This document shows, piece after piece, positions 1-64,000 of a stretch of 64,000 nucleotides of DNA. The notes beneath the pieces are model-generated. The model searched no databases and was not told the DNA's origin. It worked only from the letters and a program-made list of their open reading frames with translations. The stretch covers positions 124,001-188,000 of the forward strand of contig JWIT01000009.1 of the NCBI GenBank assembly GCA_000949895.1, written 5' to 3'. The stretch is from Agrobacterium arsenijevicii. Lineage in GTDB: Bacteria > Pseudomonadota > Alphaproteobacteria > Rhizobiales > Rhizobiaceae. The translations under genes and the position numbers were made by a program. Numbering within the stretch: the first letter of the stretch is position 1; every line of letters starts with the position of its first letter.

Positions 1-663
1 GCCGATGAGATATGCGCGCTGATCACTCGGCTGCCCAAGCCCGAAACCCATCCGGGTCAGCGCTATGCAGCGCCTTATCTCACCGTGATGGACTGGGGGC
101 ATGATGTGCGCGACTTCGCCGCGGGCCATTCTGATCGAGCTCCGCGCCTCGATAATGAAGCCTGGCAGGGCATGATCGACAACATTTGCGCGATCGCGGC
201 ACTCGCGCGCGACAAATACGGAGTGCGTGCGACGATCCATCCCCATGCAGGCGGATATATCGAATTCGCCGATGAGCTGCAGCGCGTTGTCGACGGCATC
301 CCGGCCGATCTTACCGGGCTTTGCCTGGATACCGGCCACATGGCCTATTCCGGCATGGACCCAGTCGATACGCTTCGGAAATATTGGGGGAGGGTCGACT
401 ACATCCATTTCAAGGATATCGACGCCAAGATCTATGCACAGGTCATGGAAGAGCACATCCGTTTCTTCGATGCCTGCGCAAAGGGCGTCATGTGCCCGAT
501 CGGCCGTGGCTCGATAGACTATCAGTCCATCCGGGCGCTTCTGAGCGAACTAGACTACGGCGGCTACATCACCATCGAACAGGAGCGGGATCCGCGTAAT
601 GCGGGTAGCATCCTGGACGATCTGGCAGCGAGCCGATCCTTCCTGGCACTCGCCGGGTTCTGA
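1..663 (+). CDS. Sugar phosphate isomerase/epimerase (IolE/IolI-like), 3' part
   Basis: The reading frame is open from the first base, so the gene begins upstream of the window; an internal ATG at 85 is unlikely to be the start because coding sequence continues before it. The visible 220 residues form the C-terminal part of a xylose-isomerase-like TIM barrel. Metal-ligand motifs typical of that family are visible: LDTGH, IHFKD and IEQERD near the end. The gene lies 15 bases before a decayed iolC, so a role in myo-inositol breakdown (ketoinositol isomerase or dehydratase type) is likely but inferred from context. The exact substrate cannot be read from the sequence. Confidence 0.8.
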   Translation, partial: ADEICALITRLPKPETHPGQRYAAPYLTVMDWGHDVRDFAAGHSDRAPRLDNEAWQGMIDNICAIAALARDKYGVRATIHPHAGGYIEFADELQRVVDGIPADLTGLCLDTGHMAYSGMDPVDTLRKYWGRVDYIHFKDIDAKIYAQVMEEHIRFFDACAKGVMCPIGRGSIDYQSIRALLSELDYGGYITIEQERDPRNAGSILDDLAASRSFLALAGF

Positions 664-678
664 GGAGGGAGTTTTCAG

Positions 679-1014
679 ATGAAACCACTCGATGTCATCA
701 CCATCGGCCGGTCATCCGTCGATCTCTAGGGCCCTCAGATTGGCGGCCGGTTGGGAGATATCGGCTCGTTCAACAAGTATATTGCTGGTTCCCCGACGAA
801 CATTGCCTGCGGTGCCGCCACAGGCTCGGCCTGAGATCCGGTTTGGTCACACGCGTCGGTGACGAGCATGTGGGCGCTTCATTCGCGCACAACTGATCCG
901 GAACGTCTGACCGCGCTCGTCTAGCTCGGCGTTCGCGGCGAGGACACGTTTCCGCTAATTTTCTACCGCGAAAATTGCACCGATATGGCGCTTTGCGAGA
1001 CCGACATCCAGCAA
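679..1014 (+). pseudogene. iolC: Decayed iolC (5-dehydro-2-deoxygluconokinase) remnant
   Basis: The 5' end reads MKPLDVITIGRSSVDL, the typical IolC N-terminus, but a TAG stop interrupts it at 727-729 and a TGA follows at 832-834. IolC-like sequence then continues in other frames: LGLRSGLVTRVGDEH around 825-870, and FPLIFYRENC with DMALCE around 950-1000, the latter after a further TAG. At least two frameshifts and three stops are present, and homology fades after about 1014, so the C-terminal two thirds of the kinase is gone. IolC phosphorylates 5-dehydro-2-deoxygluconate in inositol catabolism; this copy cannot make a product. An intact copy elsewhere in the genome is possible. Confidence 0.85.
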
Positions 1015-1188
1015 GATGGTGATGTCTGGTTAAATTCGCGAAACCGATTTTGGACGGATGTGCCGGGATCAGGCGGGGTGGCTATAGTAGCGTGTTTCGA
1101 CAGAGGCGTTACGAAGAGGTTTCGGACCGCCGAAAAGATTGAAACGAAACGTTGCAATCCGCCCGGTCACCGAAATCCATTTGATGTT

Positions 1189-1335
1189 TTAGCGGCGGCC
1201 TTCAACGGCAGAACGGATATGCGAGCGGCTAACGCCGATGTCGGAAAGGCTTCTGTCATCAAGCGCGCTCAGTTCGGCCATGGCGCGACGATTGCGGAAG
1301 TAGTTACGAACGGTGTCGTGAAGTTTCATTTTCAT
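1189..1335 (-). CDS. DUF1127 small protein (48 residues)
   Basis: A 48-residue reading frame starts with ATG at 1335, with an AAGGA-type ribosome site just upstream on the minus strand; a second ATG lies two codons in. The product is basic and has the DUF1127 (YjiS-like) signature: an N-terminal HDTVRNYFRNRRAMAEL stretch followed by LDDRSLSDIGVSRSHI. Small DUF1127 proteins are abundant in Rhizobiales, and some bind RNA or affect C and N metabolism; nothing here fixes the role of this one. It is convergent with the iolC remnant and divergent from the LIV-type transporter operon. Length and motif match the family fully. Confidence 0.85.
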   Translation of the reverse strand: MKMKLHDTVRNYFRNRRAMAELSALDDRSLSDIGVSRSHIRSAVEGRR

Positions 1336-1387
1336 AGGTTCCTTCGATGGTGTTGCACAAAATATGCCCGCTTAGACGCGAAAAATA

Positions 1388-1416
1388 CAGGCATTTGCCT
1401 GCATGGAAGACATGCA
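1388..1416. promoter_or_regulatory. Overlapping small inverted repeats upstream of the DUF1127 gene
   Basis: CAGGC-ATTT-GCCTG (1388-1401) is followed without a gap by TGCATG-gaaga-CATGCA (1400-1416). Both lie 50 to 80 bases upstream of the DUF1127 start on the minus strand and about 210 bases upstream of the LIV-operon start on the plus strand. They could be operator sites in this divergent promoter region or the base of a leader hairpin. No regulator can be assigned. Confidence 0.35.
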
Positions 1417-1627
1417 AAAAACGAACCACGGCGTCTGGAATGGAGAAATGGCTGCCGGCATAAGGAAACGCTATAGCGGCAGAAAGGACTTGTGTTGGCA
1501 AAACGTCCGGGGATGAACCTACTCTGCCTGAATGATTAGCATGACGTTGATCGACAAGAACCGCAAAAGCGGCAAAGGCTCGCCCGGCATCAAGCCGGAA
1601 CAGATAAATCCGAAAAGGAGTGGGAAC

Positions 1628-2818
1628 ATGAAAAACGGCATTACTCGCAGACTTCTACTGGTTTCCGCAGCAGTCGCTCCAATCCTGAGCCTGTCGCCGG
1701 CCATGTCCGCCTCCGCTTATGCGGCCGACACGATCAGGCTTGGCCTCGTGGCGCCGATGAGCGGCCCGAATGCGCGCTACGGCGCTTTCTCGATGCATGG
1801 CGCTGAACTGGCGGTGAAGGACATTAATGCGGCCGGCGGCATCAACGGCCAGCAGATCGAACTCTTCAACGCCGACAGCCAGGGCACGCCGGTTGAAGGT
1901 GTTTCGGCCACCCGTCGCCTGATCGATCAGGACGAGGTCGATTTCGTCATCGGCGATGTCTCCAGCTCCGTGACGCTCGCCATGCAGCCTGTCGCGGAAG
2001 ATGCGGAGGTTCTGCTTCTGAACGCCGCTTCCTCCAACCCGAAGATCACCTATCAGGCGGGTGTCGGCGGTTTCAAATGGACGTTCCGCAATTATCCGAC
2101 GGATGAGAACCGTGCACTTGTCGTGGCGAAATACGCCGCCGAACAGCGCGGTTTCACCAAGTTCGCGGTGCTGTCGGTCGATAGCGATTACGGCCGTTCC
2201 GCCATCGCCTTCACCAAGAAATACCTGCCCGACTTCAAGGGCGAGATTCTCAGCGAAGACTATTACAAGGAAGGCGAGGTCGACTTCCGCAGCGTGCTTG
2301 CGAAAATCCGCGACAACGGCGCGCAGGCGATCATCATGTATGGTCTCGCCGATACGACCCCAATTGTTGCCCGCCAGATGCTGGAACTTGGACTTGCCGG
2401 CAAGGTCGTGTTGATCGGTAACGGTGAATTCAACACCGAAAAGACGATCAAGGCTGCGCCCAAGGCCATGGAAGGTGCTGTGGAGGCCGCCGCCTGGCTA
2501 CCGCAATTCGATAGCCCGGCCAGCAAGACCTTCGTCGAGAAATTCACCGCCACATATAAAGAGGCCCCGAACAATCACGCCTATGTGCATTGGGATACCG
2601 TCAACCTGCTCGCCCAGGCGATCAAGGAAGCCGGAAGCTCCGATCGCAAGGCGGTCCGCGAGGCACTCTCCAAGATCAAATACAAAAGCCCGGTCGGCGA
2701 GGTCACCTTCGATGACCACAACCAGGCGCGCCTTCCGATGATCCTTCTCCAGATCGAGAACGGCAAGCCCAGTATCAAGGGCGCTTATACGGCGGAAATC
2801 CAGTACCCTGCTAACTGA
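1628..2818 (+). CDS. LIV-type ABC transporter substrate-binding protein
   Basis: This is a periplasmic receptor of the leucine/isoleucine/valine (LivJ/LivK, Peripla_BP_6) family, 396 residues. The start at 1628 is chosen because an AAAAGGAG ribosome site precedes it; an upstream in-frame ATG at 1532 lacks this. The N-terminus is a signal peptide with a twin-arginine-like TRRLLL segment, hydrophobic core and an AYA-A cleavage site near residue 34. The mature part begins TIRLGLVAPMSGPNARYG, the family hallmark. It is the first gene of a canonical SBP-permease-permease-ATPase-ATPase operon. The ligand is not evident; downstream hydantoinase and aminotransferase genes suggest an amino-acid derivative or cyclic amide rather than plain leucine. 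Confidence 0.92.
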   Translation: MKNGITRRLLLVSAAVAPILSLSPAMSASAYAADTIRLGLVAPMSGPNARYGAFSMHGAELAVKDINAAGGINGQQIELFNADSQGTPVEGVSATRRLIDQDEVDFVIGDVSSSVTLAMQPVAEDAEVLLLNAASSNPKITYQAGVGGFKWTFRNYPTDENRALVVAKYAAEQRGFTKFAVLSVDSDYGRSAIAFTKKYLPDFKGEILSEDYYKEGEVDFRSVLAKIRDNGAQAIIMYGLADTTPIVARQMLELGLAGKVVLIGNGEFNTEKTIKAAPKAMEGAVEAAAWLPQFDSPASKTFVEKFTATYKEAPNNHAYVHWDTVNLLAQAIKEAGSSDRKAVREALSKIKYKSPVGEVTFDDHNQARLPMILLQIENGKPSIKGAYTAEIQYPAN

Positions 2819-2839
2819 CAGACCGGGAGGGGTACAGCC

Positions 2840-3712
2840 ATGTTCTCGACAATTCTCGAGCAAGTCGTAAACGGGATCGTCACGGGTTCCGTCTACGCGA
2901 TCGTCGCCGTCGGCATGACCATGATTTTCGGGGTGCTGAGAGCCATCAACTTCGCTCATGGCGAATATTACATGCTCGGAACCTTCGGGGCGTGGTTTGC
3001 CGTCGATTATCTCGGCCTTTCCTATGAGGCCTCGATTGTCGTCGGCGTCCTTTCCACCGTGGTCGTGGCCTATGTGGTCGGCCAGCTCGTGATGCGCAGA
3101 ATGGTGGGAGCGCCGGCGGAGTCCGGCGTTCTCGCCACCCTCGGCATCGCGCTGATCCTGCAAAACGCTGTGATTTTCGTCTTCGGCGGCGGCTACAAAT
3201 TCTTCGCTGGCGGTTATATTGAGCCGGTTTCCATTCTCGGTTTCACGCTGGCGCAGCAGCGCATCATCATTTTGGCCGTGTGTCTCATCGTCTTCGTTGG
3301 CCTTGAACTGATGGTCACCTACAGCCGTCTCGGCATGGCGATGCGGGCGGTCTCGCAGAACGTCGAATGCTGCGGCGTGGTCGGTATTGATGTGTCCCAG
3401 GTCGTGTTGCGGACCTTCGTCCTCGGAGCGGCGCTCGCTGCACTCTCGGGCGTTCTGACCGCTCCGGTCAATGTCAGCGTCTATGGCGGCATGGGTGAAC
3501 TCATCACCTTCAAGACCTTGCCGATCATCATCATGGGTGGGCTTGGAAACGTGCGGGGAACCTTCTTCGCGGCCATGATCCTCGGCATCGCCGAAAGCCT
3601 CGTCGCCACCTATGTCGGGCTGCAATTCCGCGACACTGTGGGTTTCGCGACGCTGATCCTGATGCTGATGTGGCGCCCACACGGCCTGTTTTCGACGCAG
3701 GCGCGCTTCTAG
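2840..3712 (+). CDS. livH: LIV-type ABC permease, LivH family
   Basis: The product is a 290-residue integral membrane protein with about eight hydrophobic segments and the LivH signature GMTMIFGVLRAINFAHGE near residues 26-43. It also has the GGLGNVRG loop near residue 234 that couples to the ATPases. It starts 21 bases after the binding-protein gene with a GGGAGGGG ribosome site. Together with the LivM homologue it should form the heterodimeric inner-membrane channel of this importer. Length is normal for the family and nothing is truncated. Confidence 0.93.
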   Translation: MFSTILEQVVNGIVTGSVYAIVAVGMTMIFGVLRAINFAHGEYYMLGTFGAWFAVDYLGLSYEASIVVGVLSTVVVAYVVGQLVMRRMVGAPAESGVLATLGIALILQNAVIFVFGGGYKFFAGGYIEPVSILGFTLAQQRIIILAVCLIVFVGLELMVTYSRLGMAMRAVSQNVECCGVVGIDVSQVVLRTFVLGAALAALSGVLTAPVNVSVYGGMGELITFKTLPIIIMGGLGNVRGTFFAAMILGIAESLVATYVGLQFRDTVGFATLILMLMWRPHGLFSTQARF

Positions 3713-3754
3713 AAGCCGCGCCCGCCGAATTTTCTCGAATTTTGAGGACTAGAC

Positions 3755-4741
3755 ATGTCTCTCACAGACACCGTTCCCCAGGCTCGTCGCCGCGATCTGC
3801 GCATTCCGCTCGCCGCCGTCCTGATCGTCTTAGCACTTGCCGCGCCCTTCATCGGCACGCGCTACGTCACGCATTCGCTCATCATCGCGCTCATCTTCAT
3901 GTTGCCGGCGCACGGGCTCAACCTGCTGGTAGGCTATACCGGTCTGCTATCGCTGGCTCAGGCGGCGTTCTTCGGCATCGGCGCCTATACGGCGGGCCTG
4001 CTGGCGGTGCATTTCGAGACGCCGTTTTACGTGAACCTCATCGCCTCCGGCCTCGTTACCGGTGCGATTGCCCTGCCACTGGGCATTCCGGCGCTACGCC
4101 TTCGTTCAACGTCCTTCGTCATGTGTACGCTCGGTTTCGTCATCATCGGCCAGGCGATCGCCAAGAACTGGATCTCGCTGACCCGTGGTGACATGGGCCT
4201 CTCCGGCATCCCGAAACCCTATTTCGAACTTGGCCCACTTTCCTTTACCGTCAGCGGAACGACCAATTTCTATTATCTGGCGCTTGCCATCTGTGTGCTC
4301 GGCACGCTCGCTGCATGGGCAATTGTCCGCTCGCCGGCGGGCCGGAACATGGTCGCCATCCGCGAAAACGAGACGCTGGCGGAATCCCTCGGTGTCCCGA
4401 CATGGCGCTATAAGCTGATCGTCTTCATGCTCAGCGCCGTTTTTGCCGGGGTCGGGGGCTGCCTTTACGCCCATTATCTGACGGTGGTCAGCCCGCTGAC
4501 TTTCCAGATGTATTATTCAACGACGATGCTGATTATCGTTCTCGGCGGCGGCGCAGGCATGATTTCCGGAACCGTCTTCGGCAGCCTGCTCTTCGTCGGA
4601 CTGACAGAGGCCCTTCGCGTCGCGCCTGAAGTGCGGATGATCGCTTATGGCTTCTGCCTTCTCGTTCTCGTCTTCTGGTTTAAGAAGGGTTTCGCCCCCC
4701 TGATCAATCGCTTCTGGAACGCGATCGGAGGCTCGAAATGA
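3755..4741 (+). CDS. livM: LIV-type ABC permease, LivM family
   Basis: This is a 328-residue permease with many transmembrane segments. The LivM-type motif HGLNLLVGYTGLLSLAQAAF lies near residues 50-69, and the coupling-loop sequence GGGAGMISGTVFGS near residue 266. It is the partner of the LivH homologue 42 bases upstream. Its last four bases overlap the ATG of the following ATPase gene (ATGA), indicating translational coupling. It imports the same unknown amino-acid-like substrate. No anomalies were seen. Confidence 0.93.
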   Translation: MSLTDTVPQARRRDLRIPLAAVLIVLALAAPFIGTRYVTHSLIIALIFMLPAHGLNLLVGYTGLLSLAQAAFFGIGAYTAGLLAVHFETPFYVNLIASGLVTGAIALPLGIPALRLRSTSFVMCTLGFVIIGQAIAKNWISLTRGDMGLSGIPKPYFELGPLSFTVSGTTNFYYLALAICVLGTLAAWAIVRSPAGRNMVAIRENETLAESLGVPTWRYKLIVFMLSAVFAGVGGCLYAHYLTVVSPLTFQMYYSTTMLIIVLGGGAGMISGTVFGSLLFVGLTEALRVAPEVRMIAYGFCLLVLVFWFKKGFAPLINRFWNAIGGSK

Positions 4742-5511
4742 CGGCTCATCTTCCCATCCTCGAGATAAAGAACCTCAGCAAGTCCTATGGCGCGGTCAAG
4801 GCGGTCAACGATGTCAGCATGCACATCAATCGCGGCGAGATCGCCGGGCTGATCGGGCCTAACGGCTCCGGAAAATCCACTTTCTTCGATTGCAGCACCG
4901 GGCTTGCCCGGCCGGACACCGGCAAGGTGATCCTGGACGGACAGGATATCACCGGCTGGTCGCTCAACCGCATCGCCCGCGAAGGCCGCATGCTGCGGTC
5001 GTTCCAGAAAACGGTCACCTTCAAGGCGCTCGATGTGGAGGAAAACCTCGTCATCGCGGGCCAGATGTTCACCTTTCCCTCACTATTGTCGACATTCGGT
5101 CTCGGCGGCATGTCGCGCCGTCGCGTGGCCGGGCTCCGGGAACGGGCACGCGAGCTGATCAAGATGGCGGGACTGTGGGACGTTCGCCATCAGCCCGCCG
5201 GCAATCTTTCCGGCGGCCAGCAGAAGCTCATTCAGTTTGCTTCGATGCTTATGCCGGAACCGAAGCTCATCCTGCTGGACGAGCCGATGGCGGGCATCAA
5301 TCCGAAGATCATCGAGCGTGTGGTGGAGACGATTCAATATGCGAACAAATCGCTGGGCGTGAGCTTCCTCGTCATCGAACACAATATCGATGTCGTCACC
5401 AGCATCTGCCAGCGTGTCGTCGTGCTCGATCAGGGAACGAAACTGGTCGAAGGGCTGCCGCATGACATCATCAAGGACCAGCGTGTGAGGGAGGCCTATC
5501 TTGGAGGCTAA
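4738..5511 (+). CDS. livG: LIV-type ABC ATPase, LivG family
   Basis: This 257-residue ATPase has Walker A GPNGSGKST near residue 40, signature LSGGQQK near residue 158, Walker B LILLDEP near residue 177 and a switch His in VIEHN near residue 219. The long insertion after the Walker A part and the motif MAGINPK distinguish LivG from LivF. It overlaps the permease gene by four bases upstream and the LivF gene by eleven bases downstream. It energises import together with LivF. Confidence 0.93.
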   Translation: MTAHLPILEIKNLSKSYGAVKAVNDVSMHINRGEIAGLIGPNGSGKSTFFDCSTGLARPDTGKVILDGQDITGWSLNRIAREGRMLRSFQKTVTFKALDVEENLVIAGQMFTFPSLLSTFGLGGMSRRRVAGLRERARELIKMAGLWDVRHQPAGNLSGGQQKLIQFASMLMPEPKLILLDEPMAGINPKIIERVVETIQYANKSLGVSFLVIEHNIDVVTSICQRVVVLDQGTKLVEGLPHDIIKDQRVREAYLGG

Positions 5512-6244
5512 CAGCAATCTTTCCATCAAGGGCCTGCGCGCGGGTTACGGCAATCTCGATATCCTCAACGGTGTCGATCTGGATGTGCCGGGCGGGCAAT
5601 TCGTGGCCCTCATGGGGCCGAATGGCGCGGGCAAGTCCACCCTGCTCAAGACGCTTTACGGCATGACCACCATCAAGGAAGGTGGCATCGACTGGCGCGG
5701 CAAGAACATTGCCGGATCTACCTCGCGGGCTATTCTGGGCGAGGGGATATCTTTCGTGCCGCAGGGCCGTTGCAACTTCCCGGTCATGACTGTCGATGAA
5801 AACCTGCAGATGGCTGCCTATACCATCCGTGACGCCAAGGTGAAGGCGGACCGGGATTATGTCTACGATCTTTTCCCGATTCTGAAGACGCGGCGCTCGA
5901 CGCTCGCCGGCAACATGTCCGGCGGCGAGCAGCAATTGCTCGAAGTGGCGATGGCGGTTCTGCAACGGCCGAAGGTGCTTCTGGTCGACGAGCCCTCGGT
6001 CGGCCTGTCGCCGGCGGCAATCGGCATCGTTTTCGACGAACTCCTGCGCCTGCATGCCAACGGCATGACAATCCTGCTGGTCGAGCAGAACACCAAAAAG
6101 GCCATGGAGGTGGCGCAACGTGCGGTCATCCTCCGTCTCGGCAAGGTGATCTGGGACGGCAAGCCGGCGGATATCACCCACGACGAACTCGGCGAACTGT
6201 TCCTGACCGGAAAGATGCGTGGCGAACTCGAAGCCGCGCACTGA
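5501..6244 (+). CDS. livF: LIV-type ABC ATPase, LivF family
   Basis: This is a 247-residue ATPase with Walker A GPNGAGKST, signature MSGGEQQ and Walker B VLLVDEPSVGLSP. The start is a TTG at 5501 preceded by a GAGGGAGG ribosome site inside the end of the LivG gene, giving an eleven-base overlap; no ATG is available before the conserved LSIKGLRAGYGN beginning. LivF proteins usually run 230-250 residues, so the gene is complete. It closes the transporter part of the operon; the aminotransferase gene follows after 36 bases. Confidence 0.92.
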   Translation: MEANSNLSIKGLRAGYGNLDILNGVDLDVPGGQFVALMGPNGAGKSTLLKTLYGMTTIKEGGIDWRGKNIAGSTSRAILGEGISFVPQGRCNFPVMTVDENLQMAAYTIRDAKVKADRDYVYDLFPILKTRRSTLAGNMSGGEQQLLEVAMAVLQRPKVLLVDEPSVGLSPAAIGIVFDELLRLHANGMTILLVEQNTKKAMEVAQRAVILRLGKVIWDGKPADITHDELGELFLTGKMRGELEAAH

Positions 6245-6280
6245 CAAGCCCATAACGATAGATCTAGACGAGGAAATCCC

Positions 6281-7489
6281 ATGAGCACTTTTGTGCCTGC
6301 ATCACGCGTGTCGAGAATAAAGGTATCGCCGAGCACGGCGGCTGCGGCCCGCGCCCGGGAACTGAAGGCCGCCGGTCGCGATATCGCCGACCTGACGGTG
6401 GGCGAACCGGACTTCGATACGCCGGAGGCCGTTAAAGCCGCGGCGCATGCCGCCATCGACCGGGGAGAGACCAAATACACCTCGGTCAACGGCACACCGG
6501 CACTTCGCAAGGCGATCATCGGCGACTTCCAGAAGCGTCTTGGCATCACCTATGGCGATAGTGAAATCTGCGTTGGTGGCGGCGCCAAGCAGATCCTGTT
6601 TCTGGCGCTGATGGCAAGCGTAGAAAATGGTGCTGAAGTCATGATCCCGGCTCCCTACTGGGTGTCTTACCCCGATATGGTCATCGCCAATGACGGCACG
6701 CCTGTCATCGTCGCATGCCCGGAGGAAACGGGGTTCAAACTGACAGCCGAAGCGCTTGAGGCGGCGATCACTCCGAAGACGATGTGGCTGATCCTCAACG
6801 CGCCGTCAAACCCGACGGGTGCGGCCTATACCGAGGCGGAGCTGAAGGCGCTTGGCGACGTACTGTTGCGGCATCCCCATGTCATGGTTCTGTCCGACGA
6901 TATTTACGATCAGGTCTGGTTCAAGGATGAGCCGATGAAGACCCTCGTTGCCGTCGTTCCGGAACTGAAGGATCGGGTGCTACTGACCAACGGCGTTTCC
7001 AAGTCCTATGCCATGACGGGATGGCGGATCGGTTACGGAGCAGGGCCTGCTGCACTCATTGCCGCCATCAACAAATTGCAATCGCAAATGTCATCCTGCC
7101 CGTCATCCGTCAGCCAGGCCGCCGCCGCACATGCGCTTTCAGGCGACCAGACATTCGTGATGGAAAGCGTTGCGGTCTACAAAAAGCGGCGCGACTACGC
7201 CTGTGAGCGTCTGAACGCGATCACCGGCCTCTCCTGTATGGTCCCGGACGGGGCATTCTACCTCTATCCGAGCTGCGCCGGCGTGATCGGCAAGAAGACA
7301 GTGGATGGCAAGGTGATCGAAAACGATCTCGATTTTGTCCTCTATCTTCTCGATAGCGTCGGTGTGGCGGCTCTTCAGGGCGCAGCCTACGGGCTTTCGC
7401 CCTATTTCCGCATCTCCTTTGCCACCTCCATGGAAGTGCTTGAGGATGCCTGCAACCGCATCGAGCGTGCGGTGGAAGCACTGTGCTAA
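6281..7489 (+). CDS. Class I/II PLP-dependent aminotransferase (aspartate aminotransferase-like)
   Basis: The product is a 402-residue fold-type I aminotransferase. The pyridoxal-phosphate Lys lies in SKSYAMTGWRIGYG near residue 240, and NAPSNPTGA (cofactor-binding Asn) near residue 170. The C-terminal substrate-carboxylate Arg is in YFRISFA. It starts with ATG after GAGGAAA, 36 bases behind the LIV ATPase, so it is probably cotranscribed. Such enzymes transfer an amino group between an amino acid and a 2-oxo acid. In this operon it probably processes the imported compound, but its specificity is unknown. Confidence 0.9.
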   Translation: MSTFVPASRVSRIKVSPSTAAAARARELKAAGRDIADLTVGEPDFDTPEAVKAAAHAAIDRGETKYTSVNGTPALRKAIIGDFQKRLGITYGDSEICVGGGAKQILFLALMASVENGAEVMIPAPYWVSYPDMVIANDGTPVIVACPEETGFKLTAEALEAAITPKTMWLILNAPSNPTGAAYTEAELKALGDVLLRHPHVMVLSDDIYDQVWFKDEPMKTLVAVVPELKDRVLLTNGVSKSYAMTGWRIGYGAGPAALIAAINKLQSQMSSCPSSVSQAAAAHALSGDQTFVMESVAVYKKRRDYACERLNAITGLSCMVPDGAFYLYPSCAGVIGKKTVDGKVIENDLDFVLYLLDSVGVAALQGAAYGLSPYFRISFATSMEVLEDACNRIERAVEALC

Positions 7490-7664
7490 CAAATCGATCG
7501 GGCGCGCAGAAGGAGCTGTCCACTTCTCTTGCGCGTCCCGCAACGCTTGGTGTTCGAATGAACGCAAAAGCGCTCTATCCTATTGAAATTACGCACCCTC
7601 CTTGCAGAAATAGATTCCTGTTTCTGCGCTGATACGTTAGGGTTTCCGCAAAGAGTGGGGACCG

Positions 7665-8603
7665 ATGAGCGTCGACTTCAAAAAACTCAAAAGCTTCGTC
7701 AAGATCGTCGATACCGGCAGCGTTTCGCGTGCGGCTGGCATCCTTCGTGTGGCGCAGCCGGCGCTGTCGCAGCAGATCGCATCGCTGGAACAGCACTTCA
7801 ACCACCAGCTTCTGCTGCGCAGCAATGTTGGCATCACGCCAACGGAAGCCGGGCTGATCCTCTATCGCCATGCGCAGATCATGCTGAAGCAAATCGAGCA
7901 GGCGCAGACCGACATTGACCGCTCCGCGCGTTCGATCTCCGGCCGCGTCTCCATCGGGCTTGCGACTTATTCATCATCGAGTGCGCTGTCGCTGCCTCTC
8001 ATCAAGGAAATGAGGGCGCGATTTCCCGCCATAACGGTCCATATCAACGACAGCTTCGGCCATATCCTCAGCGAGCTGATCATGACCGGCAAGATGGACA
8101 TGGCGCTCATCTATACGTCCGATCCCATCAAGGGCGTGACGCTGGAACCGCTGTTCCGCGAAGAGATGTTCCTTGTCTCGCCCACTGACATGGTGTTGCC
8201 TGCCGAACCCGGTCAGCCGCTTCCACTCTCTGTGCTCGATGGCCGCCCGATGCTGTTGCCAAGCAAGGCGCATTTCCTTCGCCGGCTCATTGATGAGGGC
8301 CTGGCGCGGGCGCGCGCGAAGCCGGAGGTCATTTCAGAGCTGGAATCCGTGCCAGCGCTCGGGGCTGCGGTATTGGACGGCCTCGGTTCGACGATCCTTC
8401 CGGCCTCGGTGGTTCTGGAAACCTCCAGCTTCAGAGGTGCGCAGCTGCATCCTCTCACGACCCCTGTCATCGATGCCACGGTTTCGCTTTGTGTCTCCGA
8501 TCACATGCCGCTTTCCGAACCGGCGCTGGCGGCACGTTCCGTGCTTCTCGAAATCGTCACGAAGCTGAAGAGCGGGCATCATCCGGGCATTCGTGCCGTG
8601 TGA
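7665..8603 (+). CDS. LysR-family regulator (Nac/CbbR-like)
   Basis: This is a 312-residue LysR-type transcription factor. The N-terminal winged helix-turn-helix reads FKKLKSFVKIVDTGSVSRAA and continues AQPALSQQIASLE, followed by a type 2 periplasmic-binding-like effector domain from about residue 92. It sits between the transporter/aminotransferase genes and the hydantoinase genes, all on the same strand, with about 175 bases of upstream spacer that may hold its own promoter. It is the obvious candidate regulator of this catabolic unit. The effector is unknown. Confidence 0.9.
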   Translation: MSVDFKKLKSFVKIVDTGSVSRAAGILRVAQPALSQQIASLEQHFNHQLLLRSNVGITPTEAGLILYRHAQIMLKQIEQAQTDIDRSARSISGRVSIGLATYSSSSALSLPLIKEMRARFPAITVHINDSFGHILSELIMTGKMDMALIYTSDPIKGVTLEPLFREEMFLVSPTDMVLPAEPGQPLPLSVLDGRPMLLPSKAHFLRRLIDEGLARARAKPEVISELESVPALGAAVLDGLGSTILPASVVLETSSFRGAQLHPLTTPVIDATVSLCVSDHMPLSEPALAARSVLLEIVTKLKSGHHPGIRAV

Positions 8604-8749
8604 ATTTGCTATAAGCAAACCCTATGGCGGCAGACCGAGGTTGTGTTGGTAAAGGCCGGCCGAACGTTACAATTTCCCATCAGTGAACGGGCCCAACCTC
8701 TGGGTCCACAAGGCAGCAAAAGACGCTGCATGGTCGCTCGAGGGAAACA

Positions 8750-10813
8750 ATGGCAAAACTGGCTTTCGATACTGGCGGTACCTTTACCGATTTCGCGCTT
8801 CTGGATGACAGCGGCGAACTTCACCTCCATAAAGTCCTGAGCACGCCGAAAAATCCGGCTGAAGCCGTTGTGCAGGGCGTGTCCGAACTGCTCGAAAAGC
8901 ATGCGGACGCGATCGCGATCGAGAACCTGCAGGTGCTTGGTGCGACGACCGTCGTCACCAATGCCGTGCTTGAGCGCAAGGGCGTGGAAACCGGTTTCGT
9001 CACCACTGACGGCTTTCAGGACATGCTGCGTATCCGCAACGAGGGACGCTACGACCTCTATGACCTGAACATCAAATATCCCGATCCGCTGGTTACCCGC
9101 GCCAACAGCTTTGGTGCTGAAGAACGCATCGCCGCCGATGGCGAGGTCATGACGGAACTCAAGGAAGAGACCGTTCGCGAGATCGCGGGACGGCTTAAGC
9201 AGAAGGGCATCCGCTCGGTGGCGGTCTGCCTGCTGCATGCCTACAAGTATCCGCAGCACGAGCAGCGTGTCGCCGCACTTCTGCGCGAAGAAGACCCTGA
9301 CATCTTCGTTTCGCTGTCTTCCGAGGTCTGCCCGGAAATGCGCGAATTCGACCGTGCCTCGACGACGGTGGTCAATGCCTATACCCGCCCGCAAATGTCC
9401 GGACACGTCGCCCATCTGCAAAAAGAGTTTGCCAACAGGGGCATCGACCGGCAGGTTCTCTGGATGACGTCTTCGGGCGGGCTTGTCCCGAGCAGCCGGG
9501 CGGCCGAGCTTCCCGTCCGCCTGATCGAATCCGGCCCCGCAGCGGGTGCCGTCGCCGCCGCCGAATTCGGCCGAACGGCGGGCGAGGCGAGCGTTCTCTC
9601 CTTCGATATGGGCGGCACCACCGCCAAGCTCTGCCTCATTCCGGATGGCGAGCCGAATGTCGGCACCGATCTCGAAGTTGCGCACTACCAGCGTTTCCGC
9701 AAGGGCTCCGGTTTTCCGTTGAAAATCCAGTCGATCCAGATGATCGAGATCGGCGCCGGCGGCGGTTCCATCGCGGCGAAGAACCCTCTCGGCCTCCTCG
9801 ATGTCGGCCCGCATTCCGCCGGCGCAATGCCGGGACCGGCCGCTTATCAGCGCGGCGGAACCGAGCCGACGGTAACAGACGCCGATATCCTTCTCGGTTA
9901 CATGGGAACGGAATCCTTCGTCGGTGGTTCGTTCAAGGTCTCGAAGGACGCAGCACATGAGGCGATGTCCAAGCTTGCCGCCTCGCTCGATGTATCGGTT
10001 GAGCGTTGCGCCTGGGGTATCCACGATCTCGTCAATGAATCCATGAGCAAGGCCGCCGCCATGCATGCGACCGACCTTGGCGTCGATCCGCGTTCGCTGC
10101 CGATGGTCGCCTTCGGCGGCGCCGGCCCGGTGCATGCCTATGGCATTGCCCGCAAGCTCGGCATCTCGCGCATCATCTGCCCGACCGGCGCCGGCGTCAG
10201 CTCCGCCATTGGCCTGTTGATCGCACCGGTGGCCGTCGATCTCTCCGCAAGCCATCCGATGGCGATCGACGCCTGGGATATCGATGCGATGAACCGTCTG
10301 CTCGACGATCTTTCCGGCCAGGGCGCGGAAGTCGTTTCGGCCGCCGGTATTCCGAAGGAGACGATCACCAATCGTTATACCGTGGATATGCGCCATGTGG
10401 GGCAGGGGCACGAGATCACCGTCGTGCTTCCCGACCGCAACCTGCCGAAAGAAGCTTTCCTTGCAGAATTGCGCGGCAGCTTCTTCAAGCTTTACCGCGA
10501 ATTGTTCGGTCGCACGGTCGCCGCGCCACTGGAAGTCATCACCTGGCGTCTGCGCGCCAGCGGCGAGAAGGATCAGGTTACCCGGCCGCATGAAACCGTC
10601 GTTGCCGAAGCTCGAAAGGGCAGCCGGCAGGTCTACTTTCAGGAAGCGAGCGGCTATGTCGAGACCTCGGTCTACGATCATTACAAGCTGCCGGTTGGCC
10701 ATGAGGTCAAGGGGCCTGCCATCGTCGAGCAGCGTGAATCGACGGCTGTTGTCGGGCCGAGCGGCACCTTCCACGTCGATGCCCACGGCAATCTCGTGAT
10801 CAACATTCTCTAA
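8750..10813 (+). CDS. hyuA: Hydantoinase/oxoprolinase subunit A (HyuA family)
   Basis: This is a 687-residue member of the N-methylhydantoinase A / 5-oxoprolinase A family, an ATP-dependent ring opener. Nucleotide-binding motifs of the actin-like ATPase fold are visible: FDTGGTFTDF at residues 5-14, ESGPAAGA near 260, SFDMGGTTAK near 284 and FGGAGPVHA near 450. The start is well supported by GAGGGAAAC. It is followed after eleven bases by subunit B, the usual arrangement. It should hydrolyse a cyclic amide such as a hydantoin, oxoproline or related lactam in the cytoplasm. The substrate is unproven. Confidence 0.92.
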   Translation: MAKLAFDTGGTFTDFALLDDSGELHLHKVLSTPKNPAEAVVQGVSELLEKHADAIAIENLQVLGATTVVTNAVLERKGVETGFVTTDGFQDMLRIRNEGRYDLYDLNIKYPDPLVTRANSFGAEERIAADGEVMTELKEETVREIAGRLKQKGIRSVAVCLLHAYKYPQHEQRVAALLREEDPDIFVSLSSEVCPEMREFDRASTTVVNAYTRPQMSGHVAHLQKEFANRGIDRQVLWMTSSGGLVPSSRAAELPVRLIESGPAAGAVAAAEFGRTAGEASVLSFDMGGTTAKLCLIPDGEPNVGTDLEVAHYQRFRKGSGFPLKIQSIQMIEIGAGGGSIAAKNPLGLLDVGPHSAGAMPGPAAYQRGGTEPTVTDADILLGYMGTESFVGGSFKVSKDAAHEAMSKLAASLDVSVERCAWGIHDLVNESMSKAAAMHATDLGVDPRSLPMVAFGGAGPVHAYGIARKLGISRIICPTGAGVSSAIGLLIAPVAVDLSASHPMAIDAWDIDAMNRLLDDLSGQGAEVVSAAGIPKETITNRYTVDMRHVGQGHEITVVLPDRNLPKEAFLAELRGSFFKLYRELFGRTVAAPLEVITWRLRASGEKDQVTRPHETVVAEARKGSRQVYFQEASGYVETSVYDHYKLPVGHEVKGPAIVEQRESTAVVGPSGTFHVDAHGNLVINIL

Positions 10814-10824
10814 GGGGCAATCAG

Positions 10825-12501
10825 ATGTCGAAACCTGCTACCGATTTCAACGATCCGATCAACCTTCAGGTCATGTGGAACCGCCTGATCTTCATCGCGG
10901 ATCAGGCCGATAACGTGCTTGGCAAGACGGCGTTTTCGCCGATCGTGCGCGAGAACCATGACTACGTCACCGTTCTTCTCGACAGCAAGGGCAGGGCGCT
11001 TGCGCAATGCACCTGGTCGATCCCGGTCTTCATCACCTCTCTGCCTGCGGCTGCCCAGAAATATTTCCTACCGAAGTTTCCGGTTGAAAAGCTCGAAGAG
11101 GGCGATGTTCTGGCCACCAACGATCCCGAAATCGGAACCGGCCATCTGCCTGATGTGACGATGATCACGCCGATCTTCAAGAACGGCAAGGTCGTCGCCT
11201 ATGCGGGATCGATCGCCCACCTTCCCGATATTGGCGGTGCGCCGCTGCATTCGGAAGCAAGCGACATTTTCGCGGAAGGCATCCGTTTCCCCATCGTCAA
11301 GCTGCTCAAGGCGGGCGTCCCGAACCAGGACGTGTTCGACATTATCGCAGCCTCCGTCCGTCTTCCCACGGAAGTGCGCGGCGATCTGGAATCGATGATC
11401 GCCGCCAACAACGTCATGGGCCGCGAACTGGTGAAATTCCTCGACGAATACGGGTTGGACGACGTCGACGGACTGGCCGACGCCATCCACACCCGCTCCG
11501 AGGCGCAGACCCGCAAGGCGATCCGCGAATGGCCGAACGGCACCTATTCCGCCGAGGTCCTGCTTGATGGCTACGATGTCGACGTCAAACTGAAAGCATC
11601 TGTTATCGTCAGGGACGATTCCATCCATGTGGACTATACCGGCACGTCGGATCAGGTGCTGCACTCGATCAATTGCCGCACGAATTACCGTTACGCCCAT
11701 TCGGTCTACGCATTGAAATGCCTGCTCGATGCAGAAACCCCCAATAATGAGGGCTGCATCGTCCCGATTACCGACGAAGCGCCGCTCGGCTGCATTCTCA
11801 ATCCGCAGGAATGGACGGCGGGCAATTCGCGCAACCTGATCGGCCACGTTATCCCCTCGCTGATCTTCAAGGCGCTTGAAGGCATCGTGCCGGAAAAGGT
11901 TCTGGGCGATAGCGGCGGAGCACCGATCTGGGCTGCCAATTGCGTCGGCCAGCGCAATGATGGAACACAATATGCCTCCGTGCAGAATTTCCACGGCGGG
12001 CAGGGTGCGCGTGCCGAATTCGATGGGCTGGATACGCTGAGCTTCCCGTCCAATTGCAAGGTCACGGCCGTTGAAATGTTCGAGGTCGCCGTGCCTGTCC
12101 TGACGGAACGCAAGGAACTCATCGCCGACTCCGGCGGTGCGGGCAAACATCGCGGCGGCCTTGGCCAGCGTGTCGTTTTGCGCAATCTCGGCAGGAACCC
12201 GATGAATATCTACCTCGCATCGGAACGTGTCCGCCATCCATGCTTTGGCGTGGTGGAAGGCCAGAGCGGTTCCGCCGGCAAGGTGATGAAGCAAGGAAAA
12301 TCGCATTTCCCGAAGGGCAAGGTGGTTCTTCAGACGGGCGAACGTCTTGAGGTCCAGACGCCCGGCGGCGGCGGTTGGGGCCGTGCTGCCGAACGCTCGC
12401 GCGATTTGATCGAGCAGGATATTTCCGAAGGCCTGGTAACCTCGAAGGCGGCGAAGGAAATCTTCGGCTATTCTGGCGCCATTGCTGCTGCAGCCGAATA
12501 G
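10825..12501 (+). CDS. hyuB: Hydantoinase/oxoprolinase subunit B (HyuB family)
   Basis: The product is a 558-residue hydantoinase B / oxoprolinase C-terminal-family protein. Typical stretches are NDPEIGTGHLPDVTMITPI near residue 98, GDLESMIAANNVMGRELV near 191, and the Gly-rich C-terminal TPGGGGWG near 513. It pairs with HyuA to couple ATP hydrolysis to ring opening. A strong AAGGGG site precedes the ATG and the gap to subunit A is eleven bases. Length is within the usual 500-590 range and nothing appears missing. Confidence 0.92.
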   Translation: MSKPATDFNDPINLQVMWNRLIFIADQADNVLGKTAFSPIVRENHDYVTVLLDSKGRALAQCTWSIPVFITSLPAAAQKYFLPKFPVEKLEEGDVLATNDPEIGTGHLPDVTMITPIFKNGKVVAYAGSIAHLPDIGGAPLHSEASDIFAEGIRFPIVKLLKAGVPNQDVFDIIAASVRLPTEVRGDLESMIAANNVMGRELVKFLDEYGLDDVDGLADAIHTRSEAQTRKAIREWPNGTYSAEVLLDGYDVDVKLKASVIVRDDSIHVDYTGTSDQVLHSINCRTNYRYAHSVYALKCLLDAETPNNEGCIVPITDEAPLGCILNPQEWTAGNSRNLIGHVIPSLIFKALEGIVPEKVLGDSGGAPIWAANCVGQRNDGTQYASVQNFHGGQGARAEFDGLDTLSFPSNCKVTAVEMFEVAVPVLTERKELIADSGGAGKHRGGLGQRVVLRNLGRNPMNIYLASERVRHPCFGVVEGQSGSAGKVMKQGKSHFPKGKVVLQTGERLEVQTPGGGGWGRAAERSRDLIEQDISEGLVTSKAAKEIFGYSGAIAAAAE

Positions 12502-12510
12502 GAGACGATG

Positions 12511-13317
12511 ATGGGACTGCTGAACGGAAAGATCGCGCTGGTAACCGGTGCTGGCTCGGGCATCGGCCGCGAAACCGCAATTCTGCTTGCGAAGGAAGGA
12601 GCGACGGTCGTGTTGACCGGTCGCCGCTTCGATCCGCTGCGGGAAGTCGCGGAGCTGATCGAAAAAAAGAAGGGCAAGGCCATCGCCCGCACGCTCGACA
12701 TCGCCTCGCGCGAGGCGATCTTCGACACGGTCAAATCGATCGGCGAGGCAGTCGGTCCAATTGATATTCTCGTGAACAATGCCGGTTCCGCCAGCAAGGT
12801 GCTCAACGCCCGCTTCATAAGCGAGGAAGAGTGGAACGCCACCCTCAACGTCAATCTGACGGCGGTGTTCAATCTGACGCAGGCCGTGCTGCCGGAGATG
12901 ATCGAAAAAGGCGAAGGGACCATCATCACTGTCTCCTCTCTCGCCGCTGTCAATCCCAACCTGCTGGGCGGTGTAGCCTATGGCGCGGCGAAGGCGGGCG
13001 TGAAGAATTTCATGACCTTCCTGCACAATACCTACCGCAACCAGGGTATCCGGGCGACGACCATCCTGCCGGGCGAGACCGACACGCCGATCATGAACAA
13101 CCGTGCGCGTCCACCTCTCGAGGAAGAGCGCGCCGTGATGATGGATCCGCATGACGTGGCGCGCGCGATCGTACTTTGCGCCAGCCTGAGCAGTGGCGCG
13201 GTCATTCCGGAATTGCACATCTGCCCGACCCATATGCGTGACACCTCGAAGGATATCGACGTCGCGCGCTGGGTAGGAGCACCGGACGACACGCCGGATA
13301 TGCCGAAAAAGAAGTAA
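12511..13317 (+). CDS. Short-chain dehydrogenase/reductase (SDR)
   Basis: This is a 268-residue classical SDR. The NAD(P)-binding TGAGSGIGRE lies near residue 12 and NNAGSA near 89. The catalytic Ser precedes the Tyr-x-x-x-Lys of YGAAKAG near 155. Two consecutive ATGs occur at 12508 and 12511; the second is better spaced from GGAG. It begins within ten bases of the HyuB stop, so it belongs to the same transcript. It probably oxidises a hydroxy-acid or alcohol formed downstream of ring opening, feeding the aldolase encoded next; this order is inference. Confidence 0.88.
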   Translation: MGLLNGKIALVTGAGSGIGRETAILLAKEGATVVLTGRRFDPLREVAELIEKKKGKAIARTLDIASREAIFDTVKSIGEAVGPIDILVNNAGSASKVLNARFISEEEWNATLNVNLTAVFNLTQAVLPEMIEKGEGTIITVSSLAAVNPNLLGGVAYGAAKAGVKNFMTFLHNTYRNQGIRATTILPGETDTPIMNNRARPPLEEERAVMMDPHDVARAIVLCASLSSGAVIPELHICPTHMRDTSKDIDVARWVGAPDDTPDMPKKK

Positions 13318-13330
13318 GGGAGAGACTTCC

Positions 13331-14032
13331 ATGAATGGAGCAAAGCTGCGCGCCCGTCTTGCGGCGGGTGACGCTATCAGCATGTTAACGCCGCACCATA
13401 CACATTCAGGTCTTTCCGCCCGGCTGGTGGAGCTTGGCGCGGATGCGGTCTTCGTCGATTGCGAACATGGTACATGGAGCTTTGAGGATGTGCGTGCAAC
13501 CGGGCAGGTGGTGCGCTCTGTGGGCGGTGCGGCAATCGTCCGGCCGCATTCGCACGAACGGCCGATCATCATCCGTTATCTCAATGCCGGTGCCGACGGG
13601 ATCATGGTCCCCATGATCGGCAATGCCGACGAGGCGCGCGCTATCGTCGATGCGGTGCGTTACGCCTTGCCGTCCGATTATGAGAAACGGCTGGTGATCG
13701 CCATGATCGAGACGGTCGATGCGATCGACGCGCTCGAAGAGATGCTGACGGTTGAGGGCATCGACGTCTTCTTCATCGGCCCCGGCGATCTATCGCAGGA
13801 TATGGGATACCCACCCGCTCCCCCATTCGGTGAACCGCGCCCTGATGTGGTGATGGACAAGGTTGCCGTTGCCGTGGACAAGATACGCGCGGCAGGAAAG
13901 GTGGCTGGCACCCTTGCAACGCTGGAGGAGATCCCGCACTGGCGTGATCGTGGCGTGCAGTTCTTCTACATCCATACGGATCCGTTTCTGCGCCGTGGTA
14001 TTGCCGGCATCAAGCAGACGCTGGGGCGGTGA
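13331..14032 (+). CDS. HpcH/HpaI-type class II aldolase
   Basis: This is a 233-residue member of the HpcH/HpaI aldolase / citrate-lyase beta family. Features seen are FVDCEHGTWS near residue 39 (divalent-metal and substrate region), IVRPHSHE near 65, and IETVDAIDALEEML near 123 with the metal-ligand Glu. These enzymes cleave 2-keto-3-deoxy or 4-hydroxy-2-oxo acids into pyruvate and an aldehyde. It is the last gene of the hydantoinase operon, starting 13 bases after the SDR with GGGAGAG. No clear terminator hairpin with a T-run follows. Somewhat shorter than HpaI (about 260). Confidence 0.87.
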   Translation: MNGAKLRARLAAGDAISMLTPHHTHSGLSARLVELGADAVFVDCEHGTWSFEDVRATGQVVRSVGGAAIVRPHSHERPIIIRYLNAGADGIMVPMIGNADEARAIVDAVRYALPSDYEKRLVIAMIETVDAIDALEEMLTVEGIDVFFIGPGDLSQDMGYPPAPPFGEPRPDVVMDKVAVAVDKIRAAGKVAGTLATLEEIPHWRDRGVQFFYIHTDPFLRRGIAGIKQTLGR

Positions 14033-14155
14033 GGGCGATTTTCTCTGTCGCTCCATATTCAAGGTTAGCGCCTTAACCCTTAACAAGAGTAGGCGATGTC
14101 GCGTTCACGCTACCGCCGAATGCCTCGGCGCTGAAGCGCCAAGGCAGGTCACTGA

Positions 14156-14791
14156 TCAATTAAGCTCGAGGCCTTCCTGAAGAATGGACTGGCGAACTGC
14201 CGGGCGTCCCTTCACTCCCTCGTACCAAACCCGAAGGTTCTGCAGGTCACCAAACTGGATTGGCGCGTTATAGTAGGACTTCAGCCATGGTGCCTGACCC
14301 CAGCCTATCAGTGCGAACAGGTACGCATCAGCAACCGAGAACTGGTCACCCATAAGAAACCTCTTGTCGGCGAGATGTTCGTTGATCCACGCAAAGCGCT
14401 TTTCGAGCTTCGGCCTTGCGACATCGATATAATTGCCAGCCAGATGCGCATAGAGGAGTGGGATAAATCCCTTGTGAATCTCCGTCGACAGGAAGCTGAG
14501 CATCTCTTGTAGCTTGTAGCGCTCGAAGGTCCCATTCGGCGGAGCAAGGCCCTGCGTAGGCCTTAGGTCTGCCAGATATTGGACGATTACCGGCCCCTCG
14601 CGCAGCACACTGCCATCATCAAGCTCCAGTGCAGGAATGTAGCCATGCGGGTTGATGCCGTAAAAATTCTGTGCCTGTTCCGTCGTGTGATCGTTTTGAT
14701 CGACTTTGATGAATGCGACCTCGAGACCAAGTTCATTTGCAACGATGTGGGGCGAAAGCGAGCATGCGGCAGGCATGTAGTAGAGTTTCAT
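14156..14791 (-). CDS. gst: Glutathione S-transferase
   Basis: This 211-residue protein has the GST layout: an N-terminal thioredoxin-like domain beginning MKLYYMPAACSLSPHI, and an all-alpha C-terminal domain from about residue 90. The Ser/Cys in ACSLSP near residue 10 is typical of beta-class bacterial GSTs (GstA-like). NPHGYIPALELDDG carries the cis-Pro that contacts glutathione, and VADAYLF the N-capping box. It is transcribed away from an HxlR regulator across a 150-base gap, a pairing that suggests control by electrophile or oxidant stress. The substrate is unknown. Confidence 0.92.
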   Translation of the reverse strand: MKLYYMPAACSLSPHIVANELGLEVAFIKVDQNDHTTEQAQNFYGINPHGYIPALELDDGSVLREGPVIVQYLADLRPTQGLAPPNGTFERYKLQEMLSFLSTEIHKGFIPLLYAHLAGNYIDVARPKLEKRFAWINEHLADKRFLMGDQFSVADAYLFALIGWGQAPWLKSYYNAPIQFGDLQNLRVWYEGVKGRPAVRQSILQEGLELN

Positions 14792-14899
14792 TCTCGGTAA
14801 GCTCCATAGATTTCGACGTCTTCCCTCAGCTTGAAGAGGACGCGTCTTCCATGTAATTCAGGCGGTATAAAAACGTAAGAACGCAAAAGTTTGTCATCT

Positions 14900-14918
14900 A
14901 GGTACATATTTTATACCT
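14900..14918. promoter_or_regulatory. Candidate HxlR operator in the gst/hxlR divergent promoter
   Basis: The inverted repeat AGGTA-n9-TACCT lies in the 150-base gap between the divergent gst and HxlR-type regulator genes, 24 bases before the regulator start. Short palindromes with GTAC/TACC-like half-sites in such gaps are typical for this family. Binding by the adjacent regulator is inferred from position. Confidence 0.4.
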
Positions 14919-14941
14919 GGAACGCCTGAGAGGATGAAGCG

Positions 14942-15265
14942 ATGAAGGAGACCGTGTCAGGCTGCTCTGTCGAAGAAGCCATGCATCTGCTTGGCGGACG
15001 TTGGCGTCTGTTGATCGTATCATATCTCGTGGATGGACCGAAGCGGTTCAACGAGCTTAGGAGACTGGTACCAGGCATTTCCCAGCGAATGCTTACCCTT
15101 GATCTCCGTGCACTTGAAGAGTCCACACTTGTCCAGCGCACAGTCTTTCCGACCATACCAATCAAGGTGGAGTATGCACTCACGGAAGATGGGAGGCGGC
15201 TGGAAAAGGTAGTGAGCGTTATTCAGGAATTTGGCTTGTGGCTAAAAGCGCGGGATGCTGAATAG
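14942..15265 (+). CDS. HxlR-family winged-helix regulator
   Basis: A 107-residue HxlR (MarR-like) DNA-binding protein. The single conserved N-terminal Cys lies in GCSVEEAMHLLGGRW (residue 8), followed by the winged helix including RFNELRRLVPGISQRMLT and the wing PIKVEYALTEDG. HxlR-family proteins often sense quinones, aldehydes or oxidants through that Cys. Divergence from a glutathione S-transferase gene supports a detoxification switch. The length is typical. Confidence 0.9.
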   Translation: MKETVSGCSVEEAMHLLGGRWRLLIVSYLVDGPKRFNELRRLVPGISQRMLTLDLRALEESTLVQRTVFPTIPIKVEYALTEDGRRLEKVVSVIQEFGLWLKARDAE

Positions 15266-15366
15266 CCCCTAGATTTGTAGACCCCTTCTTTCCTGATTTT
15301 GAGGTGGGAGGCCTATATGGGCGGGAGCAAATACACGCCGATCATGACCGGAGCCCATACTGCGGG

Positions 15367-15405
15367 ACTGCCACCCTCGCTGGGGGCAACAGCGAGGGTG
15401 GCAGT
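15367..15405. terminator. Perfect 16-bp inverted repeat between convergent genes
   Basis: ACTGCCACCCTCGCTG and its exact complement flank a seven-base loop GGGGCAA. It lies between the 3' ends of the HxlR gene (plus) and the porin gene (minus, stop at 15443). A strong hairpin here would work in both directions, but there is no T-run on either side, so it may block exonucleases or need Rho rather than being a classical intrinsic terminator. Confidence 0.55.
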
Positions 15406-15442
15406 CTAAAAACCAGCTATCGAGTGACCGGATTGCTACTGA

Positions 15443-16060
15443 TCAGAATTTGTAGCTGGCGCCGAACAGGACCTTGTGCTGTGTGGCACCGAAATCTCCA
15501 ACGCTTGAGCCGAAGTCTTTGCTCCCGAAGTCCGAATAGCGATATTCGCCACGCACCAGGATGTTGTCAGTAAAGGCGTGCTCTATACCTCCACCTGCTG
15601 TCCAGCCGATGAGAATGTCGTCCTTCTTGCCAGCTCCCGCAACATCGACTTTGACGCCTGCCGCAGCAACACCTGCCGTCGCGAAGAACAAGGTCCTGTC
15701 CCAGGCATAGCCGACGCGGCCTCGGCCCGACGCATCCCATTCAACAGTTGCGTCGCTGCCGTCTTCAAAATTGTAGTTGAAGTCGTTCTCGATGCCAAAA
15801 ACGACGTTTCCATGTTGGAAATTGTAGCCGGCATGGGCGCCGAATGAGCCGCCGTCGAGATCGATGTCGGAACCAAGAACGGTGGCCTGATTCCAGTTAT
15901 ATCCGCCCTGTGCGCCGAGATAAAAACCAGACCAGTCATAAGCGGAGTAGACCTGCTGTTCACTTGGAGGTGCAGGTTGTTCGTAAACGAGATCAGCGGC
16001 TAGAACGGGAGCGGCGGAAGATAGCGCAAGCGCTGCAAAGGCCAAAAATCTGAACTGCAT
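15443..16060 (-). CDS. Omp25/31-like outer-membrane beta-barrel protein
   Basis: The product is 205 residues with a signal peptide ending VLAADLVYEQPAPP (cleavage near residue 21). The mature protein is an eight-stranded barrel in the OmpA/Omp25/31/heat-resistant-agglutinin family common in Rhizobiales. Visible are WSGFYLGAQGGYNWNQ near residue 45, alternating hydrophobic strands, and a C-terminal Phe (FGASYKF) as required for BAM-assisted insertion. It probably stabilises the outer membrane or serves as a surface structural protein. A GGGAC ribosome site precedes the start. Confidence 0.9.
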   Translation of the reverse strand: MQFRFLAFAALALSSAAPVLAADLVYEQPAPPSEQQVYSAYDWSGFYLGAQGGYNWNQATVLGSDIDLDGGSFGAHAGYNFQHGNVVFGIENDFNYNFEDGSDATVEWDASGRGRVGYAWDRTLFFATAGVAAAGVKVDVAGAGKKDDILIGWTAGGGIEHAFTDNILVRGEYRYSDFGSKDFGSSVGDFGATQHKVLFGASYKF

Positions 16061-16164
16061 GTCAATGTCCCTATGTCAAATGTGCAGAGCGAAGTTCGCG
16101 CCGATCGGCCCGGCCTTGCTCATGCACTCGACTATGGCGCATGGGTTTGTTGCAGAGTGTCTTT

Positions 16165-16413
16165 TCAGATTATGTTTTGTTGCGATGCAGCACTTCTCCG
16201 CGATGGGCACCATCGAGTTCTCTCTGTCATGGCCAAAGAAACACTCGTGCAGGAAGCCTTTGGCCCATCCTGTTGACTTGGGGTTGCCTGCTTCTCGCGT
16301 GCATCGTGCAACAGACGCCGAAGTTGCCGGGAAGATACGCCGTCGGCATGCATCACCTGGCGGATAAGCGGGTCACTGAGAACGTCTTCGATTGTCAATT
16401 CGGCTTTGAACAT
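16165..16413 (-). CDS. Small hypothetical protein
   Basis: An 82-residue frame starts with ATG at 16413 behind a strong AAGGAGAC site, which supports genuine translation. The N-terminal half, MFKAELTIEDVLSDPLIRQV and MHADGVSSRQLRRLL, looks helical, like short rhizobial proteins of unknown function. The C-terminal 40 residues are Ser/Arg/Gln-rich and less protein-like, so a late frameshift or extension is possible. No function can be assigned. Confidence 0.5.
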   Translation of the reverse strand: MFKAELTIEDVLSDPLIRQVMHADGVSSRQLRRLLHDAREKQATPSQQDGPKASCTSVSLAMTERTRWCPSRRSAASQQNII

Positions 16414-16690
16414 TGTCGTCTCCTTCATCTGAAGGACTTATGGACGACCGAAATAACCTGGCGATGTCAAAAACAGGCCCAAACCAAGGCAATATATTCG
16501 ATTAGATTGCGACGTGTGACGATCGCACCAGGCGTGTACCAAGACGTGGAAAGGGTGAGCACCGCGGTCGAAATTCGGAACGCAACGGAAATGCCTGACC
16601 ATCCAGCAAGGCATGATTTTGGCTGCAAAATTAGAGATTCAATGACATCAGATGAATCGGCGTACAGTTCACGCGTGAGTATCGAATTCG

Positions 16691-16972
16691 CTAGTCGTAT
16701 CTGCAAAACATTGACGACGGGGAATTTCGACAAAACCGGCGATGATCCCTGGCTTCCCGATATGCAGCCTCGTCTCGGCGTTCAATTTCGTCACGCCGTG
16801 CTTTCTCGCGCTGCCAAGCCTCTCGCGCACGGTCGCGTTGCTCCGGTGTCCCATAGAAATCCCGGGAATATGAATAATCGGGTTGTCGATCATAGGGGTA
16901 GTCGTCGCTTACGCAGCCGGACAGGACTGGTATAGCAAGTGAACAAAGCAATATGGCCGTCGATATTTTCAT
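16691..16972 (-). CDS. Small lipoprotein
   Basis: A 93-residue frame with an N-terminal lipoprotein signal: MKISTAILLCSLAIPVLSGC, where LSGC is the lipobox and Cys20 the lipidation site. The mature part is Tyr/Arg/Glu/Asp-rich with a long charged helix (REAWQREKARRDEIERRDE) and ends with two Cys. The start at 16972 is preferred over an ATG at 16981 because AAGG is then eight bases upstream. Function unknown; it probably anchors in the inner or outer membrane and may coil around a partner. Confidence 0.65.
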   Translation of the reverse strand: MKISTAILLCSLAIPVLSGCVSDDYPYDRQPDYSYSRDFYGTPEQRDRAREAWQREKARRDEIERRDEAAYREARDHRRFCRNSPSSMFCRYD

Positions 16973-17050
16973 TCTGGTCATCCTTGAGAATTGAACGCGT
17001 GCAACGCGGGTTGCAGCAATCTGCTGGCAACGATGCGTCTCAAGTTCAAA

Positions 17051-17731
17051 TCAATCCAATCCCGACACTTTGATCACTGCATCGCGGCCAAGCCTCAGCG
17101 CCGTGAAGGGGAGAGCGGCGGTCTGGGTCAGCACGTAGCCCGCCCCGCTCAGCGCGGACGCACCGGCTTCCCTTAAGGGATTTTGGCTTTCGAACTCTGT
17201 GGCTTCAGTCGGAACTGCGGCGGGTGTTGTGCCGACAACCAACGGATCCTGCGTTTCACAGACTGGTTTGCACTGATCGAAACGCATGACATCTGACGAG
17301 CTTGCGGTTGATGTCGAGCGGTCAGGTTTGCCGGATTGTACAGGTTCGTAAAGCGGGCGTTTCGTTGGTATTGCGACGTGCGGAAGCGATGCTACCTGCG
17401 TTTCGCTGATGCCGTTGGTTGCAGGTGCGGTGTTGACGATGTCACGCAGTCTGGTTGAAGGGGCCACAATTTCCCACACGAGGGGAGTGGAGGCCATTTC
17501 CTCTTTCGCATCGAGGCCGTTTGCTGGCGTCAGATCGCCATAGGCGAAAACACAGATCGCACCGAGCAGGAGACCGCCGGCTCCAAGTGCCATCCGTGTG
17601 CGATTGTGCCGGTGTTTCGGGATGGTGAGCTCGAGGTCATGGCGGTGTTGCCAAACGCGCTCGACGCGGATGACATCCGCATTGGACGCTTCGGCGGGAG
17701 TGATGATATCGCCTTCAAGATGACCGGACAT
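17051..17731 (-). CDS. Hypothetical single-pass membrane protein
   Basis: This is a 226-residue protein starting at 17731 behind AAAGGCAAC. Residues 1-45 are a charged cytoplasmic segment rich in His and Arg, and residues 48-66 (ALGAGGLLLGAICVFAYGD) form one transmembrane helix. The rest is a low-complexity, Thr/Ser/Pro-rich periplasmic region with two Cys in QCKPVCETQ. No family is recognised. It lies among small envelope-associated genes on the same strand, suggesting an envelope role. Confidence 0.6.
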   Translation of the reverse strand: MSGHLEGDIITPAEASNADVIRVERVWQHRHDLELTIPKHRHNRTRMALGAGGLLLGAICVFAYGDLTPANGLDAKEEMASTPLVWEIVAPSTRLRDIVNTAPATNGISETQVASLPHVAIPTKRPLYEPVQSGKPDRSTSTASSSDVMRFDQCKPVCETQDPLVVGTTPAAVPTEATEFESQNPLREAGASALSGAGYVLTQTAALPFTALRLGRDAVIKVSGLD

Positions 17732-17865
17732 GTGTTGCCTTTCGTTAGGACCACAATATGAATTCTCGCTTCGCCGGAACCACGGCTTGGCACCGGCGTG
17801 TCTCATCCGAATCGGCGCGTTTCAAACGCTGCAGCTGACCTGGCCAGTTTCAGGTTGGTGACGTG

Positions 17866-18234
17866 CTAATATCTGTCGTGAACGACACCCATGATTTCGC
17901 CGGCACGTGAGACACTCACAAGCAGGTTGTCGCCGCCGCGTGTTGCCTTAACCAGGTAACGCTCACCGACATCCTGAACATTACGCACGCGGTAGCCGCG
18001 GTCCTCGAGCAAGGTAATAACGTCTTCGGGACCAAAGCTGGCGCGACCGTTCCATCTGTTCTTTGCATCGTGATTGCGGTTCCACGCATGCAGGAAACGC
18101 GATTCTGTGTTGCCGTCGACTGAATAGGGATCGGAAGATCCGTCATCATAGATGACGGCCTGGGAAAGGGCGGGGCTTGAAGCACCAATGGCCAAAGCGA
18201 CCGTCACACCTAGAGCTATCGCATTGCGTCTCAT
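17866..18234 (-). CDS. Exported PepSY-like small protein
   Basis: This is a 122-residue protein starting at 18234 (AAGGAG ribosome site) with a signal peptide ending SPALSQA. The C-terminal 55 residues (EDVITLLEDRGYRVRNVQDV, then YLVKATRGGDNLLVSVSR) have the alpha-beta pattern of a PepSY domain. Such periplasmic proteins are usually inhibitors or modulators of envelope proteases or sensors. The assignment rests on pattern, not on a database match. The gene is part of the minus-strand run of small secreted proteins. Confidence 0.65.
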   Translation of the reverse strand: MRRNAIALGVTVALAIGASSPALSQAVIYDDGSSDPYSVDGNTESRFLHAWNRNHDAKNRWNGRASFGPEDVITLLEDRGYRVRNVQDVGERYLVKATRGGDNLLVSVSRAGEIMGVVHDRY

Positions 18235-18417
18235 TCTCTTTCTCCTTGGCTTATGCCTGCAGACCGTGATGATTACGTTCAAGGGAACAACTAGTCCTTG
18301 GGCGGCCTGCAGAACACGCGGTGTCTGGCCGGATACACCCCTTGGACAGTGACACTATGCATCCGTTGATCGTTGCGGTGTGTCGTTTGATATTTAGAAA
18401 TGTTGCGACTGTCCTCG

Positions 18418-19077
18418 CTACCGAAGTTGGGTCAGAAGCGCATCCGCACCCTTGTCAATCGCCACCTGGGAGGCCTTCAGAGCGCCAAAGCTGGCTCCGA
18501 CATTCATCGCATTGGGGTATTGTTTGCTCACATAAGCGGACAACAGGGTGTTGCTCGTCGCGTCGTAAATCTCGACAGCGTAGGCGACCGAACCGGTCAT
18601 CGAACCTTCCTTGTCTCTTGCGGCCTGCACGGCGTTGTAGACGCCACCGCCGACGTCAAGGTGCGAGAACGGTCCAAGGACGGGCGTTGTTGTTTTTGCA
18701 CCCGTCAGCGTCAAATGGATGCGCAGCGTTCCAGGTGCAGGCGAATTCACGACCGAAAACCGCGTACGAAGTTTTTGCGTGAACTGAGACTGCATGTAGC
18801 TGGCCAGCGAGGCCTTGTCCTGCTCACTGATTTTGACGAACTGATTGTCCTGACCTCGATAGACGGTCACTGGGTCGACGATGACCTTGTCATATTGCTT
18901 CCAGTTGGCGCCGCTATTGTATCGATAGGGAACCCGACCGCTTCGGTCACTCGGATCGGCTTTGAGGTGCTGCGCCGATGCGAGGCCGGCATAGGCCGTT
19001 GGATCGGCGGTTGTACAGCTGGCAAGAGCCCCGATGGAGAGGAGAAGCGAGACGCTGGCTTTGGACAGGGTATTCAA
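18418..19077 (-). CDS. DUF3313-type lipoprotein
   Basis: A 219-residue protein with a lipoprotein signal (LLLSIGALASC; Cys21). The mature sequence contains YDKVIVDPVTVY near residue 64 and AYAVEIYDATSNTLLSAYVSKQYP near 165, resembling DUF3313 outer-membrane lipoproteins. The start codon is a TTG at 19077 with GGAG nine bases upstream; no ATG lies ahead of the signal peptide. It is adjacent to the two-component genes on the same strand. Function unknown, probably envelope-related. Confidence 0.75.
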   Translation of the reverse strand: MNTLSKASVSLLLSIGALASCTTADPTAYAGLASAQHLKADPSDRSGRVPYRYNSGANWKQYDKVIVDPVTVYRGQDNQFVKISEQDKASLASYMQSQFTQKLRTRFSVVNSPAPGTLRIHLTLTGAKTTTPVLGPFSHLDVGGGVYNAVQAARDKEGSMTGSVAYAVEIYDATSNTLLSAYVSKQYPNAMNVGASFGALKASQVAIDKGADALLTQLR

Positions 19078-19232
19078 TGTTTTCTGGCTCCAGCCGATGT
19101 TAGCGCCGAGTGGCGGGTGTGGCTGGATGAGCGATAGCCCAATGCGGCGTTACTGTGTTTTCAGTAATGTTAGGAAATGTTCGCGGATGCGGGCACCCTA
19201 TGCCCTGATGGCACCGAACCGCGATGCTGGGT

Positions 19233-20564
19233 TTATGTGCTTTCGACGGAAGGCAGGCCGATCTCCACGACAAGCCCATTGGGTTCCCGGTCAAGCAACC
19301 GGAATGTGCCCTTATGGCCTATGGTTACGATCCCTTGAGCGATGGAGAGCCCCAATCCGAAGCCGCCGCTCTTTGCCCCTGTCTGTCGGGATTCATCAGC
19401 CTTGAAGAAGGGCTCAAGTACACGATGCTTCAAATCGTCAGGCAACCCCGGCCCGTCGTCCGAAACGCGGATCAGCACGCCGCCGTCCTGGTTGCTGATC
19501 AGTTCGATTTCGATGTGTTCCGCAAATCTCGAAGCGTTATCGACCAGATTGGAAATGGCTCGCGTTAGACCCTGCGACATACAGGTATACTTGAGCCTGC
19601 GCGGACCCACGAAGCGAACGTCGACCCCCGTATCCGTAAAGTCGTTGGCGATGGTTTGAAGCAAACTTGACAGGTCGATTTTGCGTGGCGGCTCGAACCT
19701 GTTGTCTAGAAAACTCAGGCTTGCATCAATCAGCGACGACAGCGTGGTGATATCAGCCAGCATGAGCTCCTTGAGCTCAGGCTCGGACGAGCGGTCGATG
19801 CGCATGCGCAATCTTGTCAGCGGGGTTCGAAGGTCGTGGCTTATGGCGCGGAGCACCCTCGTTCTTTCTCGCAGCATCGTCTGGATTCTGCCTTGCATGA
19901 CATTGAGGGAGGCTGCGAGGCTGCGAATTTCGGATGCGCCTTCGGCTTTGAAGGGTTCCTCCGAATGGTCGTCCATGCTCACCCTCTGAGCCGCGGCGGC
20001 GAAGCGGACAAGAGGTTCCGTTATCAGCCAGCTGCCAATATAGGCGAGCAAAATGAGAGGTATGACGATTTTCAGGATGCCGCTCGCCATTGCCGGCGCC
20101 AGCCAGACACTGGTTGGGAACTGCGGCATGGCGAAAGAGAGCGCCCTGTCGTTGTCGACCTTGATGGTCAAGACAGGGGGGTCGCTGTTTGCACGAACCG
20201 CGTTCCGGATCGACGTCCAGATCCCGTCGTTGATCAGGTCTTTGATTTGCTGCAGAACCTGCGGCGTGGGTATGCCCGCCTGATAGGAAATTGTGGCATG
20301 TGAGGGCGAGGCGCGCTGTACTGAGATGCCCATACGCTCGGCAAACTGAAGCGCGGCAGTTTCTTCTACGGGGTTTTGGCTATGCGCGAATTGTTCGAGG
20401 ATGGCCTCGACGCGACCCGTGAACAGACCGATCTCGATACCCTTGTCGTGCCGACCGTAGATAAACGGTTCCGACAATGCCGCAACAGTTGAAACCAGTA
20501 CGACCAGTAAAAGGGCGAGGAAAAAAAGCTGTTTGCGGATCGAGGCACTGCGCAGCCCCCTCAT
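19233..20564 (-). CDS. Sensor histidine kinase (EnvZ-like)
   Basis: This is a 443-residue membrane kinase. A first transmembrane helix at residues 10-30 (KQLFFLALLLVVLVSTVAAL), a periplasmic domain of about 120 residues, and a second helix near 160-180 are followed by a HAMP linker. The phospho-acceptor His is in RAISHDLRTPLTRLR, the N-box is LVDNASRF, and G-boxes are DDGPGLP and GFGLGLSIAQG. Its ATG overlaps the response-regulator stop by four bases, so the two are translationally coupled. It probably senses an envelope condition; the neighbouring small envelope genes may be targets. Confidence 0.92.
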   Translation of the reverse strand: MRGLRSASIRKQLFFLALLLVVLVSTVAALSEPFIYGRHDKGIEIGLFTGRVEAILEQFAHSQNPVEETAALQFAERMGISVQRASPSHATISYQAGIPTPQVLQQIKDLINDGIWTSIRNAVRANSDPPVLTIKVDNDRALSFAMPQFPTSVWLAPAMASGILKIVIPLILLAYIGSWLITEPLVRFAAAAQRVSMDDHSEEPFKAEGASEIRSLAASLNVMQGRIQTMLRERTRVLRAISHDLRTPLTRLRMRIDRSSEPELKELMLADITTLSSLIDASLSFLDNRFEPPRKIDLSSLLQTIANDFTDTGVDVRFVGPRRLKYTCMSQGLTRAISNLVDNASRFAEHIEIELISNQDGGVLIRVSDDGPGLPDDLKHRVLEPFFKADESRQTGAKSGGFGLGLSIAQGIVTIGHKGTFRLLDREPNGLVVEIGLPSVEST

Positions 20565-21328
20565 GAAACACGTTCCACTTTCGAGGCAAACAGGTATCCG
20601 CCCAACCGAACGGTCTTGATAAACGTCGGATCCTTGAGGTTAGGCTCAATTTTCTGGCGAACGCGGCTGATGTGGGCATCGATACTACGCTCGATCGGCC
20701 CCGCCGAACCCGCGTGGGTCATGGCCAGAAGCTGCTCGCGCGTCAGAATTTTGTTTGGATGGGAGCAGAAAGCCCACAGCAGATCGAACTCGGCTGTTGT
20801 CATCGAGACCTGTGCCCCGTCGGCATCGAATAGTTGCCGGCTGCGCGGGTCTATGATCCAGCCTGAGAAGGTCATTGGTGCAAGCTCGGCCTCTGGCTCT
20901 TGCTGTCGGTCCGCCGCTCGCCGAAGAATGTTCTTGATACGGGCCAACAACTCACGAGAATTGAACGGCTTGGTGACATAATCATCCGCACCCAATTCCA
21001 GGCCGAGGATGCGGTCGATATCTTCCCGCAAGGCCGTGAGCATCAGTATCGGCGTCTTTCCAGTCGCCCGCAGGCGTCGGCAGATGCTGAAACCGTCTTC
21101 TCCGGGGAGCATGCCATCGAGGAGGATCAAATCAAAGTCATGACGCGATAGCGCATTGTCCATTTCTCGGCCATTGGCCGCCGATGCGGCCTGGAATCCG
21201 TGAGCGGTGACAAGATCGACCAGCATGCTTGCAATGGCTTCGTCGTCTTCAACGATGAGGATGCGCGCCTGGGTCTGTGAGACCGATTTATGAGTAGCGG
21301 TGCTTCCGTGCTGCGGGGATAGTGCCAT
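20561..21328 (-). CDS. OmpR-family response regulator
   Basis: This 255-residue regulator has an N-terminal receiver domain with phospho-acceptor Asp in LILLDGMLPGEDGF, acidic pair VEDDEA and conserved Lys in YVTKPF. A C-terminal OmpR/PhoB winged helix follows (TTAEFDLLWAFCSHPNKILT; SIDAHISRVRQKIE). The start at 21328 (ATG) is preferred over an upstream TTG at 21337. It is encoded directly before and overlaps its kinase partner. It should control transcription in response to the cognate sensor; target genes are not evident. Confidence 0.92.
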   Translation of the reverse strand: MALSPQHGSTATHKSVSQTQARILIVEDDEAIASMLVDLVTAHGFQAASAANGREMDNALSRHDFDLILLDGMLPGEDGFSICRRLRATGKTPILMLTALREDIDRILGLELGADDYVTKPFNSRELLARIKNILRRAADRQQEPEAELAPMTFSGWIIDPRSRQLFDADGAQVSMTTAEFDLLWAFCSHPNKILTREQLLAMTHAGSAGPIERSIDAHISRVRQKIEPNLKDPTFIKTVRLGGYLFASKVERVS

Positions 21329-21462
21329 GACTGTCAACTCTTGTCAGGTCGGACCTGTGCAGGTGCCGGTTTGTCCGCAGCCTATGCGCCGCGTTCTACC
21401 TTACCTCTATATTATCTCCTGCAAAACTTTATTCGGATATGTTGCAATATGTTGCGGCGCGC

Positions 21463-21939
21463 CTAGTGCTTGCTACCGTAGATCTGCAAGGGGCCTGCGC
21501 GAAACTGGCTGTCGACGATCACGGCGGCTGTGTAACATCCCCTAACCGTCAGCAGCGAAAAGAAGGCCGCCGAGGCACACGCTATCAGATAGTGTCTGGA
21601 TCGCGACCGACATGGCAGTCTTTCTGCCAGGAGCGTAATTGAGTGTTTGGCAAACCGTCCAAGCGCCACGAGTATGAATATGGCCAGGATGACATATCCG
21701 CTGAGTGACGCGGCATTCACCAACCAGAACATCACGAGACAGCCTCCCAAGAATAGCCATTCCTGTTTCGGAATAGCGACCCGCCAAAACTCGGAGGTGC
21801 GCGACCATCCATACGATTTTCGGTGTGAACTCTCGATTCCCACAGCCGTTTCAGCCGGCTTGCGTTTCGCTATCCCTAGAAAAACATGCGAAGCTGGTAG
21901 AGGCGTGGCAGAATCCGGCGCCGGATCAGGATTGAACAT
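21463..21939 (-). CDS. Hypothetical membrane protein
   Basis: This is a 158-residue protein with two or three hydrophobic segments: EWLFLGGCLVMFWLVNAASL near residue 60, continuing SGYVILAIFILVALGRF, and a weaker one near 120. Long polar ends flank them. Its start lies inside the last codons of the gene upstream on the minus strand (14-base overlap), pointing to coexpression with that unknown gene. No known family is recognised. Confidence 0.55.
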   Translation of the reverse strand: MFNPDPAPDSATPLPASHVFLGIAKRKPAETAVGIESSHRKSYGWSRTSEFWRVAIPKQEWLFLGGCLVMFWLVNAASLSGYVILAIFILVALGRFAKHSITLLAERLPCRSRSRHYLIACASAAFFSLLTVRGCYTAAVIVDSQFRAGPLQIYGSKH

Positions 21940-22390
21940 CCATCAGTCCTTTGCGATGACGCGAGAGCCGGAGCGCGTTCGCGGCAATGCTCCACCAGCG
22001 AGGTTTGCGCGGGTCATTTATCTGGGCAGATGCTGCCCGCCCAATAGCAGGATCCGGTCTCGCGGGAGTTGGACTGGCAAGGAAGCCAACGCGCTCAAGG
22101 AATGCCTTGCTGTCAAATTGTTTCGACACACCGCCGCCTGAGATGCTGTTGTGAAAAAAGACTTCGATATTGATGACCGGGATGGCGCGAATGTTGCGGA
22201 CCAGATCGATATCCGGCCGCGTCGTGACTGCGAAGACGAAATCTTCGGAGCGGAGAGCATCGAAGGCCTGTGGTACCGTTGATACCGCGACCGAGGCATG
22301 TCCATATTCCGCAAGCTTGCCGACAACCATTGTCGCAGCGGCATGTGGCAGAAAAACTAGTATCTTCGGTTGACTGACTGTCTGACGCAT
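21926..22390 (-). CDS. Hypothetical protein with receiver-like N-terminus
   Basis: The 154-residue product starts behind GAGGAAAAG. Residues 8-70 (ILVFLPHAAATMVVGKLAEY, then TVPQAFDALRSEDFVFAVTT) have the alternating strand-helix pattern of a response-regulator receiver, with a start like the REC fold. The acidic pair after strand 1 and a clear phospho-acceptor Asp are missing. The C-terminal half is basic. It overlaps the following membrane-protein gene. Function unknown; a degenerate receiver is the best guess. Confidence 0.5.
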   Translation of the reverse strand: MRQTVSQPKILVFLPHAAATMVVGKLAEYGHASVAVSTVPQAFDALRSEDFVFAVTTRPDIDLVRNIRAIPVINIEVFFHNSISGGGVSKQFDSKAFLERVGFLASPTPARPDPAIGRAASAQINDPRKPRWWSIAANALRLSRHRKGLMDVQS

Positions 22391-22804
22391 TAAGTCTTTT
22401 CCTCGTCCGGGTGATGAGGAAACTTATCTCGCCCATATGCAGCACAGTGTTTGGTTTTATTCAGTTTTATGCGCGCCCGGTGTGGCGATATTGGCCGTCA
22501 TTGAAATGTTCGCGCCGACTTTCAGCGTTTTGCTTTCCAGCAGCTCCCGACAGGCCAGGCAGGCCACTTTTAGATCGCGAGAAAAACGCACCGTCCGCTT
22601 GAAAAGAACGGCGAGCCGATACGTCGTTCTTGTTGAAGTATAGGAACCTGAAGCTGCCGGCACACCGACAAAATATGGGGAATGTTTGCCCTGCAATGGG
22701 CGCCAATATGGCTGCGGCTGTTTCTCCCTATGTCACCGCGCAATCTCACGATCGAGGGTCGGCAATTGGTTGTTGCAACGAGTGCATAAAAAAATACGTC
22801 AGGG
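22391..22804. other. Intergenic region without a supported gene
   Basis: About 410 bases lie between the unknown minus-strand gene and the promoter of the sugar-transporter operon. Short frames exist on both strands (for example 22457-22696 on the minus strand) but none has a convincing ribosome site plus protein-like composition. Promoters for both flanking units must lie here or at its edge. Confidence 0.5.
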
Positions 22805-22832
22805 TTGACTCATTTATGAAACCGGTTACATT
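22805..22832 (+). promoter_or_regulatory. Candidate sigma-70 promoter of the sugar operon
   Basis: TTGACT (22805-22810) and TACATT (22827-22832) are separated by 16 bases and lie about 55 bases before the ATG of the binding-protein gene. The first LacI-type operator falls in the spacer and overlaps the -10 element, which fits repression by the operon's own LacI protein. Assigned from consensus similarity only. Confidence 0.5.
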
Positions 22833-22852
22833 CGCCGATGTAAACGGTTTCA
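22817..22852. promoter_or_regulatory. Double LacI-family operator
   Basis: Two 14-base pseudo-palindromes, TGAAACCGGTTACA (22817-22830) and TGTAAACGGTTTCA (22839-22852), have the central CG and TGnAAnCGnTTnCA form of LacI/GalR operators. They are also inverted copies of each other (13 of 14 match), with centres 22 bases apart, about two helical turns. One lies in the promoter spacer and the other at the expected transcript start. The LacI gene at 27437 ends the transporter gene run and is the likely ligand. Confidence 0.7.
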
Positions 22853-22887
22853 TCGGTTAAAAACCGTGCTTGGAGGAGCAAATTTCC

Positions 22888-23910
22888 ATGTTTAAACATT
22901 TGATGGCTGCCGCCGCTATGGTGCTGGCGGCTGGCACGTCCGTGCACGCTCAGGAGCAGAGCTTCAAGATCGGTCTTTCCAATTCTTTCGTCGGCAGCGA
23001 GTGGCGCACGCAGATGATCGAGGAAGCCCAGGCTGCCGCCAAGGCGTGGGGCGAAAAGGGCGTCAAGGTCGAAGTCGTCGTTCAGAGCGGCAATGTCGAT
23101 GTGCAGGGGCAGATTGGCCACATCCGCAACTTCATGAACCAGGGCGTTGATGCGATCCTTATCAATCCCGGCAGCCCGACGGCCTTTGATCCGATCTTCG
23201 CTCAGGCGAAGGCGCGCAACATTCTCGTCATTGCCACCGACGCGGAAGTGTCTTCGAAGGACGCGATCTACGTCGGTATCGACCAGAAGGCCTGGGCGGC
23301 GCAGTCTGCACAGTGGCTTGCGGATTCGCTGAAGGGCAAGGGAAGCGTCGTCGCCATCAACGGCATCGCCGGCAACCCCGCCAATGAAGCCCGCGTCGCC
23401 GGCTACCGCGAAGTGTTCAAGAAATATCCCGATATCAAGGTGCTGAACGAAGCCAATGCGAGCTGGGATCAGGCGCAGGGCCAGCAGGCCATGCAGAACC
23501 TTCTTGCCACCTATCCCGATATCAGCGGCGTCTGGGTGCAGGACGGCATGGCCGATGGCGCATGGCGCGCGATCGAAGCTGCCGGCAAGATCAAGGACAT
23601 CGCCGCAACTGGTGAAATCCGCAAGGACTTCATGACGCGCTGGGAGAAGGAAAAGTTCAATTCCGGCGCTTCGGTCAATCCTCCTGGTGTCATGGCCAGC
23701 GCGCTCAATGTTGCGGTGCTGAAGCTTCAGGGCAAGGAATTCAAGGACGATATTTTCGGCGGCACCTATGGTAACGCCGTCTATATTCCGATCCCTTTCG
23801 TCAGCACCGACAACCTCGCGGACAATATCAAGGCCGCCGATGGCAAACCGGGCTACTGGTCCGTCACGGCAACCGTGACGCCGGAGCAGGCTGGCGAGTT
23901 CTTCAAGTAA
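22888..23910 (+). CDS. Sugar ABC transporter substrate-binding protein (ribose/RbsB type)
   Basis: This is a 340-residue periplasmic receptor of the Peripla_BP_4 (RbsB/XylF) family. It has a signal peptide ending SVHAQEQ (cleavage near residue 20), then IGLSNSFVGSEWRTQMIEEA, GVDAILINPGSPTAF and DISGVWVQDGMADGA. The ATG at 22888 is chosen over a TTG at 22870 because GGAGGAG lies between them. The upstream promoter carries a double LacI operator. Such receptors bind pentoses, hexoses or related cyclitols; the ligand here is not known but probably is a sugar or glycoside processed by the downstream oxidoreductases. Confidence 0.92.
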   Translation: MFKHLMAAAAMVLAAGTSVHAQEQSFKIGLSNSFVGSEWRTQMIEEAQAAAKAWGEKGVKVEVVVQSGNVDVQGQIGHIRNFMNQGVDAILINPGSPTAFDPIFAQAKARNILVIATDAEVSSKDAIYVGIDQKAWAAQSAQWLADSLKGKGSVVAINGIAGNPANEARVAGYREVFKKYPDIKVLNEANASWDQAQGQQAMQNLLATYPDISGVWVQDGMADGAWRAIEAAGKIKDIAATGEIRKDFMTRWEKEKFNSGASVNPPGVMASALNVAVLKLQGKEFKDDIFGGTYGNAVYIPIPFVSTDNLADNIKAADGKPGYWSVTATVTPEQAGEFFK

Positions 23911-23918
23911 GATCAGTC

Positions 23919-23945
23919 TCGGGCTGGTGGTGAACGCCAGCCCGA
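23919..23945 (+). terminator. Hairpin after the sugar-binding-protein gene
   Basis: TCGGGCTGG and CCAGCCCGA form a perfect nine-base stem around TGGTGAACG, eight bases after the stop codon. There is no T-run. Placed between a binding-protein gene and its ATPase gene, such stems commonly stabilise the upstream mRNA so the receptor is made in excess. Confidence 0.5.
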
Positions 23946-24028
23946 ACCTGAAACTCGAGTGCGGATCGCATCTTTCACGTGTCCGCCGGTGACGAAGCAC
24001 AATGACAAGTACAATTCGGGGACATGCG

Positions 24029-25522
24029 ATGGCGAACGCTCTGGAAGCGGCCGGCATAACGAAGAATTTTGGCGCCGTGCGCGCGCTTTCCGCCGGCAGG
24101 CTGACCGTTGGTCGTGGCGAAATTCATGCGCTGCTCGGCGCGAATGGTTGCGGCAAGAGCACGCTCTGCAAGATCGTTGCAGGTGCGGTTGCGCCGACCA
24201 GCGGCACGATCACGTTCAACGGCGAGGAAGTGCGCTTTAAAAGCCCGCGTGACGCCGAAAACGCCGGCATCGCGTTGTTTTACCAGGAACTCAGCCTCAT
24301 TCCGCAGCTTTCCGTCGCTGACAATATCTTTCTGGGTCGCGAACCGAAGCGTGGTTTTTTTGTCGACAGCAAGGCCTTGAAAACCGAGGCGCGCAAGCTG
24401 ATCGCGCTTTTTGACGGGGTTGCCGGGGAAGGACTGGAGCCGGATGCGATTGTCGGCAATCTGCCGCCAGATCAGCGCCAGCTCGTCGAAATTCTCAAGG
24501 TCTTCGCCCAGAATGCCAGCCTCATGATCATGGATGAGGCGACGGCGGCTCTCGACGGCCGCCAGTCCCAGCGCTTTTTCGAGATATTGAGGGCCAAAAA
24601 GGCGGACGGTATCTCCACCATCATGATTTCCCACCGTCTCGACGAGGTTTTCGCGGTCTGCGACCGCATCACTGTCATGCGCAACGGTGCGACCATTTCG
24701 GAACTCGATACAGCGGCCACCACCCGCGAAGCCGTCGTACACGACATGGTCGGCGATGTCCGCGCCGCTCCCGCCCGCCAGCAGGGACGCGCAGGCGCAG
24801 CGTCCAGCCTGAAGGCGACCGATGTTGCGGGCGATGGGGTTCGCGGTGTCACTCTGGAGGCCTATCCGGGTGAAATCGTTGGTCTGGCCGGTCTGCAAGG
24901 GCAAGGCCAGTCGGCCTTGCTTAAAGGCCTGTTCGGTGCCAATCCTTTTGCCGCCGGCCATGTTCAGTTCGAGGGCCGCGAAGTTACCATCGGCAAGCCG
25001 TCGCAGGCGGTTCATAACGGTTTTGCCTATGTGTCGGGCGATCGCGGTCGCGATGCCTCGTTGCAGGGTCGGTCGATCTTCGAAAATCTCGTTGCGGCAC
25101 TCACGGTGCGCGAAAAGATGCGGCTGGTCCGGCCCGCGACTTTGAAGTCGCGTGTGCAGAAGGTCGCGGACGACATGAAGACGAAATTTGCCGGCATGGA
25201 TATGCCGATCGGCACGCTTTCGGGCGGCAACCAGCAGAAGATCTTCATTTCCCGCTGGCTTGCCACCTCGCCGAAACTGCTTTTGCTCGATGATCCGACC
25301 AAGGGCATCGATCTTGGTGCCAAGGCCGATCTCTTCGCGCTGATGCGGCAGCAGGCTGACGCGGGCGCGACCATTCTTCTCTATTCCTCGGAAGATGCGG
25401 AAATCCTCGAATATGCCGACCGTATTCTCGTATTCAATGGCGGGCGCATTTCTGCGGAGCTGACCGGAGCCGATATGACATCCGTAAACATGACCCGCGC
25501 CGCCTATGGAGACGCCGCATGA
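24029..25522 (+). CDS. Sugar ABC transporter ATPase with two nucleotide-binding domains (RbsA/MglA type)
   Basis: This is a 497-residue tandem ATPase. The first domain has Walker A GANGCGKST and Walker B LMIMDEATAALD. The second has a degenerate Walker A GLQGQGQSALLK, signature LSGGNQQK and Walker B LLLLDDPTKGID, with Asp where Glu is usual. Loss of the Lys in the second Walker A is normal for this family; DDP in place of DEP is less common. The start at 24029 (GGGGAC site) is preferred over an in-frame ATG at 24002. The final ATGA overlaps the permease start. It powers uptake with the two permeases downstream. Confidence 0.92.
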   Translation: MANALEAAGITKNFGAVRALSAGRLTVGRGEIHALLGANGCGKSTLCKIVAGAVAPTSGTITFNGEEVRFKSPRDAENAGIALFYQELSLIPQLSVADNIFLGREPKRGFFVDSKALKTEARKLIALFDGVAGEGLEPDAIVGNLPPDQRQLVEILKVFAQNASLMIMDEATAALDGRQSQRFFEILRAKKADGISTIMISHRLDEVFAVCDRITVMRNGATISELDTAATTREAVVHDMVGDVRAAPARQQGRAGAASSLKATDVAGDGVRGVTLEAYPGEIVGLAGLQGQGQSALLKGLFGANPFAAGHVQFEGREVTIGKPSQAVHNGFAYVSGDRGRDASLQGRSIFENLVAALTVREKMRLVRPATLKSRVQKVADDMKTKFAGMDMPIGTLSGGNQQKIFISRWLATSPKLLLLDDPTKGIDLGAKADLFALMRQQADAGATILLYSSEDAEILEYADRILVFNGGRISAELTGADMTSVNMTRAAYGDAA

Positions 25523-26463
25523 GCTCTTCCGGTTTTCTGCGCAAGCAACCCTGGATCATAACCCTCGTCGTTCTGGCCGTTCTCATCGGTGTGAACACGT
25601 TTCTGCAGCCGTCCTTCGTGCAGCCCGCCGTATTGCAGTCGAACCTGACGACGTTTCTGCCCTTGATCCTCGTCGCCATCGGCCAGACCTATGTCATTCT
25701 GGCGGGAGACATCGATCTCTCGGTCGGCAGCATCGTGGCGCTCGCCAATGTCGTCACTGTCAGTGTCATCGCCGCACTTGGCGGAACGGCAGGCGCCGTT
25801 GTCGCCGGCATGGGAGCGGGAGTTGCCGTCGGACTGATCTGCGGACTGGTCAATGGCCTGTTCATATCGGGCTTACGCTTCCAGCCGATCGTCACCACCT
25901 TCGCGACGGGCATCATCTTCGCCGGACTGGCGATCTGGGTCCTGCCGCAGGCTGGCCTTCCGGTGCCGGAAGCCTATTGGCAGACCTATTCCGGCAGCTT
26001 CATCGGCCTGCCCTTCGTACTGTGGGTGCTGCTGGCCGGCATCGCCTTCACGCTGATCGTGTCGCGCATTCCGTTCCACACCCATCTCCTAGCCGTCGGC
26101 GGCAATCGCACCGGCGCTTTCCAGACGGGTCTGCGCCTCTCGGGTATCCGCATCGGCGCCTATATGATTTCCGGTCTGTTTTCGGCGCTGGCGGCGCTGT
26201 GCCTGACGGGCGAGACCGCCTCTGGCGATCCGTTGCTCGGTGCAAGCCTTGCGCTCTCCTCCATCTCGGCGGTGGTTCTCGGCGGCACAGCACTTTCCGG
26301 CGGGTTTGGCAGTTCTACGGGGTCGATAGCGGGAGCGCTGGTGCTCGGCATGATCGGCAATGTGATCTTCTTTGCGGGGCTACCTTTCGAGTACCAGACG
26401 CTGGTGCAGGGTTTGATCGTGCTGACGGCGCTGGCCGGTGGCGTTCTGGTGACGAGGCGTTGA
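25519..26463 (+). CDS. Sugar ABC transporter permease (RbsC type) 1
   Basis: This is a 314-residue permease of the BPD_transp_2 family with about eight to ten transmembrane helices. The family motif VILAGDIDLSVGSIVALANV lies near residue 58 and VVLGGTALSGGFGS near residue 250, the loop that contacts the ATPase. Its ATG overlaps the ATPase stop by four bases. A second, different permease gene follows directly, so the membrane channel is probably a heterodimer. Confidence 0.92.
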   Translation: MSSSGFLRKQPWIITLVVLAVLIGVNTFLQPSFVQPAVLQSNLTTFLPLILVAIGQTYVILAGDIDLSVGSIVALANVVTVSVIAALGGTAGAVVAGMGAGVAVGLICGLVNGLFISGLRFQPIVTTFATGIIFAGLAIWVLPQAGLPVPEAYWQTYSGSFIGLPFVLWVLLAGIAFTLIVSRIPFHTHLLAVGGNRTGAFQTGLRLSGIRIGAYMISGLFSALAALCLTGETASGDPLLGASLALSSISAVVLGGTALSGGFGSSTGSIAGALVLGMIGNVIFFAGLPFEYQTLVQGLIVLTALAGGVLVTRR

Positions 26464-26464
26464 C

Positions 26465-27433
26465 ATGACTAATCCCGGCTTGCAAATCAAATCCCTCATC
26501 ACCGATCCCCTGACCATTGCGATTGGCGCGTCAGTCTTCCTGCTGCTGGTCGGTGAATTATTGTCGCCCGGCTTCGCGCAGGGGTCGCAAATCGTACGGC
26601 TGCTGACGATTGCCGCCATTCTCGGCATCGTCGCGGCGGGACAGAACCTCGTCATCCTCGGCGGGCGCGAAGGCATCGATCTTTCCGTCGGCGCGATGAT
26701 CTCGCTTGGTGCGGTGCTTGCCGGCAATATGATGAACGGCCAGAATGCGGGCATACCGCTGGCCATTCTCGTTGCGGGCGGTGTTCCCTTCCTGATCGGC
26801 CTCATCAACGGTCTCGGCATCACCTTCGTGCGCATCCCGCCGCTGGTCATGACACTCGGTATGACGGCAGTCATCCAGGGCGGGCTGGTGGTCTATTCGC
26901 AGGGCGTTCCATCCGGTGCGGCTGCACCCCTCCTGGCAGGCTTCATCAACCGACCACTTGTTTTCGGCATTCCCGGCGTCCTCTTCGTCTGGCTCGGCAT
27001 TGCCGCGATCATGCTGTTCGTGCTGCGCCGCACGGCCTTCGGTTTCTCCATCTACGCCATCGGCTCTAACGAACGGGCGGCAACGCTGGTCGGATTGCCC
27101 GTGTCTTTGATCCGCACGCTGCTTTACGGCCTGTCCGGCCTGTTTGCCGGGCTGACCGGGGTCTGCGTGATCGGTTACACCGGCACATCCTTCATTTCTG
27201 TCGGCGACCAATATGTCCTTCCATCGATCATTGCGGTCGTCATCGGCGGCACATCGCTTGCCGGCGGTGCGGGCGGATATATCGGAACCATGGCCGGGGC
27301 AGTTGCACTCACCATTCTGCAAAGCGTACTGATAACGCTCAACCTCGATGTATGGGCCCGGCAGATCATATTCGGTGTCACGTTGCTAGCGCTGATGCTG
27401 CTTTATGGCCGCCAAAAGCAGTTGCGTGTGTGA
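26465..27433 (+). CDS. Sugar ABC transporter permease (RbsC type) 2
   Basis: The product is a 322-residue BPD_transp_2 permease. LVILGGREGIDLSVGAMISL near residue 60 corresponds to the conserved DLSVG box, and VVIGGTSLAGGAGGYIGT near 258 to the coupling loop. It starts one base after the stop of permease 1. It completes the four-component importer encoded 22888-27433, with the LacI regulator gene following after three bases. Confidence 0.92.
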   Translation: MTNPGLQIKSLITDPLTIAIGASVFLLLVGELLSPGFAQGSQIVRLLTIAAILGIVAAGQNLVILGGREGIDLSVGAMISLGAVLAGNMMNGQNAGIPLAILVAGGVPFLIGLINGLGITFVRIPPLVMTLGMTAVIQGGLVVYSQGVPSGAAAPLLAGFINRPLVFGIPGVLFVWLGIAAIMLFVLRRTAFGFSIYAIGSNERAATLVGLPVSLIRTLLYGLSGLFAGLTGVCVIGYTGTSFISVGDQYVLPSIIAVVIGGTSLAGGAGGYIGTMAGAVALTILQSVLITLNLDVWARQIIFGVTLLALMLLYGRQKQLRV

Positions 27434-27436
27434 CAG

Positions 27437-28459
27437 ATGAGCAAAGACCAAAGTTCGAATATCAGGGAAGTTGCAGCTCTGGCGGGCGTTTCGATCGCGA
27501 CCGTATCACGGGCGCTGCAGCAACCCGACAAGGTTCGCCCGGAAACCAGGAAGAAGGTTTTCGACGCCGTCCGGCAGGCGAACTTTGTTCCCAACGCCCA
27601 GGCCGCAAGCTTCAGGCGTCAATCCAACAACACCGTCATTCTTCTCGTTCGCGATATAGGCAACCCCTTTTATCTCGAAATCTACAAGGGCGTGGAGGCC
27701 GCCGCGGGGGAAGCAGGCTTCAAGGTGCTGATGGGTGACGCCCGCAACGACGAGCACCGCGTGGCGACCCATATCGATATGGTGCGGCAGAAACATGCCG
27801 ACGGCCTCATCCTGATGACCGGACAGTTCCCGTCAGAGCTTCTCGATCAGGGCGACGCGCTGCCGCCAATCGTCATCGCGTCTGAAACCGTGCCCGGCCT
27901 CGCGCTACCCACCGTCAAGGTCGACAACCGAGCCGCTTCCATCAACGCCATGCGCTACCTCATCGAGGCAGGACATAAAAGGATCGTGCATCTGGCCGGT
28001 CCCGTCCCGGAAAGTCTGGCGCAGGAGCGTTTCGACGGTTACCGCGACGCACTTGCCGAGGCAGGCATCGCTTATGCCGATGAGCTTCTGGTGACAGGCG
28101 ATTACAGCATCGAAGCAGGCCGTCAGGCGATTGCCAGCCTTCTCGAAGGCGGTATTTCCTTCACCGCCATCTTCGCATCGAGCGACCAGATGGCGATTGG
28201 CGCGATCAGCGAACTGCGCGGGCGCGGGCTTTCGGTTCCGGCCGACGTCTCTGTCATCGGCTTCGACGATATCATTTTCGCCAACGCCTTCGAACCGCCG
28301 CTGACGACGGTGCGCCAGCCCCGGCAGGAAATGGGCCGCAAGGCCATGGCGCTGATGGTGGACCGGCTGAACGGCAAACGCACGGCCGAAACCATTGTGC
28401 TGGATACGGAACTGGTGGTGCGCGGCTCGGTCGCGCCCTGCCGCCCGCCGCATCGGTAG
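27437..28459 (+). CDS. LacI-family transcriptional regulator
   Basis: This 340-residue repressor has an N-terminal HTH reading IREVAALAGVSIATVSRAL and hinge helix VPNAQAASFRRQSNN. A periplasmic-binding-like effector domain follows (NTVILLVRDIGNPFYLEI; SVIGFDDIIFANAFEPPLTT). It is the fifth gene of the sugar operon. The double operator of LacI form in front of that operon (22817-22852) makes autoregulation and regulation of the importer likely. The inducer is presumably the imported sugar or its keto derivative. Confidence 0.93.
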   Translation: MSKDQSSNIREVAALAGVSIATVSRALQQPDKVRPETRKKVFDAVRQANFVPNAQAASFRRQSNNTVILLVRDIGNPFYLEIYKGVEAAAGEAGFKVLMGDARNDEHRVATHIDMVRQKHADGLILMTGQFPSELLDQGDALPPIVIASETVPGLALPTVKVDNRAASINAMRYLIEAGHKRIVHLAGPVPESLAQERFDGYRDALAEAGIAYADELLVTGDYSIEAGRQAIASLLEGGISFTAIFASSDQMAIGAISELRGRGLSVPADVSVIGFDDIIFANAFEPPLTTVRQPRQEMGRKAMALMVDRLNGKRTAETIVLDTELVVRGSVAPCRPPHR

Positions 28460-28492
28460 CGGCCAGACTGTGAATGCAAGGAGTGTATGGAT

Positions 28493-29542
28493 ATGAAGAC
28501 GATCAAAGGCCCCGCGATTTTCCTCGCGCAATTTGTCGGGGACAAAGCCCCCTTCGACACGCTCGACAATCTCGGCCAATGGGCGGCTTCCCTCGGTTAC
28601 AAGGGCATTCAGGTGCCGACCGATCCCAAACTCTTCGATCTTGAAAAGGCTGCCGCTTCCAGGACCTATTGCGACGACATCAAGGGCCGTCTGGCCGAGA
28701 CGGGTATCGAGATCACCGAGCTTTCGACCCATATTCAGGGTCAGCTCGTCGCCGTTCATCCTGCCTATGACGAGATGTTCGACGGTTTTGCGCCCGCTGA
28801 ACTGCGCGGCAAACCGCAGGCGCGGCAGGAATGGGCCGTCAACCAGTTGAAGTGCGCGGCGAAAGCCTCCCAGCATTTGGGTCTGAAAAGCCATGCGAGT
28901 TTTTCCGGCGCCCTTGCCTGGCCCTTCGTTTACCCATGGCCGCAACGTCCGGCGGGCCTTGTCGAACTGGCCTTTGCGGAACTGGGCAAACGCTGGACAC
29001 CCATTCTCGATACATTCGAGGAAAACGACGTCGATCTCTGCTACGAGCTGCATCCCGGCGAGGATCTGCATGACGGCGTCACTTTCGAGCGTTTCCTTGA
29101 AGCCACCGGCAATCATGCGCGTGCCAACATCCTCTACGATCCGTCCCACTTCGTGCTTCAGGCGATGGATTATCTTGAGTTCATCGACATCTACCACGAG
29201 CGCATCCGCGCGTTTCACGTCAAGGATGCCGAGTTTAATCCGACCGGCCGTTCCGGCGTCTATGGCGGCTATCAAAGCTGGGTCGACCGGCCGGGGCGTT
29301 TTCGTTCGCTCGGCGACGGGCATGTCGATTTCGGCGCGGTGTTTTCCAAGCTCACCCAATATGACTTCGATGGCTGGGCCGTGCTGGAATGGGAATGCGC
29401 GCTGAAACACCCGGAAGACGGGGCGCGTGAAGGCGCTGGCTTCATTGAAAATCACATCATCCGCGTGACCGAGCGGGCTTTCGACGATTTCGCCAAGAGC
29501 GGCGTCGATGATGCCGCTAACCGTCGCCTTCTCGGTCTTTGA
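28493..29542 (+). CDS. Cytoplasmic sugar isomerase/epimerase-like TIM barrel
   Basis: The 349-residue xylose-isomerase-like TIM-barrel protein starts at 28493, nine bases after AAGGAG; an ATG six bases earlier is too close to that site. Putative metal ligands are visible: YELHPGED near residue 180 (Glu), ILYDPSHF near 212 (Asp), AFHVKDAEF near 240 (His) and VLEWECAL near 295 (Glu). There is no signal peptide. Related proteins sit beside Gfo/Idh/MocA dehydrogenases in keto-sugar and C-glycoside cleavage clusters and act as isomerases, epimerases or deglycosidases. Here it is followed by such a dehydrogenase, so it probably acts on a keto-sugar; the exact reaction is unknown. Confidence 0.85.
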   Translation: MKTIKGPAIFLAQFVGDKAPFDTLDNLGQWAASLGYKGIQVPTDPKLFDLEKAAASRTYCDDIKGRLAETGIEITELSTHIQGQLVAVHPAYDEMFDGFAPAELRGKPQARQEWAVNQLKCAAKASQHLGLKSHASFSGALAWPFVYPWPQRPAGLVELAFAELGKRWTPILDTFEENDVDLCYELHPGEDLHDGVTFERFLEATGNHARANILYDPSHFVLQAMDYLEFIDIYHERIRAFHVKDAEFNPTGRSGVYGGYQSWVDRPGRFRSLGDGHVDFGAVFSKLTQYDFDGWAVLEWECALKHPEDGAREGAGFIENHIIRVTERAFDDFAKSGVDDAANRRLLGL

Positions 29543-29553
29543 AAGGGATAGCC

Positions 29554-30723
29554 ATGTCCGCCGCAACAGCAAAATTTAATAGCCGCCGTATTCGTCTCGG
29601 CATGGTGGGTGGCGGTCAGGGCGCCTTTATCGGCGCGGTGCATCGTATCGCAGCGCGGCTCGATGACCGTTACGAACTGGTGGCAGGCGCGCTTTCCTCG
29701 GACCCGGCACGCGCCAGCGCCTCGGCAACCCTGCTCGGCATTGCGCCCGAGCGCTCCTACGCCTCGTTTGAGGAGATGGCGTCGGCCGAGGCCGGCCGCG
29801 AAGACGGTATCGAGGCGGTGGCCATCGTCACCCCCAACCACCTGCATTTCGCCCCCTCCAAGGTCTTTCTCGAATCTGGCATCCACGTCATCTGCGACAA
29901 GCCCGTCACCGCGACGCTGGACGAGGCCAAAGAGCTGGCGAAGATCGTCAGGGCATCCGACAGGCTGTTCGTCCTGACGCATAATTATACCGGCTATGCC
30001 ATGTTGCGGCAGATGCGGGAGTTGGTGGCCAACGGCGACATCGGCAAGCTGCGCCATGTCCAGGCCGAATACGCGCAGGACTGGCTGACCGAAGCCGTCG
30101 AAAAGACTGGGGCAAAGGGTGCGGAATGGCGCACCGACCCGAGCCGCTCCGGCGCGGGCGGGGCAATCGGCGATATCGGCACCCATGCCTTCAATGCCGC
30201 CGCCTTCGTCACCGGTGAAATTCCCGCGAGTCTCTATGCCGATCTGACTTCGTTCGTTCCGGGCAGGCAGCTCGATGATAGCGCCAATATTCTGCTGCGT
30301 TACGAAAGCGGCGCCAAGGGCATGCTCTGGGCAAGCCAGATCGCGGTCGGCAATGAAAACGCCCTGTCGCTCAGGGTCTATGGCGACAAGGGGGGGCTTG
30401 AGTGGCACCACCGCGTGCCGGACGAGCTGTGGTTCACATCTTACGGGGAGCCGAAGCGGCTGATTACGCGCAATGGCGCGGGTGCAGGTGCCGCCGCAAC
30501 CCGGGTCAGCCGTGTGCCATCCGGGCACCCGGAGGGATATCTCGAAGGTTTTGCGACGATCTACCGCGAAGCCGCAGACGCAATCATCGCAAAAAGGGAG
30601 GGAAAAGCAGCTGCCGGGGATGTGATTTATCCCGGCATAGAGGACGGCCTTGCGGGTCTCGCATTCATCGATGCGGCCGTTCGGTCCAGCCGGACCTCGT
30701 CCTGGGTAAAGATCGACATCTAG
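29554..30723 (+). CDS. Gfo/Idh/MocA-family NAD(P)-dependent oxidoreductase
   Basis: This is a 389-residue enzyme. The Rossmann start RLGMVGGGQGAFIG is followed by VAIVTPNHLHFAPS and the CDKPVTATLDEA motif with catalytic Lys, here DKP instead of the usual EKP. The DIGTHAFNAAAF motif supplies the catalytic Asp/His. The start at 29554 follows GAAAGGGATA, just after the upstream isomerase stop. In sugar operons these enzymes oxidise or reduce a ring hydroxyl, often at C3. With the periplasmic GMC dehydrogenase encoded downstream, a role in 3-keto-sugar interconversion is plausible but unproven. Confidence 0.9.
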   Translation: MSAATAKFNSRRIRLGMVGGGQGAFIGAVHRIAARLDDRYELVAGALSSDPARASASATLLGIAPERSYASFEEMASAEAGREDGIEAVAIVTPNHLHFAPSKVFLESGIHVICDKPVTATLDEAKELAKIVRASDRLFVLTHNYTGYAMLRQMRELVANGDIGKLRHVQAEYAQDWLTEAVEKTGAKGAEWRTDPSRSGAGGAIGDIGTHAFNAAAFVTGEIPASLYADLTSFVPGRQLDDSANILLRYESGAKGMLWASQIAVGNENALSLRVYGDKGGLEWHHRVPDELWFTSYGEPKRLITRNGAGAGAAATRVSRVPSGHPEGYLEGFATIYREAADAIIAKREGKAAAGDVIYPGIEDGLAGLAFIDAAVRSSRTSSWVKIDI

Positions 30724-30842
30724 ATCGCAGGATATCGGGGACGGACGACGCAGGGCATTGGAGGCTGTGCCCAGCATAACCCGGCCAAGAGGCCGGGGCA
30801 GGCGTGTCGTCACATTGATCAAACGGAAAGGGAGTTACGCGT

Positions 30843-31697
30843 TTGAAAACGTTCAAGTCAAAATTCGTGAATATGGCATTCGTCGTCGGACTGGCGGCCG
30901 GTATCGCAAACCCGGTTTTTGCCGATGACAGCAAGACGTTGCCGATTGCCGCGCAGATGTACACATTGCGCAACGCGGGAACGCTTGAGGAGCAGCTTGC
31001 CATCCTCAACCGCGCTGGCGTTTCTGCCGTGGAAACGGTGGATATGCAGAAGGTCAGCGCCAGCGAGCTGAACGCGCTGCTGGAAAAGCACAAGATCAAG
31101 GTCATTTCTTCGCATGTGCCGATCGACAAGCTGCGCGGCAATCTCGATGAGGTCATCACCGAGCAGAAGGCCGTCGGCAATCCGGTCGTGACCGTGCCTT
31201 ATCTCAAGCCGGAACAGCGCCCGACTGACGCCGCTGGCTGGACCGCCTTCGGCAAGGAACTCGGTGGATATGCCGACAAGCTGTCTGCGGCGGGTCTTTC
31301 CATGGCCTACCACAACCATGATTTTGAAATGGCCAAGTTCGACGGCAAGACGGCGCTTCAGCTGCTGCTCGATGCCGCCGGCCCGAAACTGCAGGCCGAA
31401 CTCGACGTCGCCTGGGTGGCGCGCAGCGGCAATGATCCGGCTGAGTTCCTCGGTACGTTGAAAGGCCGGGTTTTTGCAATCCACGCCAAGGACAATGCAC
31501 CTGCGGGCACGGCGGAAAACGAGCGCGGCTTCGCAACGCTTGGAACCGGTGTTCTCGACTGGAAGACAATTTTGCCGGCGGCCAAACAGGCCGGCGTAAA
31601 GTGGTTCATCCTTGAACACGACCTTCCGCTCGATGCCGAAGCGGTCGTGACCAAGGGCAACGCGTTCCTGAGCGAACGCCTGCCGACCCTTCAGTAA
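30843..31697 (+). CDS. Exported sugar isomerase/epimerase-like TIM barrel
   Basis: This is a 284-residue xylose-isomerase-like barrel that, unlike its cytoplasmic neighbour, begins with a signal peptide: MKTFKSKFVNMAFVVGLAAG and cleavage around NPVFADD (residue 28). The start is TTG at 30843 behind AAGGGAG. Candidate metal ligands are ETVDMQK, MAYHNHDFEM, QAELDVAWV, FAIHAKD and FILEHDLP. A periplasmic member of this family placed beside a GMC dehydrogenase fits the exported keto-glycoside hydrolases or epimerases of glucoside-3-oxidation clusters. The function is inferred from context. Confidence 0.82.
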   Translation: MKTFKSKFVNMAFVVGLAAGIANPVFADDSKTLPIAAQMYTLRNAGTLEEQLAILNRAGVSAVETVDMQKVSASELNALLEKHKIKVISSHVPIDKLRGNLDEVITEQKAVGNPVVTVPYLKPEQRPTDAAGWTAFGKELGGYADKLSAAGLSMAYHNHDFEMAKFDGKTALQLLLDAAGPKLQAELDVAWVARSGNDPAEFLGTLKGRVFAIHAKDNAPAGTAENERGFATLGTGVLDWKTILPAAKQAGVKWFILEHDLPLDAEAVVTKGNAFLSERLPTLQ

Positions 31698-31723
31698 ACA
31701 CTGCCAGTAAAACCAGAACCGCT

Positions 31724-31747
31724 CCCCGGCGGCCGGTTTCGCCGGGG
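31724..31747. terminator. GC-rich hairpin between isomerase and GMC dehydrogenase genes
   Basis: CCCCGGCG and CGCCGGGG flank eight bases, 27 bases after the exported-isomerase stop. No T-run follows. It may separate the upstream transporter/isomerase transcript from the dehydrogenase genes or protect the upstream mRNA end. Confidence 0.45.
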
Positions 31748-31849
31748 CGCATGAGGTTCGACAGACACATATCCAGTTTCCGCCGCGTCGCGACGGGAAG
31801 CGCTTTGTCTCGTCGACTTTTTACCCAAGTACCAATCGGAGGAGTTATC

Positions 31850-33535
31850 ATGGCAGACAATCATTATGATGCGATTGTTGTCGGCTCAGGCATCAGTGGA
31901 GGCTGGGCCGCAAAGGAACTCACGCAAAAGGGCCTGAAGGTCCTGATGCTGGAGCGCGGCCGCAACATCGAGCACATCACCGATTATCAGAATGCGGACA
32001 AGGAAGCCTGGGATTATCCCCATCGCAACCGCGCCACGCAGGAAATGAAGGCGAAATACCCCGTTCTCAGCCGCGATTACCTGCTGGAAGAGGCCACGCT
32101 TGGCATGTGGGCCGATGAGCAGGAAACGCCCTATGTCGAGGAAAAGCGTTTCGACTGGTTTCGTGGTTATCACGTCGGCGGCCGCTCCCTGCTCTGGGGA
32201 CGCCAGACCTATCGCTGGTCGCAGACCGATTTCGAGGCCAATGCGAAAGAAGGCATCGCCGTCGACTGGCCGATCCGTTATGAAGACGTCTCTCCTTGGT
32301 ATGATTATGTCGAGCGTTTTGCCGGCATTTCCGGCAGCCGCGAGGGGCTGGATATTCTCCCTGACGGTGAATTCCTGCCGCCGATCCCGCTCAATTTCGT
32401 TGAACAGGATGTGGCCAGCAGGCTGAAGAAAGAGTTCAAGGGCACGCGTCACCTCATCAATTCGCGCTGCGCCAATATTACCCAGGAGCTTCCCGATCAG
32501 GAGCGCACACGCTGTCAGTTCCGCAACAAGTGTCGGCTGGGCTGTCCCTTCGGCGGCTATTTCAGCACGCAGGCATCGACCCTGCCTGCAGCTGTCGCCA
32601 CCGGCAATCTCACGCTTCGGCCTTTCTCCATCGTCAAGGAAATCCTTTACGACAAGGACAAGAAGAAGGCGCGTGGTGTCGAGATCATCGATGCCGAAAC
32701 GAACCTGACCTATGAATATACCGCCGACATCATCTTCCTGAACGCCTCGACGCTGAACTCGACCTGGGTGCTGATGAATTCCGCTACCGATGTCTGGGAA
32801 GGCGGGCTTGGAAGCAGCTCTGGTGAACTTGGCCACAACGTGATGGACCACCATTTCCGCATGGGCGCCACCGGCCAGGTGGAAGGTTTCGAGGACTTCT
32901 ACTTCAAGGGCCGTCGTCCGGCGGGTTTCTACATTCCGCGTTTCCGCAATACCGGCGACGACAAGCGCAAATATCTGCGTGGTTTCGGGTATCAGGGCTC
33001 CGCCAGCCGTTCGCGCTGGGAACGGGAAATCGCCGAACTCAACATCGGTGCCGATTATAAGGAAGCGCTGACCGAGCCGGGCGGCTGGACCATCGGCATG
33101 ACGGCCTTCGGTGAAATGCTGCCTTATCATGAGAACCGCGTGAAGCTGGACCACGACAAGAAGGACAAATGGGACCTTCCGGTCCTCTCCATGAATGTCG
33201 AGATGAAGCAGAACGAACTCGACATGCGCGAAGACATGGTCAATGACGCCGTCGAAATGTTCGAGGCGGTCGGCATCAAGAACGTCAAGCCCTCTCGGGG
33301 CACCTATGCGCCGGGCATGGGTATTCACGAAATGGGAACGGCCCGCATGGGGCGCGACCCGAAAACCTCCGTCCTCAACGGCAACAACCAGGTCTGGGAT
33401 GCACAGAACGTCTTTGTGACTGATGGTGCCTGCATGACCTCGGCTTCCTGCGTCAACCCGTCTTTGACCTACATGGCGCTGACGGCGCGTGCCGCCGAAT
33501 TTGCCGTTTCCGAACGCAAGAAGGGGAACCTGTGA
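31850..33535 (+). CDS. GMC-type FAD sugar dehydrogenase, large subunit
   Basis: This is a 561-residue GMC oxidoreductase of the gluconate-2-dehydrogenase / glucoside-3-dehydrogenase type. FAD-binding VVGSGISGGWAAKEL is at residues 10-24; the C-terminal GMC_C part includes GIHEMGTARMG (catalytic His) and SCVNPSLTYMALTARAAEF. A Cys pattern C-x5-C-x3-C-P at residues 222-232 matches the cluster-binding motif of bacterial FAD glucose dehydrogenases, suggesting a [3Fe-4S] relay. The protein has no signal peptide; the partner subunit encoded next does. The start at 31850 follows GGAGGAG. It probably oxidises a sugar or glycoside hydroxyl in the periplasm and passes electrons to the cytochrome c encoded downstream. 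Confidence 0.9.
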   Translation: MADNHYDAIVVGSGISGGWAAKELTQKGLKVLMLERGRNIEHITDYQNADKEAWDYPHRNRATQEMKAKYPVLSRDYLLEEATLGMWADEQETPYVEEKRFDWFRGYHVGGRSLLWGRQTYRWSQTDFEANAKEGIAVDWPIRYEDVSPWYDYVERFAGISGSREGLDILPDGEFLPPIPLNFVEQDVASRLKKEFKGTRHLINSRCANITQELPDQERTRCQFRNKCRLGCPFGGYFSTQASTLPAAVATGNLTLRPFSIVKEILYDKDKKKARGVEIIDAETNLTYEYTADIIFLNASTLNSTWVLMNSATDVWEGGLGSSSGELGHNVMDHHFRMGATGQVEGFEDFYFKGRRPAGFYIPRFRNTGDDKRKYLRGFGYQGSASRSRWEREIAELNIGADYKEALTEPGGWTIGMTAFGEMLPYHENRVKLDHDKKDKWDLPVLSMNVEMKQNELDMREDMVNDAVEMFEAVGIKNVKPSRGTYAPGMGIHEMGTARMGRDPKTSVLNGNNQVWDAQNVFVTDGACMTSASCVNPSLTYMALTARAAEFAVSERKKGNL

Positions 33536-34095
33536 TGAACAGACGCGAACTGCTGAAACTGATAGCCGTTGCAACCGGCCTTCCCTTGATAGGCACGGAT
33601 GTGGTGACTGCAGCTGAAAATGCCGCCAAGCCCGCCGGCAACGGCCACGTGTTCAGCCCGGAAGATATCCGCTTTCTGGACGAGGTGGCGGAAACCATCA
33701 TCCCCCGCACTTCCACGCCGGGTGCGAAGGATGCCGCCGTTGGCGCATTCATGGCGGTCTACGCCGCCGACTGTTACACCGACGAACAGCGCAAGCTTTT
33801 CCTTTCGGCAATCCCAGATATCGAAAAGCGCAGTCAGGCCGAACATAAAAAGTCCTTCCTGGACCTGACGGCAGAGCAGCGGCAGACGCTTCTTTCCGCG
33901 CTGGACAAGCAGGCCAAGGCGGAACAGACGCCGACAAAGCCGCATGCCTTCACGCTCGTCAAGCAGCTGACGCTGCTCGGCTTCTTCACCTCGAAGATCG
34001 GTGCCACGGAAGTTCTCGTCTACGACGAGATTCCCGGCGGTTTCGAAGACCGTGTTCCCTACAAAAAGGGTACGCCCGCATGGGGTACGACCTGA
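33535..34095 (+). CDS. Gluconate 2-dehydrogenase subunit 3-family small subunit, Tat signal
   Basis: The 186-residue protein starts at 33535, overlapping the large-subunit stop by one base (TGATG). The N-terminus MNRRELLKLIAVATGLPLIG is a twin-arginine signal. The mature part contains FLDEVAETIIPRTSTPGAKD and ends GTPAWGTT, typical of the subunit-3 family (PF13618). In this family the small subunit carries the FAD-loaded catalytic subunit through the Tat pathway. Tight coupling with the GMC gene and the lack of a signal on the latter support that here. Confidence 0.9.
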   Translation: MNRRELLKLIAVATGLPLIGTDVVTAAENAAKPAGNGHVFSPEDIRFLDEVAETIIPRTSTPGAKDAAVGAFMAVYAADCYTDEQRKLFLSAIPDIEKRSQAEHKKSFLDLTAEQRQTLLSALDKQAKAEQTPTKPHAFTLVKQLTLLGFFTSKIGATEVLVYDEIPGGFEDRVPYKKGTPAWGTT

Positions 34096-34106
34096 ATAGA
34101 ACCGTC

Positions 34107-34134
34107 CGGCCCGTCCGTATTTGCGGGCGGGCCG
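34107..34134. terminator. GC-rich hairpin before the cytochrome c gene
   Basis: CGGCCCGTCCG and CGGGCGGGCCG pair (one G-U) around TATTTG, twelve bases after the small-subunit stop and 27 bases before the cytochrome start. No T-run. Probably an mRNA-stabilising or attenuating stem within the dehydrogenase transcript. Confidence 0.45.
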
Positions 34135-34160
34135 CACTCATGCAGCAAGACAAGGATGAC

Positions 34161-34559
34161 ATGATGCGCAATACAATCATCATCGCGGCGGCAATGCTCA
34201 CCGCAAGCGCCATTCCGGCTCTTTCAGAGGGCGATGTTGTAAAGGGGGAAGCGGTCTTCAAGCGCTGTTCCGCCTGTCACGCCATCGGCGAGGGTGCGAA
34301 AAACAAGGTCGGCCCGCAGCTTAACGGGATTATTGGCCGCGCGGCGGGCGGCGCGCCTGACTACACCTATTCCAATGCGATGAAAAAGGCGGGCGAGGAC
34401 GGTCAGGTGTGGACTGCGGCGGAACTGCGGGACTTTCTCAGCTCTCCCAAAAAGAAGATACCTGGAAACAAAATGGCCTCGGCTGGTGTCAGCAAACCCG
34501 AGGAGTTGGACAATCTCATCGCCTATATCGAAGGTACAGCTTTGAAACCGGCTGAATGA
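34161..34559 (+). CDS. Periplasmic cytochrome c (class I)
   Basis: This is a 132-residue cytochrome c with a signal peptide (MMRNTIIIAAAMLTASAIPALS, cleavage near SEGD). The single haem site CSACH lies near residue 38, and the Met ligand is probably in GNKMASAG near residue 110. The start is one of two consecutive ATGs at 34161 and 34164 after AAGGATGAC. The length and layout match c550/c2-like electron carriers. Encoded right after a GMC dehydrogenase and its Tat subunit, it should accept electrons from that enzyme and feed the respiratory chain. Confidence 0.92.
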   Translation: MMRNTIIIAAAMLTASAIPALSEGDVVKGEAVFKRCSACHAIGEGAKNKVGPQLNGIIGRAAGGAPDYTYSNAMKKAGEDGQVWTAAELRDFLSSPKKKIPGNKMASAGVSKPEELDNLIAYIEGTALKPAE

Positions 34560-34687
34560 GAGCACATAATTTGACGGACTAAATAGCCGACGAAATTGGC
34601 CTCGAGAATTTGACCTGACATCATCCCGGAATGCGCGCGCTCGGAGACCGGATGAACGTCTTTGAGACGCCGCGGGGAAGGGTCCCT

Positions 34688-35317
34688 CTATCGTCCCATG
34701 ACGCTCCACGCAATTGAGCCGAGAGCGTAGAAGCCGAAGAGAATGAGGACGCCCCCGGAAAGACGCGCAACCCAGCGGGCAAAACTTTCCGGCAGGCGCT
34801 GTCTCGCCAAGGCTATGCCGCCACTCAATGCAAACCACCATAATAGAGACCCGGCGAAGACGCCAACAACGACGATGGCGGCGTTTGTCGCTCCCGGTAC
34901 TTCCGCAAGTCCCAGACCGGCAAATATTCCGGCAAAAGCCAGAATGGTCATAGGATTGGTAATGGTTAGAAAGAAGGTCGCAGCAATCGTGCCGAACAGG
35001 TTTCGCGCGTTCACCTGCGCGGCCTGTTTCACCGGGCTTGGCGCAAGACTTTTCCAACCGAGCCAGAGCATGAACAGGCCGCCCGATATTTTTAGCGGTG
35101 CATCGATTATGGAGAGCGTTGCGGCAAAGGTCGCAAAACCGATTGCAGCAAGGCTCGCATAAACAGCATCTGCCAATGCCGTTCCCAGCCCGCCGGAAAC
35201 GCCAGCCCAGAAGCCACGTTCAAGGGTCCGGTTGATGCATAAAGCACCGATCGGCCCAAGAGGAGCGGCAACGGCCAGACCCAGTATCATGCTCTTCCCG
35301 AACAGAAGGATATCCAT
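34688..35317 (-). CDS. LysE/RhtB-family exporter
   Basis: The product is a 209-residue inner-membrane protein with about six transmembrane helices. The LysE-type motif LAVAAPLGPIGALCINRTLE lies near residue 15, continuing GFWAGVSGGLGTALADAVYA, with TITNPMTILAF in the middle. Such proteins export amino acids or derivatives. The start overlaps by one base the stop of an Lrp-family gene directly upstream, the same pairing as in many LysE/LrpA units where the regulator senses the exported amino acid. Confidence 0.92.
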   Translation of the reverse strand: MDILLFGKSMILGLAVAAPLGPIGALCINRTLERGFWAGVSGGLGTALADAVYASLAAIGFATFAATLSIIDAPLKISGGLFMLWLGWKSLAPSPVKQAAQVNARNLFGTIAATFFLTITNPMTILAFAGIFAGLGLAEVPGATNAAIVVVGVFAGSLLWWFALSGGIALARQRLPESFARWVARLSGGVLILFGFYALGSIAWSVMGR

Positions 35318-35772
35318 CAGGCGGTTCCTTCTGCTGGTGTAAAGGGGCCACTCACGACCGATGAAAGTGCGATAACCGTTTCGCTACGGGCCAGAAAACC
35401 TTGCCCTTTCATACCGGCCAGAAACGACTCGACCTCAGCCAGTGAAGCAACATGCACCTTGATAAGATAGGACCATGGACCCGTGACATGGTGGCATTCG
35501 GCAATGGTCGGATGAGCCTTCGCATAGGCGCGGAAAGTCCCTTCATCTGCACCCTGTGACAATGCGATCCAGACAAATGCGAGAACCGGCAGTCCGACGG
35601 CTGCTGGATCCGCATCCACGGTGAATTTGCGGATAGCCCCGCTCGCGTTCAGCCGCCTGATCCGTTCATTAACTGCGGAGGCCGACAGTCCAACGATCGA
35701 GCCGATGTCAGCGAGCGCACGCCGGGCATCCTCTGCAAGAAGAGTCGTGATTTTGCGGTCAATGTCATCCAT
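35317..35772 (-). CDS. Lrp/AsnC-family regulator
   Basis: A 151-residue Lrp-type protein: the N-terminal HTH (DRKITTLLAEDARRALADIG, SASAVNERIRRLN) is joined to a RAM effector domain (VTGPWSYLIKVHVASLAEVE). It is cotranscribed with and overlaps the exporter gene, so it probably controls that exporter in response to an intracellular amino acid. The upstream 137 bases are AT-rich and likely contain its promoter. Full-length for the family. Confidence 0.92.
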   Translation of the reverse strand: MDDIDRKITTLLAEDARRALADIGSIVGLSASAVNERIRRLNASGAIRKFTVDADPAAVGLPVLAFVWIALSQGADEGTFRAYAKAHPTIAECHHVTGPWSYLIKVHVASLAEVESFLAGMKGQGFLARSETVIALSSVVSGPFTPAEGTA

Positions 35773-35910
35773 GGCCGCAATATATGCAGAAATACCAAAA
35801 CCTACAATACATTTTACCGTTATTTTTTGGATTGTCAGGAAATTTTGCGGAATCAGCTGTTGCTCGCCGCAAACTTTGCTTCACCGATAAAAACAAGATG
35901 TGCCGCTTTC

Positions 35911-36810
35911 CTACAGGATCTCCCGCTTCAGAAGCTGTTCAAGCCAATCGGCAAAGACCTGAAGCCTCCGCGAAAGATGCTGACGATGCGGATAGAGCAG
36001 TGTCATCGGCATCGGCGCGGCCTGGTGATCAGGCATCACCTCGACGAGTTCGCCTGCATCGAGGTGATGTTTGACGTCGTAAGCCGGGATCTGGATAAGC
36101 CCGAGGCCGGCAAGGCAGCAGGCGATATAGGCTTCAGCACTGTTGACGGTGACGCGGGCACGCATCGGCAACATCCGGACACCGCCATCCTCAACCCACT
36201 CCCAGTCCTCGATACGGCCGGTCGACGGTGAGGCATAATTGACGGCGAGATGTTCACCAAGATCGTCCGGGGTGTTGGGTGTGCCATGTCGGGCGAGATA
36301 ATCGCGGCTGGCCACATTGATCAGCGCGAGATCGCCGATCTTGCGGGCGATGAGACCGGAGTCGCTCAAGGGGCCGACACGCAGGACACAGTCGACGCTC
36401 TCCTCGACGAGGTTGACTGTCCGGTCGGTCACCCGCAACTCGATGTCGAGTTGAGGGTGACGGGCAAGGAACTCTGGCAGCGCCGGTGCAATGATCAGCC
36501 GGCCGATCCGGCCCGGCACATCGATGCGGAGCTTCCCGCTCGGCCCGACCGATGTCTGCCGGAATAATCCCTCGGTCTCCTCGACATCGGCGATCAGCCG
36601 CAGGCAACGCTCGTAGAAGGCGGCGCCGTCCTGGGTTGGTGAGACCTTTCGGGTGGTGCGGTGCAGAAGACGCGCGCCGACCCGTGCTTCGAGGTCAATC
36701 ACGGCGGCCGACACCGACGAACGCGGCAGCCCGAGCGTATCGGCAGCGCGGGTGAAGCTCGCACATTCGACGACGCGGACGAAGGTGCGAAAGAGATCGA
36801 TGCGGTCCAG
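35911..36810 (-). CDS. LysR-family regulator, probable CTG start
   Basis: This is a 299-residue LysR regulator if begun at the CTG at 36810. The frame then opens DRIDLFRTFVRVVECASFTR and continues AADTLGLPRSSVSAAVIDLE, the complete helix-turn-helix. A TGA stop closes the frame twelve codons upstream, and no ATG, GTG or TTG lies between that stop and the GTG at 36714. That GTG would cut off the first 32 residues including most of the HTH. AAGGG sits ten bases before the CTG. Alternatives are an ATA at 36819 or an inactive gene. The effector domain is intact. It is divergent from an SDR gene, its likely target. Confidence 0.8.
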   Translation of the reverse strand: MDRIDLFRTFVRVVECASFTRAADTLGLPRSSVSAAVIDLEARVGARLLHRTTRKVSPTQDGAAFYERCLRLIADVEETEGLFRQTSVGPSGKLRIDVPGRIGRLIIAPALPEFLARHPQLDIELRVTDRTVNLVEESVDCVLRVGPLSDSGLIARKIGDLALINVASRDYLARHGTPNTPDDLGEHLAVNYASPSTGRIEDWEWVEDGGVRMLPMRARVTVNSAEAYIACCLAGLGLIQIPAYDVKHHLDAGELVEVMPDHQAAPMPMTLLYPHRQHLSRRLQVFADWLEQLLKREIL

Positions 36811-36952
36811 TGGCGTTATTCCCTTGATTGTCCGTCATTCCTGACAGGTGATGTTAGATTGATCGGCTTTATGATAAATATATAGACGATACGGTGCGTT
36901 GCAGGAAGCGGTCGCCTGAAAGGCCGCAAGGCAATCCAAGGAGCCAACGTCA

Positions 36953-37726
36953 ATGACTGATCACAGCATCAAGGGTAAAACGGTTCTTATCGCTGGCGGC
37001 GCGAAGAACCTTGGTGGACTGCTTGCCCGCGATCTCGCCGAACAAGGCGCCAAAGCGGTCGCCGTTCACTACAACACCGGCGCTACAAAGCCTGCGGCCG
37101 ACGAGACTGTAGCGGCGATCAAGGCGGCGGGAGCAGACGCTTTTGCCTTCCAGGCCGACCTCACCACAGCCGGCGCCACCGAGAAATTATTCACCGACGC
37201 CAAGGTGGCGATGGGTGGAATCGATATCGCCATCAATACGGTCGGCAAGGTGTTGAAGAAGCCGATGGTCGATATCTCGGAAGCCGAATATGACGAGATG
37301 ACCGCGGTGAATTCGAAGAGCGCTTTCTTCTTTCTGAAGGAGGCCGGCAAACATGTCAGCGACAACGGTAAGGTCTGCACCTTGGTCACCTCGCTGCTTG
37401 GTGCCTATACGCCCTTCTATGCCGCCTATGCCGGTACCAAGGCTCCCGTGGAGCATTTCACGCGGGCGGCTTCAAAGGAGTTCGGAGAGCGCGGCATCTC
37501 GGTGACGGCGATCGGGCCGGGCCCGATGGATACACCGTTCTTCTATTCGGCGGAGGGTACCGATGCCGTTGCCTATCACAAGACGGCGGCAGCGCTGTCG
37601 GGTTTCTCGAAAACCGGCCTTACCGATATCGAGGATATCGTCCCCTTCATCCGTTTCCTCGTCTCGGATGGCTGGTGGATGACCGGCCAGACCATTCTCG
37701 TTAATGGCGGTTACACCGCCAAGTAG
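36953..37726 (+). CDS. Short-chain dehydrogenase/reductase (SDR)
   Basis: This is a 257-residue SDR beginning SIKGKTVLIAGGAKNLGGLL, with a variant cofactor loop (AGGAKNLGG instead of TGGxxGIG). INTVGK stands where NNAG is usual. The catalytic Ser is in TSLLGAY and Tyr-x-x-x-Lys in YAAYAGTKAP. The C-terminal MTGQTILVNGGYTAK is typical. It starts after AAGGAG and is transcribed away from a LysR regulator across 142 bases. The substrate is unknown. Such variant-loop SDRs remain enzymes in general. Confidence 0.9.
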   Translation: MTDHSIKGKTVLIAGGAKNLGGLLARDLAEQGAKAVAVHYNTGATKPAADETVAAIKAAGADAFAFQADLTTAGATEKLFTDAKVAMGGIDIAINTVGKVLKKPMVDISEAEYDEMTAVNSKSAFFFLKEAGKHVSDNGKVCTLVTSLLGAYTPFYAAYAGTKAPVEHFTRAASKEFGERGISVTAIGPGPMDTPFFYSAEGTDAVAYHKTAAALSGFSKTGLTDIEDIVPFIRFLVSDGWWMTGQTILVNGGYTAK

Positions 37727-37734
37727 TTCGTGAC

Positions 37735-37757
37735 GTGGCGGGGACGACCCCCGCCAC
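37735..37757 (+). terminator. Hairpin after the SDR gene
   Basis: GTGGCGGGG and CCCCGCCAC form a perfect nine-base stem around ACGAC, nine bases after the stop codon. The following bases TCTGTTTC form a poor T-tract. Probable transcription end of the SDR gene. Confidence 0.6.
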
Positions 37758-37888
37758 CTCTGTTTCCCGACGTATGGTTTGATAGAGCCAAATTCGCGTT
37801 GGCGCTCCGGGGGGCTCTTCTCTTCCCACACCATGCCGGCAAGGATATCGTAGGGGATTCGAGCGTGTTTTCTTAGAAAGGATGACGC

Positions 37889-38158
37889 ATGCACATGCTG
37901 ATGGTCATTGTTGGCGGGATTGTCCTGCTCGGTATTTTCCTTCTGTTCGGCCAGCTTTGGGGCAGCGCAATGCCGGCACTCGCGACCGCGGCGAAGGTCT
38001 TCATTCCGGTCTGGTTTGCCGTATCCGTCACCAACCTCTGGGTCGGCGTCAATAAGGCGGGGTATACCCTGGCGCAGGAATTGCCTATCCTGGCCGTCGT
38101 CTTCATCGTACCGGCTGCCGTTGCATGCATCGCCATCTGGCAATTCACCCGCTCCTGA
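37889..38158 (+). CDS. Small membrane protein of unknown function
   Basis: An 89-residue, very hydrophobic protein with three predicted helices: residues 5-25 (MVIVGGIVLLGIFLLFG), 32-52 (ATAAKVFIPVWFAVSVTNLW) and 64-85 (LPILAVVFIVPAAVACIAIW). AGAAAGGATGACGC before the ATG is a good ribosome site. It stands alone between the SDR terminator and the sulfonate-type transporter. Similar short proteins occur in Rhizobiaceae without known role. Confidence 0.75.
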   Translation: MHMLMVIVGGIVLLGIFLLFGQLWGSAMPALATAAKVFIPVWFAVSVTNLWVGVNKAGYTLAQELPILAVVFIVPAAVACIAIWQFTRS

Positions 38159-38353
38159 TACGCGGATTTCGACAGTCGATCATCAATGATACGCCGGCTA
38201 ATGATATCGCAGACACCGCTGGCCAACCGTCTAGCTCATTCCACTTTTCGCACAGTCTTGACATCAGGATCATTCACGTCGGCTCTGATGGCTCGAAAGC
38301 GCTCGAGGCCCAGACGCAGGATGTGGATATTCTGGAACCCTGCTTCAATTGCT

Positions 38354-38381
38354 CATAAGGGCCGGTGGTACGGCCCTTATG
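38354..38381. terminator. Perfect 11-bp stem at the end of the minus-strand transporter operon
   Basis: CATAAGGGCCG and CGGCCCTTATG flank GTGGTA, 25 bases beyond the stop of the minus-strand binding-protein gene (38406). It also lies about 200 bases downstream of the plus-strand small membrane-protein gene. No T-run on either strand. Likely transcript end for the minus-strand operon. Confidence 0.55.
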
Positions 38382-38405
38382 ACGCGGTTTTGAGCGATAT
38401 GTTGC

Positions 38406-39425
38406 TCAGCTTCCAGAGCGCTGATGTAGCTGCGGAATGAACAGGTCGGTCCACGTCGCTGGCTTGACTTTGATGGTTCCAGCAAGGTGCATGAAATCAG
38501 CGAAGTCCATCACTTTATTGGGCGTGGTCGAGAACTGCGTATCCTTGTCCTCAAGCATAGCCAGCACATCTTCCACCGAAACCTTCACGTTGGAGTTTTT
38601 CACATATATTTCGGCAGCGGCTTTCTTGTCCTTGGCGATGAATGCATTGGCTTCGTCGAGGGCTGCCAGAAAGGCGTCTGTCGTCTTCGGGTTTGCATCG
38701 ACGAAGCGCTTTGGCGCGAATGTGACATCGAGTGTGATGTTGCCGATGACATCCACCGAGTTCACGACGCGATGGATTTTAGGGTCCTGAAGCTCGAGAT
38801 AGGAAAAGGGTGGCGAGGTGAAATGCGTGGTGATTTCGGTCTGACCGGCCTTGAGCGCTGCGAGTGCTTCCGGGTGAGGCAAGCCGACCGTTAGCGGATC
38901 AAGCTTTGCATAGTTTTCGCGGCCGAACTCGTGCGCAGCGATCATCTGCAAGACAACCGCGGACAATGATGTCTTGATGCCAGGAAGGGCTATCTTGTCG
39001 CTAGGGCTGAGGTCCTGCAGTGTTTTTACCTTCGGATTGTTGCTGTTCAGCCAGAGCGACGTGGAGCTGAGCGCGCTGACGCCCACAACTTCGACATTCG
39101 GAATACCTTTGGCCTTGGACCAGAGGGTGATAAACCCCGGTGCGCCCGTACCGGCGAAATCCAGAGTGCCGGCCATCATCGCATCGTTGATGACATTGCC
39201 GCCATCGAGCATCAGCCAATTCACCTTGATATCGCCGAGACCAGCCTTGGCGGCCTGTTCCTCAAGCATCTTCTGATCCGCCATGACGATCAGCGGCAGG
39301 TAAAGGATGCCAAAGCCTTTGGATATCCTGACTTCTTTGACTTCGGCATGGGCAGTGGTTGCTGCAACTGCAACGCCAAGTGCCGCGGTGAATGCGAGCG
39401 CCTTTGTATATTTCCAGAAATTCAT
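38406..39425 (-). CDS. Sulfonate/nitrate/taurine-type ABC substrate-binding protein
   Basis: A 339-residue receptor of the SsuA/TauA/NrtA (NMT1-like) family. The signal peptide ends TTAHAEVKEV (cleavage near residue 27). The mature start VRISKGFGILYLPLIVMADQ is family-like, with GTLDFAGTGAPGFITLWSKA and GQTEITTHFTSPPF. It is the last gene of a minus-strand operon ATPase-permease-receptor. The ligand may be an alkanesulfonate, nitrate, thiamine-precursor-like or aromatic acid; nothing in the sequence decides. Confidence 0.9.
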   Translation of the reverse strand: MNFWKYTKALAFTAALGVAVAATTAHAEVKEVRISKGFGILYLPLIVMADQKMLEEQAAKAGLGDIKVNWLMLDGGNVINDAMMAGTLDFAGTGAPGFITLWSKAKGIPNVEVVGVSALSSTSLWLNSNNPKVKTLQDLSPSDKIALPGIKTSLSAVVLQMIAAHEFGRENYAKLDPLTVGLPHPEALAALKAGQTEITTHFTSPPFSYLELQDPKIHRVVNSVDVIGNITLDVTFAPKRFVDANPKTTDAFLAALDEANAFIAKDKKAAAEIYVKNSNVKVSVEDVLAMLEDKDTQFSTTPNKVMDFADFMHLAGTIKVKPATWTDLFIPQLHQRSGS

Positions 39426-39472
39426 GAACTTTCTCCTCCCAGATAACCGGTCAAACCGGATGTCGATTGCCG

Positions 39473-40336
39473 TCAGTGCTGCATGCCCCAGCGGCGAATG
39501 GTTTTTCTTTCAATGGTCGCGAAAATCAGGTTCTCCACGAACAACCCGATCAGGATGACCGTGAACAGTCCGGCAAAGACGTTCGCCGTTTCCAGCTGGT
39601 TACGATTTTCAAAGATGAACCAGCCAAGGCCGCCCGAGCCGGATGATACGCCGAAGACGAGTTCGGCAGCGATCAAGGTGCGCCAAGCAAAAGCCCAGCC
39701 GACTTTGAGGCCGGTCAGGATCGAAGGGAAGGCCGCAGGAATAAGCACAAGGCGCACCAGTGTCAGCCCGCGCAGCCCATAATTCATGCCGACCATGCGC
39801 AACGTGTTCGATACCGAGCGGAACCCTGCATGGGTGTTGAGCGCGATCGCCCAGAGGACAGAGTGCACAAGCACGAAGACGATGCTGCCCGAACCAAGCC
39901 CGAACCAGATCAGTGCCAGTGGCAGCAGGGCGATTGCTGGTAGCGGGTTGAACATGGATGTCAGCGTTTCGAGAAGGTCCGCACCGATGCGTGAGCCGAT
40001 CGCGAGAGTGGTCAGAAGCGCTGCCAGCAGAATGCCAATACCGTAACCTATCACCAGCGTCTGCAGTGATGTCCATGCCCGGGCGGGGATCGTGCCGTCC
40101 GCTACATTGGCGAGAAACGCCGAAACGGTTTCGGAAAAGCTGGGAAACAGCAGCGGATTGCCGAGCCAACGACCATAGATCTCCCAGATTGCCGCAAGCG
40201 CCAGAAGAATAGCCGTCTTGCGGACAAAGCCGATGCGGTAAATGCGCTCGAAGATTGACAGCGTTTTTTCGACCGCAGGCACATTGGTCTGGGGCTCAGT
40301 GTGAACCACTTCTGAACGAAGGGTTAGAATGCTCAT
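39473..40336 (-). CDS. Sulfonate/nitrate/taurine-type ABC permease
   Basis: The product is a 287-residue SsuC/TauC-like permease with about six transmembrane helices. The EAA-like loop MNYGLRGLTLVRLVLIPAAF lies near residue 185 and a Gly-rich FGVSSGSGGLGWFIFENRN loop near 235. The start at 40336 (MSILTL) follows GGGAGGATT; an upstream in-frame extension to 40450 lacks support. It is the channel of the importer encoded by 38406-41223. Confidence 0.9.
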   Translation of the reverse strand: MSILTLRSEVVHTEPQTNVPAVEKTLSIFERIYRIGFVRKTAILLALAAIWEIYGRWLGNPLLFPSFSETVSAFLANVADGTIPARAWTSLQTLVIGYGIGILLAALLTTLAIGSRIGADLLETLTSMFNPLPAIALLPLALIWFGLGSGSIVFVLVHSVLWAIALNTHAGFRSVSNTLRMVGMNYGLRGLTLVRLVLIPAAFPSILTGLKVGWAFAWRTLIAAELVFGVSSGSGGLGWFIFENRNQLETANVFAGLFTVILIGLFVENLIFATIERKTIRRWGMQH

Positions 40337-40446
40337 TTGGAATCCTCCCGTTACCATGCCGCTGGCAGCGCAAGTTGCGCCATGCGTCATGTCCGTATAT
40401 CGCGTAGTGAAAGTGTACCGCCGGCTTGGGTCGAGCCGGCGTTGCA

Positions 40447-41223
40447 TCAATGCGCAAACAGCATGTCGTTGATGCGCGCTTCCAGTTCTACCTGGCTTGT
40501 CGTACCCAGTTCTTCGGTCGGGATGCTGTTCAGCTCGGCCTTGACCTGTCCCGGATGGGGCGACAGCAACAGAATACGAGTGCCGATGCGGATGGCTTCT
40601 TCGATCGAGTGAGTAACAAAAAGCACGGTGAAATGTGTGTCATCCCACAATTGCAGCAATTCGTCCTGCATCTTGCGGCGCGTCAGCGCGTCGAGGGCGG
40701 CGAAAGGCTCGTCCATCAGCAACACGTCCGGTTCCATCGCCATGCCGCGAGCAATTGCAACACGTTGCTTCATCCCGCCTGACAGCATGTGGGGAAAGCT
40801 GTCGATGAATTTCGTCAGGCCGACCTTGTCGATATAGGAGCGGGCACGCTCCCGGGCTTCGGCGGCACTCAGACGGCCGCTTGATGTCAGCGCGAACATG
40901 ACGTTCTCACCCACGGTCTTCCATGGAAGAAGCTGGTCAAACTCCTGGAAAACCATCATCCGGTCCGGTCCGGGTTCGCTGACATCCTTGCCCTTAAGGC
41001 GGATGCGGCCCTCGCTTGGTGTGATGTAGCCACCGATCGCTTTCAGCAGTGTTGACTTGCCGCAACCCGAAGGGCCGAGCAACACAAAACGATCCGCTTT
41101 GTAGACTTCGAAATTGACACGATGCGTGGCTGTCACCAAAACGTCTGGCGTTTTGTATTGAAGCGTCACGCCGTCAACGGTGAGCAAAGGCGCGGGTGTG
41201 CCTGCAGTGGAATGCATGTTCAT
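40447..41223 (-). CDS. Sulfonate/nitrate/taurine-type ABC ATPase
   Basis: This is a 258-residue SsuB/TauB-like ATPase: Walker A GPSGCGKST, Q-loop VFQEFDQLLPWKT, signature LSGGMKQR, Walker B VLLMDEPFAALD and switch FVTHS. Its start at 41223 follows GGGAGGACC; the frame extends upstream to 41313 without a ribosome site. It is the first gene of the minus-strand importer operon and lies 128 bases from the divergent two-component genes, which may control it. Confidence 0.92.
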   Translation of the reverse strand: MNMHSTAGTPAPLLTVDGVTLQYKTPDVLVTATHRVNFEVYKADRFVLLGPSGCGKSTLLKAIGGYITPSEGRIRLKGKDVSEPGPDRMMVFQEFDQLLPWKTVGENVMFALTSSGRLSAAEARERARSYIDKVGLTKFIDSFPHMLSGGMKQRVAIARGMAMEPDVLLMDEPFAALDALTRRKMQDELLQLWDDTHFTVLFVTHSIEEAIRIGTRILLLSPHPGQVKAELNSIPTEELGTTSQVELEARINDMLFAH

Positions 41224-41351
41224 AGGTCCTCCCGGATCGTTCGTCGTCCGCACTCCCAGCGAACTTGACAAAACCTTCATACAGCAAGACGCTGACTCTA
41301 AACTGACTGACACCTGACGATGGCTTCAGGTGGCTCTCATGGGGGGAAGGC

Positions 41352-42017
41352 GTGCGCATACTTGTCGTGGAGGATATGCCCGATATCGCAAAGGCGATCG
41401 TTTCGCGTTTTGAAGCGATGGGACATGCGGTTGATTGGGAGGCGAACGGCAGAACGGCCGGCGAACTTCTGGCCGTTCAGGTCTATAATCTTGTCATTCT
41501 CGATATGACCCTCCCGGGCGAGGATGGTGTTTCCATTCTCAAGACAATGCGTCGGCACAAGAACAGCACGCCTGTTCTGGTATTGACGGCGCGCTCTGCT
41601 GTGGATGATCGCATCACGGCGCTCGATCTGGGGGCCGATGACTATCTGACGAAACCCTTCGATTATCGCGAACTAGAGGCGCGTGCGCGGGCGCTCCTGC
41701 GCAGGAGCGCCGGGCTTTCCGACAATATGCTGCGATTTCATGAGCTCGAGATCGACCGCGGCGGCCGTACGGCGTCTGTCGATGGAATTGCGCTCGAACT
41801 GACACGCAGGGAACTGACCGTCCTTGAAATCCTTGCAACGCGGACCGGGCGTTTCACCTCCAAGGAGGAATTGGTGGATCAACTTTTCAGCTTCGATCAG
41901 GAACCAAGTCCGAACGCGGTCGAACAGTTTGTGACCAGGCTGCGCCGCAAGCTCGCCGGAACGCCGATCGAGATCAACACCATGCGTGGTATAGGATATC
42001 AGCTTGCGCGCCCGTGA
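41352..42017 (+). CDS. OmpR-family response regulator (TctD-like)
   Basis: A 221-residue regulator with a receiver domain (VRILVVEDMPDIAKAI; phospho-Asp in VILDMTLPGEDG; Lys in YLTKPFDY) and an OmpR-type winged helix (LTRRELTVLEILATRTGRFT; NAVEQFVTRLRRKLA). The start codon is GTG at 41352. It overlaps the kinase gene by 14 bases. Its receptor partner resembles TctE, and these pairs often control a nearby importer; here the divergent sulfonate-type transporter is the nearest candidate. Confidence 0.92.
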   Translation: MRILVVEDMPDIAKAIVSRFEAMGHAVDWEANGRTAGELLAVQVYNLVILDMTLPGEDGVSILKTMRRHKNSTPVLVLTARSAVDDRITALDLGADDYLTKPFDYRELEARARALLRRSAGLSDNMLRFHELEIDRGGRTASVDGIALELTRRELTVLEILATRTGRFTSKEELVDQLFSFDQEPSPNAVEQFVTRLRRKLAGTPIEINTMRGIGYQLARP

Positions 42018-43377
42018 TCTCCCGCGGTCGCTGCATGCGCGCATCATATCCTTCATCGCATTTATTCTCACCACCGGTGCTGTCGTGCTTTCGCTTGCCG
42101 CCTGGCAATATGCGGACATCGCAGCGCGTGAAGCCTATGACAAGCTTCTGATCGGCGGCGCGATCCAGATCGCCGAGAATGTGTTCGTGCAGGGGGGAGT
42201 GGTGACGCTAGATCCGCCGGTGGCGGCCCTTTCGACGCTCTCTTCCTATGATCAGGTTTTCTATCGCGTCATTGATCCGCGCGGCGTGACCGTTGCCGGA
42301 TATGCCGATCTTACTTCGCCGGCATCGGCCGCTGCCAGTCGCCAGAATGTGGTGCTCAATGACGGGCTTTATCAAGGTCTTCCGGTGCGGTTTGCCACCA
42401 TCTCGCGCATGGTTGACGCCCCCGATGTCGGGGGCTGGTCGCAGGTCGTCGTCGCGCAGACCGTACATGCCCGTGCAGCGCTCAGCTGGGATCTGACGCT
42501 GAAGGCATTTACGATCATCGCTGTTATGAGTTTTCTCGCTCTTCTGGCGGGCGCGTTTTCCGTGCGCTTCGCGTTGGCGCCGCTGGTCCGCATAGAAAGG
42601 GAAATCGCCGCAAGACAACCGGACGACATGCGGCCCATCGATATCGTGCCGCCGCTGGAGGTGCGCGCGCTGGTCAGCGCCATTGATGAATTCATGCGAC
42701 GGCTTTCCGAACGGATTGCGGTGATGCAACGGTTTATCGCAGATGCGGCGCATCAGATCCGCACGCCGCTTGCAGCGCTGGATGCGCGTCTCGAGCTTCT
42801 CACCAATGACGCCGATCCGGCGGATCATGCTCGCCAAATCGAAGGTATCCGCGAGAAAAGCGGCGAACTTGCCCGTTTGACCAGCCAGCTGCTCGGTCAC
42901 GCCATGATTATACATCGGACGGAATCCGTACGCTTCGATAGTGTCGATCTCAACGCATTGGCCAAATCCGTGCTCGCGCAGACGGTGCCGCTTGCCTTTG
43001 AACGGGAGGTTGCCGTTTTATTCAGCCCGGCGGCTGGCGGATGCATCGTGCAAGCCGATGCCATCAGCATTTGCGAGGCGTTGGCAAATCTCATTCACAA
43101 TGCGCTGACGCACGGCGCGGCGAGCCGGCTTGGCGTCACCGTCGGTTTCGACAACGGAAAGGCCTGGATTATCGTGAGCGATGATGGCCCCGGCATCCCT
43201 GCTTCCGAATGGGCAAGGCTTTGTTCGCCGTTCCAGGTGGGTGCGGCTGACGGGAAGGGATCAGGCCTTGGCCTGGCAATAGCCTCTGATGTCGCCAAGG
43301 GTCATGGGGGATCATTGGAATTCGGTGGAGAGCCAGGCAGATTTGATGTGAAACTGATCTTTCCCGGATCGCATTGA
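42004..43377 (+). CDS. Sensor histidine kinase (TctE-like)
   Basis: The product is a 457-residue kinase with a TTG start inside the regulator gene. Transmembrane helices lie at residues 13-33 and near 170-190. Between them is a 2CSK_N-like sensor domain with DQVFYRVIDPRGVTVAGYAD. The phospho-His is in FIADAAHQIRTPLAALDARL, the N-box is LANLIHNALTHG, and G-boxes are DDGPGIP and GKGSGLGLAIA. The family senses organic acids in the periplasm. A stop-codon-overlapping hairpin (43376-43403) follows the gene. Confidence 0.92.
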   Translation: MRARDLPRSLHARIISFIAFILTTGAVVLSLAAWQYADIAAREAYDKLLIGGAIQIAENVFVQGGVVTLDPPVAALSTLSSYDQVFYRVIDPRGVTVAGYADLTSPASAAASRQNVVLNDGLYQGLPVRFATISRMVDAPDVGGWSQVVVAQTVHARAALSWDLTLKAFTIIAVMSFLALLAGAFSVRFALAPLVRIEREIAARQPDDMRPIDIVPPLEVRALVSAIDEFMRRLSERIAVMQRFIADAAHQIRTPLAALDARLELLTNDADPADHARQIEGIREKSGELARLTSQLLGHAMIIHRTESVRFDSVDLNALAKSVLAQTVPLAFEREVAVLFSPAAGGCIVQADAISICEALANLIHNALTHGAASRLGVTVGFDNGKAWIIVSDDGPGIPASEWARLCSPFQVGAADGKGSGLGLAIASDVAKGHGGSLEFGGEPGRFDVKLIFPGSH

Positions 43378-43403
43378 GCCGCGATCACCTTGGAACGCGG
43401 CTC
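43376..43403 (+). terminator. Hairpin overlapping the kinase stop codon
   Basis: GAGCCGCG and CGCGGCTC flank twelve bases; the left arm includes the last two bases of the TGA stop. No T-run follows. Probable transcript end between the kinase gene and the convergent IclR-type gene. Confidence 0.45.
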
Positions 43404-43471
43404 AGCGGTGGATTGAGACTGGTTCTAGCGGCGAGCCGACTCCATGTACGCAGCTGTCACGCCCATTCATC

Positions 43472-44242
43472 TCATTGACTGGCGATCATGGAGATTTCCT
43501 CCTTGAGCATAAGTGCATATTGCTCAAGAGAACCTGGCACCAGCTTTGCGCAAAGCAGCGTGAAACCCAGTGAGGCACTTGCTTTGTTGCCGTCTGTGAA
43601 GATCGGCACGGCAACGCCGGCGATGCCTGGTATCAGCTCGCCTACATCCACAGCGTAGCCGCGCTCCCGGGTATCGGCGATAAGTTTGCGAACCTTTTCT
43701 TCGGTCAGATCCCGATAGGAAGCATAACGTGCGGCGTTGGCGCGAATGATGAAGTCCTGCTCGTCCTCATCCAGGAAGGCGAGCATTGCGATGGATCCGG
43801 GTCCGACGCCCAGCGCAACTGCCCCGCCGATCGATCCCGTCAAGGTTGGAACCACGCATTCTCCGTCGCGCCTGTCGAGGCAGACGGAATCGTGATTTTG
43901 CCTCACCATAAGGTGGATCGTATCGCCGGTACGACGGCGAATGCGGGTCAAGGCTGCCTCGCAGCGGCTGATGATACCGGGACCTCTGGCGGCACGCGCA
44001 CCATAAATCGCCATGCGTCCACCCAGCCTGTAACAGCGCTTCTTGTCATCGCGGGCAAGGAGCTTGTGACCCACGAGCGTATTGAGAATGCGATGACAGG
44101 TCGCGGTATTAAGGCCTGAGCGTTCCGTCAACTCCTTGAGGGTTATGCCGTCGACGCCACCATCCGCAACAAGGTCCAGAAGGATTACGGCGCGGTCCAG
44201 CAATTGTGCGCCCGTGGACGAGGTTTGTTTGGTTTTGGTCAT
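43472..44242 (-). CDS. IclR-family regulator
   Basis: This 256-residue regulator has an N-terminal winged HTH (LLDRAVILLDLVADGGVDGI, ERSGLNTATCHRILNTLVG) and a C-terminal IclR effector domain (HLMVRQNHDSVCLDRRDGE; DVGELIPGIAGVAVPIF). It is divergent from a polar amino-acid transporter and amine-oxidase operon across 190 bases, which makes it the likely regulator of that operon. Full length and no anomalies. Confidence 0.92.
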   Translation of the reverse strand: MTKTKQTSSTGAQLLDRAVILLDLVADGGVDGITLKELTERSGLNTATCHRILNTLVGHKLLARDDKKRCYRLGGRMAIYGARAARGPGIISRCEAALTRIRRRTGDTIHLMVRQNHDSVCLDRRDGECVVPTLTGSIGGAVALGVGPGSIAMLAFLDEDEQDFIIRANAARYASYRDLTEEKVRKLIADTRERGYAVDVGELIPGIAGVAVPIFTDGNKASASLGFTLLCAKLVPGSLEQYALMLKEEISMIASQ

Positions 44243-44433
44243 GATTTCTCATATTGTAAAAAACAGACTGATAATAGCTTGTATAATGAGAAATCTGAGT
44301 ATTCAATGATGAATATTAAGTCTCCCCACGAAGTGTCTATATAAAAGGCAATCGGCCGGTGTGGATTTAAATTATCCTGAAACCACTCATTGCAGCGGGC
44401 GGAAAGCCTGCCGAAAAAAAACTGGGAACCAGC

Positions 44434-45252
44434 ATGATCAAGAAGACTCTGATGCACGTGCTCGCCATGGCGAGCGCGCTTTCGGCCAGCACGGCCATGG
44501 CAGACACGCTCGCGGACGTAAAAGCCCGTGACAAGCTCATCGTTGGTGTAAAGAACGACTACGCGCCATACGGTTACCTTAACGACAAGGGCGAAACTGT
44601 CGGCTTCGAGATCGAGTTGGCGAAATATGTGGCGAAGGAGTTGCTGGGGTCAGAGGACAAGATCGAGCTCGTCCCGGTTGTTGCAGCCAACCGTATTGAA
44701 TTCCTGACAGCAGGTCGTATCGACGTTATTTTTGCGACGCTCGGCATTACGCCAGAGCGCGAAAAGGTCATCGATTTCACGACCCAGTACGTCTCTGCGG
44801 GAGGCCCGTCCGTATTGATGGCCGGCGGCGCGACCTTGAGCAAATGGGAAGAGCTGAAGGGACGTCCGGTTTGTGGCATCCAGGGTTCTTACTTCAACAA
44901 GAAGATGACCGAAGAGTTCGGCATCCAGCTGGTCAACTTCAAAAGCCAGCCGGAAGCCTATCGTGCTCTGAAGGATAATCGCTGCGTCGGAATGGTCTTC
45001 GACGACATGACGTTGCGAATGAAACTGCGCGAGGCGGATTGGGCAAGCTACAAAATCGCTATCCCACCCTATGAGTTCGCGCCCATGGCTGGCGGCCTGC
45101 GCAAGGACGAAACTGCATTCCGCGAGGCCGTAGACAAGGCGATCCATAAGGCAGAAGGCGAAGGCAAGCTGATAGAGTGGGAAACGAAGTACGGCATGCC
45201 GGCTTCCGATTATATCGCGCAGCGGGCCAAAACAGCCGCTTCCGCCAAGTAA
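44434..45252 (+). CDS. Polar amino-acid ABC substrate-binding protein (family 3)
   Basis: A 272-residue receptor. The signal peptide MIKKTLMHVLAMASALSAST is followed by cleavage at AMADTLAD; the mature sequence starts VKARDKLIVGVKNDYAPYGY, typical of HisJ/GlnH-like proteins. GRIDVIFATLGITPEREKVI and VCGIQGSYFN are further family motifs. It leads an operon with two permeases and an ATPase, then FAD oxidoreductases and a RidA protein. The ligand is therefore probably an amino acid, opine or amine that is oxidised inside. Confidence 0.92.
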   Translation: MIKKTLMHVLAMASALSASTAMADTLADVKARDKLIVGVKNDYAPYGYLNDKGETVGFEIELAKYVAKELLGSEDKIELVPVVAANRIEFLTAGRIDVIFATLGITPEREKVIDFTTQYVSAGGPSVLMAGGATLSKWEELKGRPVCGIQGSYFNKKMTEEFGIQLVNFKSQPEAYRALKDNRCVGMVFDDMTLRMKLREADWASYKIAIPPYEFAPMAGGLRKDETAFREAVDKAIHKAEGEGKLIEWETKYGMPASDYIAQRAKTAASAK

Positions 45253-45270
45253 ACCGTATCGAGATAATCA

Positions 45271-45987
45271 TTGTTCGGTCTTGACTTCTCCTGGCTCGGT
45301 GACCCGGCCTACCAGCAGTGGCTGCTGGTAGGCGTCACCAACACAATCGAACTTGCGGCACTCTCTTCGGGTGCCGCAATGATCATCGGCATGCTCGGTG
45401 CGCTTGCTTTGACGCTTCGAATTTTCTGGCTTGAGGCGCTTGTCGAACTTTTCGTCGAGTTCTTCCGCAATACCCCGCCACTGCTGCAAATGCTGTTTGC
45501 GTATTTTACCCTGTCGACGCTCGGCTTGAAGGTCACGGATCCGGCAACGGGCTTGTCCATGCCTTTGCTCAGCGCCTTTGCCTGCGCGGCGATCTCGCTA
45601 AGCCTCTTTGGCGGTGCTCTTGCGATCGAAGCTTTCCGCTCCGGTATCGAAACCATGCCACGGGCCATCATCGAAGCCGCGCGTTCCCTCGGTTATAGTC
45701 GCTGGGCCCGGTTCTGGCGGATAGAGGCACCAATCGCAACGCGCATATGTTTGCCGGCGCTGACCAATATCCTGACCAATCTGTTCAAAACGACCTCGCA
45801 GGCATCGGTGATCACCGTGCCGGAGCTGATGTACTACGCGGGACAGATTTATAACGACAACCTTCGCACACTCGAGGTGATGCTGCTTATCCTCCTCATC
45901 TATGTGTGCCTGGTGTCCGTCATCACCTTTGCGATGGCAAGGCTTGAAGCCTGGATGGCCTTCCCCGGCTATGGGATGGGACGTTGA
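45271..45987 (+). CDS. Polar amino-acid ABC permease 1 (HisM/GlnP type)
   Basis: This is a 238-residue permease with about five transmembrane helices. The HisMQ-type motif FVEFFRNTPPLLQMLFAYF lies near residue 66, and EAARSLGYSRWARFWRIEAP near residue 135 is the ATPase-contact loop. The start is TTG at 45271, 18 bases after the receptor gene, with only a weak ribosome site. It pairs with permease 2 encoded next. Confidence 0.9.
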   Translation: MFGLDFSWLGDPAYQQWLLVGVTNTIELAALSSGAAMIIGMLGALALTLRIFWLEALVELFVEFFRNTPPLLQMLFAYFTLSTLGLKVTDPATGLSMPLLSAFACAAISLSLFGGALAIEAFRSGIETMPRAIIEAARSLGYSRWARFWRIEAPIATRICLPALTNILTNLFKTTSQASVITVPELMYYAGQIYNDNLRTLEVMLLILLIYVCLVSVITFAMARLEAWMAFPGYGMGR

Positions 45988-45989
45988 TC

Positions 45990-46802
45990 ATGAGTTCGGT
46001 ACTTACCTACGAAAACAAGAAGCGTGCTGTCCTGCTGTTCATTGTGCTGGGCGTGATTGCCTGGATCCTCATTGATGCCCATGCGGGCGGATCGGAACAG
46101 TGGCAGCGCGTGGCGATCCGTTTGCCGCTCATCCTGACGGGATCGGGTTCGGGTTGGCCGGTAACAGGCGGCTTTGCGCTTAACATCGCGCTGTCCATTG
46201 CATCGATGGCGGTTGCCACCGCACTCGGCACAGCTCTTGGGCTGGCAACGCTTTCGAGATCGGCACTTGTGAGAATTCCGTCACTTGCGTTGATGAACTT
46301 CCTGCGCAACTCGCCGTGGCTCGTGCTGTTGTTTGCGATGCTCTACATCATTCCGTTCGAAATCCATGTCTTCGGGTTGAGCGTGCCTTTCCCGCCGTTC
46401 GTGAAGGCCGTCATAGGTCTGGCTCTGCCGACCGGCGCGAACTTTTCGGAAGTCATCCGCGGTGCGGTGCAGTCGATCCATAGCGGGCAATGGGAAGCGT
46501 CGCGTTCGCTCGGGTATACGACGATGCAGATCTATCGCCATGTCATTCTGCCCCAGGCTTTCCGCCGTATGATCCCGGGCTGGATGAACCTTTATGCCCT
46601 GCTGATGATTGCCACTGCTCTCGCCACCGTGACGGGTATTCAGGACGTACTCACCATCCTGAACACATCGCTCGCAATGGAGAGCGAGCGCGCCATCGTC
46701 TATTTCTACGTAACCATCCTCTTCTTATTCTTCGCTTACTGCTACCCCATCGCGGTTTTCGCGCGGCGTCTGGAGCGTGCTGTCAAAGGAGACAATCTGT
46801 GA
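45990..46802 (+). CDS. Polar amino-acid ABC permease 2 (HisQ/GltK type)
   Basis: The product is a 270-residue permease. The NFLRNSPWLVLLFAMLYIIP motif near residue 100 and SGQWEASRSLGYTTMQIYRH near 165 identify the family. ATG at 45990 is preferred; an in-frame TTG at 45984 overlaps the previous stop. It ends overlapping the ATPase start by four bases. It forms the membrane channel with permease 1. Confidence 0.9.
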   Translation: MSSVLTYENKKRAVLLFIVLGVIAWILIDAHAGGSEQWQRVAIRLPLILTGSGSGWPVTGGFALNIALSIASMAVATALGTALGLATLSRSALVRIPSLALMNFLRNSPWLVLLFAMLYIIPFEIHVFGLSVPFPPFVKAVIGLALPTGANFSEVIRGAVQSIHSGQWEASRSLGYTTMQIYRHVILPQAFRRMIPGWMNLYALLMIATALATVTGIQDVLTILNTSLAMESERAIVYFYVTILFLFFAYCYPIAVFARRLERAVKGDNL

Positions 46803-47545
46803 ACCGTTCCCACGCTTTGATAGAGATCGAAGACATCCGCAAATCCTTCGGCACGTTCGAAGTGCTCAAGGGCATTTCGCTGACGGTAGCCAAGGGTGAA
46901 GCCGTCTGCATCATTGGCCCTTCCGGCTCGGGCAAATCGACCATCCTGCGCTGCATCAACGGCCTCATACCGATCGACAGCGGTTCCGTCCGTGTCGGTC
47001 AGCACCGTGTGCACGAGATGAAAGACGAAAAGGCCATGCGGCCATTGCGCCATCAGGTCGCGATGGTGTTCCAGCAATATAATCTTTTCCCGCACCGGAC
47101 CGCGCTGGAAAACATCATGATGGCGCCGGTACAGGTTCTCGGGCACGACAAGTCCGAGGTCGAGGACCGCGCTCGCAAGTTGTTGAAAAAGGTACGGCTT
47201 TCGGAAAAGGCCGACAGCTACCCCGGCCAACTCTCCGGTGGCCAGCAGCAGCGCGTCGCAATTGCAAGAGCGCTTGCGATGCAGCCGGACATCATCCTGT
47301 TCGACGAGGTTACCGCCGCACTCGACCCGGAAACGGTGAAGGAAGTTCTCTTCACTATCCGGGAGCTTGTGGAAGATGGTCTGACCTGCGTGCTCGTTAC
47401 CCACGAGATGAAATTCGCACGGGAAGTTTCGCACCGGGTCTGCTTCACCGATCGCGGGTTGATCGTTGAAAGCGCTCCGCCAGCCGAATTTTTCGACAAT
47501 CCGCGAGATGAGCGCACGCGCGAGTTTCTGGGTCAGGTTCTCTGA
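46799..47545 (+). CDS. Polar amino-acid ABC ATPase (GlnQ/HisP type)
   Basis: This is a 248-residue ATPase starting with GTG at 46799 (AAAGGAGAC site), overlapping the permease by four bases. It has Walker A GPSGSGKST, Q-loop VFQQYNLFPHRT, signature LSGGQQQR, Walker B IILFDEVTAALD and switch LVTHEMKFAREV. The DEVTAALD form (Val for Pro) is common in this subfamily. It energises the importer encoded 44434-47545. Confidence 0.93.
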   Translation: MNRSHALIEIEDIRKSFGTFEVLKGISLTVAKGEAVCIIGPSGSGKSTILRCINGLIPIDSGSVRVGQHRVHEMKDEKAMRPLRHQVAMVFQQYNLFPHRTALENIMMAPVQVLGHDKSEVEDRARKLLKKVRLSEKADSYPGQLSGGQQQRVAIARALAMQPDIILFDEVTAALDPETVKEVLFTIRELVEDGLTCVLVTHEMKFAREVSHRVCFTDRGLIVESAPPAEFFDNPRDERTREFLGQVL

Positions 47546-47554
47546 ACATGGATA

Positions 47555-47577
47555 CGGGCCGAAAATTGTCAGGCCCG
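47555..47577 (+). terminator. Short hairpin after the ATPase gene
   Basis: CGGGCC and GGCCCG pair around eleven bases, nine bases after the stop. Weak, without a T-run; may separate the importer genes from the oxidase genes or just protect the upstream mRNA. Confidence 0.3.
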
Positions 47578-47666
47578 CATCGACTTACTGGTGCGTAGAC
47601 CGGCTGGAATGCCGATCCCGTGCCGATTGCGATTGATGAAAGGCGAGCACCGTCGCTCGATGAACC

Positions 47667-48983
47667 ATGCCCAATTATGATGAGATTTATTCCAAGGATT
47701 TCAAGGAAGCGCCCTATTGGTGGGAGGCTGCCGAACCGGAAACTAATCTCGATCCGTTGCCTGAGAAGGTGGATGTGGTCGTCGTTGGGTCCGGTTATGC
47801 GGGAATGAACGCGGCAACGCATCTGGCGCGCGCGGGCCGTTCCGTTGTGGTTCTGGATAGCGACCGGATCGGCTCCGGTTGTTCGACGCGTTCCGGCGGC
47901 ATGGTGTCGAGTGGACAGAAACTCGTGGTCGGTGGCGCCATCAAGGGCATCGATCCGGCTCTCATTTCGCGGCTGATTGGTGAAAGCAACGAAAGCTTTG
48001 AATACCTGAAAATGCTGGTCGCGACGGAGAATCTGGACGCGGGTCTTGAGCTCAAGGGGCGTTTCTTTGGTGCTCATGCTGCCGCAGACTTCGAAACGCT
48101 GAAACGCCATGGCGCGCTGCTGGCGGAAAAGACAGGCGTGAAAGTACATTTTTTCGATCGCGATCATCAACGCGAGGTCATCGGATCGGATTATTATAAC
48201 GGTGGCATGGTCATTGATGATTACGGCGGTCTCCACCCCGGCCTGTATCACAAGGCGTTGCGCGAGCGCGCCAAGGCCGCGGGGGTCCAGTTGCGCTCAC
48301 ATGCGCGAGCCGGCATCGTTAAAGACGGCCCCAACCGTGAAAAGATCGTACCGACTGCGCGCGGTACTATTCGTGCGACCAATGTAATCGTCGCCACGAA
48401 TGGATACACCGAAGCCGATGCCACGCCGGAACTGGCGCGGCGGCTTGTTCCGGTGAAAAGCTACCAGATCGCGACGGAAGCTCTGCCGGCTGAGATTTTG
48501 GCAGAACTCATTCCGCAGTCCCGCATGGTTTCCGATACGCGGCGTGACTTGATCTACAGCCGCGTGTCTCCTGACGGAACCCGCCTGCTGTTCGGCTCGC
48601 GGCCGGGTATTTTCGAGATGACGGAGAAACAGGCAGCCAAGCGGATCTATGCCCGCATGCTCACGATCTGGCCGCAACTCGCAGGTGTCAAGATCACGCA
48701 TTCCTGGGTTGGAAGTGTTGCCATGACCGTCGACAAGCTTGCTCATATTGGCGAGCGGGATGGAGCCGATTTCGCAGTGGGTTGCAACGGCAACGGCGTC
48801 GCACTGATGACCTATCTGGGTTACCAGACCGCGCGAAAAATTCTCGGCGAGCAGAACGCGCCGTCCGCGTTCGACCGTGAAAAGTTCACTGCTGTTCCGT
48901 TCTATTCGGGAAAGCCATGGTTCCTGCCGGCATTTACCGGCTGGTATCGTTTGCGGGACTTCCTCGATCGTCCGAGGGGCTGA
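47667..48983 (+). CDS. FAD-dependent amine/amino-acid oxidoreductase (PuuB/OrdL-like)
   Basis: The 438-residue DAO-family flavoprotein has the N-terminal region YWWEAAEPETNL typical of gamma-glutamylputrescine-oxidase-like enzymes. It also has the FAD dinucleotide fold VVVVGSGYAGMNAATHLARAG near residue 37, SGCSTRSGGM near 70 and a C-terminal FAVGCNGNGVALMTYLG near 370. It follows a polar amino-acid importer and precedes RidA and a second flavoprotein gene. It probably oxidises the secondary or primary amine group of the imported compound, giving an imine. The substrate is unknown. Confidence 0.88.
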   Translation: MPNYDEIYSKDFKEAPYWWEAAEPETNLDPLPEKVDVVVVGSGYAGMNAATHLARAGRSVVVLDSDRIGSGCSTRSGGMVSSGQKLVVGGAIKGIDPALISRLIGESNESFEYLKMLVATENLDAGLELKGRFFGAHAAADFETLKRHGALLAEKTGVKVHFFDRDHQREVIGSDYYNGGMVIDDYGGLHPGLYHKALRERAKAAGVQLRSHARAGIVKDGPNREKIVPTARGTIRATNVIVATNGYTEADATPELARRLVPVKSYQIATEALPAEILAELIPQSRMVSDTRRDLIYSRVSPDGTRLLFGSRPGIFEMTEKQAAKRIYARMLTIWPQLAGVKITHSWVGSVAMTVDKLAHIGERDGADFAVGCNGNGVALMTYLGYQTARKILGEQNAPSAFDREKFTAVPFYSGKPWFLPAFTGWYRLRDFLDRPRG

Positions 48984-49062
48984 AACGTGGAGATCGCAGG
49001 CTCTTCTGATGCGCCTGCGGCCGATTTTCTTTTTTCTTACATGCACAGATCACGGAGATAAC

Positions 49063-49488
49063 ATGAGTGACCTTGAGGTTATCAAGATCAAGTCCGGCAG
49101 CCTTTACGAAGAAAAGGCGAGCTATTCACGCGTAACCACCGTTGGAGATATGATCTTCGTCTCCAACACGGCCGGCATCGATTACAAAACACGCGTCATT
49201 CCATCTGATATTCGCGAGCAGACCATGCAGTGCTTCAAGAATATCGAAGGCGCTCTTGCATCCGTCGGCGCCACGCTTGCGGATGTCGTTCGCTCGCGGG
49301 TCGCCATACCGCGCGCGGAGGACAAGGATGCGGTGCTTGCCGTGCTCGGCGAAAAATTCCGGGGCATCGATCCGGCATCGACCATAACGGCCACACCGCT
49401 GGCTGGCGAATACCGTGTCGAAATCGAAGTCACTGCCTATCGCGGCGTCGGCAAAACCGAAGCCAGGTATATCAAGATCGATCTCTAA
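49063..49488 (+). CDS. RidA-family enamine/imine deaminase
   Basis: This 141-residue member of the RidA/YjgF family starts at 49063 behind CACGGAGATAAC. Features are TVGDMIFVSNTAGIDYKT, CFKNIEGALASVGATLADVV, an Arg in VRSRVAIPRAED, and EIEVTAYRG at the end. RidA proteins hydrolyse reactive imines and enamines released by flavin amine oxidases, which fits the two such genes flanking it. Subtypes without the canonical Arg exist; here an Arg is present, so deaminase activity is likely. Confidence 0.9.
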   Translation: MSDLEVIKIKSGSLYEEKASYSRVTTVGDMIFVSNTAGIDYKTRVIPSDIREQTMQCFKNIEGALASVGATLADVVRSRVAIPRAEDKDAVLAVLGEKFRGIDPASTITATPLAGEYRVEIEVTAYRGVGKTEARYIKIDL

Positions 49489-49539
49489 AATTCACCTCGG
49501 AGCATCGGGTCAGGTTTTCAGTCCGATAAAGGACGCCCG

Positions 49540-50895
49540 ATGTCGTCTCCATGCTTTCGAAAGGCCCGGGCGATGTCTCTTTCCATACCCCTCTCTCCAT
49601 TTCAGGGTGACGAGGATTTTCCTTCCAAAGCGGATGTCGTCGTCATTGGTGGGGGGATCATCGGCATCAACACGGCGTTGACGCTTGCCGAGCGCGGCGT
49701 ATCGGTTGTGGTCGTGGAAAAAGGTGTCATCGCCGGCGAACAATCGGCCCGTAACTGGGGCTGGACGCGCCAGATGGGCCGCGATGCCGCCGAACTTCCC
49801 CTCACCATGGCAAGCCTGCGGTTATGGTCCCAGATGAACGAGCGGATTGGGGCTGAAACGGGCTGGCGCAGAACCGGCATCACCTATCTTTGCTACAACA
49901 GACAGGACATGGATATCTGGGGCGGCTGGTACGAAAAAGGCAAAGCCTATGGTCTGGATTCGCAAATGCTCACCGGGCAGCAGGTTAATGCACTTCTTCC
50001 GGGTTCCTCCGGCGGTCTTATCGGCGGTCTCCACACACCATCTGACGGACGAGCCGAGCCGACGATTGCGGCGGTCGCCATGGCCGATGCGGCGCGCCGC
50101 GCCGGGGCACGCATTCTCACGCAATGTGCGGCAAGAGGTGTTGAGCGAAGTGCAGGCAAAATATCCGCCGTGGTGACGGAACGGGGGCGAATTGCCTGCT
50201 CCTCGGTCGTTCTGGCGGGCGGTGTCTGGTCGCGGTTGTTTGCCGGAAACATGGGACTGGACTTCCCGCAGCTCAAGGTCATGGGTACCGTTGCCCGCGT
50301 GACCGGCGTGGAAGGCATTTCGGATATGCCGGTCGCTGCCTCCGACTTTTCCTACCGTAAGCGTCTGGATGGCGACTACACCATCGCATTGCGCAATGCC
50401 AACATCGCCAACATCGTGCCCGACAGTTTCCGGCTGTTTGCCGAATATATGCCGTCCTTCGTGCAGACGTGGCGCGAACTCAAGCTTCGGGTTGGGAAAG
50501 ATTTTATCAAGGAAATGTCTGTGCCGAGGTCGTGGAGCCTCGATCAGCGGACACCTTTCGAGACTGTGAGAACGCTCGACCCGGTTCCGGCGCAGTCCTT
50601 TAATCGCAAGGCGCTTGCCAAGCTGGCGCGGGCGTATCCGGCTTTTGCAAAGGCGAAGATCGTCAACGAATGGGCCGGAATGATGGATGTCACGCCGGAT
50701 GCCGTGCCGGTTATCAGCGAAGTGGCTTCAGTGCCCGGCTTCCATATTGCGTCCGGTTTTTCTGGCCATGGCTTCGGCATCGGCCCGGGCGCGGGACAGT
50801 TGATGGCTGATATCGTGATGGGAACGACGCCGCTCGTCGATCCGAAACCGTTCCACATCTCCCGGCTACGGCCGAATTTCGCCAAAGCCGGATAA
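49540..50895 (+). CDS. FAD-dependent oxidoreductase (DadA/sarcosine-oxidase-like)
   Basis: This is a 451-residue DAO-family flavoprotein. The FAD fold ADVVVIGGGIIGINTALTLA near residue 28 is followed by EQSARNWGWTRQMGRD near 68, VVLAGGVWSRLFAGNMGLDF near 225 and C-terminal ASGFSGHGFGIGPGAG near 405. ATG at 49540 follows AAGGAC; an ATG at 49573 is an alternative. It and the flavoprotein encoded at 47667 bracket the RidA gene, suggesting successive or alternative amine oxidations in one pathway. The ligand is not known. Confidence 0.88.
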   Translation: MSSPCFRKARAMSLSIPLSPFQGDEDFPSKADVVVIGGGIIGINTALTLAERGVSVVVVEKGVIAGEQSARNWGWTRQMGRDAAELPLTMASLRLWSQMNERIGAETGWRRTGITYLCYNRQDMDIWGGWYEKGKAYGLDSQMLTGQQVNALLPGSSGGLIGGLHTPSDGRAEPTIAAVAMADAARRAGARILTQCAARGVERSAGKISAVVTERGRIACSSVVLAGGVWSRLFAGNMGLDFPQLKVMGTVARVTGVEGISDMPVAASDFSYRKRLDGDYTIALRNANIANIVPDSFRLFAEYMPSFVQTWRELKLRVGKDFIKEMSVPRSWSLDQRTPFETVRTLDPVPAQSFNRKALAKLARAYPAFAKAKIVNEWAGMMDVTPDAVPVISEVASVPGFHIASGFSGHGFGIGPGAGQLMADIVMGTTPLVDPKPFHISRLRPNFAKAG

Positions 50896-50913
50896 CGCCT
50901 CAAAGGTTCAAAT

Positions 50914-51612
50914 ATGTCAGACAGTATGAAACCGGTCGTCATGATCAGCGGGGCATCGCGTGGAATCGGCGCGGCCGCCGCTCAGGCAATGCTGGACGCG
51001 GGCTGGGCCGTCAGCCTTGGCATGCGTGACACTTCCGTTTCGAAGTTTTCCGGCGCGTCGGTTCTCAACTGCCGATACGATGCGCTTGATCCGGTGTCGG
51101 AAAAGGAGTGGGTCGCGGAGACTGTGTCGCGATTTGGCGGCATAGACGGCCTCGTGCTGAATGCCGGCATCATGATGAAGCGTACGGTGCTCGAAGCCAC
51201 CGACGAAGACTTTGACATGATGTTCGCCGTCAACGTCAAATCCCCGATGAGGCTGAGCCAGCTTGCCTGGCCACATCTTCAGAAGAAGCCAGGCCGGATA
51301 GTCGTGATGTCGTCACTATCAGGCAAACGCGTGCGCTCCGCAGGCGCCGGTCTTTACGGGATGTCGAAGTTTGCGCTTACGGCACTTTCGCAGGCGCTAC
51401 GCCAGTGCGGCAAGGAAAGCGGTATCCGGTCCACGGCGATTTGCCCGAGCTATGTGGCCACCGATATGGCGCAGGGACTTGCCAGCGCACCGGAAGAGGA
51501 ACTGACGAGGCCCGAAGACATCGCAATTCTGATACGGACGATCCTTTCGCTTCCTCCAAGTGCGAGTATTGCCGAAGTGCCGGTGAACTGGACCGTTGAA
51601 GAGTGCTATTGA
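50914..51612 (+). CDS. Short-chain dehydrogenase/reductase (SDR)
   Basis: A 232-residue classical SDR. The cofactor loop ISGASRGIGAAAAQAM lies near residue 10, NAGIMMKRT near 85, the catalytic Ser in MSSLSGKRV, and the catalytic Tyr in YGMSKFALTALS. It starts 18 bases after the second flavoprotein gene and is presumably the last gene of the IclR-controlled operon. It may reduce or oxidise the aldehyde or keto product of amine oxidation; unproven. Confidence 0.9.
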   Translation: MSDSMKPVVMISGASRGIGAAAAQAMLDAGWAVSLGMRDTSVSKFSGASVLNCRYDALDPVSEKEWVAETVSRFGGIDGLVLNAGIMMKRTVLEATDEDFDMMFAVNVKSPMRLSQLAWPHLQKKPGRIVVMSSLSGKRVRSAGAGLYGMSKFALTALSQALRQCGKESGIRSTAICPSYVATDMAQGLASAPEEELTRPEDIAILIRTILSLPPSASIAEVPVNWTVEECY

Positions 51613-51713
51613 CCGTATAGCGATGCTGAGTGGCTTTCGATTGTTAGCCACCAGCGTGCCGTAGCCAATGGCGATGCATCCCGCTGCGCTTCCCCTTACC
51701 ACCGCCAGCCAGG

Positions 51714-52025
51714 GTGGTTTCGTCGTTTCCGATACGACACAGCGTGGCGCTTCCTCCGGATATGAGCATTGCTACCCTTCCGAAAGACGTCGGCATTCGC
51801 AACGAGGTCGGCTTTTACACGGTGAGATACGAGAAACAGGACGACCGCCTTATCGTTCATCGCCGGCTGGTCCTGAAAGCCAGAGAGCTGGAACCGACAG
51901 GCTATCCGGATCTGGAACGGCTAATCTACGCGGCCCAGAACGATTTTACCGCTATCGTGACGACGAGTGCTGCGCGAACCGAAGCCCGACCGGCAGATGG
52001 GGATGTCGGCAAAAGCCATTCGTAA
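51714..52025 (+). pseudogene. 3' remnant of a DUF3857/transglutaminase-like gene
   Basis: The frame encodes LPKDVGIRNEVGFYTVRYEK, RLIVHRRLVLKARELEPTGY and PDLERLIYAAQNDF, which match the C-terminal end of large DUF3857 (transglutaminase-core) proteins. Those proteins are usually 600 residues or more; here only about 80 recognisable residues remain and the preceding 100 bases show no continuation. No convincing start is present. It appears to be a truncated leftover between the SDR and hutC genes. The assignment is by motif memory. Confidence 0.55.
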
Positions 52026-52047
52026 CAGGCGCGTCCGGGGAGATTTC

Positions 52048-52788
52048 CTATTCCTGGCTTTCGAGCCGGTAGCGGGTGCCTGGATATAATAGCCGCACGG
52101 ATGTTACCGCATGGTTGGAGGACCAGGTTCGGCGTCGCACCTGCAAGCAAGGTTCATGCCGGCCAATCGCCAGCAGTTTGCACTCCCAGGGTTGAGGCGC
52201 TGCGGCCTCGATGAACTGTTCGGTGCGGGAGATCGGCGCCACCGCCGTCAGATATGCATTCGGGGTCAGGGAACTGAAATCCTGCCGGAGATATTCCGGG
52301 GCGACTTCCGCATTGACGAAGCGGTCTTCCAGCTGGATCGGCACGTCGTCCTCATGGTGGACAATGATCGAGTGGAAAATCTTCGATCCGACTTCGATCT
52401 CTAGCGCGGCGGCAAGTTCGGGACCGCATACCTCGGTTTGCGCCAGTATCAGGTTAGGCAGGTGTGAAGAGCCGCGTTCCTTGATCTCGTCCGCGATATT
52501 GCGCACGCCCATCATGCCGGCGCTTCGCTTTTTCAAGGCAACGAACGAGCCGCGCCCCTGAACGCGCACGATGACGCCTTCGGTGGCAAGTTCCCGCAGG
52601 GCGCGGTTTGCCGTCATCCGGCTGACGCCCAGCGTTTCCACCATCTCGTTTTCCGAGGGAACCCTGTGGTGCAATGGCCATTCGCCGCTGGCGATCTTTT
52701 CCTTGATTTGCGTTTTCACACGCTCATAGAGCGGCAGAGAAGGGTGTTCGCTGGATACGGAAAGGCGACTTTCGATCACGGACGGCAT
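52048..52788 (-). CDS. hutC: HutC-like GntR-family repressor
   Basis: This 246-residue GntR/HutC regulator has a winged HTH: LPLYERVKTQIKEKIASGEW, then VPSENEMVETLGVSRMTANR and ALRELATEGVIVRVQGRGSF. A UTRA effector domain follows (FHSIIVHHEDDVPIQLEDRF; VRRRTWSSNHAVTSVRLLYP). HutC senses urocanate in classical histidine utilisation. It is transcribed divergently from the hutXWV-hutH2 operon across a 700-base gap with a candidate palindromic operator. If the lyase gene product yields a urocanate analogue, that would be the natural inducer. Confidence 0.9.
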   Translation of the reverse strand: MPSVIESRLSVSSEHPSLPLYERVKTQIKEKIASGEWPLHHRVPSENEMVETLGVSRMTANRALRELATEGVIVRVQGRGSFVALKKRSAGMMGVRNIADEIKERGSSHLPNLILAQTEVCGPELAAALEIEVGSKIFHSIIVHHEDDVPIQLEDRFVNAEVAPEYLRQDFSSLTPNAYLTAVAPISRTEQFIEAAAPQPWECKLLAIGRHEPCLQVRRRTWSSNHAVTSVRLLYPGTRYRLESQE

Positions 52789-53490
52789 TGGAACTCCCTA
52801 AAAAACAGTCGGATGCCTAAAATATAATCAGAGTTGGCGGCGTATGTAAAATATCATCTTTCCACTTGCTTGTCTTCTAAAACCATGCAAAGTTACATAT
52901 ACAACTTGCGAGGCGCCCAATGAAGGGTGGAAGGGTCAATCTTTTGCGAGCACATTTTCTCGCGGATGACTGAGGTGAGGATGTTCGCATGCCAATCGGC
53001 TCTGAGGGAGAAATCAGGTCCATTGTCTCCGATATTAAAGGGGACGGGCTATGAATGAGCATTTTTACGCATCGCCCACGCTTCCATTGACGCATATGCG
53101 CGCTCGCTTGTTTCGTCCCGCGGCGACCGGATTTGCGAAGGCATCCAGAACGGGCCACGACGATTTTTGCTCGTGGAAAGTGCTGGCGGATCGCTTGGCC
53201 ATGAGGCCGCGGGTCTCCAAAATCGAAGTGACTTCTGCAAAGTTGTATAGTGAACTTGAGGCAAATAATCTGGGTCGCTATGGTGCATTTCCTCGCCGTC
53301 GACAGGGAATCGGCGCCCGAACACACATAAATTCCGGTGAAATACCGCTTCTCATATTGCGAGCGGGCAAACCATGATTTGTCCGGCTAATCCACCATCG
53401 CTCCATGCCTACATGTCCGGGAGAACCCGTAGCGGTACCGCATCAGTTTATGCCGACAGAAATGCCATCATCAATCAAAAGGGGAATAAA
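52789..53490. other. Long hutC/hutX intergenic region
   Basis: About 700 bases without a supported gene. The AT-rich left part (52800-52910) holds the hutC promoter and a palindrome. Frames at 53051-53377 (plus) and 52877-53326 (minus) overlap one another and match no family; both are taken as chance frames. A decayed gene cannot be excluded. The hutX promoter must lie in the right part. Confidence 0.5.
52890..52907. promoter_or_regulatory. Candidate HutC operator
   Basis: AAGTT-ACATATAC-AACTT is a near-perfect 18-base palindrome centred on ATAT, 102 bases upstream of the hutC start. Known HutC sites are similar AT-centred palindromes with TGTATA-like halves, so this is the best operator candidate in the divergent region. 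Binding is inferred. Confidence 0.5.
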
Positions 53491-54528
53491 ATGTTGAATA
53501 CAAAACTGAAATTCGCGCTTGCCACCACCGCCTTGCTTGCGGCGCTGCCGATGGGTTCTGCCCATGCCGCCAGCTACTGCGGAGAGGGAAAGACCGTCAC
53601 TTTCGCCGGCATCGACTGGGAAAGCGGTTCCTTCATTACTGAGGTTATGAAGACCATCCTGTCGAAAGGATATGATTGCAAGGTTGATTCCATTCCCGGC
53701 AATTCCGTGACGCTGGAACAGGCGACCGCCAACAACGACGTGCAGATTTTCGCCGAGGAGTGGATCGGCCGGTCTGATGTCTGGAACAAGGCCGCTGCCG
53801 CAGGGAAAGTGACCTCGGTCGGTAAAACCTTCGTGGGCGCCTCCGAGGGCTGGTTCGTCCCTGAGTATGTGATCAAGGGTGATGCCGCCAAGGGCATCGC
53901 GGCAAAGGCCCCCGACTTGAAAAGTGTCGAGCAGCTTTCCGATCCCAAGATCGTCGCGCTGTTCCAGGATCCGGAAGAGCCGTCCAAGGGACGTTTCCTC
54001 AATTGCCCGTCGGGCTGGACCTGTGAGGGCGTCAATACCGCCAAGCTTGAGGCCTACAAGCTCGACAAGCCCTATGTGAACTTCCGTCCCGGCACGGGCA
54101 CGGCGCTGGATGCGGCGATCAGCTCCGCTTATCTCCAGGGTGACCCGATCTTGTTCTACTATTGGAACCCGACCGCAATCATGGGCAAATACAAGCTGGT
54201 GCAGCTTGCCGAGCCTGCTTACACCGAGGCTTGCTGGAAGGAACTGACGAGCGCCGACGGTAAACGCGAGGCCGGATGCGCATTCCCGGCCGTCGAGGTC
54301 GCCTACGGTGTCAACAGTGATTTCGCCAAGGCCGCCCCTGATATTATGGAAGTCCTCGGCAAAGCCACTTTCCCGCTCGACGAGGTCAATTCCAGCCTCG
54401 CCTATATGGTTGACGAGAAGACCGATGCGGTTGCCGCAGCGACGCGGTTCCTCAAGACCAAGGGCGATATCTGGGGCGCATGGGTGTCACCGGAGGCCAA
54501 AACCCGCATCGAAGCGGCGGTCAAGTAA
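53491..54528 (+). CDS. hutX: ProU-family ABC substrate-binding protein (HutX-like)
   Basis: The 345-residue receptor of the OpuAC (glycine-betaine/proline-betaine/histidine) family has a signal peptide ending GSAHAASYC (cleavage near 26). The mature part is [35 protein letters not shown] and [15 protein letters not shown]. The start at 53491 has AAAAGGGG. In Sinorhizobium meliloti the hutXWV importer handles histidine, proline and betaines. Aromatic residues that cage quaternary ammonium ligands are present in this family; here Trp and Tyr residues are scattered through the sequence. A betaine-like ligand such as ergothioneine or hercynine is possible (see findings). Confidence 0.88.
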
Positions 54529-54537
54529 CAATCGCGG

Positions 54538-54574
54538 GGCCGCGCACCGGATCGGCGCGCGGCCTTTTCTTTTC
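54538..54574 (+). terminator. Terminator/attenuator between hutX and hutW
   Basis: GGCCGCGC and GCGCGGCC form an eight-base GC stem around eleven bases, followed by TTTTCTTTT. This is a good intrinsic terminator placed nine bases after the binding-protein stop and inside the operon. It probably lets only part of the transcription continue into the permease and ATPase genes, so the receptor is overproduced. Confidence 0.75.
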
Positions 54575-54632
54575 CCGTCAGGGCCGGAACCCGTCGAGGA
54601 CGGAAAACGGCAACGTGCGAGGGCGTTACCCG

Positions 54633-55490
54633 ATGTTTCCTGAAACTTTTCATATTTCCGTTCGCGGCCCGATCAACGAATTCGTCCAGACACTGGTGGT
54701 CAATTACGGTTTCGTGTTCAAGGCGATTTCGCAGACCATTCTGCAGGTCATCCTGTTCATGGAATGGATATTGCGCGGTCTGCCGTGGTGGGTGGTTTTC
54801 ATCGCGTTTCTGGCGCTTGCATGGTTTGCCGCCCGCAAAATCTCGCTCGTTCTCATGGTTGGGGTAATGCTGCTGATCGTCGGCGCTCTCGGCCTCTGGG
54901 ACCTGACGATGCAGACACTGGCGCTGATGCTCATCGCCAGCCTGATTTCCGTCGTCATCGGCGTGCCGGTCGGTATCTGGCTCGCCAAGAGCCAGATCAT
55001 GCGGCGCATAACGTTACCCGTCCTCGACGTCATGCAGACGATGCCGAGTTTCGTCTATCTCATTCCGGCAATCATGCTGTTCGGTCTTGGCAAGGTGCCG
55101 GCAGTCCTCGCGACCATCATATATGCCGTGCCGCCATTGATACGCCTGACCGATCTCGGCATCCGGCAGGTCGACAGCGAAGTGGTGGAGGCGGCGACCG
55201 CTTTTGGCGGCAGCCCGTCGCAAATCCTGTTCGGGGTCGAGCTTCCGCTTGCCACGCCGACGATAATGGCGGGCCTGAACCAGACGATCATGATGGCGCT
55301 TTCCATGGTGGTGGTCGCGTCCATGATCGGCGCCCGCGGACTGGGGGAACAGGTTTTGAACGGAATTCAGACGCTCGATGTCGGAAAGGGTCTCGAAGCG
55401 GGGCTTGGCATCGTCATTCTCGCAATCGTGCTTGACCGTATTACGCAGGGCTTTGGCCAATCCAGCCGGAAGGAACGCGGCGATGACTGA
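54633..55490 (+). CDS. hutW: ProU-family ABC permease (HutW-like)
   Basis: This is a 285-residue ProW/OpuAB-like permease. Hydrophobic helices run from about residue 30; the family motif [20 protein letters not shown] lies near residue 133 and [20 protein letters not shown] near 183. The start at 54633 (MFPETF) is inferred from homology-like spacing; its ribosome site is weak. Its stop overlaps the ATPase ATG by eight bases. It forms the channel for the HutX receptor. Confidence 0.9.
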
Positions 55491-56325
55491 TATTGCAATC
55501 CGTAACGTTTCCAAGATTTTCGGCAGCAACTGGAAGACCGCGCTTGCCATGACCCGGGATGGTGTCGACAAGGCCGCGATATTGGCCAAGACCGGCTGCA
55601 GCGTTGGCCTCGACAATGTCAGCCTCGATATCGCCGGCAGCCGCGTCTTTGTCATCATGGGGCTGTCCGGTTCCGGAAAATCGACCCTGGTTCGCCACAT
55701 CAACCGCCTGATCGAGCCGACAAGCGGTGAAATTCTCGTCGGCGGCAGCAATGTGCTCGACCTGAACCCGAAGGACCTGCGAAGCTTCCGCAATCGCCGC
55801 GTCAGCATGGTGTTCCAGAATTTCGGGCTGATGCCGCATCGCACCGTCCTTCAGAACGTCATCTACGGCCAGCGTGTGCGTGGTCTTTCCACGGCGGAAG
55901 CGGACCCGATCGGCATGAAATGGATCGAGACGGTGGGTCTTGCCGGTTACGAGAACAAAATGCCGCATCAGCTTTCCGGCGGCATGAAGCAGCGTGTCGG
56001 CCTTGCCCGTGCGCTCGCAGCCGATACCGACGTTATTCTGATGGACGAAGCGTTTTCCGCCCTCGACCCGCTGATCCGCGCGGATATGCAGGACCAGCTT
56101 CTGCAACTGGAAAAGAACCTTTCGAAAACGATCGTCTTCATCACCCACGATCTCGATGAGGCGCTGCGCATCGGTGCACAGATCGCGATCCTGAAGGACG
56201 GAAAGCTGGTGCAGGTCGGAACACCTGATGATATCCTCAATCGCCCGGCCAGCGATTATGTCGCCCGGTTCGTACAGCGCCGTGCCGGTGCTGGAAATAC
56301 TGCCGGACATGCCCATCATGAATGA
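55483..56325 (+). CDS. hutV: ProU-family ABC ATPase (HutV-like)
   Basis: The product is a 280-residue ProV-like ATPase with Walker [11 protein letters not shown]-loop [12 protein letters not shown], signature LSGGMKQR, Walker [13 protein letters not shown] and switch FITHD. It lacks the C-terminal CBS domains found in osmotic ProV proteins (about 400 residues). It ends in a His-rich tail (GHAHHE). It overlaps hutW upstream and hutH2 downstream by eight bases each. Loss of the CBS osmosensor suits a nutrient importer rather than an osmoprotection system. Confidence 0.9.
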
Positions 56326-57826
56326 GACCGTCGTCATCGATCGCGGCGCTTCGTGGCGGGATATTGCCGCAGTGGCGAAAGGTGCGCAGCTCTCCCTGGC
56401 GGATGCCGCCTGGGCACGCATCTCCGCCGCGCGCGATATTGTCGAGGCGCTCGTCGCCAAGGGCGTGCGCGGTTATGGCATCAATACAGGCGTCGGCGCC
56501 CTCTGCGATGTTATCGTCGATGAGGATCGTCAGCAGGCTCTGTCGCGCAACATCCTGCTCAGCCATTCCTGCGGCGTCGGAGAACCGCTGGAACGGGAGA
56601 AAACCCGTGCCATCATGGCCGCACAAATTGTCAATTTTGCCCATGGTTTCTCCGGCATAAGGGTGGAAACCGTCGAAGCCTTGCTTGCCCTGTTGAACGC
56701 GGATGTGTTGCCCGTAATCCCCTCGCGCGGCTCGGTCGGATACCTCACGCATGCGGCGGCAATCGGGCTGGTTCTGATCGGCGAAGGCGAGGCGATCCAT
56801 AATGGCGAAAGGCTTGACGGCCGACGGGCGCTGGCTGCCGCCGGTCTTTCGCCGCTTGTGCCTCAGGCCAAGGAGGGCTTAAGCCTCGTCAACGGAACGC
56901 CTTGTGCCACCGGGCTTGCATGTCTGGCATTGGCGCGCATGGAAAGCCTGCTGGACTGGGCGGATGCGGCCGCCGCGATGACCTACGAGAACCTCGGAGC
57001 GCAATCCGATCCCTTCGCGGCGTCGCCGCTTGCTTTGCGTGTCTCCGCAGGGCTTCAGCTTGTCGGGAACAATCTTCGCCATCTGCTGGCAGACAGCCCT
57101 CTGCTAGCTCGGTCGGCGGGTTCGCGCACGCAGGATCCGCTCAGCCTTCGTGCAGTACCGCAAATCCATGGCGCCGTCCGCGACAGCGTCACGCAGATCG
57201 GTGACGTGGTGAACCGTGAATTAGCGAGCGTGACGGACAATCCGGTCGTCGCCGGGTCGCCGGATGCGCCGGAAGTGCATTCGCAGGCCCATGCCGTTGG
57301 TGCGGCACTTGGGCTTGCCATGGATGGCCTCGCCGTTGCCGCGGCGGAGCTGGCAAGCATTTCAGAACGCCGGATCGATCGTCTCGTCAACCCGCTGGTC
57401 AGCGGCTTGCCGGCGTTTCTGGCGGAGGGCAGCGGTGTCTGCTCCGGCTTCATGATCATTCAATACACGGCAGCGGCCCTGGCGGCAGAAAACCGGCGGC
57501 TGGCAGCACCGGCAAGCCTCGATGGCGGCATAACCTCCGCCTTGCAGGAAGACGTTCTCACCCACGCCACGCCGGCTGCCGACAAGGCGCTTTCAATCAT
57601 CGCCAATCTGGAAACGATCCTCGCAATCGAGATCATGAGCGCCGCGCAGGCCTATGACATACAGCCGGAAAAATGTGGCATGGCGCTGGGCACCGATGTG
57701 CTCTATCGGCGTGTTCGCGCTGTGGTCCCGTTCTATCGTGATGATCGGCCACTTAACGGTCTGCTTGCCGTCATAGGGAACATGCTGCACACCACCACCC
57801 CTCAAATGGAGACACCCTGGTCGTAA
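56318..57826 (+). CDS. hutH2: MIO-less histidine-ammonia-lyase homologue (HutH2; possible ergothionase)
   Basis: This is a 502-residue member of the HAL/PAL lyase family. It has the Tyr loop YGINTGVG (Tyr53), LSHSCGVGEPL (residues 82-91), LVNGTPCATG (190-199), SGFMIIQYTAAAL (376-388) and ALQED (408-412). The segment where histidases read GSVGASGDLAPL here reads GSVGYLTHAA (138-147). The Ala-Ser-Gly that cyclises to the MIO electrophile is missing, a seven-residue deletion relative to HutH. DPYSLR of histidases is DPLSLR (273-278), so the catalytic Tyr is Leu. The gene overlaps hutV, hence coupled translation. Deaminating a primary amine without MIO is unlikely; elimination of trimethylamine from ergothioneine or hercynine is the best alternative. 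Confidence 0.85.
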   Translation: MNETVVIDRGASWRDIAAVAKGAQLSLADAAWARISAARDIVEALVAKGVRGYGINTGVGALCDVIVDEDRQQALSRNILLSHSCGVGEPLEREKTRAIMAAQIVNFAHGFSGIRVETVEALLALLNADVLPVIPSRGSVGYLTHAAAIGLVLIGEGEAIHNGERLDGRRALAAAGLSPLVPQAKEGLSLVNGTPCATGLACLALARMESLLDWADAAAAMTYENLGAQSDPFAASPLALRVSAGLQLVGNNLRHLLADSPLLARSAGSRTQDPLSLRAVPQIHGAVRDSVTQIGDVVNRELASVTDNPVVAGSPDAPEVHSQAHAVGAALGLAMDGLAVAAAELASISERRIDRLVNPLVSGLPAFLAEGSGVCSGFMIIQYTAAALAAENRRLAAPASLDGGITSALQEDVLTHATPAADKALSIIANLETILAIEIMSAAQAYDIQPEKCGMALGTDVLYRRVRAVVPFYRDDRPLNGLLAVIGNMLHTTTPQMETPWS

Positions 57827-58013
57827 GTGGGGATGCCTGGGGGCTGGCATCGGAGGAGTGTTCGTTTTCTACCCGCGCCGTCTTTGATCTTTCCAGCGGC
57901 AAGGCGACTATTGCCGCCCAGGGGATTTTGCCAATGTGGTGCGGCAAAGATTTCCTCCGAATTAAAATAGTTTTCCTGTAAAGAAGGGAAAACACTTCAT
58001 GCCGGAGGACCCC

Positions 58014-58676
58014 ATGGCAAAGGACAGCACGAAGACCGAGCCTGCGCTTCTATCGCAGGATCCACATGCGGTTCGCGAGCCGAGGGTCAATAATCTCGAA
58101 ATGGCGATCGGCCATGAGGTGCGTGCCTATCGCAAGAAGCTCGGTATCACGGTCACCGATCTCGCATCCGCCACCGGCGTATCCGTGGGCATGCTCTCAA
58201 AGATCGAAAACGGCAATATCTCCCCGTCGCTCACCACGCTGCAGACGCTTTCGAGGGCGCTGGGCGTGCCGATCACCGCGTTCTTTCGCGGCTTCGAGGA
58301 GCCGCGCAGCGCCACCTTCGTCAAGGCGGGGCAAGGGGTGAACATCGAACGCAGAGGCACCCGCGCCGGCCATCAATACAGCCTGCTGGGCCATATCGAC
58401 AACAATACCAGCGGCGTCACCGTCGAGCCCTATCTCATCACGCTTACTAAAGACTCGGATGTGTTTCCGACCTTCCAGCATGAGGGCATGGAGTTTCTCT
58501 ACATGCTGGAGGGAGAGGTGGTTTATCGCCATGGCGAGCAGCTTTTCACCATGCAGGCCGGCGACAGCTTGTTTTTCGATGCCGATGCGCCGCATGGGCC
58601 GGAGGAGCTGGTGAAACTCCCCGCCCGCTATCTGTCGATCATTTCCTATCCACAAAGGCGGCTGGCCAATGATTGA
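58014..58676 (+). CDS. XRE-cupin transcriptional regulator (PuuR-like)
   Basis: A 220-residue protein with an N-terminal XRE helix-turn-helix (AYRKKLGITVTDLASATGVS, VGMLSKIENGNISPSLTTLQ) and a C-terminal cupin domain (FQHEGMEFLYMLEGEVVYRH; AGDSLFFDADAPHGPEEL). The start at 58014 follows GGAGG; an ATG at 57999 is an alternative. Regulators of this form govern amine, glutamine and related operons. It sits directly before glxB-glxC-glxD-glnT and presumably controls them, being separated from hutH2 by about 190 bases. Confidence 0.9.
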   Translation: MAKDSTKTEPALLSQDPHAVREPRVNNLEMAIGHEVRAYRKKLGITVTDLASATGVSVGMLSKIENGNISPSLTTLQTLSRALGVPITAFFRGFEEPRSATFVKAGQGVNIERRGTRAGHQYSLLGHIDNNTSGVTVEPYLITLTKDSDVFPTFQHEGMEFLYMLEGEVVYRHGEQLFTMQAGDSLFFDADAPHGPEELVKLPARYLSIISYPQRRLAND

Positions 58677-58771
58677 TAAGTTGCCTTAGAAGAAAAAAAT
58701 ATTCCTGATAGTTGATTTGTGAAATTTCGCATGTTAGCCCTTCATTCAGAAACGAATGGAGGTGCCTGTCG

Positions 58772-59677
58772 ATGTGCGGCATTGTTGGACTATTCCTGAA
58801 AGACAAAAGCCTCGAACCACAGCTGGGTGAGCTGCTTTCGGACATGCTCGTTACCATGACGGATCGCGGGCCGGACTCTGCCGGGATCGCCATCTATGGA
58901 AGCGTTGCCGATGGCAGGGCGAAGGTGACCGTGCAGTCGGCCGATCCCGCCGCCGATTTCTCCGGCCTAACCGAAGCGCTGAAGGAAAACGGCGTCGAGG
59001 CTTCGGTCACGGTGAAAAGCACCCATGCGGTGCTGGATATTCCTTCCGATAAGCTCGACGGCATTCGCGCGGTTCTCACCGCCATTCGTCCGGATATCCG
59101 GGTCATGGGTTCCGGCGATAGCGTCGAAATCTACAAGGAAACCGGCCTGCCGAAGGATGTCGTCGCCCGTTTCGACGTGCGCTCCATGGCAGGCTCCCAT
59201 GGCATCGGCCACACCCGCATGGCGACGGAATCGGCCGTGACGACGCTTGGCGCGCACCCCTTTTCCACCGGTGCGGACCAGTGCCTGGTGCATAACGGTT
59301 CGCTCTCCAACCATAACAATCTGCGTCGGGAACTGGTGCGTGAGGGCATGACCTTCGAGACACAGAACGACTCGGAAGTGGCTGCCGCCTATCTCACGGC
59401 GGAAATGGCCAAGGGCAAGGATCTGGGCGAGGCGCTGACCGGCGCGCTGGATGATCTCGATGGTTTCTTCACCTTTGTCGTCGGCACCAAATCCGGTTTC
59501 GGCGTGGTGCGCGATCCCATCGCCTGCAAGCCGGCTGTCATGGCCGAGACCGATCAATATGTCGCTTTCGGTTCCGAATATCGTGCGCTGGTCAACCTGC
59601 CCGGCATCGAAAATGCCCGTGTATGGGAGCCGGAACCGGCGACCGTCTATTTCTGGGACCATGAAAAGGCCGCCTGA
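58772..59677 (+). CDS. glxB: GlxB/MgsA-like class II glutamine amidotransferase subunit
   Basis: This 301-residue class II amidotransferase has catalytic N-terminal Cys2 exposed in MCGIVGLFL. GHTRMATES, VHNGSLSNHNNLRREL and FETQNDSEVAAAYL are conserved glutaminase motifs. The start at 58772 follows GGAGGTG. It is homologous to the first third of glutamate synthase and, with GlxC and GlxD, forms a split glutamate-synthase-like enzyme. In methylotrophs the same trio (MgsABC) makes N-methylglutamate. Cotranscribed with glxC (36-base gap). Confidence 0.9.
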   Translation: MCGIVGLFLKDKSLEPQLGELLSDMLVTMTDRGPDSAGIAIYGSVADGRAKVTVQSADPAADFSGLTEALKENGVEASVTVKSTHAVLDIPSDKLDGIRAVLTAIRPDIRVMGSGDSVEIYKETGLPKDVVARFDVRSMAGSHGIGHTRMATESAVTTLGAHPFSTGADQCLVHNGSLSNHNNLRRELVREGMTFETQNDSEVAAAYLTAEMAKGKDLGEALTGALDDLDGFFTFVVGTKSGFGVVRDPIACKPAVMAETDQYVAFGSEYRALVNLPGIENARVWEPEPATVYFWDHEKAA

Positions 59678-59713
59678 AACCGTCATCGGCGCATATTGCG
59701 AAAGTCATAATCC

Positions 59714-60400
59714 ATGCCAGTTTTCGATCTCTCCCACACGCCGCTGCGTGAACTCAACAGCGCGCTGCACGGCCTTTCCTCAGGCGTAAACGACACCGAA
59801 TTCGAAGTCGTCAACCCGCGCGGCCACCATGCCGTCGCTGTCGGCATCGATAGCCCCGTGATCGTCGATGTGCGCGGTTCGGTCGGTTATTATTGCGCCG
59901 GCATGAATGATGGTGGCACTGTCACGGTTCACGGCTCGGCAGGACCGGGTGTCGCAGAAAACATGATGTCCGGCACCGTCGTTATCGAAGGCGACGCCTC
60001 GCAATATGCCGGCGCCACCGGTCGTGGTGGGCTTCTCGTCATCAAGGGCAATGCCGCCTCCCGTTGCGGCATTTCCATGAAGGGCATCGATATCGTCGTG
60101 AAGGGCAATATCGGCCACATGTCCGCCTTCATGGGCCAGTCCGGCCATCTCGTCGTCTGTGGTGACGCGGGCGATGCGCTCGGCGATTCCCTTTATGAGG
60201 CGAAGCTCTTTGTGCGTGGCTCGGTGAAAAGCCTGGGTGCCGATTGCATCGAAAAGGAAATGCGGCCCGAACATCTGGAGAAACTAGCCGAACTTCTCGA
60301 AAAGGCTGGCGTCACCGATGTCAGCCCGAGTGAGTTCAAACGCTACGGTTCGGCCCGCACGCTCTACAATTTCAACATCGACAACGCCGACGCGTATTGA
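59714..60400 (+). CDS. glxC: GlxC/MgsB-like GXGXG-domain subunit
   Basis: A 228-residue beta-helix protein of the GXGXG family, the third domain of glutamate synthase. Repeated turns are visible: GYYCAGMNDGGTVTVHGSAG, MMSGTVVIEGDASQYAGATG, GGLLVIKGNAASRCGISMKG and GNIGHMSAFMGQSGHLVVCG. It has no catalytic site of its own and joins the amidotransferase and synthase parts. The start follows the GlxB gene closely. Length is typical of GlxC/MgsB. Confidence 0.9.
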   Translation: MPVFDLSHTPLRELNSALHGLSSGVNDTEFEVVNPRGHHAVAVGIDSPVIVDVRGSVGYYCAGMNDGGTVTVHGSAGPGVAENMMSGTVVIEGDASQYAGATGRGGLLVIKGNAASRCGISMKGIDIVVKGNIGHMSAFMGQSGHLVVCGDAGDALGDSLYEAKLFVRGSVKSLGADCIEKEMRPEHLEKLAELLEKAGVTDVSPSEFKRYGSARTLYNFNIDNADAY

Positions 60401-60416
60401 GGCGAGGGATTTTCCG

Positions 60417-61745
60417 ATGAGCTATCACAACCCCTTCACCCCGCCACGTAAATCCGCAACCTTTGATGATCATACGCTGGCGGAAATCCGCCGTGCGGCG
60501 GCGACCGGCATTTACGATATTCGCGGCGCGGGCACCAAGCGCAAGGTTCCGCATTTCGACGACCTCCTGTTTCTCGGCGCGTCCATCTCGCGTTATCCGC
60601 TCGAGGGTTATCGCGAAAAATGCGATACGACCGTCACGCTGGGCACCCGCTTTGCCAAAAAGCCGATCACGCTGAAAACGCCGATCACCATTGCCGGCAT
60701 GAGCTTCGGTGCACTTTCCGGCAACGCCAAGGAGGCGCTCGGCCGCGGTGCGACCATTGCCGGCACCTCCACCACGACGGGCGATGGTGGCATGACAGAT
60801 GAGGAGCGGGGCCACAGCCAGACGCTGGTTTACCAGTATCTGCCATCGCGTTACGGCATGAACCCGAAGGATTTGCGCCGTGCGGACGCCATCGAGGTCG
60901 TTGTCGGCCAGGGCGCGAAACCCGGCGGCGGCGGCATGTTGCTCGGCCAGAAGATTTCCGATCGCGTCGCCAACATGCGCAACCTGCCGAAGGGCATCGA
61001 CCAGCGTTCCGCCTGCCGCCATCCTGATTGGACCGGCCCGGACGATCTGGAAATCAAGATCCTCGAATTGCGCGAAATCACCGACTGGGAAAAGCCGATC
61101 TACATCAAGGTCGGTGGTGCACGGCCTTACTACGATACGGCGCTGGCGGTGAAGGCTGGTGCCGATGTGGTGGTGCTTGATGGCATGCAGGGCGGCACGG
61201 CGGCCACGCAGGATGTCTTTATCGAAAATGTCGGCATGCCCACACTTGCCTGCATTCGCCCTGCCGTGCAGGCGCTTCAGGATCTCGGCATGCACCGCAA
61301 GGTGCAGTTGGTCGTCTCCGGCGGCATTCGTTCAGGTGCGGATGTCGCCAAGGCGCTGGCGCTCGGTGCCGATGCGGTCGCCATCGGAACGGCGGCTCTG
61401 GTGGCGCTGGGTGATAACGATCCACATTGGGAAGATGAGTACCGGAAGCTTGGCACCACCGCCGGCGCTTATGATGACTGGCACGAGGGCAAAGACCCCG
61501 CCGGCATCACCACACAGGACCCGGAACTGGCCGCGCGCCTCGATCCGATCGCGGCCGGTCGTCGCCTCGCCAACTATCTGAAGGTCATGACGCTGGAAGC
61601 GCAGACCATCGCGCGCGCCTGCGGCAAGAACCATCTCCACAATCTGGAGCCGGAAGATCTGGTGGCGTTGACGATGGAGGCTGCTGCAATGGCACAGGTG
61701 CCGCTGGCGGGAACAAACTGGTTCCCGGGGAAAGGCAGCTTTTAA
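60417..61745 (+). CDS. glxD: GlxD/MgsC-like FMN glutamate-synthase-type subunit
   Basis: This 442-residue protein is related to the FMN-binding synthase domain of glutamate synthase (GltS/GltB C-terminal). Motifs are TIAGMSFGALSGNAKEALGR near residue 92, GRGATIAGTSTTTGDGGM, GAKPGGGGMLLGQKIS near 167, YIKVGGARPY and a FMN phosphate site with LVVSGGIRSGADVAKALALG. The start at 60417 fits the family better than the upstream frame opening. It should catalyse transfer of the ammonia or amine-nitrogen between the glutaminase channel and 2-oxoglutarate or glutamate. An intrinsic terminator follows. Confidence 0.9.
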   Translation: MSYHNPFTPPRKSATFDDHTLAEIRRAAATGIYDIRGAGTKRKVPHFDDLLFLGASISRYPLEGYREKCDTTVTLGTRFAKKPITLKTPITIAGMSFGALSGNAKEALGRGATIAGTSTTTGDGGMTDEERGHSQTLVYQYLPSRYGMNPKDLRRADAIEVVVGQGAKPGGGGMLLGQKISDRVANMRNLPKGIDQRSACRHPDWTGPDDLEIKILELREITDWEKPIYIKVGGARPYYDTALAVKAGADVVVLDGMQGGTAATQDVFIENVGMPTLACIRPAVQALQDLGMHRKVQLVVSGGIRSGADVAKALALGADAVAIGTAALVALGDNDPHWEDEYRKLGTTAGAYDDWHEGKDPAGITTQDPELAARLDPIAAGRRLANYLKVMTLEAQTIARACGKNHLHNLEPEDLVALTMEAAAMAQVPLAGTNWFPGKGSF

Positions 61746-61760
61746 AAATACTGAACAGAC

Positions 61761-61797
61761 GGGCGGGCACATTTGGGAGGATGTGCCCGTCCTTTTT
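61761..61797 (+). terminator. Intrinsic terminator after glxD
   Basis: GGGCGGGCACAT and ATGTGCCCGTCC pair (one G-T mismatch) around TTGGGAGG, followed by TTTTT. It lies 16 bases after the glxD stop. The ATG at 61781 that opens the following frame lies inside the right arm, so the real glnT start must be later. GlnT expression therefore needs readthrough or its own promoter. Confidence 0.8.
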
Positions 61798-61834
61798 CGA
61801 TGAAGTGTCTGATATTCAAAAAAAGGGGAATGAC

Positions 61835-63142
61835 GTGACACTGGACCTCTCCACATTTGCTGCCGAAAAAGGCATCAAATATTTCATGATCAGCTATACC
61901 GATCTCTTCGGTGGCCAGCGCGCCAAGCTGGTTCCCGCAGAAGCCATCGGCGATATGCAGAAAGACGGCGCGGGTTTTGCCGGTTTCGCCACATGGTTTG
62001 ATCTGACACCGGCCCATCCCGATCTTTTCGCCGTGCCGGATGCCTCTTCGGTCATCCAGCTTCCCTGGAAAAAGGATGTCGCCTGGGTCGCAGCCGATTG
62101 CGTCATGGAAGACCAGCCGGTGGAGCAGGCGCCGCGTGTCGTCCTGAAAAAACTCATCGCCGAAGCGGCCGGAGAAGGGCTGCGGGTCAAAACCGGTGTG
62201 GAACCGGAGTTCTTCCTGATTTCGCCGGATGGCACCAAAATCTCCGACGAATACGATACGGCGGAAAAGCCGTGTTACGACCAGCAGGCGGTGATGCGCC
62301 GCTACGACGTGATCGCCGAGATTTGCGATTATATGCTGGAGCTTGGCTGGAAGCCCTACCAGAACGACCATGAGGACGCGAACGGCCAGTTCGAGATGAA
62401 CTGGGAATATGACGATGCGCTCCAGACCGCAGACAAACATTCCTTCTTCAAGTTCATGGTCAAATCCGTCGCCGAAAAGCACGGGCTGCGCGCAACCTTC
62501 ATGCCGAAGCCTTTCAAGGGGCTGACCGGGAATGGCTGCCATGCCCATATTTCGGTCTGGGACCTCGAAGGCAAGGTCAATGCCTTCGCCGACAAGGCGA
62601 TGCCTTTTGGCCTGTCGGCCAAGGGCAAGACGTTTCTCGGCGGCATCATGAAACATGCTTCCGCCCTTGCGGCCGTTACCAATCCAACGGTCAATTCCTA
62701 CAAGCGCATCAACGCACCGCGCACCATCTCGGGCGCGACTTGGGCGCCGAACACGGTGACCTGGACCGGCAACAACCGCACCCATATGGTGCGCGTGCCG
62801 GGGCCGGGGCGTTTCGAACTGCGCCTGCCGGATGGCGCCGTGAACCCCTATCTGCTGCAGGCCATCATCATCGCCGCCGGCCTCTCCGGTGTCCGCTCGC
62901 AGGCCGATCCCGGTCCGCATCACGATATCGACATGTATCGTGAGGGCCATAAGGTGACGAATGCACCGAAACTGCCGCTCAATCTTCTCGATGCGCTACG
63001 CGAATATGAGAAGGATACGGAATTGCAGCAGGCGCTGGGCGTCGAATTCTCGAAGGCCTATCTCAAGCTCAAACAGGGCGAGTGGAACAGCTATTGCTCG
63101 CAATTCACCGCCTGGGAGCATCAAACTACTCTGGACGTTTAA
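61835..63142 (+). CDS. glnT: GlnT glutamine-synthetase-like / gamma-glutamylmethylamide-synthetase-like ligase
   Basis: This is a 435-residue glutamine-synthetase-fold ligase of the GSIII/GlnT/GmaS group. It has an N-terminal beta-grasp (KYFMISYTDLFGGQRAKLVP), the ATP/metal site KTGVEPEFFLI near 125, GNGCHAHISVWD near 232, RTISGATWAPNTVTW near 295 and a glutamate-binding stretch ending GRFELRLPDGAVNPYL. The GTG start at 61835 follows AAAAGGGG and fits the family length; the upstream ATG lies in a terminator. Its relatives use ATP to join an amine to glutamate. Next to glxBCD it could make gamma-glutamylmethylamide, though plain glutamine synthesis is equally possible. Confidence 0.88.
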   Translation: MTLDLSTFAAEKGIKYFMISYTDLFGGQRAKLVPAEAIGDMQKDGAGFAGFATWFDLTPAHPDLFAVPDASSVIQLPWKKDVAWVAADCVMEDQPVEQAPRVVLKKLIAEAAGEGLRVKTGVEPEFFLISPDGTKISDEYDTAEKPCYDQQAVMRRYDVIAEICDYMLELGWKPYQNDHEDANGQFEMNWEYDDALQTADKHSFFKFMVKSVAEKHGLRATFMPKPFKGLTGNGCHAHISVWDLEGKVNAFADKAMPFGLSAKGKTFLGGIMKHASALAAVTNPTVNSYKRINAPRTISGATWAPNTVTWTGNNRTHMVRVPGPGRFELRLPDGAVNPYLLQAIIIAAGLSGVRSQADPGPHHDIDMYREGHKVTNAPKLPLNLLDALREYEKDTELQQALGVEFSKAYLKLKQGEWNSYCSQFTAWEHQTTLDV

Positions 63143-63152
63143 GTTCGGTTCT

Positions 63153-63183
63153 CCCCGCGCTCGGCAAACAGCGCGGGGTTTTT
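63153..63183 (+). terminator. Intrinsic terminator after glnT
   Basis: CCCCGCGCT and AGCGCGGGG form a perfect nine-base stem around CGGCAAAC, followed by TTTTTC. It ends the hut/glx/glnT gene run ten bases after the glnT stop. A clear rho-independent terminator. Confidence 0.85.
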
Positions 63184-63266
63184 CAACATCGATGCCGCTC
63201 GCTTGGGCAACGGGTTGGAGGAGGAAGCGTTCTCGGTACTCACTATGCTCGGCAAGAGAGCGCCAA

Positions 63267-63881
63267 TTATTCCAATAGCCCGCGCATGATCAGTTCGAGG
63301 TGAATCTCCAGAACTGCCTGCCTGTCCAGAGTGCGCCGATCGTCGAAAATCAGCCTGAAAACCAAGGTCCCGATGATGGGTGACAAGACGACCTTGGCGA
63401 GTTCCGTGGGGTTGGCTTTAAACTTTTTCTTCGCCACGCCTTTCTCGAGGATCGCGTCGATGTGTGCCAGCACCGGCGCCATCAACACATCGTGGTGCCG
63501 GTCGATGAGATCAGGAAACTTTGCGCCTTCCGCGACGACGAAGCGGAAGAGTTCCCGCATTCTTCTGTTGTCGACGAAGGCGTCGAACAGGAATTCAAGC
63601 AGCAGGCGAAGTTCCTCGACGGGATCGTCGGAAGTGCGGGCATAGGCCCTGAATTCCTCCTGGAACGGCGCGGAGACGTGCTCGATCATTGCCTCGAAAA
63701 GTGCTTCCTTGGTTTCGAAATAGACGTAGACCGTACCTTTCGTCACCCCCACGCGTTCGGCAATGTCCTCGACCCGGGTCGCCGTAAATCCCCTTTTGGT
63801 GAATTCCTCGAATGCGGCATCGAGAATTTGCAACGGACGTTGTATCTTCTGTTCTGCGCGTGTCAGTTTTGCTTTCGCCAT
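63267..63881 (-). CDS. TetR-family transcriptional regulator
   Basis: The product is a 204-residue TetR regulator. The N-terminal HTH begins RPLQILDAAFEEFTKRGFTA and contains TRVEDIAERVGVTKGTVYVY, then FETKEALFEAMIEHVSAP. The C-terminal ligand domain is helical (LDRQAVLEIHLELIMRGLLE). It is convergent with glnT and presumably controls genes beyond the window, such as an efflux system. No ligand can be guessed. Confidence 0.92.
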   Translation of the reverse strand: MAKAKLTRAEQKIQRPLQILDAAFEEFTKRGFTATRVEDIAERVGVTKGTVYVYFETKEALFEAMIEHVSAPFQEEFRAYARTSDDPVEELRLLLEFLFDAFVDNRRMRELFRFVVAEGAKFPDLIDRHHDVLMAPVLAHIDAILEKGVAKKKFKANPTELAKVVLSPIIGTLVFRLIFDDRRTLDRQAVLEIHLELIMRGLLE

Positions 63882-64000
63882 AACCCGGATCCTTGCGTAT
63901 TTTTCGGCGCGTGCCCTTTTGTCCGTCGCAATCGGCGGAAATGACAGGTGGCTTGCCTACAGCACCGCCGTAAAAACCAGAATCGATTTTTACAAGACGC

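Follow-up and report, generated by a model that had tools for sequence, protein, structure and literature searches.

HutH2 of Agrobacterium arsenijevicii, a MIO-free relative of histidase and predicted hercynine trimethylamine-lyase

Main finding

The window analysed here (the whole stretch of 64,000 nucleotides from contig JWIT01000009.1 of Agrobacterium arsenijevicii) contains a gene, hutH2, whose product belongs to the histidase family, lacks the MIO electrophile and, judging from sequence comparison, is probably a hercynine trimethylamine-lyase that feeds urocanate into the Hut pathway. Many Pseudomonas and rhizobia have an enzyme of this kind as their spare ‘histidase’. With somewhat more reserve, we favour the view that the clade of HutH2 is a widespread class of such lyases with its own importer, tied to the urocanate/HutC circuit in Alpha-, Beta- and Gammaproteobacteria, and that three MIO-free lyase types and three urocanases are matched by the group at the imidazole C2 (H, SH or SCH3), with residue 383 (Tyr, Lys or Leu) as the readout.

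Hercynine (N-alpha-trimethyl-L-histidine, or histidine betaine) appears to be the most likely substrate. It would be taken up by the betaine-type ABC importer HutXWV, HutH2 would eliminate trimethylamine from it to give urocanate, and urocanate would relieve HutC repression and be degraded to glutamate by the ordinary Hut enzymes. HutH2 would have no need of an electrophile, trimethylammonium being a good leaving group in itself. Tyr53 would act as the base, His83 and Glu411 would hold the imidazole, and Arg278 and Asn192 the carboxylate; Tyr142 may face the trimethylammonium at the site that MIO would occupy, and Tyr383 may line the imidazole C2.

Table 1. Features of the hutH2 region (positions of the window).
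Feature	Position	Strand	Remark
HutC-family repressor	52048..52788	-	divergent from transporter-lyase operon; TIGR02018 288.1 bits, cut-off 220
HutC-operator-like palindrome	52893..52904	.	2 mismatches to TTGTATATACAA
Second HutC-operator-like site	53243..53254	.	3 mismatches; resembles sites beside hutC in L080 and L035
HutX-like OpuAC substrate-binding protein	53491..54528	+	likely start; frame open from 53374
HutW-like ABC permease	54633..55490	+	likely start; frame open from 54480
HutV-like ABC ATPase	55483..56325	+	TIGR01186 334 bits, cut-off 326.6
HutH2, predicted hercynine trimethylamine-lyase	56318..57826	+	MIO-free HAL-fold lyase, 502 aa
SHSCGVGEPL codons (residues 82-91)	56561..56590	+	conserved stretch; placed by reading frame
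GSVGYLTHAA codons (residues 138-147)	56729..56758	+	GSVGASGDLAPL there in canonical histidases
QDPLSLR codons (residues 272-278)	57131..57151	+	Leu275 instead of HAL Tyr280
GlxB/GlxC/GlxD and type III glutamine synthetase	58772..63142	+	neighbouring genes, outside the conserved system

Protein and active site

The reading frame of hutH2 has no inner stop, and its start is overlapped by 8 bases of the HutV-like ATPase frame. Residues 11-492 align to positions 11-494 of the HutH model, so that the end-to-end likeness to HAL/PAL lyases described in the initial annotation is nearly complete, and the PF00221 score of 507 bits indicates the HAL/PAL fold. With 472.3 and 459.6 bits, HutH2 stays below the two curated cut-offs for histidases, 524 and 539.15 bits respectively. 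HutH1 of Pseudomonas, from the same clade, lies above both (558 against 524 and 544.9 against 539.15 bits), and the cut-offs therefore fail to separate the MIO-less clade.

The key residues of HutH2 are Tyr53, His83, Tyr142 (the MIO site), His145, Asn192, Gln272, Leu275, Arg278, Tyr383 and Glu411. The motif GSVGYLTHAA reads as first described, as does DPLSLR in place of DPYSLR. In the alignment the ASGD of HutH lies opposite the single Tyr142, with a net loss of three residues; the Ala-Ser-Gly triad for MIO is thus absent from HutH2, as had been proposed, and has not shifted elsewhere. A catalytic Tyr had also been called missing, which is correct for Tyr280 of HAL but not for Tyr53, retained in 121/121 MIO-less relatives.

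The combination Tyr142/His145/Leu275 occurs in 121/121 MIO-less relatives against 0/23 canonical histidases of the same alignment, all 23 of which carry Ala/Pro/Tyr at these positions. The 121 sequences include 80 close Pseudomonas relatives and are hence not 121 independent cases; once these are removed, the combination is found in 41/41. The acid/base and carboxylate-binding residues are likewise retained in 121/121. The pocket had been described as otherwise kept, which is accurate for these residues and for Tyr53, but not for the position of HAL Phe329 (Ala or Pro in 121/121 MIO-less relatives, Phe in 23/23 canonical enzymes), nor for residue 383 (Tyr in 120/121, as against Val in 20/23 and Tyr in 3/23 canonical enzymes). 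The MIO-less relatives form one clade (SH-aLRT 99), and dN/dS of HutH2 against three relatives is ~0.13-0.14. The loss of MIO is a conserved feature of the clade and not decay, in agreement with the initial annotation.

Alignments, tree and residue counts omit L039-L058, whose genes are those of L080-L099, as well as fragments of <=300 aa; for the tree and residue counts the read-through N-termini of rows >650 aa were cut. In the comparison that gave the tallies for 33 genomes, one open frame (L199) was cut down to its lyase part. An AlphaFold model, built with 24 sequences, has a mean pLDDT of 73.2, with several active-site loops below 50, and superposes on HAL chains with TM 0.82-0.86. Structural modelling, suggested earlier as a check, speaks for the fold only, and our reading of the pocket does not rest on the model.

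Gene neighbourhood

The HutH2 clade belongs to histidine utilisation, where it is placed by HutC, the importer and nearby hut genes. Within the fetched regions (~10 kb each side of the MIO-less lyase), at least one of HutC/U/I/G/F is present in 29/33 sampled genomes, with HutC in 24/33, HutU in 19/33 and an importer binding protein in 27/33; the tally thresholds, here and for the Pseudomonas loci below, were set by us. No hut gene was found near the lyase in four of the 33 genomes (L071, L079, L085 and L097, of which L079 is a short contig end), nor in two plasmids (L033 and L034). A canonical MIO motif, within a HutH match or frame, exists in 32/33 genomes that have the MIO-less lyase, the exception being G483, in which no canonical HutH was found and the hut operon contains the MIO-less lyase. 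The importers are of two unrelated types, OpuAC (10/33) and a polar/opine-like binder (17/33), a point that counts against hercynine as the substrate.

In Pseudomonas, the MIO-less lyase is flanked by an OpuAC importer on one side and the true histidase on the other in 80/80 loci. These are the best 80 of 583 relatives listed, ranked on their similarity to a Pseudomonas sequence, for which reason all are from Pseudomonas (two, L118 and L119, from one strain). The full hutF/C/D/U set with hutI/G is present in 68/80 of these best loci; among the other 12, 10 are short, and L134 and L152 are full length without a hutF match.

In the window, HutC is the only hut gene adjoining the transporter-lyase operon, and the HutU of this genome is on the same contig ~170 kb from HutH2, which also weighs against the proposed function. 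A canonical HutH is present as well, and the genome has only two HAL homologues. The nearest solved chains to the HutX-like binder are of the glycine-betaine type (7yle, 116.9 bits; 1r9l, 51.2 bits). The binder retains five Trp positions of 7yle and scores below the ProX cut-off (100.6 of 215). PMC8871633 attributes histidine uptake to HutXWV, a further count against hercynine.

The HutC-family repressor misses the narrower PRK14999 model (260.3 of 424). The palindrome upstream is the only site in the window with <=2 mismatches to TTGTATATACAA, which we take to be the HutC operator consensus; there is no overall excess of operator-like sites in the window (7 found against 5.6 expected). Of 29 hutC genes, 8 have no operator-like site, and this too counts against hercynine. 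HutC would also be expected beside an ordinary histidase paralogue, an observation likewise set against the hercynine assignment.

Some candidate partners were rejected. GlxBCD and the type III glutamine synthetase would be attractive for the use of trimethylamine, but the XRE-Glx-GlnT block stands alone in other rhizobial plasmids, and in 40 other regions (L032-L038, L067-L099) the lyase has no strong copy next to it. Synthesis of the substrate by the host itself was rejected, as EgtD has no match in the window genome, in a search with a weak control (matched in one genome only, under the cut-off). A trimethylamine route was not found either, a DUF1989 search giving a single match, a 322-aa frame, and no Tdm-sized protein; this counts against the hercynine assignment.

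Alternative substrates and functions

Elimination of trimethylamine, as first proposed, is the likeliest chemistry given that the Leu in place of HAL Tyr280 is common to HutH2, which has no MIO, and the ergothionase of Treponema denticola (QDPLSFR). A different N-alpha-substituted histidine from which urocanate would also be formed (N,N-dimethylhistidine, for instance, or a histopine-like opine) is unlikely to be the substrate. The opine-like binding proteins of the polar type in 17/33 loci would fit it, and the R. etli binder has octopine- and nopaline-binding proteins as its closest matches (199 and 184.9 bits). Without MIO, however, secondary or tertiary amines leave poorly, the binder is of the betaine type in the window and in the Pseudomonas loci, and a sister gene with S-methyl thiourocanate hydratase (below) points to trimethylammonium substrates.

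Ergothioneine had been named beside hercynine as a possible substrate, and of the two we favour hercynine; a role of HutH2 as an ergothionase, with thiourocanate and trimethylamine formed from ergothioneine, is improbable. The missing MIO, the shared Leu and the common fold (TM 0.79-0.81) agree with it, but the loop differs (SSIG-EGD against GSVGY followed by three gap positions), so that the deletion, in contrast to the Leu, is not shared with ergothionase, a comparison that the initial annotation had called for. Residue 383 is Lys in 6/6 ergothionase-type sequences and Tyr in HutH2, which sits on a separate branch and does not join the ergothionases (in a quick tree with long-branch warnings). 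The partner enzymes also argue against ergothioneine. Thiourocanate hydratase has no match in the window genome (5/398 genomes matched at E <= 1e-250), the HutU of this genome is of the plain type, HutC stands beside the operon, and HAL homologues number only two in this genome. The urocanases tested (15 of the 22 listed HutU and that of the window genome) are 16/16 plain HutU (945-1019 bits), below both thio-hydratase cut-offs. In 4/5 thiourocanate-hydratase regions (rhizobia) the lyase is of the ergothionase type, with Leu at the HAL Tyr280 position in all four, and the GSVGY lyase occurs in 0/5; G023, G187 and G429 have both the GSVGY lyase and the ergothionase system, on different contigs. 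Ergothioneine was rejected as the main substrate on the loop, Lys383, the tree, the partner hydratases and the missing hydratase match.

It is still less probable that HutH2 is a MIO-independent histidase, or an inactive paralogue kept for regulation or assembly, as might be argued from the hut operon setting, from G483 and from the Pseudomonas member above the histidase cut-offs. Against this stand the retention of the acid/base and carboxylate residues throughout the 121 relatives, the low dN/dS, the coexistence with a canonical MIO enzyme in nearly all of the 33 genomes, and the report of PMC8871633 that HutH1 of Pseudomonas fluorescens SBW25 is dispensable for growth on histidine.

Finally, the L037 lyase of A. 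tumefaciens, the only Leu383 member (1/121), lies beside an S-methyl thiourocanate hydratase (976.5 bits against a cut-off of 880), and thus links the clade to betaine-type imidazole substrates, although this comes from one lineage (5 near-identical plasmids) and the hydratase model matched 0/397 genomes of the order, with no control matched either. Activity of HutH2 on S-methylergothioneine or another C2-substituted betaine is very improbable despite 60.9% identity to this relative, which alone has Leu383 and changes at 376, 379 and 380 on the same helix, whereas the window genome has a plain HutU and no match to the S-methyl hydratase model (in that search without a positive control).

Implications

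If hercynine is the substrate, the Pseudomonas genes hutH1/hutXWV and the rhizobial hutH2, recorded as histidine ammonia-lyase, would gain a function; hercynine from fungi and actinobacteria could supply soil bacteria with nitrogen and carbon, with trimethylamine released; and nature would have a second way to carry out ammonia-lyase chemistry in the absence of MIO. The sequence rule (no ASG, Tyr142, Leu275, Tyr383) could correct many ‘histidine ammonia-lyase’ annotations. In the open-access PMC literature, passages of PMC13405746, PMC8871633, PMC9732360, PMC12977541, PMC12772324 and PMC9002059 included, no paper was found that assigns HutH1 or HutH2 as a hercynine lyase; such an assignment may be in print elsewhere.

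Comparison with known systems

HutH2 shares the fold, full-length likeness and hut setting with the HAL of P. putida (HutH, 1b8f), whose Tyr53, His83, Asn195, Gln277, Arg283 and Glu414 (HAL numbering; Y280 and F329 occur in PDB titles) are all matched. It differs in having no ASG/MIO, Leu for Tyr280, Ala or Pro for Phe329, and Tyr383 where most histidases have Val.

The T. denticola ergothionase (6s7j, 6s7q) has the HAL fold without MIO, Tyr53, the Leu of QDPLS and Glu411 in common with HutH2, and presumably the same type of trimethylamine elimination. It differs in its loop, in Lys383 (which we take to be catalytic in 6s7j), in Ser at the site of HutH2 Asn192 and in its separate branch, and relatives of it in rhizobia occur together with thiourocanate hydratase. 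Scores to this ergothionase overlap (two Tyr383 members score 176 and 226 bits, two canonical HutH 197 and 221 bits), so that likeness to it does not set the clade apart; the alignment came from a PDB search with the relative P0002 and not from a 127-aa piece.

The L037 lyase belongs to the same clade, with the Tyr142 loop and an OpuAC importer, and differs in its altered 376-383 stretch and its partner; no HutC/I/G/F was found within 12 kb. A pathway for ergothioneine sulfonate in A. radiobacter has been published (Yan et al. 2022, as cited in PMC13405746).

Closest in arrangement is the HutH1/HutXWV system of P. fluorescens SBW25 (not among the fetched loci), whose layout is that of the 80 Pseudomonas loci. 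The HutH1 of these loci is of this clade, has ~50% identity to HutH2 of the window and stands in tandem with a true histidase.

Sequence features and conservation of the lyase

The product of HutH2 matches the Pfam Lyase_aromatic model over residues 13-467 (507 bits) and covers the histidase models nearly end to end, with a score below both curated cut-offs. The initial annotation had claimed that Ala-Ser-Gly is absent at residues 138-147 and that DPYSLR has become DPLSLR, and both readings hold. Specifically, residues 138-147 are GSVGYLTHAA, where alignment with canonical histidases places the single Tyr142 opposite ASGD (a net loss of three residues), and residues 272-278 are QDPLSLR, with Leu275 at the position of HAL Tyr280. 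Its further claim that the rest of the pocket is kept stands in part: Tyr53, His83, Asn192, Gln272, Arg278 and Glu411 are retained in 121/121 MIO-less sequences (including 80 from Pseudomonas, the best 80 of 583 relatives ranked by likeness to a Pseudomonas sequence), but Tyr142, Leu275, Ala326 and Tyr383 are changed. An AlphaFold model searched with Foldseek, its active-site loops being of low confidence, has the HAL fold (TM 0.82-0.86 to HAL, 0.79-0.81 to ergothionase).

Positions of HutH2 and neighbouring features in the window
Feature	Position	Strand	Content or remark
Genes upstream of HutC	47667-51612		two FAD-dependent amine-oxidase-like proteins, RidA-type protein, SDR
Binding protein	likely start 53491
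ABC permease	likely start 54633
HutH2	56318-57826	+	502-residue translation
Block adjoining HutH2	57999-63142		XRE-cupin regulator, GlxB/C/D, type III glutamine synthetase
GlxB	likely start 58772

The search for relatives covered 199 genomes from the order and 398 from the phylum, and the matches listed split into one set above 400 bits (49-74% identity) and another below 310 bits (35-44% identity). Among these matches, the higher set is found in 14 of the 199 and 23 of the 398 genomes, the window's own included in each; every sequence read from it carries the Tyr loop, and those read from the lower set carry ASG. Tyr142, His145 and Leu275 occur in all 121 MIO-less sequences (again with the 80 Pseudomonas relatives) versus none of 23 canonical ones. 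All MIO-less rows lie on one side of a single branch (SH-aLRT 99, from a quick tree method with long-branch warnings), and dN/dS between HutH2 and three of its relatives comes to 0.133, 0.144 and 0.133 (ratios of printed dN and dS). The MIO-less sequences are therefore a conserved clade and, as had been proposed, not the result of random decay.

Genomic context

A HutC-family gene of the window (288 bits, cut-off 220) is divergent from the operon of an OpuAC-type importer and HutH2, in which the gene for the importer ATPase runs 8 bases into that of HutH2. Two HutC-like palindromes, judged by what we take to be the HutC operator consensus, lie between gene and operon, and the better one is the sole site with at most two mismatches in the 64 kb; over the whole window such sites are not in excess (7 with at most three mismatches versus 5.6 expected). 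By the same consensus, 21 of 29 hutC genes, that of the window among them, have a site close by. The adjoining XRE-Glx-glutamine synthetase block stands alone in many rhizobial plasmids.

The HutC-importer-lyase order recurs in Sinorhizobium sp. RAC02 and, with HutF added, in S. meliloti pSymB. On Aureimonas pAU20c the MIO-less gene stands as the HutH of a plasmid hut operon, and no further HAL match occurs on this plasmid at E <= 1e-50. One or more of HutC/U/I/G/F are present in 29 of 33 genome regions (HutC in 24, HutU in 19; none of the five in L071, L079, L085 and L097), and 27 of the 33 contain an importer binding protein, 17 of polar type and 10 OpuAC. In the loci of the 80 Pseudomonas relatives (the best 80 of 583 by likeness to a Pseudomonas sequence), OpuAC importer, MIO-less lyase and MIO histidase are consecutive in 80/80, and the full hutF/C/D/U plus hutI/G set is present in 68. 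Importer type varies among lineages of the clade.

Polar-type binding proteins adjoin the lyase in loci L036 and L038 as well as in 17/33 genome loci; for the R. etli protein (L038), the single one set against solved structures, the best match is octopine-binding 5ore (199 bits). Plasmids of R. daejeonense and Rhizobium sp. ACO-34A (L033, L034) encode close relatives (74%) without HutC or OpuAC importer, next to a fatty-acid-desaturase-like protein, a PhnD-type binder and annotated cytochrome c, (2Fe-2S), molybdopterin or aldehyde dehydrogenase genes; here the same lyase may be put to a different use. The copy on N. galegae pNgVX (L202) looks inactive, because the lyase and other operon genes are split over several frames.

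The window's genome also encodes a canonical MIO histidase (GSVGASGDLAPLAHMA, QDPYCIR), clustered with hutF, hutI, hutG and hutU, so that histidine use of the host should not depend on HutH2.

Partner hydratases

The partner urocanases point to the product of the lyase. NCBIfam has one model each for the hydratases of urocanate, thiourocanate and S-methyl thiourocanate. Each of 16 urocanases scored, 15 of them from MIO-less lyase loci and one from the genome of the window, is a plain HutU, with 945-1019 bits on that model and 663-715 on both thio models (cut-offs 930 and 880). At E <= 1e-250 the window's genome has no match to thiourocanate hydratase, nor to S-methyl thiourocanate hydratase in a search without positive control.

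The S-methyl link of the clade comes from one lineage, the A. tumefaciens pAt relative (60.9% identity to HutH2, OpuAC importer), whose cluster contains a protein passing the S-methyl thiourocanate hydratase cut-off (976.5 bits) and whose lyase alone has Leu383 and changes at 376, 379 and 380 (1/121, counting the 80 Pseudomonas relatives). On pAtAF1_95 (L037), this hydratase, the OpuAC importer and the MIO-less lyase are accompanied by a Mo-dependent S/N-oxide reductase, an amidohydrolase, a Zn hydrolase and DUF917, a predicted pathway for S-methylergothioneine or a related compound.

Thiourocanate hydratase is above cut-off in 5/398 genomes; four of the five regions carry an ergothionase-type lyase with Lys383 and none a HutH2-type one, the lyase not being found in the region L200. 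These ergothioneine clusters of the window's order (L196-L200, in G187, G429, G023, G482 and G464) comprise a lyase with loop SIGCAD or SMGCAD and a Zn hydrolase (neither found in L200), an amidohydrolase, a DUF917-like protein and the thiourocanate hydratase. G023, G187 and G429 carry, on a further contig, a HutH2-type lyase next to HutC as well (L078, L077 and L084, respectively), so that a single cell has two distinct enzymes for what we predict to be distinct substrates.

Both types also meet in genome G483, whose hut operon (L099) contains HutC, HutF, HutU, HutI, HutG, a MIO-less lyase and the ergothionase-type protein P0002. The canonical HutH motif was not found in this genome; its third homologue carries a different kind of MIO loop (GSVGASGDLTPL, YGITTGYG) and is presumably PAL/aminomutase-like.

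Proposed substrate and mechanism

The MIO of histidase turns the amine into a leaving group; with a trimethylammonium already on the substrate, it would be unnecessary. Read from neighbours and residues, the predicted substrate of the clade is hercynine. The residues kept in the clade would hold imidazole and carboxylate, and Tyr53 would take the beta proton, with the changed Tyr142, Leu275, Ala326 and Tyr383 placed around amine and ring; Tyr142, at the former MIO position, could hold the cation. Residue 383 may track what the predicted substrate bears at C2: Tyr for H, Lys for thione, Leu for S-methyl. We infer these roles.

The importer, judged by sequence, would fit such a betaine-type substrate, since betaine-type binders, albeit distant ones, come closest to the window's binding protein, in which five Trp positions of one of them are conserved. 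No EgtD match was found in the host genome in a weakly controlled search, and hercynine would therefore come from outside, possibly from fungi or actinobacteria. Part of the clade may already be characterised, given the work on A. radiobacter (Yan et al. 2022) that is cited in PMC13405746.

Comparison with ergothionases

The T. denticola ergothionase (6s7j/6s7q) ranks 17th among solved relatives of HutH2 (175 bits; best histidase 296 bits), and overall likeness to it fails to divide the HutH2 clade from canonical histidases. The likeness to ergothionase suggested initially survives in the Leu common to both enzymes at the HAL Tyr280 position; the deletion, however, is not shared, the T. denticola loop being SSIG-EGDITTL, followed by QDPLSFR and by Lys383 in place of Tyr383. 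P0002, the product of a third gene lying close to a MIO-less one, has the loop GSLGAADLAQL and, among solved structures, matches ergothionase best (268 bits). Lys stands at position 383 in 6/6 ergothionase-type sequences versus Tyr in 120/121 of the HutH2 clade (the 80 Pseudomonas relatives included). What does set the HutH2 clade apart is the loop, residue 383 and the neighbour genes; it is not of the ergothionase type. Because their loops differ, MIO was likely lost twice independently, giving two MIO-free types, each with Leu for Tyr280.
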